A DNA stretch of 64,000 nt from Streptomyces humicola. GTDB taxonomy: Bacteria > Actinomycetota > Actinomycetes > Streptomycetales > Streptomycetaceae. The position numbers and the translations under genes are program-made. A model generated the notes under the pieces. The model was not told the DNA's origin. It worked only from the letters and a program-made list of their open reading frames with translations, and searched no databases. This document shows positions 1 through 64,000 of the stretch, piece by piece (the first letter of the stretch is position 1; every line of letters starts with the position of its first letter). The stretch spans positions 1-64,000 of the forward strand of contig NZ_JANFNG010000007.1 of assembly GCF_024436035.1 (NCBI RefSeq), given 5' to 3'.

Positions 1-48
1 GATGGTACTGCAGGGGGGACCCTGTGGGAGAGTAGGACGCCGCCGAAC
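1..48 (+). rRNA. rrf: 5S ribosomal RNA, 3' end (partial)
   Basis: The first 48 bases match the 3' half of streptomycete 5S rRNA, including the GATGGTACTGC element and the terminal CGCCGCCGAAC stretch that closes helix I. The 5' part lies outside the window, so an rRNA operon ends here. The exact 3' end is set by memory of the family and could be off by one or two bases. Confidence 0.9.
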
Positions 49-59
49 AATTATTGAGA

Positions 60-101
60 AAGAAGCCCTTCCTGGGGAGTGATCCCCAGGAAGGGCTTCT
101 T
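60..101 (+). terminator. rRNA operon intrinsic terminator
   Basis: A near-perfect inverted repeat of about 18-19 bp (arms 60-78 and 83-101) encloses a 4-base loop, GTGA. It lies directly after the 5S gene. There is only a short T-rich end, as is usual in streptomycetes. Confidence 0.85.
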
Positions 102-141
102 CGCGTTGCCGACCAGAGCGAGCGAATGCTGGAGTGAATGA

Positions 142-786
142 ATGCGGTACGACCTCGTCATCTTCGACAACGACGGTGTGCTCGTCGACAGTGAACCGAT
201 CTCCAACCGGATCCTGGCCGACTACCTGACCGAACTCGGCCATCCCACCTCGTACGAGGACTCGATTCGCGACTACATGGGTGCCGCGGTGCATCGCGTG
301 CACGACCTCGTGATGGAGCGCTCGGGTAAGCAGCTTCCCGCCGACTTCGACGAGACCTTCCACGCCAGGGTGTTCGCCGCGTTCCGGCTCGAGTTGACGC
401 CCGTCCCCGGGGTCGCCGACGTGCTCGGCAAGCTCGCTGCGGACGGTGTGCCGTTCTGTGTTGCGTCGTCGGGGAGCCACGAGCGGATCCGCGTGGCACT
501 GCGCAAGACCGGTCTGTACGCGCATTTTGACGAGTCACGTATCTTCAGCTCGCAGGACGTCGGCCGGGGCAAGCCGGCGCCGGATCTCTTCCTGCATGCG
601 GCGGAGGTGATGGGCGTGCCGCCCGCGCGATGTGCCGTCGTGGAGGACAGCCCGCTGGGTGTGCAGGCGGCCGCGGCAGCCGGGATGGATGTGTTCGGGT
701 TCGCTGCGATGACCTCGGCGGCTGAACTCGCGGGTGCGAATGCGCTGTTCACCGACATGTCGGCGCTTTCCGCCCTGCTCTGCTGA
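142..786 (+). CDS. HAD-superfamily hydrolase (beta-phosphoglucomutase-like)
   Basis: A 214-residue cytosolic HAD hydrolase of the phosphatase/phosphomutase type with an alpha-helical cap. Motif I is DNDGVLVDSE near residue 9, with the nucleophile Asp9 and the acid/base Asp11. Motif II is the serine of CVASSGSHE, motif III the lysine of GRGKPAPDLF, and motif IV VVEDSPLG. Length is normal for the family. The ATG start has a GGAG element about 8 bases upstream. The substrate cannot be read from sequence; a sugar phosphate or phosphoglycolate is typical. The gene is the first after the rRNA terminator and probably has its own promoter. Confidence 0.85.
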   Translation: MRYDLVIFDNDGVLVDSEPISNRILADYLTELGHPTSYEDSIRDYMGAAVHRVHDLVMERSGKQLPADFDETFHARVFAAFRLELTPVPGVADVLGKLAADGVPFCVASSGSHERIRVALRKTGLYAHFDESRIFSSQDVGRGKPAPDLFLHAAEVMGVPPARCAVVEDSPLGVQAAAAAGMDVFGFAAMTSAAELAGANALFTDMSALSALLC

Positions 787-866
787 TACGTCCGCTGACG
801 CAGCGGACGGACCAGGATCAGCCAGGGGATACCAATCAGTAGGCCCTGCCCGTACGCTCCAGCCCC

Positions 867-2069
867 ATGGACGCACGCGTGCGGCACGGCCGGGCATCGC
901 TCGCTGTCAGCTTCTTCGTGCAGGGGGCGGTCTTCGCACTTCTGGTGACCCGTATCCCTGCCATTCAGGCTCGCTACGGCATCTCCAACGCCCTCCTGCC
1001 TCTCTTCCTCGCCGCCGTGCCTGTGCTCGCCGGCGTCGGCAGCGTCACCACCGAGCACATCGTCAAGCGAGTGCGGCCGACGGTCGTGCTGCGCTGCGTC
1101 CAGCCCGTCGTCTGCCTCACGCTCGCGGGCGTCGGCGCCGGGAACGCGCTGTGGGAGTGCGCGCTGACGCTTGCACTCTTCGGGATCACGGTCGGTGGCC
1201 TGGACGCGTCCATGAACATGCTCGGGGTGAGCCTGCAACGGGCCTACGGCCGCAGCATCATGCTCGGCTTCCACGCCGCGTACAGCCTGGGCGGGATCAC
1301 CGGCGCGTCACTTGCATGGGTGGGCGCGCACTGGCATCTGCCGCTTGTGGTGCTGTACGGGCCGGCGGTTGCCGTGCTGATTCCGATGGCGGGGGTTGCC
1401 GGGCGCTGGTTCGTCGACCAGGAGCCGGGCGCGCAGCCCGGCGTCACTGACCAGGCCGGGGAGGGGGCCGGCGTCGGGTTCCGTCCATTGCTGCCGCTCT
1501 GCCTGGTCATGGCGTTCGCATACATCGGCGACTCGACCGTCTCCAACTGGAGCGCCAAGTACCTGCAGGACATCCTGCACAGCTCGGAGCAGCTGGCGAC
1601 CGTCCCGTACAACGTCTACATGGTGACCACGCTGCTCGGGCGCTCGGTGGGCGACTTGGGCGTGCGGCGTTTCGGGCCGGTGCCCGTCGTCCGCTTCGGG
1701 AGCGTGGTGGCGGCTGCAGGGTTCGCCGTGGTGGCCGCGGCGCCCGGTGCGTGGGTGGGGATGCTCGGCTTCACGCTGCTCGGCTTCGGGCTGTGCGTGA
1801 TCGTTCCGCAGACCTTCGCCGCCGCGGGACGGCTCTTCCCGGGCGCGTCCGACACGGCCATCGCGCGGCTGAACGTCTTCAACTACGTCGGGTTCCTCGT
1901 CGGCTCCCCGCTGGTGGGTGCGATCGGCAACGCCTGGAACTACCGGGCCGCGATGCTCGTCCCGATGGTGCTTGTACTCGCGACACTGCTTTACGCCCGT
2001 TCGTTCGGTGTCAAACCTGACCGGTACGGTGTCGGACATGAGCGGGCGCGGGCAGTTGATGTGGGATGA
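867..2069 (+). CDS. MFS transporter (YbjJ/DHA1-like)
   Basis: A 400-residue membrane protein with about 12 hydrophobic segments, beginning FFVQGAVFALLVTRIPAIQ. It has the compact length and glycine-rich helices of the DHA1-type MFS and resembles the YbjJ group of putative exporters. A charged cytoplasmic loop lies around residues 185-205. No clear Shine-Dalgarno precedes the ATG, so the transcript may be leaderless or the start may differ. The 3' end overlaps the next gene by 32 bases, which indicates translational coupling with the deacetylase. The substrate is unknown. Confidence 0.8.
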   Translation: MDARVRHGRASLAVSFFVQGAVFALLVTRIPAIQARYGISNALLPLFLAAVPVLAGVGSVTTEHIVKRVRPTVVLRCVQPVVCLTLAGVGAGNALWECALTLALFGITVGGLDASMNMLGVSLQRAYGRSIMLGFHAAYSLGGITGASLAWVGAHWHLPLVVLYGPAVAVLIPMAGVAGRWFVDQEPGAQPGVTDQAGEGAGVGFRPLLPLCLVMAFAYIGDSTVSNWSAKYLQDILHSSEQLATVPYNVYMVTTLLGRSVGDLGVRRFGPVPVVRFGSVVAAAGFAVVAAAPGAWVGMLGFTLLGFGLCVIVPQTFAAAGRLFPGASDTAIARLNVFNYVGFLVGSPLVGAIGNAWNYRAAMLVPMVLVLATLLYARSFGVKPDRYGVGHERARAVDVG

Positions 2070-3210
2070 CGCGGTTACCGGCTACGACTTCGGGCCGAGC
2101 CACCCGATGGACCCGGTGCGGCTCGCGCTGACCAGATCGCTAATCGAGGCCTTCGGGCTGACCAGGGCCATGCGGGTGGTGTCGGCCCCGGCCGCCGGGG
2201 AGTCGACACTGCGGCTGGTGCACCGGCAGGACTACATCGATGCCGTGCGCCTCGCTTCCACCGATCCGATGGACGCGGATCCGGCGTACGGACTGGGGAC
2301 GGAGGACGATCCCGCCTTCAACGGCATGCACGAGGTGTCGGCGCTGATCGCGGGGCAGTCGGTGGGGGCGGCGGAGGCCGTGTGGCGCGGCGATGTCGAT
2401 CATGCCGTGAACTTCGCGGGCGGGCTGCACCACGCGATGCCCGGTGCGGCATCCGGTTTCTGTGTCTACAACGATGCGGCGCTGGCCATCGCGCGGTTGC
2501 TGGAACTGGGCGCTGAGCGTGTCGCGTACGTCGATGTGGATGTGCACCACGGCGACGGGGTCCAGGCGGCGTTCTGGGACGATCCGCGGGTGCTGACGAT
2601 CTCAGTGCACGAGCATCCACGCACGCTGTTCCCACAGACCGGGTGGCCGGAGGAGACGGGCGGTCCGCAGGCCGAGGGGCGTGCGGTGAATCTGGCGCTG
2701 CCGGCCGGCACGGGGGACGAGGGGTGGCTGCGGGCGTTCCACGCCGTGGTGCCGGAGCTGGTGGCGGCGTTCCGCCCGCAGGTATTGGTCTCGCAGCACG
2801 GTGCCGATACGCATGTCGAGGATCCGCTGGCGCATCTGGCCGTCAGCCTGGACGCGCAGCGGGTGGTCGCGGAGGCGTGTCATGAGCTGGCGCACGAGCA
2901 CGCAGGCGGCAGGTGGGTGGCCTTGGGCGGCGGCGGGTACGCGGTGGTGGACGTCGTCCCGCGGAGCTGGACGCATCTGACGGCGCTTGCCGCGGGCCGG
3001 CCGGTCCCGCCGGAGGCGGAGACACCGCAGGAGTGGCGGGCGGAGGTCTACCGGCGGACGCGGCAGAGCGCCCCGCTGCGGATGACGGACGGGCGGACCC
3101 CGGTGTGGCGTGGGTTCGAGGAGGCGGGGTACGACCCGGCGGACCGGCTCGACCAGGCGGTGCTGGCGACGCGCCGGGCCGTGTTCCCGCTGCACGGGCT
3201 GCTGCCGTGA
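2038..3210 (+). CDS. acuC: acetoin utilization protein AcuC-like deacetylase
   Basis: A 390-residue class I histone-deacetylase-like enzyme that removes acetyl groups from lysine; in Bacillus, AcuC acts on acetyl-CoA synthetase. Visible motifs are the GYDFGPSHPMDPVR N-terminus, GGLHHAM with the catalytic His pair, and DVDVHHGDGVQ with the zinc ligands, followed by the SVHEH and GGGGYA segments. The ATG at 2038 lies inside the end of the MFS gene. A longer reading frame upstream has no family-like residues, so I reject it. Known AcuC proteins are about 385-395 residues. Confidence 0.85.
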   Translation: MSGRGQLMWDDAVTGYDFGPSHPMDPVRLALTRSLIEAFGLTRAMRVVSAPAAGESTLRLVHRQDYIDAVRLASTDPMDADPAYGLGTEDDPAFNGMHEVSALIAGQSVGAAEAVWRGDVDHAVNFAGGLHHAMPGAASGFCVYNDAALAIARLLELGAERVAYVDVDVHHGDGVQAAFWDDPRVLTISVHEHPRTLFPQTGWPEETGGPQAEGRAVNLALPAGTGDEGWLRAFHAVVPELVAAFRPQVLVSQHGADTHVEDPLAHLAVSLDAQRVVAEACHELAHEHAGGRWVALGGGGYAVVDVVPRSWTHLTALAAGRPVPPEAETPQEWRAEVYRRTRQSAPLRMTDGRTPVWRGFEEAGYDPADRLDQAVLATRRAVFPLHGLLP

Positions 3211-3217
3211 GTCCTCT

Positions 3218-3269
3218 GTGAACGCCGTCGTAAACGCCGTGAGCGCCGTGGGCGCCGTAAACGCCGTGG
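3218..3269. repeat. 9-bp tandem repeat (GTRARCGCC)
   Basis: About five imperfect copies of a 9-bp unit such as GTAAACGCC and GTGAGCGCC fill the space just after the acuC stop codon. It is a non-coding minisatellite with no hairpin. Confidence 0.65.
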
Positions 3270-3356
3270 CGCACGGTCTCACTCGAACGGGCCTTGTCCT
3301 GGCGGGATTTGGAGATATGTCTGCATGACGTCGTGGCATCGCGCCACGATCGGGGG

Positions 3357-4172
3357 GTGCTGACTTCCGGCGCGCTGCGCGCGCATCTGCTGGCAGCCCG
3401 GTTGGCCGGTCCCGTTGCCACGCCCCGGGAGGAGATCCTCCGCAGCTATCGGATGTTCGCGGAGCGGGATCCGCAGTATCTGATCGGTCTTGACCCGGAG
3501 GGGAGGTGGACGCCGGGCGAGCTGTTGACGTTGATGGCGGACCGGTGCGGCGTGTCGCCGGATCCGGGTTACAGAACCGGTCGAGATTTGATCAATCCCG
3601 ATCGTACGGTGGCGGCGCTCGATGCCTTCGCAGAGCGGCTCGCGATCGCTGCGGTGGGTCGGGTGCCGGTGCTCTTCGGTACCGGGCATCCGGAGCGGCT
3701 CCTGGGGTTCTACGCCACTTTGGCGTCGGCGCTGTCGGCAGTGGGATGTCGTGTTCTCACCCCCGCGTATGGTCGATGTGTCGACATCTCGACCCGGTTC
3801 GGTCTACGCACGCACACGCTCGACTACGTACAAGGGGTCGCGGTGGTGCGTCCGGCGGGCGCGCGAGGTAACGGCCGTATGACCGGCGTGCACACCCATT
3901 CACCCTTGCCCGTCCGGGTGGCGCTCGCTGCCGCGGCCGACGGGGGAGGCCCGCTGCCGGCCCTGGTGATCGGGGACCACGGATGGGTCTGCGGGGCTGG
4001 TCAGCTGGGTGTCGAAGCGATCGGTCTCGCCGACGCCGACGATCCCGCGGTGTTCGTGGGCGAAGCCGAGGGACGGGTGTCGGTCGCCGTTCCCCTTGAT
4101 GACGCTGTGCGGCCTGCTTACTACCGACCGCTTACTCGCTATGTACTCAATCGAGCGTGTCTGTCACAGTAG
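3357..4172 (+). CDS. conserved actinobacterial phosphatase-like protein
   Basis: A 271-residue cytosolic protein of a type conserved at this place in streptomycetes and usually labelled phosphatase. I see GTGHPERLLGFYA near the middle, a RCVDISTRFGLRTH segment, HTHSPLPVR, and VIGDHGWVCGAGQLG followed by a D-rich stretch. These His/Asp clusters suggest a metal-bound phosphatase but I cannot assign a catalytic family. I chose the GTG at 3357 because homologues begin at the LTSGALRAHLLAARLAG segment; a TTG at 3294 in the same frame is less likely. The gene lies just upstream of the HTH and bS22 genes. Confidence 0.7.
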   Translation: MLTSGALRAHLLAARLAGPVATPREEILRSYRMFAERDPQYLIGLDPEGRWTPGELLTLMADRCGVSPDPGYRTGRDLINPDRTVAALDAFAERLAIAAVGRVPVLFGTGHPERLLGFYATLASALSAVGCRVLTPAYGRCVDISTRFGLRTHTLDYVQGVAVVRPAGARGNGRMTGVHTHSPLPVRVALAAAADGGGPLPALVIGDHGWVCGAGQLGVEAIGLADADDPAVFVGEAEGRVSVAVPLDDAVRPAYYRPLTRYVLNRACLSQ

Positions 4173-4302
4173 GCGACCGAACGTTACTCCTCTTCCCCAC
4201 TTGCCTCACCCGCACCTAATCTGGGGGGTGAGCGCACGTGCCTGCAGGAGTCGCCGGAGGGGAAGCCGGTGGCCGTCATGTGCGGAAGGTTCAGGTGTTG
4301 AC

Positions 4303-4512
4303 ATGGCGTCTGTCGAGAGGCCTCTCAACGAGGTCGTGTTCCTGACCGTGGCCGAGGTGGCTTCGGTGATGCGAGTCTCCAAGATGACCGTGTACCGGCT
4401 GGTGCACAGCGGTCATCTGCCCGCGATCCGGGTGGGCAGGTCCTTCCGGGTCCCAGAACAGGCCGTCCACGACTACCTGAGGGAGTCCTACGTAGGGGTC
4501 GAGTCGGCCTAG
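4303..4512 (+). CDS. bdtA: small excisionase-type HTH DNA-binding protein (BdtA-like)
   Basis: A 69-residue protein that is almost entirely one winged-helix/excisionase (MerR-like) domain: FLTVAEVASVMRVSKMTVYRLVHSGHLPAIRVGRSFRV, followed by a helix. By order between the phosphatase-like gene and bS22 it corresponds to the S. coelicolor gene I remember as bdtA, a target of BldD; that symbol rests on synteny. Longer upstream in-frame starts overlap the previous gene and carry no domain, so the ATG is preferred. A 7-bp inverted repeat, CTCACCC (4205-4211) and GGGTGAG (4226-4232), lies upstream and could be an operator. Confidence 0.75.
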   Translation: MASVERPLNEVVFLTVAEVASVMRVSKMTVYRLVHSGHLPAIRVGRSFRVPEQAVHDYLRESYVGVESA

Positions 4513-4682
4513 CCCCTGGCCCTCGCGCGGACCCTGGGGTCAACCCTTGCCGTGACGCCTCCGACGCCCGGATGAACCCCGGATTACACCCGTTGCGATT
4601 CGACGGGTAGTCTTGGCCGACGTAGGTCGTGTGGGCTCCGACGCCCCGCACCGAGTGATTCCGATCATGAGCGAGGGTAGTC

Positions 4683-4781
4683 GTGGGCTCAGTCATCAAG
4701 AAGCGCCGTAAGCGCATGGCCAAGAAGAAGCACCGCAAGCTGCTCAAGCGCACGCGAGTGCAGCGCCGCAACAAGAAGTAA
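4683..4781 (+). CDS. small ribosomal subunit protein bS22 (AURKAIP1/COX24-like)
   Basis: A 32-residue, extremely basic protein ([16 protein letters not shown]...) that matches the actinobacterial 30S protein bS22 known from mycobacterial ribosome structures, and the AURKAIP1/COX24 domain. It starts with GTG behind a GAGGGT element about 6 bases away and ends with TAA. It would normally be missed because of its size. A strong hairpin follows within 25 bases, so it is probably a separate, highly expressed unit. Confidence 0.88.
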
Positions 4782-4803
4782 GCGAGCCCCAGGTTTGCTC
4801 TCC

Positions 4804-4845
4804 TGCCCTCCGCCCCCACCGCACTCGCGGCGGGGGCGGAGGGCA
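4804..4845 (+). terminator. intrinsic terminator after bS22
   Basis: A GC-rich inverted repeat with arms TGCCCTCCGCCCCC and GGGGGCGGAGGGCA, and further inner pairing, lies 22 bases after the bS22 stop codon. There is no T-tract, as is common in Streptomyces. Confidence 0.75.
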
Positions 4846-5044
4846 GCGGCGTTCGGACGGGCGCACGGGCAGCGGTCCACGGGCAATGACGCGCGTGGCG
4901 TACCCGTCTCGACACCCGTGCGTGTGGAAGCCGTCACTTCCCGCATCCCCAGGTCATCACAGCGCAACATCGAACCGATACGGTGACAGCTGGTGACATC
5001 GGTTCGATGCCGCCCCAGGCCGGGTGAGAAGGAAGGCTTCGATC

Positions 5045-6121
5045 TTGGGCAAGGTCGTGCTCGTCACGGGAGTGGCCCGCAGGCTCGGCGGCCGGTTCGT
5101 ACGGCGTCTCCAGCGTGAGCCCGACGTCGACCGGGTGATCGCCGTCGACGCGGTGCCTCCCGAACACCATCTCGGCGGGGCCGAGTTCGTACGCGCCGAC
5201 ATCCGGCACCCCATGATCGCCAAGGTGCTCGCGGAGCACGCGGTCGACACCGTCGTCCACATGGACGTCAACGGCACGCCGCTCGGCCGCGCCCGCGGCG
5301 GCAGGGCCACCGTCAAAGAGATCAACGTCATCGGCACGATGCAGCTGCTCGGCGCATGCCAGAAGGCGCCCGCGGTGCGGCGGCTCGTGGTCAAGTCGAC
5401 GACGAACGTCTACGGCTCCGCGCCCCGCGACCCTGCCGTGTTCACCGAGACCACGCCGCCGAAGTCCCTGCCGAGCGGCGGCTTCGCCAAGGACGCAGTC
5501 GAGGTTGAGGGCTACGTACGCGGCTTCGCCCGGCGCCGCCCCGACGTCGCCGTCGCCGTGCTCCGCTTCGCCAACATCCTCGGACCGAGCGCGGACTCCC
5601 CGCTCGCCGAGTACTTCTCGCTTCCGGTGCTGCCGACGGTCTTCGGTTACGACCCGCGGCTGCAGTTCGTCCATGAGGACGACGTCATCGAGGTGCTGAT
5701 CGTGGCCTCCCAGGATCCGGCCCGCGGCACGCTCAACAGCGGCACGTTCAACATCGCGGGCGACGGGGTGCTGCTGCTGTCGCAGACGGCGCGGCGGCTG
5801 GGGAAGCCGACCGTGCCGGTGCTGCTGCCCGCCGTGACGCTGCTCGGCTCCATGATGCGCAATGTCGGCATCACCGATTTCTCGCCCGAGCAAATCCGTT
5901 TGCTGACGCACGGCCGGGTAGTGGACACCACACAGATGCGTGAGACGCTCGGATTCACGCCGAAATTCACCACCGCGGGGACTTTCCACGACTTCGCCGT
6001 CGGCCGGGGGCCCGGGCTGCTGCCGCCGGAGCGGCTCGCCCACGCCGTCGACACGGTCGCCGCGATGCTTCCCGGGGCCGGCGTCCACCGCCCGTACGAG
6101 GAGGAGCCGAACCATGGCTGA
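5045..6121 (+). CDS. NAD-dependent epimerase/dehydratase family protein
   Basis: A 358-residue Rossmann-fold protein of the extended SDR type. The N-terminus MGKVVLVTGVARRLGGRF is a variant of the GxxGxxG nucleotide-binding motif. STTNVYG occupies the active-site tyrosine region. The usual YxxxK is not clear: the segment reads GGFAKDAVEVEGYVRGF, so the catalytic triad may be altered. The TTG at 5045 is preceded by AGAAGGAAG; a GTG at 5024 would place the ribosome site inside the gene. It overlaps the acyltransferase gene by 8 bases and the two form a conserved pair, perhaps acting on a lipid or sugar precursor. Confidence 0.75.
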   Translation: MGKVVLVTGVARRLGGRFVRRLQREPDVDRVIAVDAVPPEHHLGGAEFVRADIRHPMIAKVLAEHAVDTVVHMDVNGTPLGRARGGRATVKEINVIGTMQLLGACQKAPAVRRLVVKSTTNVYGSAPRDPAVFTETTPPKSLPSGGFAKDAVEVEGYVRGFARRRPDVAVAVLRFANILGPSADSPLAEYFSLPVLPTVFGYDPRLQFVHEDDVIEVLIVASQDPARGTLNSGTFNIAGDGVLLLSQTARRLGKPTVPVLLPAVTLLGSMMRNVGITDFSPEQIRLLTHGRVVDTTQMRETLGFTPKFTTAGTFHDFAVGRGPGLLPPERLAHAVDTVAAMLPGAGVHRPYEEEPNHG

Positions 6122-7334
6122 CGCGAAGGTCATCCCGCTCGACGAGGACACCCGTTCGCGCCGAGGCACGGCACGGCCCGGTGGACGGGCGGCCGGTGGA
6201 CGGCGCAAGAATGCGCCCGCCGGGCAGCCGGAGCTCACCGCGGTGCCGGCCGAGGAGCACTCCGAAGGCACGGCGCCGCGCAGGCGTGGGCTGCGGCGTG
6301 CAACGGCCCGGCAGGAGGAGGGAGCGGAGTCCGCCTCCGGCGCGGGCCGCGGCGACGGCGGCGACACCGCCGCCGAGCCGGCGCAGGAGGAGGCCGCACA
6401 CGCCGCACACGCGGCGCCTTCGCCGGGGTCGTTGCCGCTGCCGGTCGGGATGCTCACGGACGCGCTCGGAGGCGCGGCCGACCGGCTGCTCGGTGGCAGC
6501 TGGGAGCGCAGGGTCGCCGGCGGCCTGTCGTTCCTGCGCCGCAGGATCACCGGGGACTACGAGGTCGACGAGTTCGGCTACGACGAGGAGCTCACCGACC
6601 AGGTGCTCATGTCGCTGCTGCGGCCGCTGTTCGACAACTACTTCCGGATCGAGGTCAAGGGGGTCGGCAACATCCCGTCGCAGGGTGGGGCACTCGTGGT
6701 CTGCAACCACTCCGGGACGCTGCCGTGGGACGCGCTCATGACACAGGTCGCCGTCCACGACCACCACCCGTCCGGCCGCCATCTGCGACTGCTCGCCGCC
6801 GATTTGGTCTTCGTGCTTCCCCTCATCAACGAGCTGGCGCGCAAGGCCGGGCACACCCTGGCGTGCGCGGAGGATGCGCAACTGCTGCTGGGGAACGGCG
6901 AAGTGGTCGGGGTGATGCCCGAGGGCTTCAAGGGGCTCGGCAAGCCGTTCTCGGAGCGCTACAAGCTCCAGCGCTTCGGGCGCGGCGGCTTCGTGTCGAC
7001 GGCGCTGCGCACCGGGGTGCCGATCGTGCCGTGCTCGATCGTCGGGGCCGAGGAGATCTACCCGATGGTGGGGAACGCGAAGACGCTGGCGCGGCTGCTG
7101 GGTCTGCCGTACTTCCCGGTGACGCCGACGTTCCCGTGGCTGGGGCTGCTGGGGATGGTGCCGCTGCCGACGAAGTGGACGATCCAGTTCGGCGAGCCGA
7201 TCCCGACGGACCACTACCCGCCGGAGGCGGCGGACGATCCGATGCTGGTGTTCAACCTCACCGACCAGGTGCGGGAGACGATCCAGCACACGCTCTACAA
7301 GCTGCTTGTGCAGCGCCGCTCGGTCTTCTTCTGA
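6114..7334 (+). CDS. lysophospholipid (1-acylglycerol-3-phosphate) acyltransferase family protein
   Basis: A 406-residue PlsC-like protein. About 110 N-terminal residues are charged, Ala-rich and probably disordered. The acyltransferase domain follows: NHSGTLPWD (His199 to Asp206, an HX6D rather than the usual HX4D spacing), VMPEGFKGLGKP as the glycerol-phosphate loop, and VPIVPCSIVGAEE. This variant spacing is typical of an actinobacterial subfamily. It probably transfers acyl chains to a lysolipid at the membrane. It is translationally coupled to the upstream epimerase by an 8-base overlap. Confidence 0.8.
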   Translation: MADAKVIPLDEDTRSRRGTARPGGRAAGGRRKNAPAGQPELTAVPAEEHSEGTAPRRRGLRRATARQEEGAESASGAGRGDGGDTAAEPAQEEAAHAAHAAPSPGSLPLPVGMLTDALGGAADRLLGGSWERRVAGGLSFLRRRITGDYEVDEFGYDEELTDQVLMSLLRPLFDNYFRIEVKGVGNIPSQGGALVVCNHSGTLPWDALMTQVAVHDHHPSGRHLRLLAADLVFVLPLINELARKAGHTLACAEDAQLLLGNGEVVGVMPEGFKGLGKPFSERYKLQRFGRGGFVSTALRTGVPIVPCSIVGAEEIYPMVGNAKTLARLLGLPYFPVTPTFPWLGLLGMVPLPTKWTIQFGEPIPTDHYPPEAADDPMLVFNLTDQVRETIQHTLYKLLVQRRSVFF

Positions 7335-7382
7335 CGCGTCTTCTTCCGAAGCCCGAGCAGCGCTGCGTCGACGTGGCGGCGG

Positions 7383-8585
7383 CTACTTCGATGAGTCGCC
7401 GCCCGTGATGCCGATGCCGGGCAGGATGCCCGGTAGCAGCGGCGGAATGGTGACACCCGGCTGCGAGGGCTGGCCGGAGCTGCTCTTGCCGGACGAGGAG
7501 CTCGGGCTGACGCTCGGTGCCGGGTTGTTGAGCAGTCCGGAGCCGCCGATGAGCCCCTGGCCCGCGCCGCCGGTCCCGTCCGTGGGCGACGGCGCGGTGT
7601 TCTTGCCGTGCCCGGAGGCGCCACTGTGCGACCCGGCTCCGCTGCCGGACGATGGGTGGCCGGTGCCGTTGGAGAACGAACCGCCCTCCCCCGAGCCCGT
7701 ATCGCTGTGGTGATGGCGGGAGCCGCTGCCGGGCGCAGGGGGCAACAGGCTCTGCAGCGGGGCGACTTCCCGCTCTATGGCGTCGAAGACCGAGGTCACC
7801 TGGGCGCCGACCTCATGGAGCTGGGGCGGCAGCTGACGACGCAGCTGGCCCCACGTGCTGCCGTTCGTCCGCGAGAAGTCGTTGAGCGCCTCGATCGACG
7901 TGAGCGAGCCGTTGCGCTGGTAGGCACCGCTCAGCAGCCGGTGGCCTTCGGCGGCCTCCTTGTGCATGCCGACCAGCGCCCTGCCGACCTCGCGCACCGA
8001 GTCGGCATCGAGCGGCCCGGAACGGCCACGCTCCATGAGGCGGCGGGCCTCCTGCATTCGGGTCGAGGCCATGTCGAGCAGCACCCGGCCGCGGCCGGCG
8101 TCGTCGTTGGCCATGCCGAGGCGGAGGTCTTCCATGCCGCGTTTGAGCCCGTACAGGGTGTCACCGGGCAGCGCGTTGGTGCTCGCGGCGGCTACGCCTC
8201 CGAACGCCCCGGCGGCGACCCCGACGGTGAGCCCGCCCGCGGCGAGCCTGCGCGACCAGCGCGAGCGCGGTCGCAGCCTGCGCAGGCCGACGGCGCGGTG
8301 GGCGCCCGGACCCTTGCGCTGCTCTGGAACGCGTCCGCTCGTATCCAGCGTGCCGTCGGCGATCGCGGCCTCCATGGCGGCGATCAGCTGTGCCCGCTGG
8401 ACCGTTTTCACCTCGGGGGCAAGATCCGGCTTCGGGACGTCGGCGAGTGCGCTCGCCATGGCCAGCAGCCGCTCCTGCGCAGGATCGGCGCGCCGGTCCG
8501 CTGCGTGCGTCTCGCGCTCGCCGGAGCCCTCCAGGGCCTTGGCGAAGGCGTTCGCCCGCCGGTGCGCCGTTGCTTGGCCGATCAC
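7383..8585 (-). CDS. rsbN: anti-sigma factor RsbN (DUF5667 membrane protein)
   Basis: A 400-residue single-pass membrane protein. The N-terminal cytoplasmic part (1-110) includes AERLLAMASALADVPKPDLAPEV and would hold the sigma factor. One membrane segment lies near residues 114-134 (LAAGGLTVGVAAGAFGGVAAAS). An extracellular DUF5667 domain follows and then a Gly/Ser/His-rich tail. Its place directly downstream of bldN matches S. coelicolor and S. venezuelae, where RsbN restrains BldN. The GTG at 8585 has GAGGAGG eight bases upstream; a GTG at 8594 would overlap that site. Confidence 0.85.
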   Translation of the reverse strand: MIGQATAHRRANAFAKALEGSGERETHAADRRADPAQERLLAMASALADVPKPDLAPEVKTVQRAQLIAAMEAAIADGTLDTSGRVPEQRKGPGAHRAVGLRRLRPRSRWSRRLAAGGLTVGVAAGAFGGVAAASTNALPGDTLYGLKRGMEDLRLGMANDDAGRGRVLLDMASTRMQEARRLMERGRSGPLDADSVREVGRALVGMHKEAAEGHRLLSGAYQRNGSLTSIEALNDFSRTNGSTWGQLRRQLPPQLHEVGAQVTSVFDAIEREVAPLQSLLPPAPGSGSRHHHSDTGSGEGGSFSNGTGHPSSGSGAGSHSGASGHGKNTAPSPTDGTGGAGQGLIGGSGLLNNPAPSVSPSSSSGKSSSGQPSQPGVTIPPLLPGILPGIGITGGDSSK

Positions 8586-8716
8586 GGGCGGCACCTCCTC
8601 TCGTCATCACCATCGACTCCCCGAAGTGCCCGAAGGGTTGCGCACCTTGAGGGCATCCACTCTTTCGAGTGAGTGGAGCGGAACAGGGTGCGATCGCGGG
8701 GAGCCCGCACTCCATG

Positions 8717-8744
8717 CAACGAGCGGCGCGCCAGCCGGGTTACG
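8717..8744 (-). promoter_or_regulatory. candidate ECF-type (BldN-dependent) promoter of rsbN
   Basis: On the minus strand CGTAAC (8744-8739) and CGTTG (8721-8717) are separated by 17 bases. The AAC and CGT cores are typical of ECF sigma promoters, and I recall a similar consensus for BldN. The site is about 130 bases upstream of rsbN, which is known in S. venezuelae to be transcribed by BldN itself. Confidence 0.45.
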
Positions 8745-8847
8745 CGGGCGTGATGATCCGACCGGAACATCCCCATAGTCGGAAAAGAGCAGTTCAGAAC
8801 GGTCGCGATGACCGCCGCGCCATGAGGCGCGGTCCGTCTGTGAGCGG

Positions 8848-9711
8848 TCACCGTGCGTCGTCAGGGAGCAGTCTGGCCAGGGTGCGCACGGCGCGGTACT
8901 GCAGGGTTTTGATCGCGCCCTCGTTCTTGCCCATGATCCGCGCGGTCTCGGCCACCGAGAGTCCCTGCAGGAAACGGAGTGTCACGCACTCCTGCTGCTG
9001 CGGGTTGAGCTTGCGCACGGCTTGCAGCAGCGCCTCGTTGGAGAGCGATTCGAGGACGGAGTCCTCCGGACTGCGCTCCACCTCGTTGGCGTCGAGCATC
9101 TCGCCTGTGGTCACTTCGAGCCGGAAGCGACTCGACTTGAAGTGGTCGGCGACCAGGTTGCGGGCGATGGTGACCAGCCAGGCGCCGAAGTCGCGGCCCT
9201 GCCAGGTGAAGGTGCCGATGCGGCGCAGGGCGCGCAGGAAGGTCTCGCTGGTCAGGTCCTCGGCCGTCGCCTTACCCCCGACCCGGTAGTAGATATAGCG
9301 GTAGACGGTGTCGGAGTAGTGGTCGTAGAGGCGGCCGAAGGCCTCGGTCTCGCCGCCCTGGGCACGCTCGACCAGCTCCATCATCCGCATGGAGTCGCTG
9401 TCGGCCGGGGGTCGGCGCGAGGATGTGCCCGCGCCGGCGCGGGGTCCGGCTGTGGCGCGTCCGCTCTGCGTCCCGGTGCGCTGCGCCGGGTTGCCGTGGC
9501 GGGCGGTTCGTCTGCCGAGCGCAGGCTTGCCCATGCCGGCCGAGAGGGGGGCGCTGCCGGCGGCGAGAGCGTAGGCGCCCGCGGCTGGTGTGACAGGTCC
9601 TGAGGCGGCGTACGCGGGGACGGCGTACGCGGGGACGAGGCGCAGGCGCAGAGCCACCTGTGCGCGGAGCGCGGCCAGGCCTGAGGCTTCAACCCCGACG
9701 AGTGGGTACAC
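8848..9711 (-). CDS. bldN: ECF sigma factor BldN
   Basis: A 287-residue extracytoplasmic-function sigma factor that directs RNA polymerase to genes for aerial growth (bldM, chaplins, rodlins). Residues 1 to about 100 form the Ala/Pro/Gly-rich pro-sequence seen in streptomycete BldN, which is made as a precursor. Region 2 includes AFGRLYDHYSDTVYRYIYYR and TSETFLRALRRI; region 4 includes LNPQQQECVTLRFLQGLSVAETARIMGKNEGAIKTL. From region 2 onward I see very few changes from the S. coelicolor sequence as I remember it. The GTG at 9711 matches the known start (VYPxVGVxASGLA) and has GGGAG upstream. Confidence 0.93.
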   Translation of the reverse strand: MYPLVGVEASGLAALRAQVALRLRLVPAYAVPAYAASGPVTPAAGAYALAAGSAPLSAGMGKPALGRRTARHGNPAQRTGTQSGRATAGPRAGAGTSSRRPPADSDSMRMMELVERAQGGETEAFGRLYDHYSDTVYRYIYYRVGGKATAEDLTSETFLRALRRIGTFTWQGRDFGAWLVTIARNLVADHFKSSRFRLEVTTGEMLDANEVERSPEDSVLESLSNEALLQAVRKLNPQQQECVTLRFLQGLSVAETARIMGKNEGAIKTLQYRAVRTLARLLPDDAR

Positions 9712-9962
9712 GGGACTCCCAGAGGCAGAACTTTCCATCACGTGCAGTACGGGACCGTTCACCCGCCGTAGGGACGCGTGGGTACCGGTGTGCGTCAGAG
9801 GAGAATAACGCTTCGTGCAGACGACGCTACACCGAGTTGCTGAATTCGTCGGTTGCGTCTAGTCCGTGCCGGAATGACAATCGATCAATTATCGAACGAG
9901 AGACGGATTTTGACCGCTTTCCATCGCCCCGTGCTCGGGTCAAGCGCGTGTTGTGGCTATGT

Positions 9963-9980
9963 GTCAGTCGTGCGACTGAC
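9963..9980. promoter_or_regulatory. 8-bp inverted repeat upstream of bldN
   Basis: GTCAGTCG and CGACTGAC are perfect arms around two bases. The site lies in the 297-base gene-free stretch between the HAD-IB gene end and bldN, which must hold the bldN promoter. It may be a regulator site or part of a weak terminator for the HAD-IB gene. BldD controls bldN in S. coelicolor, but I could not find a clear BldD box. Confidence 0.35.
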
Positions 9981-10008
9981 GGGGCGCCAGAAGGGGTAAG
10001 ACATACGG

Positions 10009-10941
10009 TCAGCGCTTGCGGCGCTGGAGCGCCACGGCCGCCGCGGCGCCGCCCGCCACCGCGCCCACCCCGGCCGCCGCGGGCAGCCCGATCCGGGCGG
10101 CCTTGCGCGTCGTGCGGTAGTCGCGCAGCCGCCAATCGTGCTCGCGTGCGTATTTGCGCAGCGTGCTGTCCGGGTTGATCGCGTAGGGGTGGCCGACGAG
10201 CGAGAGCATCGGGATGTCGTTCGAGGAGTCGCTGTACGCGGCGCAGCGCGACAGGTCCAGGCCGCGGGCGGCGGCGAGCGCCTTGATCGCCTCCGCCTTG
10301 GCGGGGCCGTGCAGCGGCTCGCCGACGAGCCGGCCGGTGTAGACGCCGTTCACCGACTCGGCGACCGTGCCGAGCGCGCCGGTGAGGCCGAGCCGCCGTG
10401 CGATGATCGTCGCGGTCTCGAGAGGGGCGGCGGTCACCAGCCAGACGCGCTGTCCGGCGTCGAGGTGGGCCTGGGCGAGAGCGCGCGTGCCCGGCCAGAT
10501 CTTGCCGGCCATGTACTCGTCGTAGATCTCCTCGCCGATGGACATCAGTTCCTCGACGCGGTGGCCCTTGACGATCGACAGGGCACTGTTGCGCGCGTCC
10601 TCCATGTGGGCAGGGTCCTCGATGCCGACCAGCCGGAACCACGCCTGCTGCCAGGCGAAGCGCACCAGGTCGCGGCTGTGGAAGAACTTGCGCTTGTACA
10701 GGCCGCGCCCGAAGTGGAAGAGGGCCGCGCCCTGCATCACCGTGTTGTCCAGGTCGAAGAAGGCGGCGGCTCGCGGGTCGCCGGCGACCGGGAACTCGGC
10801 GGCCTGCCCGGCTATCTCCGCCTCTCCCGCCTGCTCCTTCTCGGGGGCGGCGAGCGCGGCCTCGGCGGCAGCCTCGCCTGCCAGGACGCTTCGCGGTGTC
10901 GCGGAGCGCCTACGCGTGGTGAGCCATCCCAGACCGGCCAT
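10009..10941 (-). CDS. HAD-IB family phosphatase with C-terminal membrane anchor
   Basis: A 310-residue HAD subfamily IB protein related to SerB-type phosphatases. Motif I is [10 protein letters not shown] (Asp63, Asp65), motif [12 protein letters not shown], and motif [14 protein letters not shown]. The N-terminal 55 residues are Ala/Glu-rich and low complexity. The C-terminus has a Gly/Ala-rich hydrophobic segment followed by QRRKR, which suggests a membrane anchor. The phosphorylated substrate is unknown. The ATG at 10941 starts the conserved [12 protein letters not shown] segment; the ribosome site is weak. Homologues sit near bldN in other streptomycetes. Confidence 0.8.
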
Positions 10942-11043
10942 GTGGTGAGCATATCCACTGGCATCGTGCCTCCCCGGAACTGGCACGCTCCGGTCGTATG
11001 AACTCTTCGCGTCGATGCCGTTACGGAGGTGCGTGAGGGCACA

Positions 11044-11316
11044 ATGGGCCGAATGAACAGGACTCCACAGCCGCCGCAGCGGCGCACGGTCACGCTGATC
11101 GGCAAGCCCGGCTGCCATCTGTGCGACGACGCGCGAGGGGTGATCGAGAAGGTCGCCTCGGAGCTGGGCGCGTCCGTGGAGGAGCGCGACATCACCCAGG
11201 ACGAGGAGCTGTACCGCAAGTACTGGGAGCAGATTCCGGTCGTGCTCGTCGACGGGGCGCAGCACGACTTCTGGCGTGTCGACGAGAAGCGCCTGAGGAA
11301 GGCGCTGGGCGGCTGA
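11044..11316 (+). CDS. glutaredoxin-like thiol-disulfide protein
   Basis: A 90-residue thioredoxin-fold protein of the DUF836/glutaredoxin 2 type. [16 protein letters not shown] contains the redox CxxC, and the cis-proline is in [10 protein letters not shown]. Starts at 11029 (GTG), 11044 (ATG) and 11053 (ATG) are all possible; 11044 has GAGGG five bases upstream. It is likely cytosolic. In S. coelicolor order this gene precedes the rex operon, which fits the redox theme. Confidence 0.8.
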
Positions 11317-11447
11317 CCGCCGCCGACCTCGGTCAACGTGGGTCAACGCGGATCTTGAGCCGCTCGCGACTGGTTCCGTACTGCTCGCGTATTCGATTAC
11401 CATCGAGTGGTTTTTGGCCGAGGGGGCGTACGTAGGAAGGTGAGCGC

Positions 11448-12197
11448 GTGCTCTCGCTCGGGCTCCAGGGGGCGTTGGGCATCCCTGGTCGGTCCGGTGG
11501 ATGCGGGGGATACGCCGTGGTGGACATCGAGGCCACCGGGTCGAGTTCGCGCAGGCACCGGATCGTCGAGCTCGCGGTGGTGCTGCTCGACCGGGAGCGC
11601 CGGCCGCACGGTGAGTTCAGCACGCTCGTGGACCCCGGGAGCCCGGTCGGGCCGACGCACATCCACGGCATCGAGCAGCATCACCTGATCCGGGCCCCGC
11701 GCTTCGCGCAGATCGCGCCGCGGCTGCTCGGGCTGCTGCGCGGCCGGGTCCTCGTCGGCCACAACGTCGGGTGCGACCGGGCGTTCCTCGCCGCCGAGTA
11801 CGCGCGGGTGGGCGTTGAGCTGCCGCAGGTGCCCGAGCTGTGCACGATGCGTCTGGCGCAAGAGCACCTTCCGTCATCTCCCTATGGGCTCTCGCTGCGC
11901 GCCTGTGCGGCGGCCGCCGGTCTGCCGTCGTGGGCTGCGCACACCGCGCTCGGCGACGCACGGGCGTCGGGCCAGCTGCTGGCGCGCTGCTCGCCCGAGG
12001 ACGACGGACGGCTGGCCGAGGCGCAGGCGGTGCGGTGGCCGCGGCTGCCGCGCACGCCGGGGGACGACGCCGTGTGGATCGGCCGCTCGGGGAGGGCGGG
12101 CGACCGTGCACCGGGGGACACATCCGCCTCACAGGCTGCCGAAGGGAACGATCCGGCCAGTCGAATGGTTGCGATTGTCCGTAATGGGGGTGCGTGA
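11448..12197 (+). CDS. DEDDh 3'-5' exonuclease (DnaQ epsilon-like)
   Basis: A 249-residue exonuclease of the DnaQ/RNase T fold that would trim 3' ends of DNA or RNA. The acidic motifs are complete: VVDIEATG (Asp26, Glu28), [11 protein letters not shown], and [10 protein letters not shown] with the catalytic His and last Asp. The C-terminal 65 residues are Arg/Ala-rich and not conserved. The GTG start has AGGAAGG seven bases upstream. The gene ends about 40 bases before the Rex operator, so transcription into rex is possible. Confidence 0.85.
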
Positions 12198-12234
12198 TGC
12201 CCGTCACTTCCCACGGACAAAGCGGACACTATCT

Positions 12235-12252
12235 TTGTGCACGCGTTCACAA
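12235..12252. promoter_or_regulatory. Rex operator (ROP)
   Basis: The 18-bp palindrome TTGTGCACGCGTTCACAA matches the Rex consensus TTGTGAANNNNTTCACAA, with one base departing from symmetry. It lies 77 bases before the rex start. Rex represses its own operon when the NADH/NAD+ ratio is low and releases it when NADH rises. Confidence 0.88.
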
Positions 12253-12328
12253 AGACATAGCCTGGCGTACACAGGGCGGCTTCATGCAGCGTGGCCGTCC
12301 GCAGCCCAGCTCTACCCGCAGGAGCATC

Positions 12329-13096
12329 GTGGCAACTGGCCGAACTCACCGACCGGCGACCCGGAGCCGAGGGATTCCCGAGGCCACGGTCGCCAGGCTT
12401 CCGCTGTACCTGCGGGCGCTCACCGCTTTGTCCGAGCGATCCGTGCCCACGGTCTCCTCCGAGGAGCTGGCGAGCGCTGCGGGGGTGAACTCCGCCAAGC
12501 TCCGCAAGGACTTCAGCTACCTCGGCTCGTACGGCACGCGCGGTGTCGGCTACGACGTCGAATACCTCGTCTACCAGATCTCCCGCGAGCTCGGCCTCAC
12601 CCAGGACTGGCCCGTCGTCATCGTCGGTATCGGTAACCTCGGCGCGGCGCTCGCCAACTACGGCGGCTTCGCCTCCCGCGGCTTCCGGGTCGCGGCGCTG
12701 ATAGACGCCGACCCGGCGCAGGCCGGGAAGATGGTCGCCGGGCTGCCGATCCGGCACACAGACGAGCTGGAAGCGATCATCGAGGACAACCAGGTCTCCA
12801 TCGGCGTGATCGCGACCCCGGCGGGCGCCGCCCAGGAGGTCTGCGACCGGCTCGTCGCCGCGGGCGTCACCTCGATCCTCAACTTCGCGCCGACCGTGCT
12901 GTCGGTTCCCGACGGCGTCGATGTACGCAAGGTCGACCTCTCGATCGAGCTGCAGATTCTCGCCTTCCACGAGCAGCGCAAGGCCGGTGAGGACCTCGGC
13001 GGCGCGGTTGCGCCGACGAGCCTGCCCAAGGCCGCCGTGGACCGCAGCGAACGACCAGGACCTGACGGTGACGTGCCCGTCGTGATGCCGGCATGA
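12329..13096 (+). CDS. rex: redox-sensing transcriptional repressor Rex
   Basis: A 255-residue regulator with an N-terminal winged helix (TVSSEELASAAGVNSAKLRKDFSYLG) and a Rossmann domain that binds NADH or NAD+ (VVIVGIGNLGAALANYGGF). It is nearly identical, over its first 200 residues, to S. coelicolor Rex as I remember it. The GTG start is set by the conserved MATGRTHRPATRSRGIPEATV and by AGGAG upstream; an ATG at 12194 would run through the operator. The ATGA overlap with hemA makes it the first gene of a heme operon. Rex itself represses cydAB and nuo genes in respiration. Confidence 0.95.
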   Translation: MATGRTHRPATRSRGIPEATVARLPLYLRALTALSERSVPTVSSEELASAAGVNSAKLRKDFSYLGSYGTRGVGYDVEYLVYQISRELGLTQDWPVVIVGIGNLGAALANYGGFASRGFRVAALIDADPAQAGKMVAGLPIRHTDELEAIIEDNQVSIGVIATPAGAAQEVCDRLVAAGVTSILNFAPTVLSVPDGVDVRKVDLSIELQILAFHEQRKAGEDLGGAVAPTSLPKAAVDRSERPGPDGDVPVVMPA

Positions 13097-14424
13097 GTCT
13101 GCTCGTCGTAGGCCTGAGCCACCGCAGCGCACCGGTCAGCGTCCTGGAGAGCGCCGCGCTGAGCGAGGACGCCAAGGCCAAGCTGCTGCAGGACACCCTC
13201 GCCGCGGAGCCCGCCGCCGAGGCCGCGATCCTCGGCACCTGCAACCGCATCGAGCTCTACGCCGACGTGGACAAGTTCCACGCGGGCGTCGCCGAGCTGT
13301 CCACGCTGCTCTCCCAGCACAGCGGCGTCGGGCTCGACGAGCTCACCCCGCATCTGTACGTGCACTACGAGGACCGCGCCGTCCACCACCTGTTCTCCGT
13401 GGCCTGCGGACTGGACTCGATGGTCGTCGGCGAGGGCCAGATCCTCGGCCAGATCAAGGACGCGCTCCTGCTCGGGCAGGAACTGCACACCGCGGGCCGC
13501 GTCCTCAACGACCTGTTCCAGCAGGCGCTGCGGGTCGGCAAGCGTGCCCACAGCGAGACCGGGATCGACAAGGCCGGCCAGTCGCTGGTCACCTTCGGCC
13601 TCGCCGAGCTCGCCAAGGGCATCGACGCGGACGCCGGCGACCTCGGCGACCGGCGTGCGCTCGTCGTCGGGGCCGGCTCGATGTCGTCGCTCGCCGCGGC
13701 GACCCTGGCGCGCGCCGGGGTCACCGAGATCGTCGTCGCCAACCGGACGCAGGACCGCGCCGAGCGGCTCGCCGCCTCGGTCGGCGGGCGCGCCGTACCC
13801 TTCACCGAGGTGCACGCCGAGCTGGCCGGCACCGACATCGTCGTCTCCTGTACCGGCGCCACCGGGCTCGTCCTCGACAAGGACGCCGTCGTCACGGCGC
13901 TCGCCGCCCGTACCTCCCCGCTGCCGCTCGGGCTGCTCGACCTCGCCATGCCGCGGGACGTCGACGGCGCGGTGCACGACGTGGACGGCGCTCACCTCGT
14001 CGACATCGAGGACCTCGCGGCAGCCGCCGCCGACGAGCCGATGGCCGCGGACGTGGATGCGGTGCGGCGGATCGTCTCTGCCGAGATCGCGGCGTTCGGC
14101 GCCGCCCAGCGCGCCGCGCGCATCACCCCGACCGTCGTCGCGCTGCGCACCATGGCCGCCGATGTGGTCGCCTCCGAACTCGCCCGCCTCGACGGGCGCC
14201 TCCCCGACCTGGACGACAGGCAGCGCGCCGAGATCACCCAAGCGGTGCGCCGCGTCGTCGACAAGCTCCTGCACGCGCCCACCGTGCGGGTCAAGCAGCT
14301 GGCGGGTGAACCCGGCGGTGCCGGGTACGCCGACGCGCTGCGCGAACTGTTCGACCTCGACCCGCAGGCGGTCGCCGCCGTCAGCCGGGCCGACACCGGC
14401 GACCCGAAGCGAGACCGGGCATGA
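13093..14424 (+). CDS. hemA: glutamyl-tRNA reductase
   Basis: A 443-residue cytosolic enzyme that reduces glutamyl-tRNA(Glu) to glutamate-1-semialdehyde with NADPH, the first step of C5 heme synthesis. The catalytic cysteine is Cys50 in LGTCNRIELY. VACGLDSMVVGEGQILGQIK is the family signature, and VVGAGSMSSLAAATLARAG is the NADPH-binding loop. Helical dimerisation residues close the protein. Its start overlaps the rex stop (ATGA) and its end overlaps hemC. The product is used by hemL, found at 49.4 kb. Confidence 0.95.
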   Translation: MSLLVVGLSHRSAPVSVLESAALSEDAKAKLLQDTLAAEPAAEAAILGTCNRIELYADVDKFHAGVAELSTLLSQHSGVGLDELTPHLYVHYEDRAVHHLFSVACGLDSMVVGEGQILGQIKDALLLGQELHTAGRVLNDLFQQALRVGKRAHSETGIDKAGQSLVTFGLAELAKGIDADAGDLGDRRALVVGAGSMSSLAAATLARAGVTEIVVANRTQDRAERLAASVGGRAVPFTEVHAELAGTDIVVSCTGATGLVLDKDAVVTALAARTSPLPLGLLDLAMPRDVDGAVHDVDGAHLVDIEDLAAAAADEPMAADVDAVRRIVSAEIAAFGAAQRAARITPTVVALRTMAADVVASELARLDGRLPDLDDRQRAEITQAVRRVVDKLLHAPTVRVKQLAGEPGGAGYADALRELFDLDPQAVAAVSRADTGDPKRDRA

Positions 14425-15398
14425 CCACCCTCACCACCCCCCTCAGGCTGGGCACGCGGCGCAGCAAGCTCGCCATGGCCCAGTCCGGCCAGGTCGCCGA
14501 GCAGGTCAGCAAGCTGACCGGCCGGCCCGTCGAACTGGTCGAGATCACCACCTACGGCGACACCTCCCGGGAGGCGCTCGCCCAGATCGGCGGCACCGGC
14601 GTCTTCGTCTCGGCGCTGCGCGACGCCCTGCTCGAAGGACGCATCGACTTCGCCGTCCACTCGCTGAAGGACCTGCCCACCGCCGACCCCGACGGCCTGC
14701 TGATCGCCGCGATCCCGCTCCGCGAGGACCCGCGCGATGTGCTGGTCGCCCGGGACGGGCTGACGTTCGCGCAACTGCCGGACGGCGCGCGGGTGGGCAC
14801 CGGTTCGCCGCGCAGGATGTCGCAGCTCAACGCGTGGGCGCGCACCCTCGGCCTGCGCATCGAGACGGTGCCGATCCGCGGGAACATCGACACCCGCATC
14901 GGATACGTCGCCTCCGGTGAGCTGGACGCGGTGGTGCTTGCCGCCGCCGGCCTCAGCCGCATCGGCCGCCTCGACGAGGCGACCGAGCTGCTCCACACCG
15001 ATGTGGTGCTGCCCGCTCCCGGACAGGGAGCGCTGGCCGTCGAATGCTCCGTCGGGCAGACGGAGTTGACGGCCCGGCTCGCCGAGCTCGACGACCCGTT
15101 CACACGGGCCGCCGTGACCGCCGAGCGATCCCTGCTCGCCGCCCTCGAGGCCGGCTGCTCCGCCCCCGTGGGCGCGCTCGCCGAGCCAGACATCGAACGG
15201 GACGACGAGCACGGGCCTGTAACCGAGCTGCGCCTGCGCGGCGTCGTCGGCACGACCGACGGCACCTCGCTGGTGCAGATGTCCGCCACCGGCCCCCTGC
15301 CGGCATCCCGCGAGGAAGCGACCGCACTCGGCCGCGAGCTCGCACAGGAGATGCTGGCCAAGGGCGCGGCCGGTCTGATGGGGGAGCGAGCACTTTGA
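14421..15398 (+). CDS. hemC: hydroxymethylbilane synthase (porphobilinogen deaminase)
   Basis: A 325-residue enzyme that joins four porphobilinogen units into hydroxymethylbilane. The dipyrromethane cofactor cysteine is Cys246 in LEAGCSAPVGA. Further signatures are LGTRRSKLAMAQS at the N-terminus, VHSLKDLPT with the catalytic Asp/Lys region, and GTGSPRRMSQL. It overlaps hemA by ATGA. It ends in TTTGA, where the TTG is the start of the next gene. Confidence 0.95.
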   Translation: MTTLTTPLRLGTRRSKLAMAQSGQVAEQVSKLTGRPVELVEITTYGDTSREALAQIGGTGVFVSALRDALLEGRIDFAVHSLKDLPTADPDGLLIAAIPLREDPRDVLVARDGLTFAQLPDGARVGTGSPRRMSQLNAWARTLGLRIETVPIRGNIDTRIGYVASGELDAVVLAAAGLSRIGRLDEATELLHTDVVLPAPGQGALAVECSVGQTELTARLAELDDPFTRAAVTAERSLLAALEAGCSAPVGALAEPDIERDDEHGPVTELRLRGVVGTTDGTSLVQMSATGPLPASREEATALGRELAQEMLAKGAAGLMGERAL

Positions 15399-17014
15399 GC
15401 CCCACCGCCACGCACAAGCCTGCCCAAGGGCACGTCACCTTCCTCGGGGCCGGGCCCGGAGACCCTGGGTTGCTCACGCTGCGCGCCGTCGAGGCGCTGG
15501 CCGACGCGGACGTCCTCGTCGCCGACCCGCAGGTGCTCGAGGTGGTGCGCAAGCACGCGCGGGCGGCCACGGAGGCACCCGAACTGACAGCGCTTGACGG
15601 TGCGTCCGGCATCGCCGCGCATGCCTCCAAGCTTGTCATGGCGTCCGCGAGCAACGGCAAGCGGGTGGTACGTGCGGTAGCAGGCGACCCCGGACTCGAC
15701 GGCGACGCCGCAGAGGAAATGCTCGCCTGCGCCAAGGCCGGCATCCCCTTCGATGTCGTGCCGGGCGTGGCCACCGCCGTGGGCGTCCCCGCCTACGCGG
15801 GCGTGCCGATCGGCCGCGACGTGCGGTTCATCGACGCCGCCTCCGCCGACGCGCGCTGCTGGAGCGAGGTCGGAACGAGCGACGCGACGCTCGTCGTCAG
15901 CACCACGCTGGAGTCGGTCGCGGGCGCCGCGTCCGAACTGGTTGCGGCCGGCCGTAAGCCGGACACCCCGATGACCGTCACCGTCGGCGGCACCACCACC
16001 CGGCAGCGCACCTGGACTGCGACGCTCGGCACCGTCGGGGCGGTGCTGAAGGCAGCCAAGGTGCTGCCGTCGCCCGAGCCGGGCCAGGCGGCGATAGCCG
16101 TGGTCGGTGACCCCACGCAGGGCGAGCGCAGTCGGCTGTCGTGGTTCGAGACCAAGCCGCTGTTCGGCTGGAGGGTGCTGGTGCCCCGCACCAAGGAGCA
16201 GGCCGCCTCGCTCTCGGAGCAGCTGCGTTCCTACGGTGCCGTGCCGCACGAGGTGCCGACGATCGCCGTCGAACCGCCGCGCACGCCGCAGCAGATGGAG
16301 CGCGCGGTCAAGGGCCTGGTCACCGGCCGCTACGAGTGGATTGCCTTCACCTCGGTGAACGCGGTCAAGGCGGTGCGGGAGAAGTTCGAGGAGTACGGCC
16401 TGGACGCGCGGGCGTTCGCCGGCATCAAGGTGGCCGCGGTCGGCGAGCAGACCGCCAAGGCGCTCGTCGAGTTCGGCGTCAAGCCCGATCTCGTGCCGTC
16501 CGGCGAGCAGTCGGCGGCCGGGCTACTGGAGGACTGGCCGCCGTACGACCCGGTCTTCGACCCGATCGACCGGGTCTTCCTGCCGCGCGCCGACATCGCC
16601 ACCGAGACGCTGGTCGCCGGCCTGATCGAGCTGGGCTGGGAGGTCGACGACGTGACCGCGTACCGGACGGTGCGCGCGTCGCCGCCGCCGGCCGAGACCC
16701 GTGAGGCGATCAAGGGCGGCGGGTTCGACGCGGTGCTGTTCACCTCGTCGAGCACCGTGCGCAACCTCGTCGGCATCGCGGGCAAGCCGCACAACGTCAC
16801 CGTCATCGCCTGCATCGGCCCGGCCACCGCCAAGACGGCGGAGGAGCACGGGCTGCGCGTCGACGTGATGGCGCCCGAGCCTTCGGTGCACGCACTCGCC
16901 GAGGCCCTGGCAGACTTCGGTACGGCGCGCCGCGTGGCCGCGGAGGAGGCTGGTGACCCCGTCACCCGGCCGAGTGAGCGCCGTCCCGGAGCACGGAGGA
17001 GGGCCCGAGGATGA
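15395..17014 (+). CDS. hemD: uroporphyrinogen-III synthase fused to a SUMT-like N-terminal domain
   Basis: A 539-residue two-domain protein. Residues 1-240 resemble uroporphyrinogen methyltransferase ([20 protein letters not shown], and [19 protein letters not shown]), but the GGDP SAM-binding loop and the DRL motif are not intact. Residues about 255-520 are uroporphyrinogen-III synthase ([57 protein letters not shown]). It closes hydroxymethylbilane with ring D inversion. The TTG start overlaps the hemC stop (TTGA) and GGGGAG precedes it. This fused form is normal for streptomycetes. Confidence 0.88.
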
Positions 17015-18006
17015 GCACTGCAGGGGCATACGGGGAGTACCCGGCGGCGCGGCCGCGTCGGCTGCGGGTGACACCGGCGATGCGGCGGATGGTCGCCGAA
17101 ACCCGGCTGCACCCGGCCGAGTTGATCCTTCCCGCGTTCGTGCGCGAGGGGCTCACCGAGCCGGCCGCGATCTCCACGATGCCCGGTGTCGTCCAGCACA
17201 CGCGCGACACGTTGCGAAAGGCCGCCGTCGAAGCGGCGGAGGCCGGCGTCGGCGGGATCATGCTGTTCGGCGTGCCGGAGTCGAAGGACGCCATCGGCTC
17301 GCAGGGCACCGACCCCGACGGGATCCTCCAAGTCGCCATCCGGGACGTGAAGTCCGAGGTCGGCGATGCGCTGGTGGTCATGTCCGACCTGTGCCTGGAC
17401 GAGTACACCGACCACGGTCATTGCGGTGTCCTCGACGAGCACGGCCGGGTGGACAACGACGCGACGCTGCTGCGCTACGCCGAGATGGCGCGGGTGCAGG
17501 CGAACGCGGGCGTCGACGTGGTCGGCCCCAGCGGCATGATGGACGGTCAGGTCGGCGTGATCCGCAAGGCGCTGGACGCCGCCGGGCACCAGGACGTGGC
17601 CGTGCTCGCCTACACGGCGAAGTACGCGTCGGCGTTCTACGGGCCGTTCCGCGAGGCGGTCAACTCCTCGCTCAAGGGTGACCGGAGGACGTACCAGCAA
17701 GATCCCGCCAATGCGCGGGAGGCGCTGCGGGAGCTGGCGCTCGACCTCGCCGAGGGCGCCGACATGGTCATGGTCAAGCCGGCGCTGCCCTATCTGGACA
17801 TTCTTCGGCAGATCGCCGATGCGTCGGACGTGCCGGTGGCCGCCTACCAGATCTCCGGCGAGTACGCGATGGTGGAGGCGGCGGCGGCGAACGGCTGGAT
17901 CGACCGCGACCGCGCGATCATGGAGACGCTCACCAGCGTGCGACGGGCCGGTGCGGGCTTGGTGCTGACGTACTGGGCCACGGAAGTCGCCCATCGACTC
18001 GCGTAG
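17011..18006 (+). CDS. hemB: porphobilinogen synthase (delta-aminolevulinic acid dehydratase)
   Basis: A 331-residue enzyme that joins two aminolevulinate molecules into porphobilinogen. The two active-site lysines are in [14 protein letters not shown] and [13 protein letters not shown]. The metal region [14 protein letters not shown] keeps some cysteines. [16 protein letters not shown] and [13 protein letters not shown] are family signatures. It overlaps hemD by ATGA and is the last gene of the rex-hemACDB operon, followed by a strong hairpin. Confidence 0.95.
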
Positions 18007-18030
18007 ACGGACCTCAGGACAGGGCTCATG

Positions 18031-18073
18031 ACAAGGGGGGGCCGGGGGCTGCAGTCCCCGGCCCCCCCTTGTC
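18031..18073 (+). terminator. terminator of the rex-hem operon
   Basis: A long inverted repeat begins ACAAGGGGGGGCCGGGG and ends CCCCGGCCCCCCCTTGT around the loop near CTGCAGT, about 25 bases after hemB. It is among the strongest hairpins in the window. Confidence 0.85.
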
Positions 18074-18203
18074 TCATCCGGGACCCCGCATTAACGCATA
18101 TGCTCAACTCCCCCTTAGAGTACGGGAGTTGCACGAAGACGTTTCGACGGGGGAGCGCATGACGTGCGTCGAGCGGTTGTTGAATTGCTGAGGAGCGCTC
18201 CCC

Positions 18204-19769
18204 ATGACGACGACGCAGAAGCTGTGTGCCCCGGTTGCGGTTGCGCCCGAGGCCGCCGCGAGTCGTCGATGCCGCAGGTGCGGATGCCGTCTCAGCGCGT
18301 ACAACGCCGATGAGCTGTGCGGCGCCTGCGCGCGCGCCGAGCTGCCTCCGGCCGACGACACCCCGCGGGTCCCGGCCCGGGTCTGGGCCGACCCCGAGGT
18401 GCGTGAGGCGCTCGCGGCCTGGAATTTCGGACAGGTCAGCAGGCTGGTGCGGCAGCGCGGTTCGATCCGGCAGGAGGACGTGGCCCAGCTCACCGGCCTC
18501 AGCCAGGGGTTCCTGTCCATGCTCGAATCGGGCGCCCGCCGGCTGACCAGCATCGACCGCATAGTCGACTTCCTCGACGGCCTCGCCGTCCCCGCCGATC
18601 TGGTGCGCGTACCCAGGCGCAGGCCCGTGCCCCGTACGGCAGCGCTCGCCGCGATTCCCGCCCAGGCCGATCCGCGTCGCGCCGAGGGGGTCCCCCCGCA
18701 GGGCAGGGGGAGCACGGAGGCCGACGCCCCCTGGACAGCCGAACAGGCCATCGCCGCGCTCTCGGAGGCGACCACCTCCGTCTCCTCCGAGAGCCGAGCC
18801 GGCGCCGGCATGCCGCCTGCCCGTTGCTCGGAGCTCTCCGCGTACGTCCAGCGCTGGGCCACCGCCCCCTCGTACCGCATCGCCCGCCCCCAGCACACCG
18901 GTGCCGAGGTGCCGTCGGCCCTGCTCGACCAGGTACAGGCGACCACCGACCTGATGCGGCGCATGGATGACGAGCACGGAGGCGGCAGCCTCGCCCAGCC
19001 CGCGACCGCCCATCTCGCGGTCGTCGTGGGCCTGTTGCGGCACGGCCGTTACGGAACGGACACGGGACGGCGGCTCGCCGCCGTCGCCGCGGACGCGGCC
19101 GGACAGGCGGGCTGGTACCAACTCGACGGCGGCCGCCCTGCGGCGGCCGCCCAGCGGCTGATGTTCGCCGCCCTGCGCGCCGCTCACGCCGCCGACGACG
19201 CGCGGATCGCCGCCGGGGTGCTGGTGCACCTGGCGATCAGCGCCCACGCCGTCGGCCGTCCGCGCGACATGCTGGACGCGGTGCGCGCCGGCCAGGAGCG
19301 CACGCGCGACCTGGACGCCCCCGGGCTGCGCTCGGTCCTGCTCGCCTGGGAGGCCCGCGGCCACGCCAGACTCGGCCGGCGCCGCGAGGCGCTGAACGCC
19401 CTCGGCCTCGCCGCCGATCTGTGCGTACGCGGCCGCGGTGAGGACGAGCCGCAGTGGCTGATCAACCTCGACGAGGGCGACATCCACGCACAGGCCGGCA
19501 GCTGCCACCTCGACCTCGGCGACCACCGGCAGGCCGTCGCCTCGCTCACCCTCGCCGCCGAGCGGCTGCGCCCGGCCCAGGTGCGCACCCGCGGCCTGGT
19601 CCTCGCCAGGACGGCGACGGCGCGGCTGCGGCTCGGCGACCCGCAGGGAGCCCACGAGGTGGGCGAGAAGGCGATGGATCTCGCCGCCCGGATACGCTCC
19701 GCACGCCTGGACGAGCTGATCCGCGGCCTCACCGAATCGCTGCCCGGGTTGCGGCACCGCGTAGACTGA
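18204..19769 (+). CDS. XRE-family regulator with zinc-ribbon-like N-terminus and TPR-like C-terminus
   Basis: A 521-residue predicted transcription factor. Residues 22-46 carry two CxxC pairs (CRRC and CGAC), a likely zinc ribbon. An XRE HTH lies near residues 90-130 (RQEDVAQLTGLSQGFLSMLESGARRLTSIDRIVDFL). The rest, from about 215, is made of Ala/Leu/Arg-rich helical repeats like TPRs. This layout resembles streptomycete regulators of sporulation and antibiotics such as NsdA, but I cannot name an orthologue. ATG has GAGGAG upstream. It stands alone, with ArsR 36 bases downstream. Confidence 0.75.
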   Translation: MTTTQKLCAPVAVAPEAAASRRCRRCGCRLSAYNADELCGACARAELPPADDTPRVPARVWADPEVREALAAWNFGQVSRLVRQRGSIRQEDVAQLTGLSQGFLSMLESGARRLTSIDRIVDFLDGLAVPADLVRVPRRRPVPRTAALAAIPAQADPRRAEGVPPQGRGSTEADAPWTAEQAIAALSEATTSVSSESRAGAGMPPARCSELSAYVQRWATAPSYRIARPQHTGAEVPSALLDQVQATTDLMRRMDDEHGGGSLAQPATAHLAVVVGLLRHGRYGTDTGRRLAAVAADAAGQAGWYQLDGGRPAAAAQRLMFAALRAAHAADDARIAAGVLVHLAISAHAVGRPRDMLDAVRAGQERTRDLDAPGLRSVLLAWEARGHARLGRRREALNALGLAADLCVRGRGEDEPQWLINLDEGDIHAQAGSCHLDLGDHRQAVASLTLAAERLRPAQVRTRGLVLARTATARLRLGDPQGAHEVGEKAMDLAARIRSARLDELIRGLTESLPGLRHRVD

Positions 19770-19805
19770 GCCCTTTGCCGAGGACGCTGCGAGGGGAGGG
19801 GCCGG

Positions 19806-20150
19806 ATGGACGTGCTGCGCGCCGCCGACCCTTCCACCGAGGTGCTGCACGAGGCCGCTGCGTCCTTCGGTCTGCTCGCCTCGGCCGCGCGCCTGCACAT
19901 CGTCTGGGTGCTCTCGCAGGGCGAATGCGATGTGAGCACCCTCGCCCAGCGCGTCGGCGGCGCGCTGCCCGCCGTCAGCCAGCATCTCGCCAAGCTGAAA
20001 CTGGCCGGTCTCGTACGGTCGCGCCGTGAGGGCCGCCGCCAGGTGTATCTCGTCGACGACCCTCAAGTCGTCACGATCGTCCGCCTGATGGTCGGCCAGC
20101 TCACCGACCGCCACGCAACCCCGGACCGGCTGCGCGGCCTGGGGGCGTGA
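19806..20150 (+). CDS. ArsR/SmtB-family transcriptional regulator
   Basis: A 114-residue winged-helix repressor: LHIVWVLSQGECDVSTLAQRVGGALPAVSQHLAKLKLAGLVRSRREGRRQVYLV, followed by a helical tail ending HATPDRLRGLGA. The metal site normally read as ELCVCDL is here ECDVSTL, with a single cysteine, so a classical alpha-3 metal site is not evident. GGGGAGGGG precedes the ATG. It lies tail-to-tail with argS, and no transporter gene adjoins it, so the target is not obvious. Confidence 0.8.
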   Translation: MDVLRAADPSTEVLHEAAASFGLLASAARLHIVWVLSQGECDVSTLAQRVGGALPAVSQHLAKLKLAGLVRSRREGRRQVYLVDDPQVVTIVRLMVGQLTDRHATPDRLRGLGA

Positions 20151-20172
20151 CGGTCGGCTGCCTGCGGGGTGG

Positions 20173-21948
20173 TCAGAGACGCTCGGGTGTGCGGATGCCC
20201 AGCAGGGACATGCCCCGGTGGAGGGTGCGGGCGGTGAGATCGCAGAGGAACAGCCGGTTCTCCACCATCGCCGGGCCGCCCTCGGCCTTCAGCACCGGGC
20301 ACTGGTCGTAGAACGTCGTGTACGCCGAGGCCAGTGCGTAGAGGTAGGAGGCGAGCCGGTGCGGCTCGTAGACCTCGGTCACCTGGGCGATGGTCTCGGC
20401 GAACTCGTCCAGCAACAGCCCGAGTTGACGCTCGGCCGGAGCCAGCGGCAGCTCGGCGTGGGCCACCGGCCGCGCATCCCCGGCCTTGCGGAGGATCGAG
20501 CGGATACGGGCGTACGCGTACTGCAGGTAGACACTGGTGTCACCGCTGAGCGACACCATCCGGTCGAGGTCGAAGACGTAGTCCCGGCCGAGCGACGTCG
20601 ACAGGTCCGCGTACTTGATCGCACCAATGCCGACCTCGGCGGCCCGCTCGGCGATCTCCGCCTCCGTGAGGTCCTGGCTCTTCTCGCGGACGACGGCCGC
20701 GGCCCGGTCGACCGCCTCGTCGAGCAGGTCCACCAAGCGGAAGGACTCGCCCTCACGGGTCTTGAACGGCTTGCCGTCCTTGCCGAGGACAGTGCCGAAC
20801 GGCAGATGCTTGACCGTGACGTCCTCGGTGAGCCAGCCGGCCCGCCGGGCGGTCTCGAAGACCATCCGGAAGTGCAGCGCCTGCCGTGCGTCCACGACGT
20901 ACAGCAGTGTGTCGGCGTGCAGGTCGGCAACCCGGTTGCGGATCGCGGACAGGTCGGTCGCCGCGTAGCCGAAGCCGCCGTCGGCCTTCTGCACGATCAA
21001 CGGGACCGGCTCGCCGTCCTTGCCCTTGATGTCGTCGAAGAAGACGCACAGCGCGCCGTTGGAACGGACGGCGACGCCCGACTCCTCCAGCAGCTTGCAG
21101 GTCTCGACGAGCATGTCGTTGTAGGCGCTCTCGCCGACGATGTCCGCGTCGCGGATCTCGATGTCCAGCTTGTCGTAGACCGAGTAGAAGTAGATCTTCG
21201 ACTCGTCGACGAACTTCTGCCACAGCTGCAGCGTCTCCGGGTCGCCCGCCTGCAGGTCCACCACGCGCCGCCGCGCCCGGTCCCTGAACTCGGGGTCGGA
21301 GTCGAAGAGCGTGCGCGAGGCCTTGTAGAGGCGGTTCAGCCGCGACATCGCCTCCTCGCCGGCCTCCTCGCCGGCCTGCGCCTCGTCGGCCGCGTGGTCC
21401 AGCTCGTGCGGGTGCTCGATCAGGTACTGGATGAGCATGCCGAACTGGGTGCCCCAGTCGCCAATGTGGTGGCGCCGGATCACCGTCTCGCCGCCGAACT
21501 CCAGGATCTTCACGATCGCGTCGCCGATCACCGACGACCGCAGATGGCCGACGTGCATCTCCTTGGCCACGTTCGGCTGCGCGTAGTCGACCACCGTGAT
21601 GCCCGGCGTCTGCGCCCGCGGCACCCCGAGCCGGTCGTCCGCGGCGCGCGCCGCCAGCGTGGAGGTGATCGCCGCGTCGGCCACCGTGATGTTGAGGAAG
21701 CCCGGGCCCGACACCTCGACGTCCGCGATCAGGTCGTCGGCCGGGAGGGCGCCCACCACCTGGGTCGCGAGCTCCCGCGGGTTGGCCTTGTTCCGCTTGG
21801 CCAGGCCCAGCACCCCGTTGGCCTGGAAGTCCGCCCGGTCGCTGCGTCGCAGCAGCGGGTCGGCACCGGCGGCCGACGGCACGGCAGCCGCGAGGGCGGC
21901 CGAGACACGCTGCTGGATCGAGGCGGAAAGGGAAGGGACCGAAGCCAT
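20173..21948 (-). CDS. argS: arginyl-tRNA synthetase
   Basis: A 591-residue class I synthetase. An N-terminal Add1-type domain is followed by [23 protein letters not shown], where HVGH is the HIGH motif. The KMSKS position is a relaxed motif near TREGESFRL, typical of ArgRS. The DALR anticodon-binding domain ends in [16 protein letters not shown], a family signature. ATG at 21948 is conserved. It is divergent from lysS with 187 bases between, so both promoters lie there. Confidence 0.95.
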
Positions 21949-22135
21949 GGGATGAGTGCCGTTCCTGGATAGGTGGTCAGGGTTGGTCGGGGTCGGTTAT
22001 GGGTCGCATCGTCGCACGTATGGCGTCTCAATCGCTCCTGAGTATTCCACGGCGACAGGCCGCCCTCGGGAGATGGGACAATCGACGCGGGACAGCAATC
22101 AGAGCGACAGCAAGCGCAGGAAGGGACCAGAGACT

Positions 22136-23791
22136 GTGGCTGGCAGCACCGAGGCCGACTGGGTCGCCCGTTTCGCCGATGACGTCATCGCGGAAGCCGA
22201 GCGTCGGGCTCCCGGCGAGAAAATCATCTGCGCCTCGGGCATCAGCCCGTCCGGGCCCATCCACCTGGGCAATCTGCGCGAGATCATGGTCCCGCACCTG
22301 GTCGCCGACGAGATCAAGCGCCGCGGTGTGCCGTGCGAGCACATCCTGTCGTGGGACGACTTCGACCGGTACCGCAAGGTCCCGGCCGGATACGACCCCG
22401 CGTACTGCGAGCACATCGGCAAGCCGCTGACCTCGGTCCCGGCGCCCGCGGGCAGCGAGTACGACAGCTGGTCGGAACACTTCAAGGCGCCGTTCCGGGC
22501 CGCGCTCGCCACGCTCGGCGTTGAGGTGACCGAGATCAGCCAGACGCACGAGTACACCTCGGGCACCTACCGCGACAGCATCCTCCACGCGATGCGCGAG
22601 CGCAGGCACATCGACTCCGTCCTCGGCCGTTACCGCACCAAGAAGAAGACGACGGAGGTGCAGGACGACGAGGAGACCGGCGTTGCGGCCGATTACTACC
22701 CGTACAAGCCGTACTGCTCCGTGTGCGACCGCGACCTGACCACCGTCACCTCGTACGACGAGGAGACCACCGAGCTGACGTACACCTGCGTGTGCGGGCA
22801 CTGCGAGACCGTCCGGCTCAGCGAGTTCAACCGCGGCAAGCTGGTCTGGAAGGTCGACTGGCCGATGCGCTGGGCCTACAAGGGCGTGATGTTCGAGCCG
22901 TCCGGCGTCGACCATCAGTCGCCCGGCTCGTCGTTCATGGTCGGCCAGCAACTGGTGCGGGAGATCTTCGGCGCCGAGCCGCCGATCGGCCCGATGTACG
23001 CGTTCGTCGGCATCAGCGGCATGGCCAAGATGAGCAGCTCCAAGGGCGGCGTGCCGACCGCCGAGGACGCGCTGCGGATCATGGAGCCGCAGCTGCTGCG
23101 CTGGCTGTACGCGCGGCGCCGCCCCAACCAGGCGTTCAACATCTCCTTCGATCAGGAGATCAGCCGCACCTACGACGAGTGGGACGCGCTGGAGCGCAAG
23201 ATCGAGGCCGGCACGGCGGCGCCGGTCGACGTCGCGATCCACTCGCGCGCCGCCCGCACGGCGTCGGGCGAGCTGCCGACGACGCCGCGCAAGCTGCCGT
23301 TCCGCACCCTCGCATCGGTGGTGGACATCACCACCGGCCACGAGGAGCAGACGCTGCGGATCCTGCGCGACTTCACCATCGACGACCCGATCGACTCGCT
23401 CGACGAGTTGCAGCCGCGGCTGGGCAAGGCCGAGGCGTGGGTCACCACCCATGTCGAGCCGGAGCAGCGCACCCAGGTGCGCACCGAGCCCGACCGCGAG
23501 ACGCTCGCCACGCTCGGCGACGCCGACCGCGAGGCGCTCAAACTCCTCGTCGACGGGCTGGAGGAGCACTGGTCGCTCGACGGGCTGACGACGCTCGTCT
23601 ACGCCGTGCCGAAGCTCCAGGCCGGCATGGCGGCCGACGCCAAGCCGACTCCGGAGCTGAAGGTGGCGCAGCGGTCGTTCTTCGCCCTGCTCTACAAGCT
23701 GCTCGTCGGCCGTGACACCGGTCCGCGGCTGCCCACGCTTCTGCTCGCCGTGGGCGCGGACAAGGTGCGGGAGTTGCTCGGCGCGAGCTGA
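22136..23791 (+). CDS. lysS: lysyl-tRNA synthetase, class I
   Basis: A 551-residue class I LysRS, the archaeal-type enzyme used by streptomycetes rather than the common class II form. PSGPIHLGNLRE is the HIGH motif, GMAKMSSSKGG the KMSKS motif, and CSVCDRD with CVCGHCE forms a zinc-binding insert. The C-terminal helical cage ends with LLYKLLVGRDTGPRLPTLLLAVG. The GTG at 22136 gives the usual N-terminus; a longer frame from 21956 extends into the divergent argS promoter region. GGAAGG lies about 12 bases upstream. Confidence 0.92.
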   Translation: MAGSTEADWVARFADDVIAEAERRAPGEKIICASGISPSGPIHLGNLREIMVPHLVADEIKRRGVPCEHILSWDDFDRYRKVPAGYDPAYCEHIGKPLTSVPAPAGSEYDSWSEHFKAPFRAALATLGVEVTEISQTHEYTSGTYRDSILHAMRERRHIDSVLGRYRTKKKTTEVQDDEETGVAADYYPYKPYCSVCDRDLTTVTSYDEETTELTYTCVCGHCETVRLSEFNRGKLVWKVDWPMRWAYKGVMFEPSGVDHQSPGSSFMVGQQLVREIFGAEPPIGPMYAFVGISGMAKMSSSKGGVPTAEDALRIMEPQLLRWLYARRRPNQAFNISFDQEISRTYDEWDALERKIEAGTAAPVDVAIHSRAARTASGELPTTPRKLPFRTLASVVDITTGHEEQTLRILRDFTIDDPIDSLDELQPRLGKAEAWVTTHVEPEQRTQVRTEPDRETLATLGDADREALKLLVDGLEEHWSLDGLTTLVYAVPKLQAGMAADAKPTPELKVAQRSFFALLYKLLVGRDTGPRLPTLLLAVGADKVRELLGAS

Positions 23792-23806
23792 GTCACCCGA
23801 CCCGAG

Positions 23807-24991
23807 TCATCCGACCTGCTCCATCTCCAGGCGGTAGCGCTCGTGGAGCTCGCGCAGGTGAGGGCGGAGGTACTGCTCGGTGAGCGGGCCTCCGCTCTCG
23901 GCCGTTATGCCGTAACCGTCCACCAGATACAGCGCGAGCTGGCGGGCGTTGGGCGCCGTGCCGTGGTCGGAGACGTAGGTGTTGTACGCGCTGTAGAGCG
24001 CGTCGTCGAGGGTGACGCCGTCCGGCAGGAGAGGCCCCTCAGGCTCGGGCTGCGGGGGCGCGGGAGGCACGAGCGCACGGCGGCGTCCCGGGCCCACGGG
24101 GACGGTGACGGCAGGTTCGGGCGGCTGGGGTGCTGGGGGCGCGGGCGCGGGTTCCGGCTCCGGGACGGGCTCCTGCTGCGGCTCCGGCTCCCGTACCCGT
24201 TCCCTTACGGGCTGCGGCGGTTCGGGGACCGCCTCGTGCACCGGCTCGGGGCCCGGCGCGGGCGCGGGTGCCGGAGCCGGCGCGGCTTCGAGGGCCCGGT
24301 CGGGAGCGATCCCGGCGGCCGCGAGACCGGCCGGACCGGTCTCGGCGAGCGGTACCCCGTACCGTGCGAGCCGCAGCGGCATCAGCGACTCCACCGGCGC
24401 CCTGCGCCGCCAGCCGCGCCCGTACCTCGCGCGCAGGCGCGCCTGGTAGACGAGCCGGTCCTGCTCGAGCCGGATCACCTCGTCGTAGGAGCGCAGCTCC
24501 CACAGCTTCATCCGGCGCCACAGCCGGAAGGTGGACGGGAACGCCAGCAGCCAGCGCGCGATGCGCACCGACTCCATGTGCCGGTCCGCGGTGATGTCCG
24601 CGATTCGCCCGATGGCGTGGCGCGCGGCCTCGACAGTGACCACGAACAGGATCGGGATCACGGCGTGCATGCCGACACCGAGCGGATCCGGCCACGCGGC
24701 GGCGCCGTTGAAGGCGATGGTCGCCGCAGTGAGCAGCCACGCGGTGTGCCGCAGCAGCGGGAACGGGATGCGGAACCAGGTCAGCAGCAGGTCGAGCGCG
24801 AGCAGGACGACGATTCCCGCGTCGATCCCGATCGGGAAGACGTTCGCGAACCAGCCGAAACCTTCCCGCAGCGCGAGCGTGCGCACCGCCGCATACGACC
24901 CGGCGAAGCCGATCGCGGCGATGACCACCGCGCCGGTGACGACGACTCCGGCCAATATGCGGTGCGCACGGCCCATTCGTATCGCGGACAT
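23807..24991 (-). CDS. DUF2637 membrane protein with Pro/Glu-rich linker
   Basis: A 394-residue protein with four or five membrane segments in the first 130 residues (ILAGVVVTGAVVIAAIGFAGSYAAV, IGIDAGIVVLLALDLLLTWF, HAVIPILFVVTVEAARHAIG), typical of DUF2637. A basic stretch, a Pro/Glu/Ala-rich linker near 235-310 and a C-terminal folded segment (DDALYSAYNTYVSDHGTAPNARQLALYL...) follow. The tail resembles domains in plasmid-spread (Spd) proteins, but no transfer genes are near. ATG at 24991 has GGGAGGA upstream. It is in line with two lipoprotein genes. Confidence 0.8.
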   Translation of the reverse strand: MSAIRMGRAHRILAGVVVTGAVVIAAIGFAGSYAAVRTLALREGFGWFANVFPIGIDAGIVVLLALDLLLTWFRIPFPLLRHTAWLLTAATIAFNGAAAWPDPLGVGMHAVIPILFVVTVEAARHAIGRIADITADRHMESVRIARWLLAFPSTFRLWRRMKLWELRSYDEVIRLEQDRLVYQARLRARYGRGWRRRAPVESLMPLRLARYGVPLAETGPAGLAAAGIAPDRALEAAPAPAPAPAPGPEPVHEAVPEPPQPVRERVREPEPQQEPVPEPEPAPAPPAPQPPEPAVTVPVGPGRRRALVPPAPPQPEPEGPLLPDGVTLDDALYSAYNTYVSDHGTAPNARQLALYLVDGYGITAESGGPLTEQYLRPHLRELHERYRLEMEQVG

Positions 24992-25086
24992 CCCGGCGGT
25001 TCCTCCCGCCCTCGGCAACTGGCCGCGCCAGCTTGTCATACCAACGCGAGCCAGGTGCGCAGGGCACGGCAGGGGTTACACAGCAG

Positions 25087-25785
25087 TCACTTGCCGGCCA
25101 CCGTGGCCTGCACCGATGCGATGGCATCCTTGGCGGCCTGCTGTGCGTCGGTGTTCATCTGGTCGGCCTTGGGCTTGTTGTCGCCTTCGAGGCCGGCGCC
25201 GCTGAAGTCCACCGTCACGATGACGTTGGAGGTACGGGCCACCACGGTCGCGTAGTGATAGTCCGTATTGCTCTTGTTTGCGTCCCAGGTGATCAGGGTC
25301 GCCTCGTCGCCGACGCCGCTCGCCTGCGTGGTCTTGGCGCCCGCGGCCTTTGCGGCGTTCTGCACGGCCGTCTGCAGAGCGGACGCGGCCTGCTCCTCCG
25401 CGGAGCCGCCGCCGGGGGCGGAGTCGAAGCGCTGGAACGAGTCGTCGAGGTAGCGGTACTGGTAGCCGTCGAGCCCCGTCCACGAGCAGCCGCCGCGGTC
25501 GTTGGCGTCCTCGGAGGCCACGGGCTGCCCGCCCGCGTCCTTCACGCTCGGGACCATCGACTTGACGGTGTTCTGGTTGATCGCCTTGCAGGGGTCGGGC
25601 ACCTTCGCATACTTCGCCGGCGCCAGGCTCGGCGACGCATCGGCGGATGACGACGCGGCTGCGCCGCCGGACCCGCTCTGCGCGCCGTTCGACGAGCCTG
25701 ATCCCGAGGAGCAGCCGGCCACGAGCATCACCGGCACGGTTGCGGAGGCGAGGAGAAGAGCGAGGCGCGGGGCTTGTCTGTGCAT
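25087..25785 (-). CDS. lipoprotein, DUF3558-like
   Basis: A 232-residue exported lipoprotein. The signal peptide ends in the lipobox VAGC at about residue 23, followed by a Ser/Gly linker. The folded part has DPCKAINQNTVKSM and GGCSWTGLDGYQYRYL, two cysteines likely to form a disulfide, and a C-terminal VIVTVDFSGAG strand, as in DUF3558. Function is unknown. ATG at 25785 has GGAAGGA upstream; a longer frame lacks a signal peptide. It is a diverged paralogue of the lipoprotein encoded upstream. Confidence 0.82.
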   Translation of the reverse strand: MHRQAPRLALLLASATVPVMLVAGCSSGSGSSNGAQSGSGGAAASSSADASPSLAPAKYAKVPDPCKAINQNTVKSMVPSVKDAGGQPVASEDANDRGGCSWTGLDGYQYRYLDDSFQRFDSAPGGGSAEEQAASALQTAVQNAAKAAGAKTTQASGVGDEATLITWDANKSNTDYHYATVVARTSNVIVTVDFSGAGLEGDNKPKADQMNTDAQQAAKDAIASVQATVAGK

Positions 25786-25938
25786 GGGTCCTTCCGTCGT
25801 TCGCGGACGTAAGGGCCCACAATACGTTCTTTGCCGCAATGCCCCTATGCGGAGAGCCTCGATGCGGATGAGGCTTCGGCCACAGCGGCGGCTGCGGGGC
25901 GGGGCGGCTGCTGCCTCAGCCGCTGCCTCGCCGCCGCC

Positions 25939-26790
25939 TCAGCTGTTGAAGCTCCGGGCGAGCTGCTGCGCCAGTCCGAAGGTGCCCAGTTGAAGGTCTG
26001 CACTCGGCGGAATGACCGTTTTGTCGTTCGACCACTGTGAAAACTTCACGGTGACGAGGACGTTGGCGATCCGGAACACGACCGTGACATCACGGTGCAC
26101 GGCCGAATCCATCGTCGTGAGCGCGTCATTCAGATACGCGGCGTCACCGATGCCGCCGACCCGCCGCGGAGTGGTGTCGCTCGCCTCGGCGCTGTCGCTG
26201 GGCGCGGCGGAGAAGGAGGCGGAGGGGGTCGACGTCGCAGTGAGCGTGGGTGAGGCGGACGCGGAAGCCGGTGCCGACGCCGATGAGCTGGGCGATGCCG
26301 ACGGGCTGGACGACGTGCTGGGCGATGCGCTCGGGTCCGCGCCGGGGATGTGCGCGGCCTGTGCCATCTGCTCGTAGACCTGGGCCGCCTTGTCGTCGTC
26401 GCTGACCGTCGGGTCGTACGAGACGACACGCTCGAAATCGACGCTGAGGTAGCGGGTGCCGCCCGGCACCGTACCGTTCCACTGGCACCCGACGCGCCGG
26501 TCGGGGTCGTAGGTGAGCGTGGCTGTGCCGGCGTAATTCTGTGAGCTGGGCAGCAACGCGTGCAGCGTCTGGCTGTCGACGCTGCCGCACGGCTCGGGAA
26601 GCGTCTGGTACTTGCCGGGCGGGGCGGCCGGGGCGGTGTCGCTGCGGCTGCTGGTGTTCGCGCTGCCCGAGGTGGAGCCGGAACCGCCCGAGCCCGAGCA
26701 GGACGCGAGCGAGGCGATGGCGGCAAGCGACAGCACGCCCGCGAGGGCGCCGCTGAGCACCGGCCGGGACGTGGCTCCCCTTGGCTGCAC
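25939..26790 (-). CDS. lipoprotein, DUF3558-like, with Ser/Ala repeat linker
   Basis: A 283-residue exported lipoprotein with lipobox LASC near residue 30. It has the same fold signs as its neighbour: LPEPCGSVDSQTLHALLP, VGCQWNGTVPGGTRYLSVDFE, and VTVVFRIANVLVTVKFSQW. A Ser/Ala/Pro low-complexity insert of about 50 residues splits the domain. The GTG at 26790 has GGAAGGGG seven bases upstream. The pair suggests an old duplication. Cell-envelope function is likely but not known. Confidence 0.8.
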   Translation of the reverse strand: MQPRGATSRPVLSGALAGVLSLAAIASLASCSGSGGSGSTSGSANTSSRSDTAPAAPPGKYQTLPEPCGSVDSQTLHALLPSSQNYAGTATLTYDPDRRVGCQWNGTVPGGTRYLSVDFERVVSYDPTVSDDDKAAQVYEQMAQAAHIPGADPSASPSTSSSPSASPSSSASAPASASASPTLTATSTPSASFSAAPSDSAEASDTTPRRVGGIGDAAYLNDALTTMDSAVHRDVTVVFRIANVLVTVKFSQWSNDKTVIPPSADLQLGTFGLAQQLARSFNS

Positions 26791-27007
26791 TACCTGGCCC
26801 CTTCCGCTCGCCCCGTTCGCCGTCAAAATCCGTTGCCGCCCACGGGCGGTCGGTGAACACAATGTCTATCGCAGACCTTGGCGTTGCCGCCGGTTCGATG
26901 TGGTGAATGAGCTGCTTCGCCCTCTATTCCGCTCTGCGCATGTTCGTTGGAAATCAGCATGCTTTTGCCGCCTTGGTGGTCCTTAATGCCAAGGCTCGGG
27001 GGAGACG

Positions 27008-28201
27008 ATGAGTTACACAGAGGTACCCGGCATCCGGGTGCCGATCAGGATGTGGACGGATCCGTCCACCGTCGAGGACGTCGCGATGCAGCAGCTGCGC
27101 AACGTCTCGTCGCTGCCGTGGATCAAGGGCCTGGCCGTGATGCCGGATGTGCACTACGGCAAGGGAGCCACGGTCGGCTCGGTGATCGCGATGCACGGCG
27201 CGGTGTGCCCGGCGGCAGTCGGCGTCGACATCGGCTGCGGGATGAGTGCGGTGAGGACATCGTTGACCGCGAACGACCTCCCCGGCGACCTCTCCCGGCT
27301 GCGCTCGCGCATCGAGCAGGCCATCCCGGTCGGCCGCGGCATGCACGACGACCCGGTGGACCCGCGCCGCCTGCACGGCGTCCCCACTGCCGACTGGGAC
27401 TGCTTCTGGAGCGCATTCGGCGAACTCGCCGAGCCGGTCAGGCCCCGCGAGGAGCGCGCCGCCAAGCAGATGGGCACGCTCGGTTCCGGCAACCACTTCA
27501 TCGAGGTGTGTCTCGACGAGTCGGGCGCGGTCTGGCTCATGCTGCACTCGGGATCGCGCAACATTGGCAAGGAGCTTGCCGAGTACCACATCGGCGAGGC
27601 CCGGAAACTCCCGCACAACCAGGGCCTGATCGACCGTGACCTGGCCGTCTTCGTCTCCGACACCCCGCAGATGGCGGCGTACCGCCGCGATCTGTTCTGG
27701 GCGCAGGAGTACGCCAGGCGCAACCGCGCGATCATGATGGCGCTCTTCCAGGACGTGCTGCGCAAGGAGTTCAGGAAGGCGAAGGTCACCTTCGACGACG
27801 TGATCTCCTGTCACCACAACTACGTGAGCGAGGAGCAGTGCGAGGGCATGGACCTGCTCGTGACCCGCAAGGGCGCGATCCGTGCGGGCTCCGGAGACTA
27901 TGGGATCATTCCCGGCTCGATGGGGACGGGCTCGTACATCGTGCGCGGTCTGGGCAATGCGGCGTCGTTCAACTCGGCCTCGCACGGTGCGGGGAGGAGG
28001 ATGAGCCGCAACGCGGCGAAGCGGCGTTTCACCGCGCGCGACCTGGAGGAGCAGACGCGGGGCGTGGAGTGCCGCAAGGACTCCGGTGTGGTGGACGAGA
28101 TCCCGGGCGCCTACAAGCCGATCGAGAAGGTCATCGACCAGCAGCGGGACCTGGTGGAGGTCGTGGCCAAGCTGAAGCAGGTCGTGTGCGTCAAGGGCTG
28201 A
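27008..28201 (+). CDS. rtcB: RtcB family RNA-splicing ligase
   Basis: A 397-residue RtcB protein that joins RNA 2',3'-cyclic phosphate or 3'-phosphate ends to 5'-OH ends with GTP and Mn2+. Metal and catalytic residues are in MPDVHYGKGATVGSV, VGVDIGCGM (conserved Cys), GSGNHFIEV, MLHSGSRNIGKE, CHHNYVSEE, and SHGAGRRMSR, which holds the GMP-accepting His. ATG follows GGGGGAGACG. There is no rtcA or rtcR nearby, so a damage-induced RNA repair operon of the E. coli type is not evident. Confidence 0.92.
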   Translation: MSYTEVPGIRVPIRMWTDPSTVEDVAMQQLRNVSSLPWIKGLAVMPDVHYGKGATVGSVIAMHGAVCPAAVGVDIGCGMSAVRTSLTANDLPGDLSRLRSRIEQAIPVGRGMHDDPVDPRRLHGVPTADWDCFWSAFGELAEPVRPREERAAKQMGTLGSGNHFIEVCLDESGAVWLMLHSGSRNIGKELAEYHIGEARKLPHNQGLIDRDLAVFVSDTPQMAAYRRDLFWAQEYARRNRAIMMALFQDVLRKEFRKAKVTFDDVISCHHNYVSEEQCEGMDLLVTRKGAIRAGSGDYGIIPGSMGTGSYIVRGLGNAASFNSASHGAGRRMSRNAAKRRFTARDLEEQTRGVECRKDSGVVDEIPGAYKPIEKVIDQQRDLVEVVAKLKQVVCVKG

Positions 28202-28326
28202 CAACCCGGCTCGGCGCCATGATGGCCGCGGCCCTGGGCACGCCGGCCTGGTTCGGGCGCCGCTCCGTGGTCTGACGTCCGTCCCAGCCGCGGTCGCCTA
28301 CCCGATTCGTACGCGAGGGCGCTGCG

Positions 28327-29082
28327 TCAGTTCTCGCGGTGGACCTTGGAGTTGGAGGCCTGGGCGCGAGGGCGGACGACGAGGAGGTCGATGTTGACGT
28401 GGGAGGGGCGGGTGACCGCCCATTCCACTGTGTCGGCGATGTCGTCCGCCGTGAGCGGCTGGGCGACGCCCGCGTAGACGGCGGCGGCCTTCGCCTCGTC
28501 GCCCGCGAAACGGGTCTTGGCGAACTCCTCGGTCTTGACCATGCCGGGCGCGATCTCGATGACGCGCACCGGTTCGCCGCACAGTTCGAGGCGGAGGGTC
28601 TCGGCGATGACGTGGGCGCCGTGCTTGGCGGCGACGTAGCCTCCGCCGCCCTCGTAAGTGGCGTGGCCGGCGGTGGAGGACAGGACGACGATCGTGCCGT
28701 CTCCGCTCGCGCGCAGCGCGGGCAGCAGCGCCTGGGTGACGTTGAGCACGCCGAGGACGTTCACCTCGTACATCGCCCGCCAGTCGGCCGGGTCGGAGGT
28801 GGCGACGGGGTCGGCGCCGATCGCACCGCCCGCGTTGTTGACCACGACGTCGCAGCGGTCGAGGCCCGCGGCGAACGCGTCGACGGCGGCGCGGTCGGTG
28901 ACGTCGAGCGCATGCGGCTCGGCCGTGAGCCCCGCCGCCGTCAGCTCCGCGGCGAGCGCCTCGATGCGCTCCTTGCGGCGCGCGGTGAGCACCACGCGGT
29001 AGCCGGCGGCGGCGAGCCTGCGGGCCGTGGCCGCCCCGATGCCGCTGCTCGCTCCGGTGACCACTGCGGTGCGGGTGCTCAT
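28327..29082 (-). CDS. SDR family oxidoreductase
   Basis: A 251-residue classical short-chain dehydrogenase. VTGASSGIGAATARRL binds the nucleotide, NNAGG follows, and the active site has SSTAG with Ser and YVAAKHG with the Tyr-Lys pair. An Arg after the first strand (TARRKE) suggests NADPH. The YdfG-like type acts on 3-hydroxy acids and others, but the substrate is unknown. It stands alone, on the opposite strand to its neighbours. Confidence 0.85.
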   Translation of the reverse strand: MSTRTAVVTGASSGIGAATARRLAAAGYRVVLTARRKERIEALAAELTAAGLTAEPHALDVTDRAAVDAFAAGLDRCDVVVNNAGGAIGADPVATSDPADWRAMYEVNVLGVLNVTQALLPALRASGDGTIVVLSSTAGHATYEGGGGYVAAKHGAHVIAETLRLELCGEPVRVIEIAPGMVKTEEFAKTRFAGDEAKAAAVYAGVAQPLTADDIADTVEWAVTRPSHVNIDLLVVRPRAQASNSKVHREN

Positions 29083-29253
29083 GGCGCGCGTCTCCTTGCC
29101 CGGTCTTGTCCGATGGTTGTCGTACGAATACCCACCCTATCGCCGGGCGGTCGCGGCGCACTCGCGGTGGCGTGGGCGCCGTCGGTGCCGCCAGTGCTGT
29201 CCACCGGCTGAAATGGTGGGCTCACCGCGGGCGGAACCTGTTCCAATGACTGT

Positions 29254-29832
29254 ATGGGGAAGCTATACGAACGCATCGACGGCCGGCTGCGGTCCTTCAT
29301 CGAGCGTCAGCCGGTCTTCTTCGTTGGCACGGCTCCGCTCGACGGGGACGGCCACGTCAATCTGTCGCCGAAGGGCCGGGCGGGCACGCTCACCGTGCTC
29401 GACGAGCGGCGGCTGGCGTATCTGGACTTCGGCGGCAGCCACGCGGAGACCATCGCCCATCTGCGGGAGAACGGGCGCATCACCCTGATGTGGTGCGCCT
29501 TCGACGGCCCGCCCACCGTCGTCCGGGTGCATGGGCGCGGCGAGCCGGTCTTCCGGGACGACCCGCGCTTTGCGGAGCTCCTCCCGCACTTCGGCGAGGC
29601 CGACGCCCCCGGGGTGCGCGTGATCGTCCTCGTCGCCGCGGAGCGGGTCAGCGACAGCTGCGGCTTCGCCGTCCCGTTCATGGACTACCGGGGCGAGCGG
29701 CCGCTGCACGCCGAGTACTTCGGCCGCAAGACGGACGAGGAGTTCGCCGCGTACTGCGCCGCCAAGGAGCACAACGGCACCAGCATCGACGGTCTGCCGG
29801 GGCTGCCCTTGCCGCTGCCGCCGCGCACCTGA
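29254..29832 (+). CDS. pyridoxamine 5'-phosphate oxidase family protein
   Basis: A 192-residue split-barrel flavin-binding protein. QPVFFVGTAPLDGDGHVNLSPKG is the typical N-terminal strand pair, and the C-terminus keeps SCGFAVPFMDYRGER. It probably binds FMN or F420 and reduces an unknown substrate; true PdxH catalytic residues are not evident. Length is usual for this uncharacterised group. No operon partner is visible. Confidence 0.8.
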   Translation: MGKLYERIDGRLRSFIERQPVFFVGTAPLDGDGHVNLSPKGRAGTLTVLDERRLAYLDFGGSHAETIAHLRENGRITLMWCAFDGPPTVVRVHGRGEPVFRDDPRFAELLPHFGEADAPGVRVIVLVAAERVSDSCGFAVPFMDYRGERPLHAEYFGRKTDEEFAAYCAAKEHNGTSIDGLPGLPLPLPPRT

Positions 29833-29843
29833 GCCCCCGGGGC

Positions 29844-29871
29844 GCGGAGGAGCGGAGGAGCGGAGGAGCGG
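29844..29871. repeat. 8-bp tandem repeat GCGGAGGA
   Basis: Three and a half perfect copies of GCGGAGGA lie just after the PNPOx-like gene. Each copy has a ribosome-binding-like GGAGGA. They sit directly before a TTG that opens a short membrane-like frame. Confidence 0.7.
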
Positions 29872-30000
29872 TTGTCGGCGCCCGGTCGGGGCACGGGGTG
29901 GGACCCTGCGTACCCGTTCTGGTCGCTGGTGATCATCGCGCTCGACGTGGTCGCGACCTGGGGGCTGTGCGCTTACGGCGGCAGGCTCGAAGAGGCGTGA
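29872..30000 (+). pseudogene. remnant of a DUF7144-type membrane protein C-terminus
   Basis: A 42-codon frame from TTG 29872 to TGA ends YPFWSLVIIALDVVATWGL and GGRLEEA. This matches the last membrane helix of streptomycete DUF7144-like proteins, whose full length is about 130 residues. The first three helices are absent. Behind GGAGGA it could still be translated as a one-helix protein, but I read it as a truncated relic. Confidence 0.45.
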
Positions 30001-30027
30001 TCGCACCTGCGTGACGTTCCCGCGCGT

Positions 30028-31218
30028 TCAGCGGACGTGCGCCTCGGCGGCGCGGCCGGCCGTGTACTGCGCGTACTCGGCGTCGGTGAGCAGGCAGGAG
30101 TCGAGCAGGTCGAGGAGCGCGTCGCGGTCGAGGCCGGGCGAGGTGAAGGTGAGCTGCTGGCGGCGGTCGCCGAGGACGGGGTGCCAGTCGAGGGCGGCGG
30201 CGGCGCGGTGTTCGGCGGGGACGGCCTCCCAGGCAGAAGGTGTGTCGGGCAGTGCGGCGAGCCACGGGCCGACCTCGTCGAGGCGGAGTTCTCCGCCTGC
30301 GGCATCCCACGAGAGCATGGCGTGGGGACGGTCGGCGACCCAGCAGCGCCCGCGGCTGCGGACGGCGGCGCGGGCCAGCTCCTCTTGCGCGGCGCGGAGC
30401 CGTCCCGGGTGGAAGGGACGGCGGTGGCGCCAGACGAGGGTGGTGACCCCGTGTGCTGAGGCCTCCTGGGGCAGCAAGGCGGTGGCCGGGTGAAGGCGGG
30501 CGGAGGCTGCCGTGGCGTCGAATCCAGCAAGCAGGGCGGGTCCGAATGATCCTGTGCCGGGGGTGCCGGGGGTGCCGGGGGTGCCGGGGGTGCCGGGGGT
30601 GCCGGGGGTGCCGAGGGTGAAGTGGCGTGCGGCGGGGGTGAGTTGGGCCAGCAGGGCGTGGTCGGCCTCGCTCGCGCGGTGCTCGCCTTCGGCGAGGGCG
30701 ATGACGGTGGGGTATTCGATCTGCCGCGTGAAGGCGGCGGCCAGGCCGTCGCCGCCCTGTCGGGGCGCTCGCAGGGACGGCAGGACGAGGGCCGGATCGA
30801 CGGCGGTGGCCACCCCCGTCAGCTCCACCGTGGGGCATTCCGCGAGGCGTGCGGCTATGGGCCGCGGGTCGACGGAGTCCCACAGCTCGACGACGGCGAG
30901 GCGGTAGGCGCCGGTCCCGGCGAGGTCGAGCAGTTGGGGGACGAGGTCGTCGCGCATCGCCCGGTCGGCGGAGCCGTCGACGAGGGGAGCGTCGCCGCTG
31001 GTGAGCGGGCCGTTCGCGTCGCGCAGTGTGCGGCGCACCGCGCCCTGCGCCACGGCGGCCGCCAGGTCGTGGTGCAGGACGACGGTGCCGGGCACGGTGC
31101 GCAGGATCTCCCCGACGGCGGCGCGCCGGGCGCCGGGGCACAGCCCGGCGACGACCGCCACGCGCAGCCGCCGCGTACCGCCGTTCACCTCGCCGTTCAC
31201 CTCGTTCACCGAGCTCAT
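30028..31218 (-). CDS. CobW-like (GTPase-associated C-terminal domain) protein, probably zinc-linked
   Basis: A 396-residue protein with the COG0523/CobW layout. The C-terminal domain is clear: HGVTTLVWRHRRPFHPGRL, RGRCWVADRP, LDWHPVLGDRRQQLTF. The N-terminal P-loop is replaced by VAGLCPGARRAAV, and the metal-binding CxCC motif is absent, so GTP hydrolysis is doubtful. A run of Gly-Thr-Pro repeats interrupts residues about 200-222. The ATG at 31218 sits about 20 bases from a Zur-like site. Such proteins help survive zinc shortage in streptomycetes. Confidence 0.72.
   Translation of the reverse strand: MSSVNEVNGEVNGGTRRLRVAVVAGLCPGARRAAVGEILRTVPGTVVLHHDLAAAVAQGAVRRTLRDANGPLTSGDAPLVDGSADRAMRDDLVPQLLDLAGTGAYRLAVVELWDSVDPRPIAARLAECPTVELTGVATAVDPALVLPSLRAPRQGGDGLAAAFTRQIEYPTVIALAEGEHRASEADHALLAQLTPAARHFTLGTPGTPGTPGTPGTPGTPGTGSFGPALLAGFDATAASARLHPATALLPQEASAHGVTTLVWRHRRPFHPGRLRAAQEELARAAVRSRGRCWVADRPHAMLSWDAAGGELRLDEVGPWLAALPDTPSAWEAVPAEHRAAAALDWHPVLGDRRQQLTFTSPGLDRDALLDLLDSCLLTDAEYAQYTAGRAAEAHVR
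30554..30616. repeat. 9-bp tandem repeat encoding Gly-Thr-Pro
   Basis: Seven copies of GTGCCGGGG (the last is GTGCCGAGG) are in frame with the CobW-like gene on the minus strand and encode a GTP tripeptide array. Confidence 0.9.
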
Positions 31219-31238
31219 GCCGATAAAGTGTACAGAAT

Positions 31239-31253
31239 TGGTTTTCATTTTCA
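31239..31253. promoter_or_regulatory. Zur-like operator
   Basis: On the minus strand TGAAAATGAAAACCA agrees at 11 of 15 positions with the streptomycete Zur box TGAAAATGATTTTCA as I remember it. It lies 20 bases upstream of the CobW-like gene, in an unusually AT-rich patch. Binding would block transcription when zinc is plentiful. Confidence 0.55.
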
Positions 31254-31453
31254 GAAGACCGGCATAGGGGATTGTGGGGCAGCTCACGGGACGTCTGGGG
31301 TAATGTTGCGAGCTCCAGGTATGGATTGGATATGACGTTCGAGGAGGTGGGCCCCATTACCGCCATGTCAGGCCGGGTGCTCTCACCTCACGGCGCCGCC
31401 GTACAACCGGCATAGGCGACCGAGAGCGCCCTTCGTCGCCCCGAAAGGCTCTC

Positions 31454-32317
31454 GTGTCCCCTTCGTCTTCCTCTTCCTCTTCCTCGTCGTCTTCGTCGTC
31501 TTCGTCTTCGTCTTCGTCGTCTTCGTCGTCTTCTTCGTCGTCAAGCATCGTCACCAGACTCCGCGCCGCCGGTTGCGTCTTCGCCGAGGACGAGGCGGAG
31601 TTGATCGTCTCCACGGCGCGGACGCCGACCGAACTCGCCGCCATGGTGGACCGGCGCGTCGCGGGTCTGCCGCTGGAACATGTGCTGGGCTGGGCGGAGT
31701 TCTGCGGTCTGCGGATCGCTGTGGATCCCGGCGTGTTCGTACCGCGCCGTCGTAGCGAGTTCCTCGTCCGCGAGGCCGCCGCGCTCGCCCCGGCGGGCGG
31801 CCCGGCGGCGCAAGCTGTCGTCGTCGACCTGTGCTGCGGCTCCGGCGCGGTGGGCGCAGCGCTGGTCGCGGCCCTGGAGCGGCCGGCCGTGCTGTACGCC
31901 GTCGACATCGATCCCGCAGCGGTGCGGTGCGCTCGTCGCAACGTAGCCGCGGTGGGCGAACACGTCTACGAGGGCGACCTCTACCAGCCGTTGCCCGCTG
32001 CGCTGCGCGGCCGTGTCGACGTGCTCGTCGCCAACGTGCCCTACGTACCTACCGAAGCGGTGTCCCTGCTGCCTGCGGAGGCGCGCGTGCACGAGCCGCG
32101 CGTCGCGCTCGACGGTGGCGCGGACGGCCTCGACATCCTGCGGCGGGTGACCGCCGAGGCGCCGCATTGGCTGTCGCCGGGCGGTCACTTGCTGATCGAG
32201 ACGAGCGAGCGCCAGGCGGGGCAGGCCGTCGGGACGATCGCCGGAAGCGGCCTGATCCCGCGAGTGGCCCGCTGCGAGGAATTGAACGCCACCGTCGTCA
32301 TCGGTTCTGCGTACTAG
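31454..32317 (+). CDS. putative protein N(5)-glutamine methyltransferase with poly-Ser N-terminus
   Basis: A 287-residue SAM methyltransferase of the HemK/PrmC kind. After 28 successive serines, the catalytic part has LPLEHVLGWAEFCG, VFVPRRRSE, VVDLCCGSGAVGAAL (SAM loop), YAVDIDPAAV, and VANVPYVP, which stands for the NPPY motif. It may methylate the glutamine of release factors, but the Asn-to-Val-Pro change and the presence of a housekeeping prmC elsewhere make a different protein target likely. GTG has GAAAGG upstream. It is followed within 11 bases by another methyltransferase. Confidence 0.78.
   Translation: MSPSSSSSSSSSSSSSSSSSSSSSSSSSSSSIVTRLRAAGCVFAEDEAELIVSTARTPTELAAMVDRRVAGLPLEHVLGWAEFCGLRIAVDPGVFVPRRRSEFLVREAAALAPAGGPAAQAVVVDLCCGSGAVGAALVAALERPAVLYAVDIDPAAVRCARRNVAAVGEHVYEGDLYQPLPAALRGRVDVLVANVPYVPTEAVSLLPAEARVHEPRVALDGGADGLDILRRVTAEAPHWLSPGGHLLIETSERQAGQAVGTIAGSGLIPRVARCEELNATVVIGSAY
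31463..31546. repeat. TCN trinucleotide repeat encoding 28 serines
   Basis: Codons TCT, TCC, TCG and others at the end (TCA, AGC) form an uninterrupted serine run at the N-terminus of the methyltransferase. The pattern TCTTCG/TCGTCT recurs, as expected from slippage. Confidence 0.95.
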
Positions 32318-32328
32318 TGTCGTCGGCC

Positions 32329-33033
32329 ATGACCGACGCTGCCCTCCTGCGCACCACCCGGACGTTCTACGACGCGATCGCCGCCGACTACGCCGAGCGC
32401 TTCCGTGCCGAGCTCGAAGCCAAGCCGCTGGGGCGTGCCATGCTCGCCGCGTTCGCCGAACTCGTGCGCGCCGGAGGCGACAGCAGTGCGGGCCCGGTCG
32501 CCGATCTCGGCTGCGGCCCCGGCCGTGTGACGGCGCACCTGCGCTCGCTCGGGCTGGAGGTCTTCGGCATCGATCTGTCGCCGGAGATGGTTGCTCTGGC
32601 GAGGCGGGAGCATCCGGGAGTTCGGTTCGAGGTGGGCTCGATGACCGACCTGGGCCTGGCGGACGGTGCCCTTGCCGGCGTCGTCGCCTGGTACTCCGTC
32701 ATCCACACCCCACCGGGGCGGCTGCCGGCCGTCTTCGCCGAGTTCCATCGGCTGCTGGCCGCGGGTGGCCATCTGCTCCTCGCCTTCCAGGTCGGCGACG
32801 AACCCCTGCACCTGGCACAGCCGTTCGGCCATCCGGTGGCGCTCGACTTCAACCGGCTGCAGCCCGAGGGCGTCGCCGAGCTGCTGAGCCGGACCGGGTT
32901 CGTGGTGCAGGCCCGTCTTGTACGAGAACCCGATGCGTCGGAGAAGGTTCCGCAGGCCTACCTGCTGGCCCGCAAGCCTTCGCCGTCCTCGCCGTCCTCG
33001 CCGTCCTCGGAGTCCTCGGAGTCCTCGGCCTGA
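32329..33033 (+). CDS. class I SAM-dependent methyltransferase
   Basis: A 234-residue methyltransferase. SAM motif I is VADLGCGPGRVTAHL, motif II VFGIDLSPEMVALAR, motif III GSMTDLGLADGALAGVVAWYSVIHTPP, followed by LAAGGHLLLAFQVG. The C-terminus ends in a Ser/Pro/Glu repeat. The substrate is unknown; the layout fits a small-molecule enzyme. ATG at 32329 lies 11 bases after the poly-Ser methyltransferase, so the two are probably co-transcribed. Confidence 0.85.
   Translation: MTDAALLRTTRTFYDAIAADYAERFRAELEAKPLGRAMLAAFAELVRAGGDSSAGPVADLGCGPGRVTAHLRSLGLEVFGIDLSPEMVALARREHPGVRFEVGSMTDLGLADGALAGVVAWYSVIHTPPGRLPAVFAEFHRLLAAGGHLLLAFQVGDEPLHLAQPFGHPVALDFNRLQPEGVAELLSRTGFVVQARLVREPDASEKVPQAYLLARKPSPSSPSSPSSESSESSA
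32980..33027. repeat. 9-bp tandem repeat in a methyltransferase C-terminus
   Basis: Three copies of TCGCCGTCC and two of TCGGAGTCC are in frame and encode SPSSPSSPSSESSES. They form an added low-complexity tail on the preceding gene. Confidence 0.85.
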
Positions 33034-33177
33034 GAGTTCGCCTGCGGGAACCAGTGGGTGGAACTGTGCGTGGGGGGAACGTTGCGGCAAATGCAACCGA
33101 CCTGGTGGCAACCGACCTGATGGTCCGGGCGTGTCCTGTTCAAGAAGGCCCCATCGGATACCAGAAGGTCGGTTGGC

Positions 33178-33771
33178 ATGAGACTTCCCAGATGGTCCAC
33201 CAGATGTTCCACGAGACGTTCCCTGATGCACGTGGCCGTGGTCCTGGCTGCCGGCGCTCTTGCCGCCGGATGCACGTCCCCAGTTCACGTGAGCGCGACG
33301 CCGAAACTGGCGCCGTCCTCCTCCGGCACCGCGCCGTCCCGACCGTCCTCCGGCATCCCGACGACGGCCTCACCGTCTCCCGCCCGGGCCGGCACGGGCT
33401 CCTGTACGTCACTGGCCGTCCCGGACAGCGTCAAGCAGGCCGTCACCAGTGCGTACGGCCACCAGGCGCAGCCGAACCTCGTCCACATCACCCCTGTCAA
33501 GGGCACCTTCTACTACGGTCGTTGCGGCCAGGTCCTCTACGCCGCCACCCGTTTCACGCTCACCAGCGGCGCGACCTACGCCGAACAGGTAGCGCTGCAG
33601 GACGACGGCGCCGCGATGAAGTACTTCTCCGCCCCCATGCACGGTTCCTGGACCTTCGTGAACAGCGACGGCTTTCCTGCCGGCTCCCGCGGCTGTGCGG
33701 CCATCCCGCAGATCCCCTCGCAGCTCGCCGCGCTCTGGGGCGATTGCCTGACGCGTACCGCGGCTGAGTGA
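33178..33771 (+). CDS. putative lipoprotein
   Basis: A 197-residue exported protein. A basic N-terminus, a short hydrophobic stretch (HVAVVLAAGALAAGC) and a lipobox cysteine near residue 32 mark it as a lipoprotein. A Ser/Pro linker follows. The folded part has FYYGRCGQVLYAATRFTLT and GSRGCAAIPQIP with four cysteines overall. I do not recognise a family. AGAAGG precedes the ATG. It lies between two methyltransferase genes but shows no functional link to them. Confidence 0.7.
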   Translation: MRLPRWSTRCSTRRSLMHVAVVLAAGALAAGCTSPVHVSATPKLAPSSSGTAPSRPSSGIPTTASPSPARAGTGSCTSLAVPDSVKQAVTSAYGHQAQPNLVHITPVKGTFYYGRCGQVLYAATRFTLTSGATYAEQVALQDDGAAMKYFSAPMHGSWTFVNSDGFPAGSRGCAAIPQIPSQLAALWGDCLTRTAAE

Positions 33772-33827
33772 ACAGCTGAGCGGAAAATCGCGTGCTCCGC
33801 GCCGGACCTTCGCAGTACGGTCGGGCG

Positions 33828-34568
33828 ATGGACGACGAGGACGGCTACTTCGGGGAGCTCGTTGCGGCCAGGTATGACGAGTCGTCAGCAGACATGTTCG
33901 AGCCGAGCGTCGTGGACCCGGCGGTCGACGTACTGGAGGGCCTGGCCGGCCGCGGCCGGGCCCTTGAGCTGGGCATCGGGACGGGTCGTATCGCTTTGCC
34001 GCTGGCACGTCGCGCAGTCCCGGTCCACGGCATCGATCTGTCGCGGGCGATGGTTGCCCGGCTGCGCGCCAAGCCGGGCGGCGACGCCATCGGCGTGACG
34101 ATCGGAGACTTCGCGACGACGAAGGCGGACGGGACGTTCTCCGTCGCGTATCTGGTCTTCAACACGATCATGAATCTGACGACGCAGGCAGCACAAGTGG
34201 CCTGTTTCCGCAACGTCGCGTCTCACCTCGAACCCGGTGGCTGCTTCGTCGCCGAGGTCACGGTCCCCGAACTGCGGAAGCTGCCTGCCGGCCAGAATGT
34301 CGTGCCGTTCCATGTGAGCCCGGCGCGGTGGGCGTTCGATGTCTACGACGTCGCCACCCAGGCGATGAGTTCGAACTACGTCGAGGTCGCAGACGGGCAC
34401 GGCACGTACCGATCGATCCCCTTCCGGTATGTGTGGCCGTCGGAACTCGACCTGATGGCCCAGCTCGCGGGGATGCGCTTGCGCGAGCGCTGGGACGGAT
34501 GGACACGGCAGCCCTTCACGAGCGAGAGCCGTCGGCACGTCTCGGTCTGGGAGAAGCCGGTCGACTGA
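33828..34568 (+). CDS. class I SAM-dependent methyltransferase
   Basis: A 246-residue methyltransferase beginning YFGELVAARYDESSADMF. SAM motif I is ALELGIGTGRIALPLA, motif II VHGIDLSRAMVARLRAK, and FSVAYLVFNTIMNLTTQAAQ occupies the motif-IV region. FRYVWPSELDLMAQLAGMRLRERWDGW near the end is typical of streptomycete orphan methyltransferases. The substrate is not known. ATG at 33828 is the first Met before the conserved part. It faces the MFS exporter gene. Confidence 0.83.
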   Translation: MDDEDGYFGELVAARYDESSADMFEPSVVDPAVDVLEGLAGRGRALELGIGTGRIALPLARRAVPVHGIDLSRAMVARLRAKPGGDAIGVTIGDFATTKADGTFSVAYLVFNTIMNLTTQAAQVACFRNVASHLEPGGCFVAEVTVPELRKLPAGQNVVPFHVSPARWAFDVYDVATQAMSSNYVEVADGHGTYRSIPFRYVWPSELDLMAQLAGMRLRERWDGWTRQPFTSESRRHVSVWEKPVD

Positions 34569-34631
34569 TCACCGCCCGGCTTCTTCGCCTGCGGCGCCGA
34601 GCGGTTCCCGGCGCCGCTGCCCGACGCATCG

Positions 34632-36335
34632 TCAGGCTCTGTCGGCCGCCAGGGATGCCAGTGCGCGGTCGACGCTGCGCCGGTGTTCCTCGGCGTCCTC
34701 TCGGGCCTTCTTCGGGCTCCAGCGCCCGGCCATGATGAAAACAAAGGGCACGAACACCGCTTGGCCGCCCACGGTGACCCACCACCAGGTCTGCCACTGC
34801 CCCGGCCCTTCGGCTGCGGCCTTCTGCACCTGCGGGCCGTACTTCTGCAGGAGCGCGAGCTGCGGCTGCGCCTTCTGCACGACGGCGAGACCGGCAGGCC
34901 CCACCTGGTGCAGCGCCTGCGCGGCGAGCGCCGGAGGCACCGTCGTCCGTGGGTATCCTGCGAGTTCGGCGAAGAGCCGCGGGTGCGCGTTGATGATGGA
35001 CAGTGCCGGTTCGGCCCGCGCCTGAGCGGCCGCGACCTCGGCGCCGTGGTCGACCAACGGAGTCACGGAGGTCACCACCGCCGGGACGAAGGCCGCGGAG
35101 ACAGCGACCACCACGCGGATGATCCACCCCCACACGGCAAGGCCGGTGGCCGTAGCAGCCGGGTTGTGCTTCTCGACGGTCTCGGTGAAGCTCGCCATCC
35201 ACGGTGCGTAGGCGAGGCCGGCCAGCGCTCCGATGCCGACGAATAGCCAAGCGAACGTGTAGTAGCCGGTGTTGGGACGGGTCGCGCTGACGGCGAAGGC
35301 GGAGGTGACCGCGATCGACCCGAGTGCGCCGACGATCATGAATGGCTTGCGGACCTTGAGGAAGTCGGAGAACAACCCGGCAGCCACCAGGGAGATGGCG
35401 TTGGCGGCCCAGTACCAGTTGGCCAGAGCGTTGGTGCGCTGTTCGCTGTAGCCGAAGGTGGTGGCGAAGTAGACGACGAAGTTGCCTACTGCGGCGAAGT
35501 AGAGCAGGAGGAAGACGCTGACGGCGAAGGCGGAGCCGACGACGTCGAGGTGGAGCATCTGCCGCCAGCCGCCGTGCGACGAGCGCTCGGGGTGGATGCC
35601 TGTGGCCCGTGCCTCGATCAGAGCCCGGTCGCGGATGCTGACCATGATCTGGTCGCGCAGTCGGGGGGAGAGCTCGTGCAGCCCGAAGAGGGCGACGACG
35701 AACACGATCAGGCCCGTGAGGCCGGCGTAGCGCAGCTCGTCCTGCCAACTGGAGGACGACAGCGTGCTGCTGGTGACGGTGGTGACGACCAGGCTGCCGA
35801 TGACCGGGCCCATGGTCCAGTACCCCATGGCGGTGGCCCGGCCGAGCTGCGGTGAGAAGTCGCGGATCAGAGCCGGGGTGGCCACCAGAACGATCCCCTC
35901 GACGAAGCAGACGGCCGCGAAGGAGACGAGGAAGACGGTCTTGTCGGGAGCGCTGGGCAGGGCGAAGAGCACCAGCACACCGGTGACGAGAAGCCCGTAG
36001 ACCACCATGTTGGCCCGGCCCCAGCGATCGGCGAGCCCGGCCACCAGGGAAGCGAACGCCCCCACGGCGTTGCCGATGACGGACACCCACACGAAGTACC
36101 GGTAGGTCATGTGGAAGTGCGTGATGATCGATGTGGCGACCGCGTACTGGACGTAGAGCTCGTAGTACAGAACGACGGTGGTTATGACCACGATGGCCAG
36201 ATACGCGTAGCGTCGTCCTGCGTCGGGGTAATGCGCCAGGTCGCGGCGGAACAGCCGGGTGGCGAGTGAGGGGATGGTGGCGCGGGGGTCGGGCATTGAG
36301 CCGGCGTCGTCGACCGAGGGCGGGATGGTGGACAT
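34632..36335 (-). CDS. MFS transporter with a long extracytoplasmic loop
   Basis: A 567-residue MFS protein with about 12 membrane segments, starting YAYLAIVVITTVVLYYELYVQYAVATSI. The cytoplasmic signature LADRWGRANMVVYG follows TM2. A hydrophilic stretch of about 110 residues sits between the last two helices. Substrate unknown; the family includes metabolite and drug exporters. ATG at 36335 has GGAGGAG upstream. A TetR-type palindrome about 85 bases upstream suggests repression by a TetR protein, which is not encoded next to it. Confidence 0.82.
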   Translation of the reverse strand: MSTIPPSVDDAGSMPDPRATIPSLATRLFRRDLAHYPDAGRRYAYLAIVVITTVVLYYELYVQYAVATSIITHFHMTYRYFVWVSVIGNAVGAFASLVAGLADRWGRANMVVYGLLVTGVLVLFALPSAPDKTVFLVSFAAVCFVEGIVLVATPALIRDFSPQLGRATAMGYWTMGPVIGSLVVTTVTSSTLSSSSWQDELRYAGLTGLIVFVVALFGLHELSPRLRDQIMVSIRDRALIEARATGIHPERSSHGGWRQMLHLDVVGSAFAVSVFLLLYFAAVGNFVVYFATTFGYSEQRTNALANWYWAANAISLVAAGLFSDFLKVRKPFMIVGALGSIAVTSAFAVSATRPNTGYYTFAWLFVGIGALAGLAYAPWMASFTETVEKHNPAATATGLAVWGWIIRVVVAVSAAFVPAVVTSVTPLVDHGAEVAAAQARAEPALSIINAHPRLFAELAGYPRTTVPPALAAQALHQVGPAGLAVVQKAQPQLALLQKYGPQVQKAAAEGPGQWQTWWWVTVGGQAVFVPFVFIMAGRWSPKKAREDAEEHRRSVDRALASLAADRA

Positions 36336-36417
36336 ACGGCCTCCTCCGGAGCGCCGGAACCGTGGGCGTCCCGCGCTTGTGCGCTTGTGCCTGGTCCGGC
36401 GGTGTGAGCAGAGGGTA

Positions 36418-36435
36418 GTACCGACCAGTCGGTAC
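36418..36435. promoter_or_regulatory. TetR-type operator palindrome
   Basis: GTACCGACCAGTCGGTAC has 8-base symmetric arms around a 2-base asymmetric centre. ACCGAC-N-GTCGGT palindromes are typical TetR-family sites in actinobacteria. It lies 83 bases upstream of the MFS start. Confidence 0.65.
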
Positions 36436-36621
36436 GGCCTAGACGGCTGAACCGGGACGTTACCAACGCGTGTCCGGAAGGCGTCACCGCCGGGGGTGTC
36501 CGTGCGTGACACCAAATCCCGGCCCGGCCACCGCAGTTCGGCGACGGCTTCCAGCGTGTCGCCGCGCTCGTATCCGACGACCGGCTGCTGACCGGCCCGC
36601 CGCGACGACCCCGCTGCCGCG

Positions 36622-36750
36622 GCCGCCATCTCCGGTGCCGCGCCCTCCGGGGCGGGCCTGGTCTCCGGCCTGGTCAACACCTCCCGTCGGATCGGCGGCG
36701 CTCTCGGTCTCACCGTCCTCTCGGTGGTCGCCGCCGACCGCATCGGTGGC
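36622..36750 (+). pseudogene. fragment of a DHA2 (EmrB/QacA-type) MFS exporter
   Basis: In one plus-strand frame this reads AAISGAAPSGAGLVSGLVNTSRRIGGALGLTVLSVVAADRIGG. The SGLVNTSRRIGGALGL part is the hallmark TM13 region of 14-helix drug exporters. No start and no neighbouring helices remain in frame, so it is a relic. Confidence 0.7.
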
Positions 36751-36814
36751 CGATCTGCTGGTGCCGGCGGCGCCGCCCAAGTGCCTGTGGCGAAGGGGAG
36801 TTGGCTACCGCTGG

Positions 36815-37420
36815 TCAGGAAGCGTCGGCCGCGGCGGAGTAGCGGGCGGCCACGTCTTCCCAGTCGACCAAGTCCCACAGTTTGGTGACGTAGTCGGGGC
36901 GGACGTTCTTGTACTGCAGGTAGTACGCGTGCTCCCACGCGTCGAAGACCAGCAGCGGGGTGGTGCCCTGACCGACGTTGCCGTGATGGTCGTAGACCTG
37001 CTCGACGACCAGGCGGCGGCCGAGCGGTTCCCAGGCGAGCACACCCCACCCGGAGCCCTGCACGGTCGACGTGGCAAGGGAGAGTTGCCGCTTGAACGCC
37101 TCGAAGCCGCCGAGGTGGTCGTCGATGGCGTCGGCCAGGGCGCCATCGGGGCGGTCCCCGCCGTGGGGGGAGAGGTTCTGCCAGAAGATCGAGTGCAGGA
37201 CGTGGCCGGAGAGGTTGAAGGCGTAGGTCTTCTCCAGGCCGACCAAGTTGCCGTACTGCTCCTTCTCGCGGGCCTCGGCGAGCTGTTCGAGGGTGTCGTT
37301 GGCGCCCTTGACGTAGGCGGCGTGGTGCTTGGCGTGATGCAGCTCCAGGATCTGCCCGGTGATCGCCGGTTCCAGCGCGGCGTAGTCGTAGGGCAGGTCC
37401 GGCAGGGCGTACTGGCTCAT
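36815..37420 (-). CDS. sodF: superoxide dismutase (Fe/Mn)
   Basis: A 201-residue Fe/Mn superoxide dismutase that converts superoxide to oxygen and peroxide. The four metal ligands are His28 (LELHHAKHH), His76 ([10 protein letters not shown]), Asp160 and His164 ([11 protein letters not shown]). Length and LSGHVLHS fit the streptomycete SodF proteins, which use iron; metal choice cannot be proved by sequence. ATG at 37420 has AAAGG nine bases upstream. A Nur-like box 45-61 bases upstream of the start points to repression by nickel, as for S. coelicolor sodF. Confidence 0.88.
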
Positions 37421-37464
37421 GAGGGGAAGCCTTTCGGGTGCCGGGTGATCATCTGGAGCCACTA

Positions 37465-37481
37465 TTGCGAATGACTTGCAA
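37465..37481. promoter_or_regulatory. Nur box (nickel-responsive repressor site)
   Basis: TTGCGA, five bases, TTGCAA: 11 of 12 positions match the Nur consensus TTGCAA-N5-TTGCAA as I remember it. It lies 45-61 bases upstream of the sodF start, where Nur would repress transcription in the presence of nickel. Confidence 0.7.
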
Positions 37482-37656
37482 CAACTTCAAGTCTGCATCA
37501 GGATGAGGTCTGGCGGGAGCGGCCCGACAGCCTCCCGGAGTTCCCGGCCCGGATGAGGTCGGGAGTCCTTCCGCGTGCTGATCGTCTGTGCCCCCGGCGC
37601 CCGCCGGACCGGCCGCCCCGCCACCCGAGCAGTGCGCCGTCCGCGAGAAGGGAGCG

Positions 37657-38937
37657 TTATATGCGGGCGTGCGAAGAGATGTCCGCGATGAATTCGTCGA
37701 CCATGCCGGAGGTGACGGTGGGCCGGCATTGCTTCAGCGCGGTGAGGTAGTCGTCCGTGGTCGCGCCGTCCTGGCGTTCGGGTACGGGGCCGGGCTGGGC
37801 GAGGTCGCGTTCGAACGCCGACTGCGCGGCGATGCGGGCGGCGTGCTCGATGTCGGCCGGCGTGAGCAGCTCGCTCGCGGCGACCAGGGCGTCCAGGTCG
37901 ACCTCGGTGCGGCCGCCGGTGTAACGGGACCAGATCGCGGATCGGGCCTCCGCGTCGGGTGTGCCGATCGGGATCAGGTAGTCGAAGCGGCCGGGGCGGA
38001 GAAAGGCGGGATCGAGCGAGCGGATCGAGTTGGTGGCGCAGACCAGCAGCCGCTCGTCCCGTTCCCGGAAGCCCGGGATGAGTTTGAGCAGTTCGTTGGT
38101 GACCCCGTGCATACCGGGAGGGGTTCCTTCGCCGCGGACGGGAGCGATCTCCTCCACCTCGTCGATGAAGACCAGGACGCGTTCGAGCTCGGCGATCCGC
38201 GCGAAAGCGCTGCGCAACGCGGTGGCGAGGTTGCCTTCGTCCGCGAGGCGTGAGGGGAGCAGTTCGACGAAGGGCCAGCCGAGGCGGGAGGCGATGGCCC
38301 GCGCGAAGGTCGTCTTTCCGGTGCCGGGCGGGCCGAAAAGGGTGATGGCCCTGGGCGGGCGCACCCCGTGCCGGGCAGCTCGCTCCGGTTCGGCGAGCGG
38401 CATGACAACGCGGCGTTCGATCAGGTCCTTCTCCGCCTTCATGCCGGCCACATCGGCCCACAGGTGGCCCGGCAGCCACCGGCCGCCGAGCTCTTCGAGG
38501 TAGTCGGCCATGGGACCGGTCGGCGGCTCGTCCTTCTCGTAGTACGCCACCGCGGGCCGCCGCGTGTAGCCCGCGTTGCTCAGGCCCTCGCCGAGCAGCT
38601 CGTCCGCCGGCAGCACGTAGGCGATGCGCCGCACGCGGGCCGCGACCAGGCGCCGTTCGAGCTCCATCAGCAGCGCGCTGGCCAGGCCACGCCCGCGCCA
38701 GGCCGGTTCGATGGCGATGCGCATCACCCAGGCCCGCTCGCCCGCCAGGCATGCGAGCGCCGAGCCGATGGGCGCACCTCTGTGTACGGCGACGACCGCA
38801 GGCTGGCGGGAGGTCAGCGCGCTGATGCACTCGGCGAGGGAGAAGACCGACTCCTGGCCGAGCTCGGCAGTGGTGTCGATGAGATGGACGACGGTCGCGA
38901 GGTCGTCCTCGCGATAGTCCCGGATGAGCCAGTCCAT
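37657..38937 (-). CDS. GNAT acetyltransferase fused to an AAA+ ATPase
   Basis: A 426-residue two-domain protein. Residues 1-140 are a GNAT domain: the acetyl-CoA loop is RIAIEPAWRGRGLASALL near 73-90, then LLGEGLSNAGYTRRPAVAYYEK. Residues about 145-390 are one AAA+ module of the FtsH/CDC48 class: ITLFGPPGTGKTT (Walker A 202-209), VLVFIDEVEEIA (Walker B 255-263), CATNSIRSLDPAFLRPGRFD (sensor 1 and arginine finger). There is no protease domain or membrane segment. The chosen ATG has GAGGGG upstream. Function is unknown; remodelling or acetylation of a protein is possible. Confidence 0.82.
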   Translation of the reverse strand: MDWLIRDYREDDLATVVHLIDTTAELGQESVFSLAECISALTSRQPAVVAVHRGAPIGSALACLAGERAWVMRIAIEPAWRGRGLASALLMELERRLVAARVRRIAYVLPADELLGEGLSNAGYTRRPAVAYYEKDEPPTGPMADYLEELGGRWLPGHLWADVAGMKAEKDLIERRVVMPLAEPERAARHGVRPPRAITLFGPPGTGKTTFARAIASRLGWPFVELLPSRLADEGNLATALRSAFARIAELERVLVFIDEVEEIAPVRGEGTPPGMHGVTNELLKLIPGFRERDERLLVCATNSIRSLDPAFLRPGRFDYLIPIGTPDAEARSAIWSRYTGGRTEVDLDALVAASELLTPADIEHAARIAAQSAFERDLAQPGPVPERQDGATTDDYLTALKQCRPTVTSGMVDEFIADISSHARI

Positions 38938-39373
38938 GTCTGAGCCCCTCGCCTGGTGATGGTCCCCAGACGCTAGGGGCGGCGCAGGGGCGACTGCCTG
39001 CTCCACCGTGGACAACTCGATGGGAGGGAACGCTACGCAACCGTGCTTGACGGCGCACGCCGGCTCGACCGGGGCCCACTTCGCCTGTCGCTGCGAGTCA
39101 GCCCGGACACGGCGACGGCGCCCGAAGCAGGCTTCGAGGGCCGGTGTGCCAGGGGAAGATCTGTGACGAAGCTCCCACGGCCCCGCCGGTGCAGCCAGGT
39201 TCCTTCCCCGTGTCCCGGACCAGCCGCTTCGGGCAGCATCAGGCCACGGCCGACCATTCGCACCACGTATCCCTGGCCCACCTCTTCATTCGGATCGTCG
39301 CCGTGAGCGCCGGTGAACTGCGGAATCGGAAGTCCTCGGGGGCCCTCGCCCTCGTTGCAGGCCGGGGCATACG
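38938..39373. other. 436-base divergent intergenic stretch
   Basis: No gene is supported. It must hold the promoters of the GNAT-AAA+ gene (minus) and the first KimA-like permease (plus). Short frames on both strands have no family-like residues. I looked for a c-di-AMP (ydaO) riboswitch before the permease and did not find its conserved core. Confidence 0.6.
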
Positions 39374-41374
39374 ATGCCGGGCATGCCGTCGACGATGGGG
39401 CTGTTCAAGCGGGTTCTCGTGGGTCCGCCAGTGCACAGCGAGAAGCTCTCTGAAGCCACCCTGTCCAAAAAAATCGCTCTGCCGGTCTTCGCGTCCGACG
39501 CCCTGTCGTCGGTCGCGTACGCCACAGAGGAGATCCTGCTGGTCCTCTCGGCAGGCGGCCTCGCGTTCTTCCACTTCACCTGGTACATCGCCGCCGCGGT
39601 CGGGCTGCTGATGCTCGTGGTCGTCGCCTCGTACCGGCAGAACGTGCACGCCTACCCCTCCGGCGGCGGTGACTACGAGGTCGCCACGACCAACCTCGGA
39701 CCGAAGGTCGGGTTGACGGTGGCGAGCGCGCTGATGGTCGACTACGTGCTGACCGTGGCCGTGTCGGTCTCCTCCGGCGTCGCGAACCTGGCATCGGCGC
39801 TCCCGGCCCTCAACGCGCACGTCGTGTTGATCGCCGTGGTGGTGATCGCGGTGATCACGCTGATGAACCTGCGCGGCGTGCGGGAATCCGGCGCGGCGTT
39901 CGCGGTGCCCACATACTGCTTCATCGCGGCGGTCGCCACGATGATCCTTTGGGGCATCTTCAAGATCGCCACCGGCCACCACATCGTCGCGGAGAGCGCG
40001 AACTACCACATCAAGGCCACCGGCACCTTCGGCGGACTGGCACTGATATTCCTGCTGTTGCGCGCCTTCGCCTCCGGCTGCACCGCGCTGACCGGTGTGG
40101 AGGCGATCAGCAACGGCGTTCCCGCGTTCAAGAAGCCGAAGAGCAAGAACGCCGCCACCACACTGGCCCTGCTCGGCGCGATCGCGGTGTCGATGTTCGC
40201 CGGCGTCACCGCGCTGGCTCTCGCGGGACACGTGCACGCCGCCGACCCGTCCGATCTGGTCGGCCTCCCGGCAGGTCAGACCCCGCGCACCGTGATCGCG
40301 CAGGTCGCCCGATCGGTGTTCGGCGGCAGTTCGCCGTTCTTCTTCATCCTGCAGTTCGTCACCGCACTGATCCTGGTCCTCGCCGCGAACACCGCGTTCA
40401 ACGGCTTCCCGGTGCTGGCCTCGATCCTCGCCAAGGACGGCTACCTGCCTCGGCAGCTGCACACCCGCGGTGACCGGCTGGCGTACTCCAACGGCATTCT
40501 GCTGCTGGCCGGTTTCGCGATCCTGCTCGTGGTGACGTTCCAGGCGTCCCCGACCCGGCTGATCCAGCTGTACATCGTCGGCGTGTTCGTCTCCTTCGTC
40601 TGCAGCCAGACCGGCATGATCCGCCACTGGAACCGTCTGCTGCGCACCACCACCGACCCCGCGGCACGCCGCCACATGATGCGCTCCCGGGTGATCAACG
40701 CGATCGGCGCCGGGTTCACCGGTTCCGTGCTGGTGATCGTGCTGACGACGAAGTTCGCCAAGGGCGCGTGGATCGTGTGCGTCGCCATGCCGCTGATCTG
40801 GCTGCTGATGCGCGGCATCCAACGCCACTACGCACAGGTGGCCAAGGAACTGACCCCGCCGGCCGACTTCAAGTTCACGACACCGTCCAACATCCACGCG
40901 ATCGTGCTCGTCTCCAAGCTGCACCTGCCCACGCTGCGCGCACTCGGCTACGCGAAGGCCACGCGCCCCAGCCGCTTGGAGGCGGTCACCGTCGACCTGG
41001 ACGACCCGGAGACCGCGTCCCTCAAACAGCAGTGGGACGACCGGGACATCTCGGTCCCGCTCACCGTGATCGCCTCCCCGTACCGGGAGATCACCCGGCC
41101 CGTGGTCGACTACGTCAAGCGGCTGCGGACGGAGAACCCGAACGACATGGTCACCGTCTACATCCCGGAGTACGTGCTCGGCCACTGGTGGGAGCAACTG
41201 CTGCACAACCAGTCCGCATTGCGCCTGAAGAGCCGTCTGCTGTTCCAGCGCCGCGTCATCGTCGCCAGCGTTCCGTACCAACTCCAGTCGGTGACCGGCC
41301 AGGCCACCGAGCCCGCGGTCGGAGCATCACCAGTGGGAGCAGCCGATGACCGTACAGCCCACCCCACCGGCTGA
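39374..41374 (+). CDS. APC-superfamily permease, KimA/KUP-like (potassium uptake type)
   Basis: A 666-residue membrane protein. It starts with VGPPVHSEKLSEATLSKKIALPVFASDALSSVAYATEE, the APC signature, followed by 12 hydrophobic segments, including YPSGGGDYEVA and LLRAFASGCTALTGVEAISNGVPAF. A cytosolic domain of about 190 residues follows (NIHAIVLVSKLHLPTLRALGYA). This is the layout of B. subtilis KimA, a proton-coupled potassium importer. Three ATGs (39374, 39383, 39398) are possible; the first is used here. It is convergent with kdpE. Confidence 0.82.
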   Translation: MPGMPSTMGLFKRVLVGPPVHSEKLSEATLSKKIALPVFASDALSSVAYATEEILLVLSAGGLAFFHFTWYIAAAVGLLMLVVVASYRQNVHAYPSGGGDYEVATTNLGPKVGLTVASALMVDYVLTVAVSVSSGVANLASALPALNAHVVLIAVVVIAVITLMNLRGVRESGAAFAVPTYCFIAAVATMILWGIFKIATGHHIVAESANYHIKATGTFGGLALIFLLLRAFASGCTALTGVEAISNGVPAFKKPKSKNAATTLALLGAIAVSMFAGVTALALAGHVHAADPSDLVGLPAGQTPRTVIAQVARSVFGGSSPFFFILQFVTALILVLAANTAFNGFPVLASILAKDGYLPRQLHTRGDRLAYSNGILLLAGFAILLVVTFQASPTRLIQLYIVGVFVSFVCSQTGMIRHWNRLLRTTTDPAARRHMMRSRVINAIGAGFTGSVLVIVLTTKFAKGAWIVCVAMPLIWLLMRGIQRHYAQVAKELTPPADFKFTTPSNIHAIVLVSKLHLPTLRALGYAKATRPSRLEAVTVDLDDPETASLKQQWDDRDISVPLTVIASPYREITRPVVDYVKRLRTENPNDMVTVYIPEYVLGHWWEQLLHNQSALRLKSRLLFQRRVIVASVPYQLQSVTGQATEPAVGASPVGAADDRTAHPTG

Positions 41375-41412
41375 GTCCGGCGACGCCGACCCGGCGCCGC
41401 CACGGTATGCGT

Positions 41413-42102
41413 TCAGGGTCCTGGCGTTTCGGGGGCGAAGCGGTAGCCGATGCCCGGCTCGGTGATCAGGTAGCGGGGGCGTGAGGGATCGGGTTCGAGT
41501 TTGCGGCGCAGGTTGGCCAGGTGCACCCGCAGATAGTTGGTCTCGGTCTCGTAGCGGGGTCCCCATACCTCTTGCAGGAGTTGGCGCTGGGTGACCAGGT
41601 GCCCGGGGCTGCGGACCAGGGTCTCCAGCAGGTGCCATTCGGTGGGGGTGAGCCGGGTCTCTCCGCCGCAGGTGGTGACGCGCTTGGCGGCCAGGTCGAT
41701 GGTGAAGGCGGCCGTGGTGATCACGGGCTGTTCCTCCGAGGGCGCGGCCCGGCGCAGGGCGGCGCGGATACGGGCGAGGAGTTCACCCATGCCGAAGGGT
41801 TTGGTGACGTAGTCGTCGGCGCCCGCGTCCAGCGCGTTGATCTTGGCGGTCTGGTCGTGGCGGGCGGAGAGCACGATGATCGGGGCCGTGGACCAGCCGC
41901 GCAGGCTCTCGACGATGGTGATGCCGTCGAGGTCGGGCAGGCCGAGATCGATGACGGCGAGGTCGGGCGCGGCGGTGGCCGCGGCCTGAAGGGCGCCGGC
42001 GGCGTCGGAGGCAGCGCTGGTCTGATAGCCACCGGCCGTCAGGGCGATGGTCAGCGCACGCAGCAGGTGCGGATCGTCGTCGACGAGGAGGATGCGGGTC
42101 AT
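41413..42102 (-). CDS. kdpE: response regulator KdpE
   Basis: A 229-residue OmpR-family response regulator. The receiver has acidic DDD at 8-10, phosphoacceptor Asp52 (AVIDLGLPDLDG), and the KPF lysine. The C-terminal winged helix includes LTPTEWHLLETLVRSPGHLVTQRQLLQEVWGPRYETETNYLRVHLANLRRKLEPDPSRPRYLITEPGIGYRF, the KdpE pattern. It overlaps the sensor kinase gene by 4 bases. No kdpFABC lies nearby, so targets are probably the two adjacent permeases. Confidence 0.88.
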   Translation of the reverse strand: MTRILLVDDDPHLLRALTIALTAGGYQTSAASDAAGALQAAATAAPDLAVIDLGLPDLDGITIVESLRGWSTAPIIVLSARHDQTAKINALDAGADDYVTKPFGMGELLARIRAALRRAAPSEEQPVITTAAFTIDLAAKRVTTCGGETRLTPTEWHLLETLVRSPGHLVTQRQLLQEVWGPRYETETNYLRVHLANLRRKLEPDPSRPRYLITEPGIGYRFAPETPGP

Positions 42103-43529
42103 GGTGCTGCCGGGAGGGTGAGGGTCATGGTCAGGCCGCCGCCGGGAGTTTCGGTCGGAGCGAGGCTACCGCCCATGGCCTCGGTGAAGCCGCGGGCGAT
42201 GGCCAGGCCCAGTCCGAGGCCGTGATCGGTGGTGCGGTCGTGCAGGCGTTGGAACGGGGCGAAGACGCGTTCGCGGTCGGCGGCGGGGATCCCCGGTCCG
42301 TGGTCGATGATCCGCAGGCGGAGCCCGTCCTGTTCCTGGCAGGCGTGCAGGTGGACGGGACGACCGTCGGGCGAGGCGTGCAGCGCGTTGTCGACCAGGT
42401 TGGCGACGACCCGTTCCAGTAGGCCCGGGTCGGCCCAGACCGCAGGCAGGTCGTCGGGCACATGCACATCCAGGTGGTGCTCTTCGGGCACGGAGGTGTG
42501 CAGGAGGGCGGCGGCCACGACCTCGTCCAGGGTTGTGGGGCGGGGGTGCACGCTCAACGCGCCGACCTGCAGACGGCTGAGCGCGAGCAGGTTCTCGACC
42601 AACGCGTTCATCTTGTCGGCGGAGGCGTTGACGGTGGCCAGCAGTTCGGCCTGCTGGGCTTCGGTGAGCGACAGCTCGGGTTCGCAGAGGCTCGAGATGC
42701 ACGCCTTGATGCCTGCCAGCGGGGTGCGCAGGTCGTGGCCGACGGCGGCCAGCAGCCCGGCCCGCAGCTTGTCGATCTCGGCCAACTCGCGGGCCTGCGC
42801 GGCCTCGGCGGCGAGGCGCTCGGCCTGCAGGGCGCGGGCAGCAGCGGTGGCCAGCAGGGTGAGGAATCGCTGGTCCGCGGCGATGACGGGTGGTCCGTCG
42901 GCTACCAGCCGCAGACGTTCGCCCGCCGATACGGACAACACCGGTTGCGCGGAGGGCGCGTGCCCGACGACGGCCACCGGCTGCTCGCCGTCCTCGCTGC
43001 TTTCCAGGAGCGCCGCTCCGGTCATCCCGAAGGTGTCGCGGACGTGTTCCAGAACGGCGCTCAACGACCGCTCCTCCAGCGGCGTCTGGGTGATGCGGGC
43101 GAGCAGTGCCGCTTCCAGGCCGCTGCGGGCGGCGGCGGCCCGCTGCCGTGCGGCCAGATCGACCGCGACGCTGACGGTGGCGGCGACCACCACGTACACG
43201 GCCAGGGTGATGAACGAGTCCTGGCTGTCCACACTCAGGGTGTGGAAGGGGCGTACGAAGTAGTAGTTGACCAGTACGTCCGAGGCGACCGCGGATGCCA
43301 GAGCCAGACGTACTCCGCAGGTGGCGGCCACGAGCACCACCGCGGTGAGGTAGATGAGCACGATGCCGGCCAGCGACAGGCCGACGCCGCTGAGCACCAG
43401 CGCCGCCGTAAGGGCCGCCAGGCCGCCCGCGGCCCCGCAGGCCGCGAGGAACCGGCGGCGCGTGCCCGGACGGTGCGCGCCCGGACGGCGCGTGCCCGGA
43501 CGGTGCGCGCCACCGCCACCCTGCGGCAT
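42099..43529 (-). CDS. kdpD: KdpD-type sensor kinase lacking the N-terminal KdpD/Usp region
   Basis: A 476-residue histidine kinase. The DUF4118 region with four membrane segments comes first (LAALTAALVLSGVGLSLAGIVLIYLTAVVLVAATCG, VNYYFVRPFHTLSV). A GAF-like stretch, HisKA (LLAAVGHDLRTPLAGIKA, His265) and HATPase (NLVDNALHASP, DHGPGIP, GLGLGLAIARGF) follow. Full KdpD is about 850-900 residues: the roughly 370-residue cytosolic sensor (KdpD domain plus Usp) is missing. I prefer the ATG at 43529, with AAGGA eight bases upstream, to 43544. A GTRRPGAHRPGTRR repeat opens the protein. Confidence 0.85.
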   Translation of the reverse strand: MPQGGGGAHRPGTRRPGAHRPGTRRRFLAACGAAGGLAALTAALVLSGVGLSLAGIVLIYLTAVVLVAATCGVRLALASAVASDVLVNYYFVRPFHTLSVDSQDSFITLAVYVVVAATVSVAVDLAARQRAAAARSGLEAALLARITQTPLEERSLSAVLEHVRDTFGMTGAALLESSEDGEQPVAVVGHAPSAQPVLSVSAGERLRLVADGPPVIAADQRFLTLLATAAARALQAERLAAEAAQARELAEIDKLRAGLLAAVGHDLRTPLAGIKACISSLCEPELSLTEAQQAELLATVNASADKMNALVENLLALSRLQVGALSVHPRPTTLDEVVAAALLHTSVPEEHHLDVHVPDDLPAVWADPGLLERVVANLVDNALHASPDGRPVHLHACQEQDGLRLRIIDHGPGIPAADRERVFAPFQRLHDRTTDHGLGLGLAIARGFTEAMGGSLAPTETPGGGLTMTLTLPAAP

Positions 43530-43612
43530 GTCCTGGTCCTTCATGCCCAGCACGCTAACGCGGCAGCAGCACGACAACGGCGAACCATCACGGGGGTTCC
43601 GCATGCCCGGTG

Positions 43613-43683
43613 ACAAGAACCCGTTAAGATCTAGGGAAGTTCAATGCCGTTTGTCCGTTTCTCGCGCTGTGTTCCCGTTAAGA
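43613..43683. promoter_or_regulatory. candidate KdpE sites before the second KimA-like gene
   Basis: ACAAGA (43613), TTAAGA (43624) and a weaker GGAAGT (43635) are spaced 11 bases apart. A further CCGTTAAGA (TTAAGA at 43678) repeats the motif of the second site 54 bases on. OmpR-family regulators bind such 11-base direct repeats. The region is shared with the divergent kdpD gene. Confidence 0.4.
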
Positions 43684-43706
43684 ATTGGTCGGCTCTTCGG
43701 CCAATT
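43683..43706 (+). promoter_or_regulatory. hairpin in the leader of the second KimA-like gene
   Basis: AATTGGTCG and CGGCCAATT form a 9-base stem (one G-U pair) with a short loop, 35 bases before the start codon. It could affect translation or mRNA stability. It does not match a known riboswitch. Confidence 0.4.
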
Positions 43707-43741
43707 TCATCTCAGCTCAGCCCAGCCGAACGGACATACCG

Positions 43742-46222
43742 ATGGCTACCGAGACAAAGCCCGCATCGACGGCTGCCGCGCCGCGCCGCCCCGGAGCGCT
43801 CTCGATCGATGTCGATCTGCCCGAAAGCCTCGGGTACCGGCTGAAGAAGACATTTCTCGGTCCGCCGCTCGTCACCGCCGCGCTGCACAACGAGAAGCTC
43901 TCCAAGCCCATCGCGCTCGGCGTGCTCGCGCCCGACTGCATCAGCTCCAGCGCGTACGGCACGGAGCAGATGCTCACGGTGCTCCTTCCCGCCGTCGGTG
44001 TGGCGGGTTTCGCCCTGGTGATGCCCGTCACCGGCATCATCCTCGCGCTGCTGTTCCTGCTGACCTTGGCGTACCGGGACGTCGTCATGACGTACACGCG
44101 GGCCGGTGGTTCGTACGTCGTGGCGCGCGAGAACTTCGGCCCCCGCGTTGCCCAGATCGCGGCGGTCGCGCTGCTGATCGACTACATCGTGACGGTGGCG
44201 GTGCAGACCGCGGCCGGGACCGACGCCGTCGCCTCCATGCTGCAGCTGCTCTTCCACATGAACATCGATCCGCACAAATTGTGGATCACCATCGGCGTGG
44301 TGTGCCTGCTGTGCTACGGGAACCTGCGTGGCATCCGTGAGGCGGGCCGCGCCTTCTCGCTGCCGACCTATCTGTTCGTCCTGGCCACCGGCCTGACAGT
44401 GGTAGTAGGACTGGTGCGGCTCGCCCTCGGCAACCTGCCGCGGCTCACCGACGCCCAACTGCACGATGCCGGCACGATAGGCCTCGGGCATCCGGGCGGC
44501 GGCCTGCTGATGGGCGCATCGCTGTTCATCATGCTCCGGGCCTTCGCCAACGGCGGCTCCTCGCTGACCGGCCTGGAGGCCATCTCGAACGGCGTGAGCG
44601 CCTTCAGGGAGCCCCAAGGCTCCAACGCGCGCCGCACGTTGGTGATCATGAGCGTCATCCTCGGCATCCTGGTCCTCGGCGTCTCCACGCTGGCCTGGCA
44701 GACGCATGCGATGCCGTATGCCTCCGGGAGCCCGACCGTGCTTGCGCAGGAGGCCCATCTGGTCTTCGGACAGAGCGGCTTCGGCAACGTGATGTTCACC
44801 TTCGTGCAGGTGGCCACGGCGCTGATCCTCTACACCGGCGGCAACACATCCTTCAACGGCTTCCCGTTCCTGGCCAGCTTCGTGGCCGAGGACTCCTTCC
44901 TGCCACGGCAGCTGACCATCCGCGGCCACCGGCTCGCCTTCTCCAACGGCATCATCGTGCTGACCGCGGTCTCGCTCCTGCTGCTCATCGGCACCCAGGG
45001 CAATCTGACCAAGCTGGTCTCGCTCTACGCAATCGGCGTCTTCACCGGATTCGTGATGGCGGCCTCCGGCCTGTTCAAGTACCACTGGTCGCGTCAGGAG
45101 CGGCACCGCACGGCGCGGTTGGTGATCAACGGGGCCGCCGCGATCGCCTCCGCTGCCGTGGTGCTGATCTTCGCGATCACCAAGTTCACCGAAGGCGCCT
45201 GGATGGTCGTGGTGATCTTCCCGATCGGCGTCTGGGCGTTGATTCGCACCAACAGCCGCTATCGCGTGGAGACCGCGGTCCTGCGCGCCGCACCCGCCAC
45301 CGCCAGCGTGCCCACCTGGACCCGCAGCGTGGTCTACGTGCTCGTGGACAGGCTCGACCTGGCCGTCATCAAGGCCCTGCGCTATGCACGGTCGTTGCGC
45401 CCCGCAGAGCTGAGGGCGGTGCACTGGATGGTGGACGACCGCAACGCAGCGCGGCTGCGCGCCGAGTGGGAGGCAAGCCGCGCCGCGGACGTACCGCTGG
45501 AGATCGTCGAGTGCCTCGACCGGCGGATCAGGCGCGCAGCCGCCGAACTCGCGGCCCGCACCGCCGCCGACGGCGACACCGAGGTGACGCTGCTGATACC
45601 GCGGCGCGCCTACGGTCCCCTGGTGGGCCGGCTGCTGCACAGCCGCTTCGGTGACTCGATCGCGCAGGCGGTCAGCAGGCTCCCTCATGTCGCCGCGATC
45701 GTGGTGCCGTTCGACGTCGCGACGGCGATCGAGAAGTCGGAAAGCGCCCATGCGGGCCATGGGAGCCCGCGCAGCGGCCGTGCCGTAGTGGCCGGGCGCG
45801 AGGACCGGCACGGGGAGGGTAACGGCACTGCCCGTGCCCGTCGTTCCGCCACAGCGAACCGGCGCACGGCTCCGACCTTGCTCACCCACTCCGACGTGCC
45901 GGACAGCCCCCCGCTGTGTCGCCCGGACGGCACCACAGCGATCGGCGACCTTGCCTGGCGGCAGCGGGCCACCGTCACCGGCCGCATACGCGCCCTGCAG
46001 GTCACCCCGGTCTCCGGCTCGCCTCGCCTCGAATGCGAGCTGTACGACGAGACCGGCGGCCTCACCCTCGTCTTCTACGGCCGACGGTCCGTGCCGGGCA
46101 TCGAGACCGGGGCGCAGCTGCGCGTGGCGGGCATGATCGGAGCCACGAACGGCTACCTCACCATGGCCAACCCGACCTATACCTTGCTGCCCCACGAGCA
46201 GGACGAGAGCCAACAGCACTGA
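43742..46222 (+). CDS. KimA-like APC permease with C-terminal OB-fold domain
   Basis: An 826-residue fusion. Residues about 30-480 are the permease (LGPPLVTAALHNEKLSKPIALGVLAPDCISSSAYGTEQ, TRAGGSYVVARENFGPRVAQI, LLMGASLFIMLRAFANGGSSLTGLEAISNG), then a KimA-like cytosolic domain to about 660. After a basic, disordered linker, residues 740-815 form an OB-fold (IGDLAWRQRATVTGRIRALQV, LECELYDETGGLTLVFYGRRSVPGIETG). In other streptomycetes a separate small OB-fold protein is encoded beside TrkA-type potassium genes. ATG at 43742 is preceded by GAACGGA. Confidence 0.82.
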   Translation: MATETKPASTAAAPRRPGALSIDVDLPESLGYRLKKTFLGPPLVTAALHNEKLSKPIALGVLAPDCISSSAYGTEQMLTVLLPAVGVAGFALVMPVTGIILALLFLLTLAYRDVVMTYTRAGGSYVVARENFGPRVAQIAAVALLIDYIVTVAVQTAAGTDAVASMLQLLFHMNIDPHKLWITIGVVCLLCYGNLRGIREAGRAFSLPTYLFVLATGLTVVVGLVRLALGNLPRLTDAQLHDAGTIGLGHPGGGLLMGASLFIMLRAFANGGSSLTGLEAISNGVSAFREPQGSNARRTLVIMSVILGILVLGVSTLAWQTHAMPYASGSPTVLAQEAHLVFGQSGFGNVMFTFVQVATALILYTGGNTSFNGFPFLASFVAEDSFLPRQLTIRGHRLAFSNGIIVLTAVSLLLLIGTQGNLTKLVSLYAIGVFTGFVMAASGLFKYHWSRQERHRTARLVINGAAAIASAAVVLIFAITKFTEGAWMVVVIFPIGVWALIRTNSRYRVETAVLRAAPATASVPTWTRSVVYVLVDRLDLAVIKALRYARSLRPAELRAVHWMVDDRNAARLRAEWEASRAADVPLEIVECLDRRIRRAAAELAARTAADGDTEVTLLIPRRAYGPLVGRLLHSRFGDSIAQAVSRLPHVAAIVVPFDVATAIEKSESAHAGHGSPRSGRAVVAGREDRHGEGNGTARARRSATANRRTAPTLLTHSDVPDSPPLCRPDGTTAIGDLAWRQRATVTGRIRALQVTPVSGSPRLECELYDETGGLTLVFYGRRSVPGIETGAQLRVAGMIGATNGYLTMANPTYTLLPHEQDESQQH

Positions 46223-46285
46223 ACCGGGGTCCGTCACCCCCTGCGCCTCTGTCGGCAGGCACATCCGCATCGTCCGACCGATGGG

Positions 46286-46348
46286 CGTCAAGAGGCGTCA
46301 AGACGACATCAAGAAGCGGATGATCGACATCAAGACGGCATTAAGAAC
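46286..46348. repeat. 11-base-phased direct repeats GNCRTYAAGA (candidate KdpE operator)
   Basis: TCAAGA or TTAAGA cores begin at 46288, 46298, 46309, 46330 and 46341, each preceded by GCG, ACA or GCA. Spacings are 10, 11, 21 and 11 bases, so all lie on one helix face. The block ends about 35 bases before the next start codon, the usual place for an activator of the OmpR/PhoB family. Confidence 0.6.
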
Positions 46349-46383
46349 GGGGAGCGCAGGCCGGGCCTGCCTACCGTGCCTGC

Positions 46384-46944
46384 ATGGGGAGACCGACCGA
46401 TCGAACGTTCCCGCTGCGTGGTGAGCTGCACAGGCGAGAGACAGGGCAGATCGCCGTCGATCGCTGGTGGGCCGTCGGCGCCCGGTGGGCGGTCTACGGC
46501 GCGGTGGTATTCCTCGGTCTGACGACGCTGTTCGACTGGGGTTCAGGCGGGCTCACAGGGCTGCGCATCGGCCTCTGGGCCACGCTGGGGGCCATGGTCT
46601 TCGCCGTCGCCCTGCCTCCGCGTGTGACCGCGGGTGAGGGGTGGCTCGCCGTTCGGACCTTCGTCCGCACAAACCAGGTGCGCACCGACGCCCTGGTGGA
46701 GGTGCGCAGGTCGGGCGCGATTGCGATGCGTCTGGTCCTCACGGATGCCTACGGTGGGTGCGTGGAGGTCGACCCCCGCATCCTCATCGACAACCCGCTG
46801 CTGTGGCACTTGCTGGACGCGGGCGCCCGCCGGTCCATCGAGCGCGGCACGCTGCTCAGCGGATCAGCAGTGCTGAAGGAATTGGACGAACGGATCAGCG
46901 GCGAAGCGGCAAGGGCGGTGTTCACGGCTTCCGGGATGCGCTGA
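46384..46944 (+). CDS. hypothetical two-helix membrane protein
   Basis: A 186-residue protein. Two hydrophobic segments lie near residues 30-50 (VGARWAVYGAVVFLGLTTLF) and 60-78 (IGLWATLGAMVFAVALP). The rest is a cytosolic domain with strands LAVRTFVRTNQVRTDALVEVR and AMRLVLTDAYGGCVEVDPRIL, suggesting a PH-like fold as in DUF304-type proteins. Function unknown. No clear ribosome site precedes the ATG. The phased repeats upstream suggest control by KdpE, and its neighbours are all potassium-related. Confidence 0.7.
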   Translation: MGRPTDRTFPLRGELHRRETGQIAVDRWWAVGARWAVYGAVVFLGLTTLFDWGSGGLTGLRIGLWATLGAMVFAVALPPRVTAGEGWLAVRTFVRTNQVRTDALVEVRRSGAIAMRLVLTDAYGGCVEVDPRILIDNPLLWHLLDAGARRSIERGTLLSGSAVLKELDERISGEAARAVFTASGMR

Positions 46945-47097
46945 CCGGCGTGCCGCTTTTGGGTCCAGGCGGCGGCCGGGTTCGATCGTCAGCCGGGGGG
47001 AGCGTCCCTGCTCCTGACGCGATGTTGCCAGTATCGGGCCGAGCATTGACGCGGTGTTGGTACGGCCCCCTTCGTCCCGGGGCGGCCCGCTACGCGG

Positions 47098-47847
47098 CTA
47101 CTCGCCTTGGCCCGTCACGGCGGTGTCAAGGGCGGCGCCGACCTGGTCGGCGAGGGTCACCGAGACGAGGCGGGCCTGCAGCGGTGGCTTCGCCCCGGGC
47201 ATCGGCTGGAGCATGAACCGGCCGTAGTAGTGGCCGTTGCCGAAGGCCCGCAGCTCCACCTCTTCGTCCGGCAGCCCTCGTTCGTCGACGTTCCACGGCT
47301 TGTGGCCGACGATGACGGTGCCGTCCGCTTCGAGTCGTGCCGGATGGCCCAACAGGGATCCGTACTCGAACCGGCAGCCACGCAAGGTCAGCAACTCCGT
47401 GAGCTGCTGCTTCACCTTGTCGACTACCTGGCTGGGGGAAGTCGTGGACCTCGCCAGCTCGGCGGTGTCGTGGATCTGGGACAGATAGCGCGCATCGGTG
47501 ATGGCGATCACCTGCAGTCGCCGGGCCCGGGCAGCCAGCTGGGAGACTGCCAGACCCACCAGGAGCAGCAGGACGGCCGTCCTGATGTCGGCGGACTTGG
47601 TGATCGTGAACCGTTCATAGGGCTGAGTGAAGAAGAAGTCGAACCAGACGGCGGCCGAGAGCGCCGCGAGCACACCGGCGAGACGATGCCCGTCGGCGGC
47701 CACCGCGACGACGACCACGACGAGCACGAGGGCCACATCCGTATTCGAGATGTGCGTGCGAGCGGGCACCAGTACTGCGGCGACGGCGAGGGGGGCCACC
47801 AGCCCGGCCGCGACCGCAATGACATCCCTGTGCAGGAAGCGATGCAT
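47098..47847 (-). CDS. DUF4118 membrane protein (KdpD sensor fragment without kinase)
   Basis: A 249-residue protein. Residues 1-105 are the four-helix DUF4118 region of KdpD (ALVLVVVVVAVAADGHRLAGVLAALSAAVWFDFFFTQPYERFTI, AVLLLLVGLAVSQLAARAR). Residues 120-240 form a soluble sensor-like domain (TSPSQVVDKVKQQLTELLTLRGCRFEYG, AFGNGHYYGRFMLQPM) resembling the following GAF-like part. No HisKA or HATPase is present, so it cannot signal as a kinase by itself. ATG has GGGAGG upstream. It is divergent from the truncated KdpD N-domain. Confidence 0.8.
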   Translation of the reverse strand: MHRFLHRDVIAVAAGLVAPLAVAAVLVPARTHISNTDVALVLVVVVVAVAADGHRLAGVLAALSAAVWFDFFFTQPYERFTITKSADIRTAVLLLLVGLAVSQLAARARRLQVIAITDARYLSQIHDTAELARSTTSPSQVVDKVKQQLTELLTLRGCRFEYGSLLGHPARLEADGTVIVGHKPWNVDERGLPDEEVELRAFGNGHYYGRFMLQPMPGAKPPLQARLVSVTLADQVGAALDTAVTGQGE

Positions 47848-48067
47848 GCCGCACCTCCCGTCTCACCTCCAGGGTCGCCCGTCCGGCGTCGGCAGTCGAG
47901 TGCTCCGGTGGTTCCTGGGTGTCAGGATCGTGTCAACGTCCTGAGCTGGAGATTCGATCCCTTCGCAGTGAGGTGACCATGATGACGTATGAACATTGCG
48001 AGCCACGGTGTCCGGGCGCGCGGTCCCCAGGACGACCGAGCGGCGTGGCAGGGACGAGGAGAGTTCG

Positions 48068-48696
48068 GTGGAGCAGAACGAGATCGCGGGGGGACCGCCC
48101 GATACCGGGCCGGGCAGGCTGAAGGTCCTGCTCGGCGCGGCACCCGGGCTCGGCAAGACCTACCGGATGCTGGACGCGGGCCGCCGTCGTGCACACCGCG
48201 GCACTGATGTGGCGGTGGCGTTCGCCGAGTGCCGGGGACGTCTGCACACCGAGCAGATGCTCGGCGGCCTGGAGACCGTGCCCCGCGCGAGGCGCCGGCA
48301 CCAGGGCAGTGACGTCGAGGAGCTGGACCTCGATGCAGTGCCGGCCCGTCGGCCACGGGTCGCCCTCGTCGACGGCCTGGCGCACACCAACGTTCCCGGG
48401 GGACGCAATGCCGAACGGTGGCAGGACATCGACGAATTGCCGGGCGCGGGCATCGACGTGGTCAGCACCATCACCATCCACCACCTCGAATCCCTACCGG
48501 CTTCGTCCAGAAGATCACGGGAGTGCCACAGCACGAGACCGTCCCTGACGAGATCGTCCGCCGCGCTCACGAGATCGAACTCGTCGACATGCCCGCTGAA
48601 GGGCTGCGGCGGCGGCGTGCGCACGCAATGTGCACTGGCGGCCTGACGCGGCCCTCTCGCGCTGAGCGGATGGCCGCCGCTCAACGGTCCAACTGA
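48068..48696 (+). pseudogene. KdpD N-terminal (osmosensing) domain, frameshifted and truncated
   Basis: From GTG 48068 the frame reads as the KdpD N-domain: KVLLGAAPGLGKTYRMLDAG (Walker A), PRVALVDGLAHTNVPGGRNAERWQDIDELPGAGIDV, and IHHLESL. Near 48490 the family sequence jumps to another frame (TGFVQKITGVPQHETVPDEIVRRAHEIELVDMPAEGLRRR), which a single lost base explains, and then stops at 48696. Even repaired it would be about 208 residues, without the Usp, membrane and kinase parts. GAGGAGAG precedes the GTG. A sequencing error is possible. Confidence 0.78.
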
Positions 48697-48712
48697 CCAG
48701 CATTCGTGTAGC

Positions 48713-49141
48713 TCACGGCCACACCAGGCAGTACAGCTGATGCCCCGCCTCGTACAGCCTATGCGCGAAGTCCTGCCATTCGTGGAGCATTTGGTAAATC
48801 ACGAACGCGTCGCGCGGCCCGCGGCGGTCCGGGACCGTGGACCATATGAAGGCCGCGGCGCCCAACTCCTCCTCGCCCGCCTTGCGCAGGGGCTCGACGA
48901 CGTTCGCCGGGAGCTTCACCACGGCGTAGTCCGGGTGCAGGACGACCAGTTCGAGCGGGGGGACCTTGGCCAGGGGGATGCCCTGGATGCCGGTGAGAAC
49001 CATCGCGGACATGGTCTCCGGCTTGACCTTGGTGAACATCCCGTTGCCGAGTTCGTCGCCGCCGAGCTCCTCGGGGCGCATGGAGATCGGGACGCGCGCT
49101 GCGGTGGCACCGTCGGGTGCGCCGAAGTACTTGTAGGTCAC
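48713..49141 (-). CDS. conserved hypothetical protein
   Basis: A 142-residue soluble protein: VTYKYFGAPDGATAARVPISMRPEELGGDEL, VLTGIQGIPLAKVPPLELVVLHPDYAVVKLPANVVEPLRKAGEEELGAAAFIWSTVPD, RDAFVIYQMLHEWQDFAHRLYEAGHQLYCLVWP. I recognise it as a conserved neighbour of hemL in streptomycetes but not its function. The GTG at 49141 begins the conserved part; the longer frame upstream is compositionally non-coding. Confidence 0.72.
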   Translation of the reverse strand: MTYKYFGAPDGATAARVPISMRPEELGGDELGNGMFTKVKPETMSAMVLTGIQGIPLAKVPPLELVVLHPDYAVVKLPANVVEPLRKAGEEELGAAAFIWSTVPDRRGPRDAFVIYQMLHEWQDFAHRLYEAGHQLYCLVWP

Positions 49142-49422
49142 CCCCACTCGCCCACCCCTGTTTCCACCCTCCGCGGCTCGTGGGCGCCCTGCTCCTGCGG
49201 GTCGGCGCCTCTTGCCGGTGGGGCGGGCGTGCTCGGGGTCGCGGTCGCCCGCCCCTTCGCCCAGTTCGCCACCTGGCTGCATTTCACTACCCGACCATCC
49301 GCAGACCCAACCGCGCAACCCGATCATCCTCTCAGATGCAGGGTCGAGACCTGATCGCGCAACGCCCGCCCCCACCCAGACCGGCTCGACAGAAAGTGTC
49401 GCGCCTCTGAGAGCATGTCTGT

Positions 49423-50742
49423 GTGAGCTATCCGTACGAAGCCCCAGTTTCGCAGACCCTCTTCGACCGGGCTGCCGTCGTGACGCCAGGTGGCGTGAAC
49501 TCTCCGGTCCGCGCCTTCCGGGCCGTGGGCGGTACGCCCCGTTTCATGGTGTCCGGTACCGGCCCGTATCTGACGGACGCCGACGGACGAGAGTACGTGG
49601 ACCTGGTGTGCTCGTGGGGTCCGATGATCCTCGGGCATGCGCATCCGGCCGTCATCGATGCAGTTCAGGCCGCCGTCGCGCGCGGTACGTCCTTCGGTAC
49701 GCCCGGTCAGGGCGAAGTCGAGCTCGCCGAGGAGATTGTGGCACGCGTCACACCTGTTGAGCAGGTGCGGCTGGTCTCCTCCGGTACCGAGGCGACGATG
49801 TCGGCCATCCGCCTCGCTCGCGGATTCACCGGCCGCGCCAAGGTGATCAAGTTCGCGGGCTGCTACCACGGTCATGTGGACGCGCTGCTGGCCGCCGCCG
49901 GTTCCGGCGTGGCCACGTTCGGGCTGCCCGACACGCCCGGCGTGACCGGTGCGCAGGCCGGCGACACGATCGTGCTGCCGTACAACGACCTCGACGCGGT
50001 ACGGGAGGCCTTCGCTGCGAACTCCGGCCAGATCGCGTGCGTGATCACGGAGGCGTCACCCGGGAACATGGGCGTCGTGCCGCCGCTGCCCGGCTTCAAC
50101 CAGGGGCTGGCCGATCTGTGCCGGCAGAACGGGGCGCTCCACATCTCCGACGAGGTGATGACGGGCTTCCGCGTCTCCAAGGCCGGCTGGTACGGGCTCG
50201 ACGGGGTCACCCCCGACCTGATGACCTTCGGCAAGGTGATGGGCGGCGGCTTCCCGGCCGCGGCGTTCGGCGGGCGCGCCGACGTCATGGCGCACCTCGC
50301 GCCGGCCGGGCCGGTCTACCAGGCGGGCACGCTCTCGGGGAACCCGGTGGCCACGGCGGCCGGCCTCGCGCAGCTGCGGCTGCTCGACGACGCCGCGTAC
50401 GCCACGGTGGACGCGGTGGCGGCTCAGGTGTCGACGCTGGTCAGTGAGGCTCTGGCCAAGGAGGGTGTGGCGCACCGGCTGCAGACCGCGGGCAATATGT
50501 TCTCGGTTTTCTTCACCGACGAGGCCGTCACGGACTTCGAGAAGGCCAAGGCCCAGCAGGCGTACCGTTTCACCCCGTTCTTCCACTCGATGCTGGCGCA
50601 GGGCGTTTATCTGCCGCCGTCGGCGTTCGAGTCGTGGTTCGTCTCCACGGCACACGATGATGCCGCCGTGGAGCGCATCGCATCCGCCCTGCCGGCGGCT
50701 GCCCGTGCCGCTGCGGAGGCAACGGAGGCCGCCGGTGAGTGA
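49423..50742 (+). CDS. hemL: glutamate-1-semialdehyde 2,1-aminomutase
   Basis: A 439-residue PLP enzyme that turns glutamate-1-semialdehyde into 5-aminolevulinate, the step after HemA. The PLP lysine is Lys271 in [63 protein letters not shown] and [17 protein letters not shown] are class III aminotransferase signatures. The GTG start follows weak GAGAGCA. It overlaps the next gene by 8 bases. Confidence 0.95.
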
Positions 50743-51415
50743 CGCGGAGGAGCTCACCGTCGTGCATCTGATCCGGCACGGCGAGGTCGACAACCCCGAC
50801 GGGGTGCTGTACGGGCGGCTGCCCGGCTACCACCTCTCCGAGCTCGGACGTCAGATGGCGGACCGGGTCGCGGAGCATCTCGCCGGCCACGACATCGCGT
50901 CCGTCGTCGCCTCGCCGCTGGAGCGGGCGCAGGAGACGGCGACGCCGATCGCCAAGGCGCACGGGCTGCAGATCGCCGTGGATGAGCGGCTGATCGAGGC
51001 GGACAACGTCTTCCAGGGCAAGACCTTCGGGGTCGGCGACGGCGCGCTGAAGAGGCCGTCGAACTGGAAGTACCTGGCCAACCCGTTCAAGCCGAGCTGG
51101 GGCGAGCCGTACATCGACCAGGTGGTGCGGATGATGGCGGCGCTCGGCGCGGCGCGGGATGCGGCGCGTGGTCGTGAGGCGGTGTGCGTCAGCCATCAGC
51201 TGCCGATCTGGGTGGTGCGCAGCTTCGCCGAGCGGCGGCGGCTGTGGCACGACCCGCGCAAGCGGCAGTGCACGCTGGCGAGCCTGACGAGCTTCACCTT
51301 CCGGGGGGACAAGATCGTGGCGGTCGGCTACAGCGAGCCGGCGATCGATCTGGTTCCCGCGCATCTGCGGGCGGGTGCGAAGCCCAAGGGCGGTGCGAAG
51401 GGGTTCGGCGCCTGA
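50735..51415 (+). CDS. histidine phosphatase family protein (phosphoglycerate-mutase-like)
   Basis: A 226-residue histidine phosphatase. The catalytic His15 is in LIRHGEVDN, and the second catalytic region is [24 protein letters not shown] is a family signature. It probably acts as a phosphatase rather than a glycolytic mutase. The GTG at 50735 lies within the hemL end with CGGAGG upstream, so translation is coupled. Its place between hemL and the cytochrome c genes is conserved, but its substrate is not known. Confidence 0.87.
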
Positions 51416-51624
51416 CGGGACCCTTGTCCAGTTCGCTCGGTTCCTCCCCTATGCCGGGTTGTCCCGTGTAGTTGGTTAAGAATTTCATGAGATCGGGTCG
51501 GAACCTGCCCTCCCGCTGTGGCGTCTTGTGTCATGCGCGCGCTTGACGGCGAGCGCACAGACCACTCGCCACTGGATGCGGAATCGACCGCCAGTGGCTT
51601 CCACGTACATGGGCGGGGAACAGC

Positions 51625-52869
51625 ATGCGTTCGATGACCCGAAGGGGTTTGCTTTCACTTACCGCGGGGGCTGCCGTCGGCGCGGCCGCTGCCGGCTGCT
51701 CGGCGATCGGGGGATCCGCCAAGAGCCAGACGAACGGGGCGAGTTCACCGAACGGGGGACAGAGCGCCGATCCGACGCGGCCGGCCGGCACCCCGATTGG
51801 CGACGGATCGACCATGGACACCGGCCCGCAGCCGTTCCAGCCGGTCGCCGAGCGCCTCGAACCGGGTCAGACGCCGCCGCAGTTCGTCATCTTCTCCTGG
51901 GACGGCGCGGGCGAGCTCGACAACGGTCTGTTCTCGCGTTTCCGTAAGCTCGCGCAGGACCACAACGCGAAGATGACGTTCTTCCTCTCCGGCCTGTACT
52001 GCCTGCCGGAGTCGAAGAAGCACCTGTACCGGCCGCCGAACAACCCGGTGGGCGCCTCGGCGATCGGCTACTTCAGCGACCAGCACATAAAGATGACCAT
52101 CGAGCAGGTGCGCCTCGCCTGGCTCGAAGGCCACGAGATAGGCACCCACTTCAACGGCCACTTCTGCGACGGCTACGGCTCGGTCGGCAACTGGACCCCC
52201 GCGCAGTGGCAGAGCGAGACCGAGCAGGCGGTTTCCTTCGTCACCCAATGGAAAACCAACACCGGGTTCACCGACGTTCAGTCGCTTCCGTTCGACTACC
52301 GCAAGGAAATGATCGGCGGCCGCACCCCGTGCCTCCTCGGCCAGAACCAGTGGCTGCCGACGGCGAAGAAGCTGGGTTTCCGCTACGACGCGAGCTCGCC
52401 CGGCGGCCGCCAGGTCTGGCCGACGAAGAGGCACGGGCTGTGGGACCTCCCGCTGCAGGCGATCCCGTTCCCTGGGCACAGCTTCGAGGTCCTGTCGATG
52501 GACTACAACATGCTCTACAACCAGTCGAAGAACGCGACCAAGAGCGACCCGCGCAACTACCCGGGGTGGCGTCAGCAGGCGACGAAGGCCTATGTCGCCG
52601 GTTTCCAGCGGGCGTACGAGACCAACCGCGCACCGTTCTACGTCGGCAACCACTTCGAGCAGTGGAACGGCGGCATCTACATGGACGCCGTCGAAGAAGC
52701 GCTCAAGCAGATATCCGACGAGAAGCGCAACGATGTGCGGCTCGTCTCGTTCAAGCAGTACGTGAACTGGCTCGACGCCCAGGACCCGAAGCTGCTCGCC
52801 AAGCTGCGCATGCTCAACGTCGGCGAGAAGCCGGCCGAGGGGTGGCAGGCCTTCACGCAGAGCGTCTGA
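51625..52869 (+). CDS. exported NodB-like polysaccharide deacetylase homologue (lipoprotein)
   Basis: A 414-residue exported protein. The N-terminus has twin arginines (TRRGLLSL) and a lipobox AAAGC near residue 25, so Tat export with lipidation is possible. The folded part has FVIFSWDGAGE, the first NodB aspartate region, MTFFLSG, and GHEIGTHFNGH with the two metal histidines, followed by PFDYRKE. It would deacetylate a cell-surface sugar, but the catalytic set looks relaxed. It lies between the histidine phosphatase and ResA. ATG 51625 or 51634 are both possible starts. Confidence 0.77.
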   Translation: MRSMTRRGLLSLTAGAAVGAAAAGCSAIGGSAKSQTNGASSPNGGQSADPTRPAGTPIGDGSTMDTGPQPFQPVAERLEPGQTPPQFVIFSWDGAGELDNGLFSRFRKLAQDHNAKMTFFLSGLYCLPESKKHLYRPPNNPVGASAIGYFSDQHIKMTIEQVRLAWLEGHEIGTHFNGHFCDGYGSVGNWTPAQWQSETEQAVSFVTQWKTNTGFTDVQSLPFDYRKEMIGGRTPCLLGQNQWLPTAKKLGFRYDASSPGGRQVWPTKRHGLWDLPLQAIPFPGHSFEVLSMDYNMLYNQSKNATKSDPRNYPGWRQQATKAYVAGFQRAYETNRAPFYVGNHFEQWNGGIYMDAVEEALKQISDEKRNDVRLVSFKQYVNWLDAQDPKLLAKLRMLNVGEKPAEGWQAFTQSV

Positions 52870-52998
52870 CGCGCACACGCCCGCCCGTACGCCTCACCGC
52901 GCCACGCGCGCGGAGTGTTTCGCCTGGTGGGCAGGGACGTGCGAAGTGATGCCGGGGGGTGCCAAAAGGCGCGGGAAGGGCCATGCGAAACTTTTCAC

Positions 52999-53625
52999 AT
53001 GAGTCTGACGCGCGCCCCCCTCCCGCGCCCCCGACGCCGCGCCGCTGCCGCCCTCGCCGCAGCGGCGTCACTGGCGCTGGCGCTCTCCGGCTGCGGCTCG
53101 CTCTCGGGGTCCGGCAGCTCGCCGTCGGGGACCGCAGACACCAAGTTCGTCCAGGGCACGGGCGTGATCACCACCGCACCCAAGGGCCAACGCCCCACCG
53201 CCCCCGATATTTCGGGCAAAACGGTTGACGGGAAGCAGCTCTCCCTCTCCGACTTCAAGGGCAAGGTCGTCGTCCTCAACGTCTGGGGCTCGTGGTGCGA
53301 CCCGTGCCGCGCCGAGGCACCCAATCTCGCCGCGGTCGCCAAGGCGACCCAGTCCCAGGGCGTCCAGTTCGTCGGCATCAACACCCGCGACTACTCGCCC
53401 GCCCAGGCGCAGAGCTTCGAGCGCAGTTTCGGGATCACCTACCCCAGCTTCTTCGACCCCAATGGGACGCTGCTGCTGAAGTTCCCGCAAGGCAGCCTGC
53501 CCCCGCAGGCCATCCCCACCACCTTGATCATCGACCGGCAGGGGAAGATCGCGGTACGCGCGCTCACCGCGCTCACCCAGGACCAGCTGACCAAGGCGCT
53601 CGACCCGATCATCGCGGAGAAGTGA
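52999..53625 (+). CDS. resA: thiol-disulfide oxidoreductase ResA (lipoprotein)
   Basis: A 208-residue membrane-anchored thioredoxin. The lipobox is LSGC (Cys32). The active site is VWGSWCDPCRAE (Cys100, Cys103), and IPTTLIIDRQGKI contains the cis-proline. It reduces apocytochrome c cysteines outside the membrane so heme can attach. It is the first gene of the System II set resA-ccdA-resB-ccsB. The best ribosome-like sequence lies 18 bases upstream, further than usual. Confidence 0.9.
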   Translation: MSLTRAPLPRPRRRAAAALAAAASLALALSGCGSLSGSGSSPSGTADTKFVQGTGVITTAPKGQRPTAPDISGKTVDGKQLSLSDFKGKVVVLNVWGSWCDPCRAEAPNLAAVAKATQSQGVQFVGINTRDYSPAQAQSFERSFGITYPSFFDPNGTLLLKFPQGSLPPQAIPTTLIIDRQGKIAVRALTALTQDQLTKALDPIIAEK

Positions 53626-53632
53626 CGGAGAC

Positions 53633-54400
53633 GTGACACTTCTCGCCGCCGCGATCGAGACCCCCAACCAGACCGTGATGTCCGGGGCGCTGCTGCTGGC
53701 GATCCCCGTCGCGCTCGTCGGCGGCCTCGTGTCGTTCTTCTCCCCCTGCGTCCTGCCGCTCGTCCCCGGCTATCTCAGCTATGTCACCGGCGTGTCGGGC
53801 GCGGACCTCGCCGACGCCAGGCGCGGCCGGATGGCGGCCGGCGCATCGCTGTTCGTGCTCGGCTTCACCGCCGTCTTCGTCTCCAGCGGCGTGCTCTTCG
53901 ACAGCTTCGCTTACACCCTTCAGGCGCACAGGGACGCCATCGACAAGGTGCTCGGCGCGCTGACCATCGTGCTCGGGCTTGCTTTCATGGGGGCGCTGCC
54001 CGGCGTCTTCCAACGTGAGTTCCGGCTCCACAAGCGGCCGTCGATCGGGCTCGCGGGCGCACCCCTGCTCGGGGTCCTCTTCGGCATCGGCTGGACACCG
54101 TGCATCGGGCCGACGCTCTCAGCGGCGCTCGCGCTGTCCGCGGCACAGGCGAGCGCGGCACGCGGCGCGCTGCTCGTCGCCGCGTACTGCATGGGGCTGG
54201 GCGTGCCGTTCATCGTCGCCGCGATAGCGTTCCGTAGGGCGCTCGGTGCGTTCGCGTTCGTCAAGCGGCATTACGCATGGGTGATGCGGATCGGCGGCGG
54301 GATGCTCGTCGTCGTCGGTCTGCTGCTCGTCACGGGGGCCTGGGACCGGATCGTCTACCAGATGCAGATCTGGTCCACCGGCTTCAATGTGGGGATCTGA
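53633..54400 (+). CDS. ccdA: cytochrome c biogenesis protein CcdA
   Basis: A 255-residue membrane protein with six or seven helices that passes electrons from cytosolic thioredoxin to ResA. The redox cysteines are in FFSPCVLPLVPGYLSY and GIGWTPCIGPTL. Length is standard. GTG start with ACGGAG upstream, 7 bases after resA. Confidence 0.92.
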   Translation: MTLLAAAIETPNQTVMSGALLLAIPVALVGGLVSFFSPCVLPLVPGYLSYVTGVSGADLADARRGRMAAGASLFVLGFTAVFVSSGVLFDSFAYTLQAHRDAIDKVLGALTIVLGLAFMGALPGVFQREFRLHKRPSIGLAGAPLLGVLFGIGWTPCIGPTLSAALALSAAQASAARGALLVAAYCMGLGVPFIVAAIAFRRALGAFAFVKRHYAWVMRIGGGMLVVVGLLLVTGAWDRIVYQMQIWSTGFNVGI

Positions 54401-54403
54401 ATC

Positions 54404-56164
54404 ATGAGTACCACCGACCGGACCGACCGGACCGACCGGACCGAGAGGGCCGACAGGGCCGATGCGGACGCCGAGGCGATCAGCACCGCGCCGCGCGACG
54501 AGGCCGAGGAGATCTACGGCGGCGAGCAGGCCAACGCTCCCGCACAGCCGGGGCTCGGCTTCCTCGGCTGGACCCGCTGGTTCTGGCGGCAGCTGACCTC
54601 GATGCGGGTCGCGCTGATCCTGCTCTTCCTGCTCTCGCTCGCCGCGATCCCCGGCTCGCTGATCCCGCAGGAGGGCACCGACCCGGTCAAGGTCCAGGAC
54701 TTCCTGAAGAACCACACCACCCTCGGCCCGATCTACACCAAGCTCGGGTTGTTCCACGTCTACAGCTCGGTTTGGTTCGCGGCGATCTACCTGCTGCTGT
54801 TCGTCTCGCTCGCCGGTTGCATCATCCCGCGCAGTTGGCAGTACGTCGGCCAGCTGCGCGGCCGCCCGCCGCGCGCCCCGCGCAAGCTCGACCGGATGCC
54901 CGCGTACGCGACGTGGACCACCGACGCCGACCCCGACGCCGTACTGGGCGCGGCCCGGCGGCTGCTGCGCAAGCGGCGCTACCGCATCGCTCCGGGAGAA
55001 GGCTCGGTTGCCGCCGAGAAGGGCTATCTGCGCGAGGCCGGCAACCTGCTCTTCCACATCGCGCTCTTCGGGATGCTCATCGCCTTCGCCATCGCGACGC
55101 TGTACAAGTCCGACGGTGACAAGATCGTTGTCCAGGGCACGGGATTCACCAACACCCTCACGCAGTACGACGACTTCAAGCACGGTGCGCTCTTCGACCC
55201 CGACCACATGTCGCCGTTCGGCTTCACGCTCAACGCGTTCCACGCCACGTACGCCCGCTCGGGCCCGCAGAAGGGCACGGCACGCGAGTACGCCGCCGAC
55301 ATCGCCTACTTCGGCAGCGACGGCAAGAGCCACAACACGACCATCCACGTCAACCAGCCGCTGCAGATCGAGGGCAACAACGTCTATCTGACCTCGCACG
55401 GCTACGCGCCGGTGGTGACCGTCCGTGACGGCCAGGGCAACGTCGCCTACCAGGGCCCGGTCCCGTTCCTCCCGCTCGACGGCAACGCCACCTCGCAGGG
55501 CGTCATCAAGGTGCCCGACGCGGTGGGCAAGAACGGCCAGCAGGACCAGCTGGGCTTCCAGGGTTTCTTCGTACCGGACTTCGTGCCGCAGTCGGGCACG
55601 ATGTTCTCCCAGTTCCCGGCGGCCGACAATCCGGTGATGATGCTCACCGCCTACCACGGTGACCTCGGGATGGACGCCGGACTGCCGCAGAACGTCTACC
55701 AGCTCGACACCAGCAACAAGAACCTCAAGCAGTTCAAGAACGCGGACGGCAGCGCGCTGGCACAGAAGCTCACCGTCGGCCAGACCATGACGCTGCCCAA
55801 CGGTGCCGGCTCGATCCACTTCGACCGCATCGACCAGTGGGCGAGCTTCGAGATCGTCCACCAGCCCGGCGACTCGCTGGCGCTCGGCAGCGCGATCGCG
55901 ATGCTCGCCGGACTCGCCGGCTCGCTGTTCATCCAGCGGCGCCGGGTGTGGGTCCGGACGCAGCGGGACTCCGAGGGCCGCACTGTCGTGGAGCTCGCGG
56001 GACTCGGCCGCAGCGAGTCGCAGAAGGTCGGCGAGGAGCTCACGGTCCTCGTCGGCGCGCTGCACGCCGAGGCACCCTCCGTGAAACCACCGGACGAACC
56101 AGCAGAGACTTCACCTACTCCGCCTACTTCCCCTGAGGACGGCTCGGACAAGGAGCGCGCGTGA
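54404..56164 (+). CDS. resB: cytochrome c biogenesis protein ResB
   Basis: A 586-residue System II protein that works with CcsB to carry and attach heme to cytochrome c. Residues 4-25 are an expanded Asp-Arg-Thr repeat. Membrane segments follow (VALILLFLLSLAAIPGSLIPQ, SSVWFAAIYLLLFVSLAGCIIPRS), then a large extracytoplasmic domain (330-450) and a last helix near 500. The C-terminal tail is Glu/Pro-rich. It overlaps ccsB by GTGA. Confidence 0.92.
   Translation: MSTTDRTDRTDRTERADRADADAEAISTAPRDEAEEIYGGEQANAPAQPGLGFLGWTRWFWRQLTSMRVALILLFLLSLAAIPGSLIPQEGTDPVKVQDFLKNHTTLGPIYTKLGLFHVYSSVWFAAIYLLLFVSLAGCIIPRSWQYVGQLRGRPPRAPRKLDRMPAYATWTTDADPDAVLGAARRLLRKRRYRIAPGEGSVAAEKGYLREAGNLLFHIALFGMLIAFAIATLYKSDGDKIVVQGTGFTNTLTQYDDFKHGALFDPDHMSPFGFTLNAFHATYARSGPQKGTAREYAADIAYFGSDGKSHNTTIHVNQPLQIEGNNVYLTSHGYAPVVTVRDGQGNVAYQGPVPFLPLDGNATSQGVIKVPDAVGKNGQQDQLGFQGFFVPDFVPQSGTMFSQFPAADNPVMMLTAYHGDLGMDAGLPQNVYQLDTSNKNLKQFKNADGSALAQKLTVGQTMTLPNGAGSIHFDRIDQWASFEIVHQPGDSLALGSAIAMLAGLAGSLFIQRRRVWVRTQRDSEGRTVVELAGLGRSESQKVGEELTVLVGALHAEAPSVKPPDEPAETSPTPPTSPEDGSDKERA
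54413..54445. repeat. 9-bp repeat encoding Asp-Arg-Thr in resB
   Basis: ACCGACCGG is repeated three and a half times and encodes TDRTDRTDRTER at the N-terminus of ResB. Confidence 0.8.
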
Positions 56165-57255
56165 ACATCGCAGCCGGGGTCAACGAGAGCTACGCTCAGC
56201 TGAGCAACTATCTGATCTATTCGGCCATGGCCGTCTACACGCTGGCGTTCCTCGCGCACATCGCCGAGTGGCTCTTCGGCAGCCGCAGCAAGGTCGCCCG
56301 CACCTCGGCGGCGCTCGCCGCGTCCGCCGGTTCCGCTGGGTCTGCCGCACCCGCAGCACCCGCCGTGAAGGTGGCGCAGCGCGGCGGCGGGACGGCGGTC
56401 GTGGACCGCCCGAAGGTCGTCCTCCGCTCGACCTCCGACGACCGCGGCGCCACCGACGGCATCGGCGCGGCCGGCACCGACGAGCAGGGCGAGCTGTACG
56501 GTCGGATCGCCATCTCGCTCACCGTGCTGGCGTTCCTGCTGCACCTCGGCGGGGTCCTCTGCCGCGCTCTGTCGGTGGACCGGGCGCCGTGGGGCAACAT
56601 GTACGAGTTCTCCACGGCCTTCGGCGTCGTCGCGGTCGGCACGTACCTGGTGCTGCTCGCGCTGGGCAAGAGGGTCCGCTGGATCGGCCTCTTCCTCGTC
56701 GGGGCCGTCCTGCTCGACCTGGGCCTCGCCGTCACGGTCCTGTACGCCGCCTCCGACCAGCTGGTGCCCGCCCTTCACTCGTACTGGCTGTGGATCCACG
56801 TCAGTTGCGCGATGATCTCCGGCGCCATGTTCATGCTCGGGGCGCTGGCCACCTTCCTCTACCTCTTCCGGGACCGGTATGAGATCAAGGTGGCGGCCGG
56901 TCAGGGCTGCGGCAGGTTCGGCTCGATGTGGGAGCGGCTGCCGGCCGCCTCGACGCTGGACAAGTTCGCCTACAGGGCCAACGCGGCAATCTTCCCGCTG
57001 TGGACGTTCACCATCATCGCCGGGTCGATCTGGGCCGAGGCGGCGTGGGGCCACTACTGGCAGTGGGACCCGACGGAGACCTGGTCGTTCATCACCTGGG
57101 TCGTCTACGCCTGCTACCTGCACGCCCGTGCCACCGCCGGGTGGAAGGGCCGCAAGGCCGCCTACATCTCCCTGGTGGGCTTCGGGTGCTTCCTGTTCAA
57201 CTACTTCTGCATCAATATCTTCGTCGTCGGCATGCACTCGTACGCCGGCGTATGA
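56161..57255 (+). CDS. ccsB: c-type cytochrome biogenesis protein CcsB
   Basis: A 364-residue membrane protein with about eight helices. The heme-handling WWD region is WGHYWQWDPTETWSFITW, and histidines such as that in HSYWLWIHVSCAM flank it. It exports heme and joins it to apocytochrome c together with ResB. An Ala-rich cytosolic insert of about 60 residues (50-110) follows the first helix. GTG start overlaps the resB stop. Confidence 0.93.
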   Translation: MNIAAGVNESYAQLSNYLIYSAMAVYTLAFLAHIAEWLFGSRSKVARTSAALAASAGSAGSAAPAAPAVKVAQRGGGTAVVDRPKVVLRSTSDDRGATDGIGAAGTDEQGELYGRIAISLTVLAFLLHLGGVLCRALSVDRAPWGNMYEFSTAFGVVAVGTYLVLLALGKRVRWIGLFLVGAVLLDLGLAVTVLYAASDQLVPALHSYWLWIHVSCAMISGAMFMLGALATFLYLFRDRYEIKVAAGQGCGRFGSMWERLPAASTLDKFAYRANAAIFPLWTFTIIAGSIWAEAAWGHYWQWDPTETWSFITWVVYACYLHARATAGWKGRKAAYISLVGFGCFLFNYFCINIFVVGMHSYAGV

Positions 57256-57288
57256 GGCATAGGAACGGTACGAACAGCTGACGCCGCG

Positions 57289-57612
57289 TCACTCGTTCCG
57301 GTCGCGGCGAAGCCGTTCGTCGAGCGAGCGCAGGAACTCGGGGTTGTCGTCGGGAGCGACCCAGTGGACCGGCTCGGCGGGCGGCACGTGCTCGTCGTGG
57401 AGGGGATCGTGCCGCCTCGCGCGGCTGCGCGGCCGTCCCGCGACGAGCCAGGCGACCGGGCCGACCAGTACCGGGCCGAAGAGCAGAATCACGATCACCC
57501 ACGCGGGCTTGGGCAGATGGCGGATCTGCCCGTACGGCGTGCCGAGGCAGTCGACGAACGCATAGATCCACACCGCGAGCAGCATCAGCAGGGACGGCAG
57601 ATAGCTGGTCAT
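57289..57612 (-). CDS. PLDc_N domain small membrane protein
   Basis: A 107-residue protein with two membrane helices (LLMLLAVWIYAFVDCLGTP and PAWVIVILLFGPVLVGPVAWLVAGR), the PLDc_N (phospholipase D-nuclease N-terminal-like) module. A polar tail follows. No catalytic domain is present. ATG at 57612 has GGGGGAG upstream. It is convergent with ccsB and conserved between the cytochrome c and menaquinone clusters in streptomycetes. Confidence 0.85.
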   Translation of the reverse strand: MTSYLPSLLMLLAVWIYAFVDCLGTPYGQIRHLPKPAWVIVILLFGPVLVGPVAWLVAGRPRSRARRHDPLHDEHVPPAEPVHWVAPDDNPEFLRSLDERLRRDRNE

Positions 57613-57710
57613 CCTCGAAGCTCCCCCGTGCAGCGGCATTACCGGTTGCGTCGGACCGTGCCCGGCCCCCGTGGCAACTCCAGGTTAATGCGTGGCGGAT
57701 ACTGGAACGC

Positions 57711-59171
57711 ATGGCTTACGACGATCTTCGCTCGTTTCTGAGGGCGCTCGAGAGGGACGGCGACCTCAAGCGCGTCAAGGCCGAGGTCGACCCGTATCTG
57801 GAGGTCGGCGAGATCGTCGACCGGGTGAACAAGGCCGGCGGCCCCGCCCTGCTCTTCGAGAACGTACGCGGCTCGTCGATGCCGCTCGCGATGAACGTCT
57901 ACGGCACCGACCGCCGGCTGCTCAAGGCGCTCGGGCTCACGTCGTACGACGACATCAGCGAGAAGATCGCCGGACTGCTCAAGCCCGAGCTGCCGCACGG
58001 GTTCACCGGTGTGCGCGAGGCATTCGGCAAGCTCGCCGGGATGACGCACGTGCCGCCGAAGAAGGTGAAGGCCGGTGACGCGCCCGTCCAGGAGGTCGTG
58101 CTCACCGGCGACGAGGTGGATCTGGAGCGGCTGCCCGCGCTGTTCACCTGGCCGCAGGACGGCGGGTCGTTCTTCAACCTGGGCCTGACCCACACCAAGG
58201 ACCCGGAGACGGGCATCCGCAATCTGGGCCTGTACCGGCTGCAACGGCACGACCGCAACACGATCGGCATGCACTGGCAGATCCACAAGGACAGCCGCAA
58301 CCACTACCAGGTCGCGCAGCGGCGCGGCGAGCGGCTGCCGGTGGCGATCGCGTTCGGCTGCCCGCCGGCGGTGACGTACGCGGCGACCGCGCCGCTCCCC
58401 GGCGACATCGACGAATACCTCTTCGCCGGTTTCGTGCAGGGCAAGCGGGTCGAGATGGTCGACTGCAGGACGGTGCCGCTGCAGGTGCCCGCGGCCGCCG
58501 AGGTCGTCCTGGAGGGCTGGCTGGAGCCGGGGAAGACGCTGCCCGAGGGGCCGTTCGGCGACCACACCGGTTTCTACACGCCGCAGGAGCCGTTCCCCGC
58601 GCTCACCATCGACTGCGTGACGATGCGCAGACGCCCGCTGCTGCAGTCGATCGTCGTCGGGCGCCCGCCGACCGAGGACGGCCCGCTGGGGAAGGCGACC
58701 GAGCGCTTCTTCCTGCCGCTGCTGAAGATCATCGTGCCGGACATCGTGGACTACGACCTGCCGGAGGCAGGCGGTTTCCACAACTGTGCGATCGTCTCGA
58801 TCGACAAGAAGTACCCCAAGCACGCCCAGAAGGTGATGCACGCCATCTGGGGTGCGCACATGATGTCGCTCACCAAGCTGATCGTCGTCGTCGACGCCGA
58901 CTGCGACGTGCACGACTACCACGAGGTCGCATGGCGGGCCTTCGGCAACACCGACTACGCGCGCGACCTGACCGTCGTCGAGGGGCCTGTCGACCACCTC
59001 GACCACGCCTCGTACCAACAGTTCTGGGGCGGCAAGGCGGGCATCGACGCCACCAGGAAGCTGCCCGAGGAGGGCTACACCCGCGACGGCGGCTGGCCCG
59101 AGATGGTCCTGTCGGACCGGGAGACCGCCGCCAAGGTCGACCGCCGCTGGAAGGAGTACGGGCTGACGTGA
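57711..59171 (+). CDS. mqnL: menaquinone biosynthesis decarboxylase, UbiD family
   Basis: A 486-residue UbiD-type decarboxylase using prenylated FMN. Signatures are RSFLRALERDGDLKRVKAEVDP, NLGLYRLQRHDRNTIGMHWQIHKD and EGPFGDHTGFYTP; the last holds part of the Glu-Arg-Glu site. In the futalosine pathway it removes the carboxylate from the prenylated naphthoate ring. It is followed, with a 4-base overlap, by mqnP. Confidence 0.9.
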   Translation: MAYDDLRSFLRALERDGDLKRVKAEVDPYLEVGEIVDRVNKAGGPALLFENVRGSSMPLAMNVYGTDRRLLKALGLTSYDDISEKIAGLLKPELPHGFTGVREAFGKLAGMTHVPPKKVKAGDAPVQEVVLTGDEVDLERLPALFTWPQDGGSFFNLGLTHTKDPETGIRNLGLYRLQRHDRNTIGMHWQIHKDSRNHYQVAQRRGERLPVAIAFGCPPAVTYAATAPLPGDIDEYLFAGFVQGKRVEMVDCRTVPLQVPAAAEVVLEGWLEPGKTLPEGPFGDHTGFYTPQEPFPALTIDCVTMRRRPLLQSIVVGRPPTEDGPLGKATERFFLPLLKIIVPDIVDYDLPEAGGFHNCAIVSIDKKYPKHAQKVMHAIWGAHMMSLTKLIVVVDADCDVHDYHEVAWRAFGNTDYARDLTVVEGPVDHLDHASYQQFWGGKAGIDATRKLPEEGYTRDGGWPEMVLSDRETAAKVDRRWKEYGLT

Positions 59172-60091
59172 GTGCGGATTCAGCAACCTCAGATCTCTTC
59201 GACCCGGAACCGGCACCGCCGGGGAAGGTCAGGGCCTTCCTGCGGCTCGTCCTCATCGAGCACTCGGTCTTCGCCCTGCCGTTCGCGTACATCGCCTCGC
59301 TGACGGCGATGCAGCGCGAGACCGCCTCGGTCCACTGGTGGCAGTTGTTCCTCGTCACCGTGGCGATGGTGGGGCTGCGCACCTTCGCGATGGCGTGCAA
59401 CCGGATCATCGACCGCGAGATCGATGCCCGCAATCCGCGCACCGCCGGGCGTGAACTGGTCACCGGCGCGGTCTCGGTGCGCTCGGCATGGACGGGCGCG
59501 CTGGTGGCCGTCGTCCTCTTCCTCGGCGCGGCGGCGCTGCTCAACCCGCTGTGCCTGGCGCTGGCGCCGATCGCCGTCGTGCCGATGGTGGTCTATCCGT
59601 ACGGCAAGCGGTTCACCAACTTCCCGCACGCGATCCTCGGGCTGGCCCAGGCGATGGGGCCGGTCGGTGCCTGGCTCGCGGTCACCGGCACTTGGTCGTG
59701 GCAGGCGGTGATCCTGGGGCTCGCCGCCGGCGTCTGGATCGGCGGCTTCGACCTGATCTTCGCCTGCCAGGACGTCGCCGCCGACCGCGCGCACGGCGTC
59801 AAGTCCGTGCCGGCGCGATTCGGCATCGCCGCGGCGCTGTACGGCGCGCGCGCCTGCCATCTGGTGACATCGGTGCTGCTCGCCTGGTACGGGGTGGCCA
59901 CCGGCGCCGGCACCTTCTGGTGGATCGGCCTGATCATCGTCGTCGTGGCGTTCCTTTACGAGCACTCGATCGTCAAGCCGCACGATCTGTCCCGGCTCAA
60001 CAGGGCGTTCTTCACCGTCAACGGATTCATCGGCATCGCCCTGTTCCTGTGCGCGCTGCTCGACCTGATGGTGCGCGGCCTCGCGCTGTGA
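59168..60091 (+). CDS. mqnP: 1,4-dihydroxy-6-naphthoate prenyltransferase-type UbiA protein
   Basis: A 307-residue UbiA-superfamily membrane prenyltransferase with about nine helices. The two Asp-rich motifs are MACNRIIDREIDARNPRT and GGFDLIFACQDVAADRAHG. It attaches the isoprenoid tail to the naphthoate intermediate. The GTG start overlaps the mqnL stop. This UbiD-UbiA-UbiX order is conserved in futalosine-pathway streptomycetes. Confidence 0.9.
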   Translation: MSADSATSDLFDPEPAPPGKVRAFLRLVLIEHSVFALPFAYIASLTAMQRETASVHWWQLFLVTVAMVGLRTFAMACNRIIDREIDARNPRTAGRELVTGAVSVRSAWTGALVAVVLFLGAAALLNPLCLALAPIAVVPMVVYPYGKRFTNFPHAILGLAQAMGPVGAWLAVTGTWSWQAVILGLAAGVWIGGFDLIFACQDVAADRAHGVKSVPARFGIAAALYGARACHLVTSVLLAWYGVATGAGTFWWIGLIIVVVAFLYEHSIVKPHDLSRLNRAFFTVNGFIGIALFLCALLDLMVRGLAL

Positions 60092-60113
60092 CGCCGGCGG
60101 ATAGGCTCGCGGT

Positions 60114-60938
60114 GTGGACGGTGTCGGCGGTGTGCACGGTATGCACGGTGTGGGAACGCAAGGCGAGGGGCGCATCCTGAACCAGGAGCGCCGGCCCTGG
60201 ATCGTCGGGGTCTCGGGCGCCTCGGGCACGCCGTACGCGGCCGCCGTGCTCCGTGCGCTGTTGCACGCGGGCGAGGCCGTCGACCTGGTGATCAGCCGTG
60301 CCGCCCGCCTCACCCTCCTTGACGAGACCGGCATCTCCTTCCGTGACGCGCACTGGCGCGAGGATCTCGGGCGCTGGCTGGCGCGCGGCGCCGACGGCAC
60401 CCCGGACGCGTTCGGCACCGGCCCGTCGGACCTGCCGGGCCTGTCGCACGTGCGGTACTGGGCCGCCGGGGATCTCGCCGCCGGGCCGTCCTCCGGCTCG
60501 TACCCGGCAAAGGGGATGCTGATCGTCCCGGCCAGCACCGCGTGCGTCGCCGGGGTCGCCCTCGGCCTGTCCAAGGACCTGCTGCAGCGCGCGGCCTCGG
60601 TGACGCTCAAGGAGCGCCGCCCGCTGGTGGTGGCCGTGCGCGAGACGCCGCTCGCCGGGCAGACGCTCCGGCACCTCGTCGCGCTCGACGAGGCGGGTGC
60701 CGTGGTGCTGCCGGCCTCCCCTGCCTTCTACGCCGGTGCGGTCACGGCGCAGGATCTGGTGGATTTCGTCGCGGGACGGGCGCTCGACGCCGCCGGTGTG
60801 CAGCACAAGCTGTACCGCCGCTGGGAGGGCGAGATCGGCGGAGGCCGCCCCCACCGGAGCCGGCCGGACGGCCACCAGGTCGATCAGCAGGACCACCAGG
60901 AGGACGGCCAGCAGGACGACCAGGATGCGGTTACCTGA
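60114..60938 (+). CDS. mqnM: UbiX-family flavin prenyltransferase
   Basis: A 274-residue flavoprotein that makes prenylated FMN for the UbiD partner. VGVSGASGTPYAAAVLRAL binds FMN; GMLIVPASTACVAGVALGLSKDLLQRAASVTLKERRPLVVAVRETPL and YAGAVTAQDLVDFV are family signatures. An Asp/Gln/His-rich tail of about 35 residues is extra. Starts at 60114 (GTG), 60141 (ATG) and 60150 (GTG) are in frame and fall in a GTG-rich repeat; the first is listed but uncertain. Confidence 0.87.
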   Translation: MDGVGGVHGMHGVGTQGEGRILNQERRPWIVGVSGASGTPYAAAVLRALLHAGEAVDLVISRAARLTLLDETGISFRDAHWREDLGRWLARGADGTPDAFGTGPSDLPGLSHVRYWAAGDLAAGPSSGSYPAKGMLIVPASTACVAGVALGLSKDLLQRAASVTLKERRPLVVAVRETPLAGQTLRHLVALDEAGAVVLPASPAFYAGAVTAQDLVDFVAGRALDAAGVQHKLYRRWEGEIGGGRPHRSRPDGHQVDQQDHQEDGQQDDQDAVT

Positions 60939-61022
60939 CCCGACGTGCCTTAGATTCTTATCGGCACCTTCGATTCCTCGGTAGGTGCCGGACCAGCGAT
61001 GCGATGGGAAGGCTCCGGGTAC

Positions 61023-61478
61023 ATGGACGCGGTGGACAGGCAGCTCATCCAGGCTCTCCGCGAGAACGGAAGGGCCTCCTACGCCGAGCTCGGCCGGCTC
61101 GTCGGACTCTCCGGCCCCAGCGTCACCGATCGCATCAACCGGTTGGAGCAAGCCGGGGTCATCACCGGCTATCGGGCCACCGTCAACCCGGCGGCGCTCG
61201 GCCTCGGAGCCACCGCTCTCGTCGGCATCCAGCTGAGCGACGCCGCCGATCACGAGGACGTGGCCCAGCGGATGAACGATCTGGAGGAGATCGAGGACTG
61301 CTGGTTCATCGCGGGTGACGATTCGTTCATGCTCAAGGTCCGCGTCCCGGACGTCGACGGGCTCGAACACACCATCAGGCGGCTCTCCGGAATCAAGGGC
61401 GTGGCACGGACCCGTACCACCGTCGTGCTGTCGACGAAGTGGGAGAACCGGGTCGGGGAGCTGCCCAGCGAGGCCTGA
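61023..61478 (+). CDS. Lrp/AsnC-family transcriptional regulator
   Basis: A 151-residue regulator: winged helix MDAVDRQLIQALRENGRASYAELGRLVGLSGPSVTDRINRLEQAGVITGYRA, then an amino-acid-binding RAM domain (FIAGDDSFMLKVRV). The ATG at 61023 has GGGAAGG upstream and gives the standard N-terminus. Its conserved place between mqnM and mqnE suggests a role in menaquinone or aromatic metabolism, but that is inference. Confidence 0.88.
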   Translation: MDAVDRQLIQALRENGRASYAELGRLVGLSGPSVTDRINRLEQAGVITGYRATVNPAALGLGATALVGIQLSDAADHEDVAQRMNDLEEIEDCWFIAGDDSFMLKVRVPDVDGLEHTIRRLSGIKGVARTRTTVVLSTKWENRVGELPSEA

Positions 61479-61546
61479 CCGGTGGGGGGTCGGAGGCAGG
61501 GCGTAGTCTCGGTCGGGCAGTGTGATTGAAGGAGGCGGGAGACGGC

Positions 61547-62710
61547 ATGGACGCTGGGCTCAAGCGTGAGCTGGAGGAGAAGGTCTACGCGGGGGAGCGG
61601 CTCTCCCGCGAGGACGGGATCGCCCTCTACGAGTCCGACGATCTCGCCTGGCTCGGCGGTCTCGCCCACCACGTGCGCATGCAGAAGAACGGTGACGTCG
61701 TCCACTTCAACGTCAACCGTCATCTGAACATGACGAATGTGTGCACCGCCTCCTGTGCGTACTGCTCGTTCCAGCGCAAGCCGGGCGAGAAGGACGCCTA
61801 CACGATGCGCATCGAGGAGGCCGTCCGCCTCGCCAAGGCGATGGAGGGTGACAACCTCACCGAGCTCCACATCGTCAACGGCCTTCATCCGACGCTGCCG
61901 TGGCGCTACTACCCGCGCTCGCTCAAGGCGCTGAAGGAGGCGCTGCCGAACGTCTCGCTGAAGGCGTTCACCGCCACCGAGATCCACCACTTCGAGACCA
62001 TCTCCGGCCTGTCCGCCTCCGACATCCTCGACGAGCTCATCGACGCCGGGCTCGAATCGCTTACCGGTGGCGGCGCGGAGATCTTCGACTGGGAGGTGCG
62101 GCAGCACATCGTCGACCACGCCACCCACTGGGACGACTGGTCACGCATCCACCGCCTGGCACACTCCAAGGGGCTGAAGACCCCGTCCACCATGCTCTAC
62201 GGGCACATCGAGGAGCCGCGCCACCGTGTCGACCACGTGTTGAGGCTGCGCGAACTGCAGGACGAGACCGGAGGCTTCCAGGTCTTCATCCCGCTGCGCT
62301 ACCAGCATGACTTCGTCGACATGAAGGACGGCAAGATCCGCAACCGGCTGCAGGCGCAGACCACGATGGCTTCGGGCGCCGAGGCGCTGAAGACCTTCGC
62401 CGTCTCCCGGCTGCTCTTCGACAACGTGCCGCACGTGAAGGTGTTCTGGGTCATGCACGGCCTCGCGACGGCGCAGCTCGCGCTCAACCACGGTGCGGAC
62501 GACATGGACGGTTCGGTGGTCGAGTACAAGATCACGCACGATGCCGACGACTTCGGCACGCCGAACAAGCTCACCCGTGAGGACATCCTGGAGCTGATCC
62601 GGGACGCCGGCTTCCGCCCGGTCGAGCGCAACACGCGCTACGAGGTCATCCGCGAGTACCCGGGTCCGGACCCGGAACGGCGCGAGTCGCCGCAGCCGAT
62701 GCGCGTCTGA
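61547..62710 (+). CDS. mqnE: aminodeoxyfutalosine synthase MqnE
   Basis: A 387-residue radical SAM enzyme that joins 3-[(1-carboxyvinyl)oxy]benzoate to SAM-derived adenosine to form aminofutalosine. The iron-sulfur cysteines are Cys66, Cys70 and Cys73 (NVCTASCAYCSFQRKPG). HIVNGLHPTLPWRYYP and GGAEIFDWEVR are family signatures. ATG at 61547 has GGGAGA upstream and an earlier in-frame start lacks one. Confidence 0.93.
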   Translation: MDAGLKRELEEKVYAGERLSREDGIALYESDDLAWLGGLAHHVRMQKNGDVVHFNVNRHLNMTNVCTASCAYCSFQRKPGEKDAYTMRIEEAVRLAKAMEGDNLTELHIVNGLHPTLPWRYYPRSLKALKEALPNVSLKAFTATEIHHFETISGLSASDILDELIDAGLESLTGGGAEIFDWEVRQHIVDHATHWDDWSRIHRLAHSKGLKTPSTMLYGHIEEPRHRVDHVLRLRELQDETGGFQVFIPLRYQHDFVDMKDGKIRNRLQAQTTMASGAEALKTFAVSRLLFDNVPHVKVFWVMHGLATAQLALNHGADDMDGSVVEYKITHDADDFGTPNKLTREDILELIRDAGFRPVERNTRYEVIREYPGPDPERRESPQPMRV

Positions 62711-62819
62711 CGTTCGACACCGTCCGACCGTCGGACGTACGTCACCATCTGTTACGTCACCATCTGTTCTGCGAAACGCGTTGGACGACCGCGTGGCGCG
62801 TAAGGGATACTCGGCGCTG

Positions 62820-63338
62820 ATGTCTCTTACCTTCCTCCGTGACCCCGACCTCACGCCCGAGCGCCGTGACGAGATCGTCCGCCTGTGGACCGAGGTCTCC
62901 ACCGCGGGCGGCGCGGTCGGCTTCGTCCCGCCGGTGACCCTCGACGAGGTCCGCGCGGTCGCCGATGTGCAGCTCGACGCCACCGCGCGCGGCGCCCTGC
63001 GACTGCTCACCGCGTACGAGGACGGCCGCCTGGCGGGCACGGTCTTCCTCAAGCTCAATACGCACCGGCTGATGCAGCATTGGTGCACCTTCGTCACGGT
63101 CATGATCGACCCCGCCCTGCAAGGCGGCGGGCGCGGCGACCAGATGCTGCGCGAGGCCATCCGCATGGCGCGTGACCTGGGATTCCTCGCCGTTCAGCTG
63201 GACTGCCGGGGCGGCACCGGCGTCGACGCGTTCTATGCGCGCTTCGGCTTCAAGGAGGTCGGCCGGGTTCCGGAGATGATCCACATGGGCGGCGGGGAAT
63301 ACCGTGACTCCATTGCCATGTGGCTCCCGCTGAATTGA
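62820..63338 (+). CDS. GNAT family N-acetyltransferase
   Basis: A 172-residue acetyltransferase: FVTVMIDPALQGGGRGDQMLREAIRMAR is the acetyl-CoA loop, DCRGGTGVDAFYARFGFKEVGRVPEM closes the fold. Substrate unknown. The ATG at 62820 starts the conserved part; AAGGGA lies 13 bases upstream. It follows mqnE by 109 bases and is not clearly part of the menaquinone set. Confidence 0.85.
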   Translation: MSLTFLRDPDLTPERRDEIVRLWTEVSTAGGAVGFVPPVTLDEVRAVADVQLDATARGALRLLTAYEDGRLAGTVFLKLNTHRLMQHWCTFVTVMIDPALQGGGRGDQMLREAIRMARDLGFLAVQLDCRGGTGVDAFYARFGFKEVGRVPEMIHMGGGEYRDSIAMWLPLN

Positions 63339-63397
63339 TCGACACCGTTCCATGCTTCACTGGTGGGGACCGAACGGAACGAAAGAGTGGAATCGCC

Positions 63398-63712
63398 GTG
63401 AGCTGGAAGCCGAGCCCCATGCTCCGATACACCGCGATGCGCGCGGGACTTTTCGTCGTGTGCTTCCTCGCCATCTGGGGCCTGGTCTACCTGCACGTTC
63501 TCCCCGCCGGACTCGGCAAGTCCAACCTGCTGTGGGTGATGCTGCTCGCGCTCGTCATCTCCGCCCCGCTCAGCTACGTGCTGCTGCGCGGCGCCCGTGA
63601 CGAGGCGTCCGTGCAGGTCTCGGAGCGTGTGGAGCGCACCCGGCAGGCCTTGGCCAGTCAGGCGAGCGTCGAGGACGAAGCGGACGAAGCGACCCGTAGC
63701 ACGCAAAGCTGA
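63398..63712 (+). CDS. DUF4229 membrane protein
   Basis: A 104-residue protein with two membrane helices (LFVVCFLAIWGLVYLHVLPAGL and LLWVMLLALVISAPLSYVLLRG) and a charged tail, RDEASVQVSERVERTRQAL, predicted to be helical. This matches DUF4229, an actinobacterial family of unknown function. The GTG at 63398 has GTGGA upstream; an ATG seven codons later is possible. Confidence 0.82.
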   Translation: MSWKPSPMLRYTAMRAGLFVVCFLAIWGLVYLHVLPAGLGKSNLLWVMLLALVISAPLSYVLLRGARDEASVQVSERVERTRQALASQASVEDEADEATRSTQS

Positions 63713-63805
63713 CTTATGTGATGTGACGGTGCTCACCGTCCTCCGTCGCCTCAACTCAAAGAATCACTTTGGGTTTGTCAAAGACGGAGTGTTAGCGTGC
63801 GATCC

Positions 63806-64000
63806 ATGTCCAATACATCCAGTCGCCCCGATGCGCCCGCGTCCCGCCGAATACCCCGGATGCCCTTCTGGGCTCAGATCCTCCTCGGCCTGGTGTGTGG
63901 CGCGCTGCTCGGCTGGATCGCACACAGCCAGGACGTCCTGTGGCTTGGCGCGACGTTGAAGCAGACCGGCTCGCTCTTCATCCAACTGCTGAAGCTCGCG
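63806..64000 (+). CDS. dicarboxylate:cation symporter, N-terminal part (partial)
   Basis: The first 65 codons of a DAACS-family transporter run off the window: RMPFWAQILLGLVCGALLGWIA, then LWLGATLKQTGSLFIQLLKLA, the TM1 and early loop signature of DctA/GltP-type symporters for C4-dicarboxylates or glutamate with Na+ or H+. Upstream, CAAAG (63757-63761) and CTTTG (63767-63771) form a small inverted repeat near TTGTCA, a possible -35 element. Confidence 0.85.
   Translation, partial: MSNTSSRPDAPASRRIPRMPFWAQILLGLVCGALLGWIAHSQDVLWLGATLKQTGSLFIQLLKLA

Follow-up and report, generated by a model that had tools for sequence, protein, structure and literature searches.

A single open reading frame of Streptomyces humicola joins a KimA-type permease to a C-terminal OB-fold domain homologous to the small OB protein of the potassium-related ceo locus, and the same fusion recurs in many unrelated assemblies. 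We propose, at a probability of roughly 0.55, that the product is a proton-coupled KimA-type K+ importer that carries a normally separate regulatory subunit, the ceo-locus OB protein, covalently on its cytosolic tail, and that the OB domain docks CeoB/CeoC. KimA, the OB domain and the ceo locus were each known already, and no description of a KimA-OB fusion was found in the published literature. The fusion, its spread, its apparent status as the sole recognisable importer in acI bacteria and the fact that the acI ceo locus lacks both KimA and OB are, as far as the literature that we found goes, new. The gene lies in the window, the 64,000-nucleotide stretch at the start of contig NZ_JANFNG010000007.1 that was analysed, and its parts and neighbours are listed in Table 1.

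Table 1. Features of the kimA-OB fusion gene and its upstream neighbourhood in the window
Feature	Position	Strand	Remarks
Unfused KimA-type paralogue, 666 aa	39374..41374	+	6s3k, E 4.9e-126; AA_permease_2; HNQS c-di-AMP motif intact
OmpR/KdpE-type response regulator	41413..42102	-	Domain match, ORF list
Sensor histidine kinase (DUF4118-HisKA-HATPase)	42099..43616	-	Divergent from the fusion; resembles the C-terminal half of KdpD
CCGTTAAGA, first direct repeat between the divergent genes	43621..43629	+	2 in window, 0.05 expected
CCGTTAAGA, second direct repeat	43675..43683	+	54 bases after the first
kimA-OB fusion gene	43742..46222	+	826 aa, ATG start, TGA stop; single open frame; matches in Pfam, NCBIfam and PDB; architecture shared by many other genomes
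Transmembrane LeuT-fold domain	43829..45301	+	Residues about 30-520; 6s3k alignment, counts over 19 fused proteins, model
KimA cytosolic domain	45320..45745	+	Residues about 527-668; HNQS contact motif reads HSRF at 633-636
Linker	45746..45940	+	Residues about 669-733; low pLDDT, fast evolving
OB-fold domain	45941..46195	+	Residues about 734-818; model, conserved residues, dN/dS

Translation of the fusion gene revealed no internal stop, and its start codon is backed by two relatives whose proteins begin with MATA. The original prediction had called the permease KimA-like, and this held. KimA of Bacillus subtilis (PDB 6s3k) matched residues 33-578 with an E value of 1.3e-88 and was the sole strong PDB match, PF13520 (AA_permease_2) covered residues 69-481, and Foldseek with the fusion model returned 8b70, 8b71 and 6s3k as the best matches, the structures aligning at about 31% identity; the similarity to KimA is one of both full-length sequence and fold. 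Among the residues of KimA with roles in K+ binding and proton coupling (PMC6994465), D36, Y43, T121, T230, E233 and Y377 correspond to D65, Y72, T151, T276, E279 and Y429 of the fusion. The alignment to 6s3k also pairs D117 and Y118 of KimA with D147 and Y148. The window protein has the K+/proton-coupling residues, and so do 18-19 of the 19 fused proteins, with the exception of S125, where the window protein has Q155. By its sequence the fusion is a KimA-type K+/H+ symporter, which would be expected to move K+. It shares with B. subtilis KimA, a member of the KUP family, the 12-helix LeuT-fold and the cytosolic domain, but differs from it in the added C-terminal linker and OB domain, in the Q at the position of S125 and in the HSRF that stands in place of HNQS.

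The AlphaFold model of the fusion, built with 19 fused homologues, comprises membrane and cytosolic parts like those of KimA, followed by a linker that is disordered (residues 670-726, pLDDT below 50, and about 26-35 across residues 670-720) and by a confident beta-barrel at about residues 734-818. The OB fold that had been predicted for the C-terminal region was borne out when the last 107 residues were modelled alone with 46 fused and standalone relatives, yielding a pLDDT of 91.3; the nearest solved structures were the OB domains of archaeal RPA, at Z about 13, and the wedge of RecG, at Z 11.9, and tRNA-synthetase anticodon domains scored Z 10-11. At the profile level, PF01336 (OB) matched residues 744-815 with an E value of 0.0016 and 18.8 bits, below its gathering score of 27 bits, the RecG model matched residues 732-823 (E 0.00029), and a profile search with the OB domain also retrieved RecG (E 0.00057), while a single-sequence search of the PDB for relatives of the OB domain gave weak helicase matches only. 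The fused domain thus shares its fold and a weak profile similarity with the RecG wedge/PF01336 family, but it scores below the cut-off, accompanies no helicase and is joined to a transporter. Conserved residues in the OB domain are R740, G780-R781-R782, G786, G790, N810-P811 and Y813. Between the window protein and three relatives, dN/dS was 0.20-0.25 in the OB domain against 0.37-0.61 in the linker, indicating that the OB domain is under purifying selection. An assembly artefact or read-through is ruled out by this selection together with the occurrence of the fusion in many independent assemblies, complete single-contig genomes included.

OB folds are often nucleic-acid binders, which counts against reading the domain as a transporter subunit. 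RNA contact had been raised in the original prediction. The fused domain might bind RNA or DNA and so couple the transporter with transcripts, translation or the nucleoid, a reading with which the nucleic-acid-binding nature of its nearest folds (RPA, the RecG wedge and the anticodon domains), the RecG profile match and the conservation of R740, R781 and R782 agree. However, a shared OB fold alone proves no function, and the gene context is one of potassium, with a methyltransferase gene and dut as the exceptions. Furthermore, the fused OB domain carries little net positive charge, the mean being +1.3 in fused and +5.2 in standalone domains (Mann-Whitney p 0.0002, with the relatedness of the sequences uncorrected). 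We regard nucleic-acid binding as unlikely.

KimA binds c-di-AMP through its own cytosolic domain, with R337, H579, N580, Q581, S582 and other residues, and several of the contacts are to the backbone (PMC10284832). The window protein keeps the arginine and the histidine (R389 and H633 for R337 and H579), and N, Q and S are replaced by S, R and F. Across the fused clade HNQS has mostly become HDRT, H579 being kept and R337 mostly kept; the motif is intact in two unfused paralogues of the source genome, one in the window and one on contig 8. The c-di-AMP site of the fused KimA appears altered, not plainly lost. This alteration would leave room for a replacement sensor, and the OB domain, whose conserved arginines R740, R781 and R782 could hold phosphate, might, in line with the original prediction, sense c-di-AMP or another nucleotide and gate the transporter. 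Nevertheless, KimA's own pocket may still work, given the retained H579, the mostly retained R337 and the several backbone contacts, and the motif is altered in unfused relatives too, so that the alteration and the OB domain do not go hand in hand. To our knowledge, there is no OB-fold receptor of c-di-AMP. A nucleotide-sensing OB domain is quite improbable, and the part of the original prediction that has it sense c-di-AMP is not supported.

In the source genome the fusion adjoins a Kdp-like two-component system, not CeoBC, which counts against the reading of the OB domain as a subunit. The source genome also has an unfused paralogue 59% identical to the fusion. When the source genome was searched with the C-terminal 107 residues, one other strong relative was found, a standalone OB protein (E 1e-14) encoded on contig 8, where the gene order is kdpA-kdpB-kdpC-kimA-kdpD-kdpE-OB-DUF3159. 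TTAAGA pairs with the identical 54-base spacing also lie upstream of the fusions at two other loci, and the paired TTAAGA-type repeats upstream of these three fusions are a possible response-regulator site. No Rfam RNA or riboswitch was found within the window, nor was any linked to fusions across ten sources. The search for sigma-70-like promoters and terminators around the fusion gene, which is of low informativeness in a high-GC actinobacterium, returned none. Elsewhere in the window, a 216-aa frame at 47996-48646 holds a KdpD sensor domain only and resembles a truncated kdpD remnant, and a frame at 37657-39015 combines a GNAT acetyltransferase domain with an AAA ATPase domain.

The tail had been likened to the OB protein encoded beside TrkA/CeoBC genes, and the comparison of loci agreed with this, since the tail matches a standalone OB protein and OB genes adjoin ceoB and ceoC in several families. 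Six loci from several families have the order TRAM methyltransferase, KimA, CeoB, CeoC, DUF3159, OB and dut (dut was not seen in one of them, L082), and a further locus covers the part from CeoB to dut. The standalone protein, which by gene order we take to be Rv2694c-type, shares with the fusion tail a homologous OB domain with the GRR-I-x-G and NP-x-Y motifs, but stands as a protein by itself, about 130 aa long, is more basic and groups in the OB tree as a clade of its own (98/98). Standalone homologues are encoded next to ceoBC by a gene of their own, flanked by DUF3159 and dut. The fusion tail has the sequence homology and the OB fold of this family but, because this copy is a KimA tail in another locus, we file it not as a member of the ceo-locus OB family but as a relative that is fused to KimA. 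At L082, an intact fusion adjoins the ceo locus, and the KimA gene of the ceo locus (10137-12190) reads as two overlapping frames, from decay or an assembly error.

The ceo locus of four acI genomes consists of the methyltransferase, CeoB, CeoC, DUF3159 and dut genes; of the set, just KimA and OB are missing (4/4), and the fusion is located elsewhere in these genomes. Searches of ten complete acI genomes with the window protein identified one KimA-family gene in each, in fused form, and no standalone OB protein. No TrkH, KdpA or Kup was detected in the same ten genomes, and in each family search the control genomes gave matches. The TrkA pair (CeoB/CeoC) was present in all ten and an Ion_trans_2 channel in one. 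The fusion therefore appears to be the only recognisable K+ importer in acI bacteria.

The search for other fusions showed that this one is no isolated assembly artefact. Besides the window, six Streptomycetaceae genomes carry it, and in a class-wide sample of 395 genomes an OB domain lay within a frame 720 aa or longer in 52 of them, from 12 families, a count of OB domains in long frames for which the KimA part was checked in-frame at 29 loci and some further ones. The fusion was present in 39 of 40 genomes of the Nanopelagicaceae (acI), which are small, and all 80 named Planktophila/Nanopelagicaceae (acI) loci were fused (Ca. Planktophila lacus, strain IMCC19121 among them). Other classes of the phylum also hold fused copies, which were left out of the KimA and OB trees. 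In the KimA tree, a single clade (100/100) contains all fused proteins, and the unfused members of this clade are all from Streptomycetaceae, the family from which unfused members were mainly sampled. The simplest reading is that the fusion arose once, long ago, and that the OB domain was afterwards lost within Streptomycetaceae. Repeated independent fusions are disfavoured by the KimA and OB trees, though the OB tree shows no outright single origin. Two features of this distribution count against the reading of the OB domain as a subunit: several Streptomycetaceae have the permease without it, so that it is dispensable there, and many genomes possess both fused and standalone OB domains. That the tail is an inert relic of a chance fusion, with no role, is hardly credible, for although the OB domain was lost, or never gained, in parts of Streptomycetaceae, it is retained across many families and in streamlined genomes of 1.2-1.6 Mb, and it is under purifying selection.

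Three side observations were made during these surveys. Ten KimA-like proteins from other actinobacterial classes contain two tandem copies of the cytosolic domain within one frame, another C-terminal variant of KimA. Eight Streptomyces plasmid records of about 200-300 kb encode a permease 57-60% identical, matched to about residue 670 and apparently without an OB domain. Six metagenome-assembled genomes titled Bifidobacterium breve or Streptomyces griseus hold an acI-type KimA-OB at 70-82% identity, and their titles look wrong.

To explain the fusion as a KimA-type importer with a built-in subunit, we propose the following scenario. The membrane domain would bring K+ in together with H+, and the KimA cytosolic domain would serve in dimerisation and hold the second-messenger pocket in its altered form. 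The OB domain, on its flexible tether, would dock the soluble NAD-binding RCK sensors CeoB and CeoC onto the transporter, and perhaps also the membrane protein DUF3159. Docking of this kind would let K+ import track the state of the cell. Because CeoB and CeoC are both soluble and RCK-type, and the acI genomes are without TrkH, a KimA-type permease is the best candidate for their membrane partner. This agrees with a published transposon screen, where ceoB and its neighbour Rv2690c had the same phenotype (PMC12216072). Since KimA and OB occur fused and are missing together from the acI ceo locus, the OB protein looks like a subunit of the KimA transporter; we infer that its partners are CeoB, CeoC or DUF3159, and the OB domain would be the best candidate adaptor between the permease and CeoB/CeoC. 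The direct tie between this OB protein and K+ transport, as originally predicted, is supported, and more strongly than sequence alone could reveal.

The 'Trk' system of Mycobacterium tuberculosis is described as two TrkA proteins only, unlike the arrangement proposed here, and in the mycobacterial papers covered by text search no KimA-type or TrkH membrane partner was named. In the conserved actinobacterial locus, however, ceoB and ceoC adjoin genes for a KimA-type permease and the OB protein. We suggest tentatively, at somewhat less than even odds, that the missing membrane part of the actinobacterial 'Trk' is the KimA-type permease and its missing coupling part the OB protein, that the fusion holds these two together, and that in acI bacteria the fusion is the sole dedicated K+ import system.

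CeoB and CeoC have been treated as a K+ transporter in mycobacteria though both are soluble TrkA-type proteins. The conserved ceo locus, the existence of the fusion and the lack of both KimA and OB from that locus in acI bacteria suggest that the membrane part is a KimA-type permease, partnered by the OB protein. An old fusion found across actinobacteria, which appears to be the sole importer in acI, suggests that the OB protein is a working part of K+ uptake. An OB protein of previously unexplained function may thereby gain a place in K+ uptake, and the only recognisable K+ importer is named for acI, the most abundant freshwater actinobacteria.
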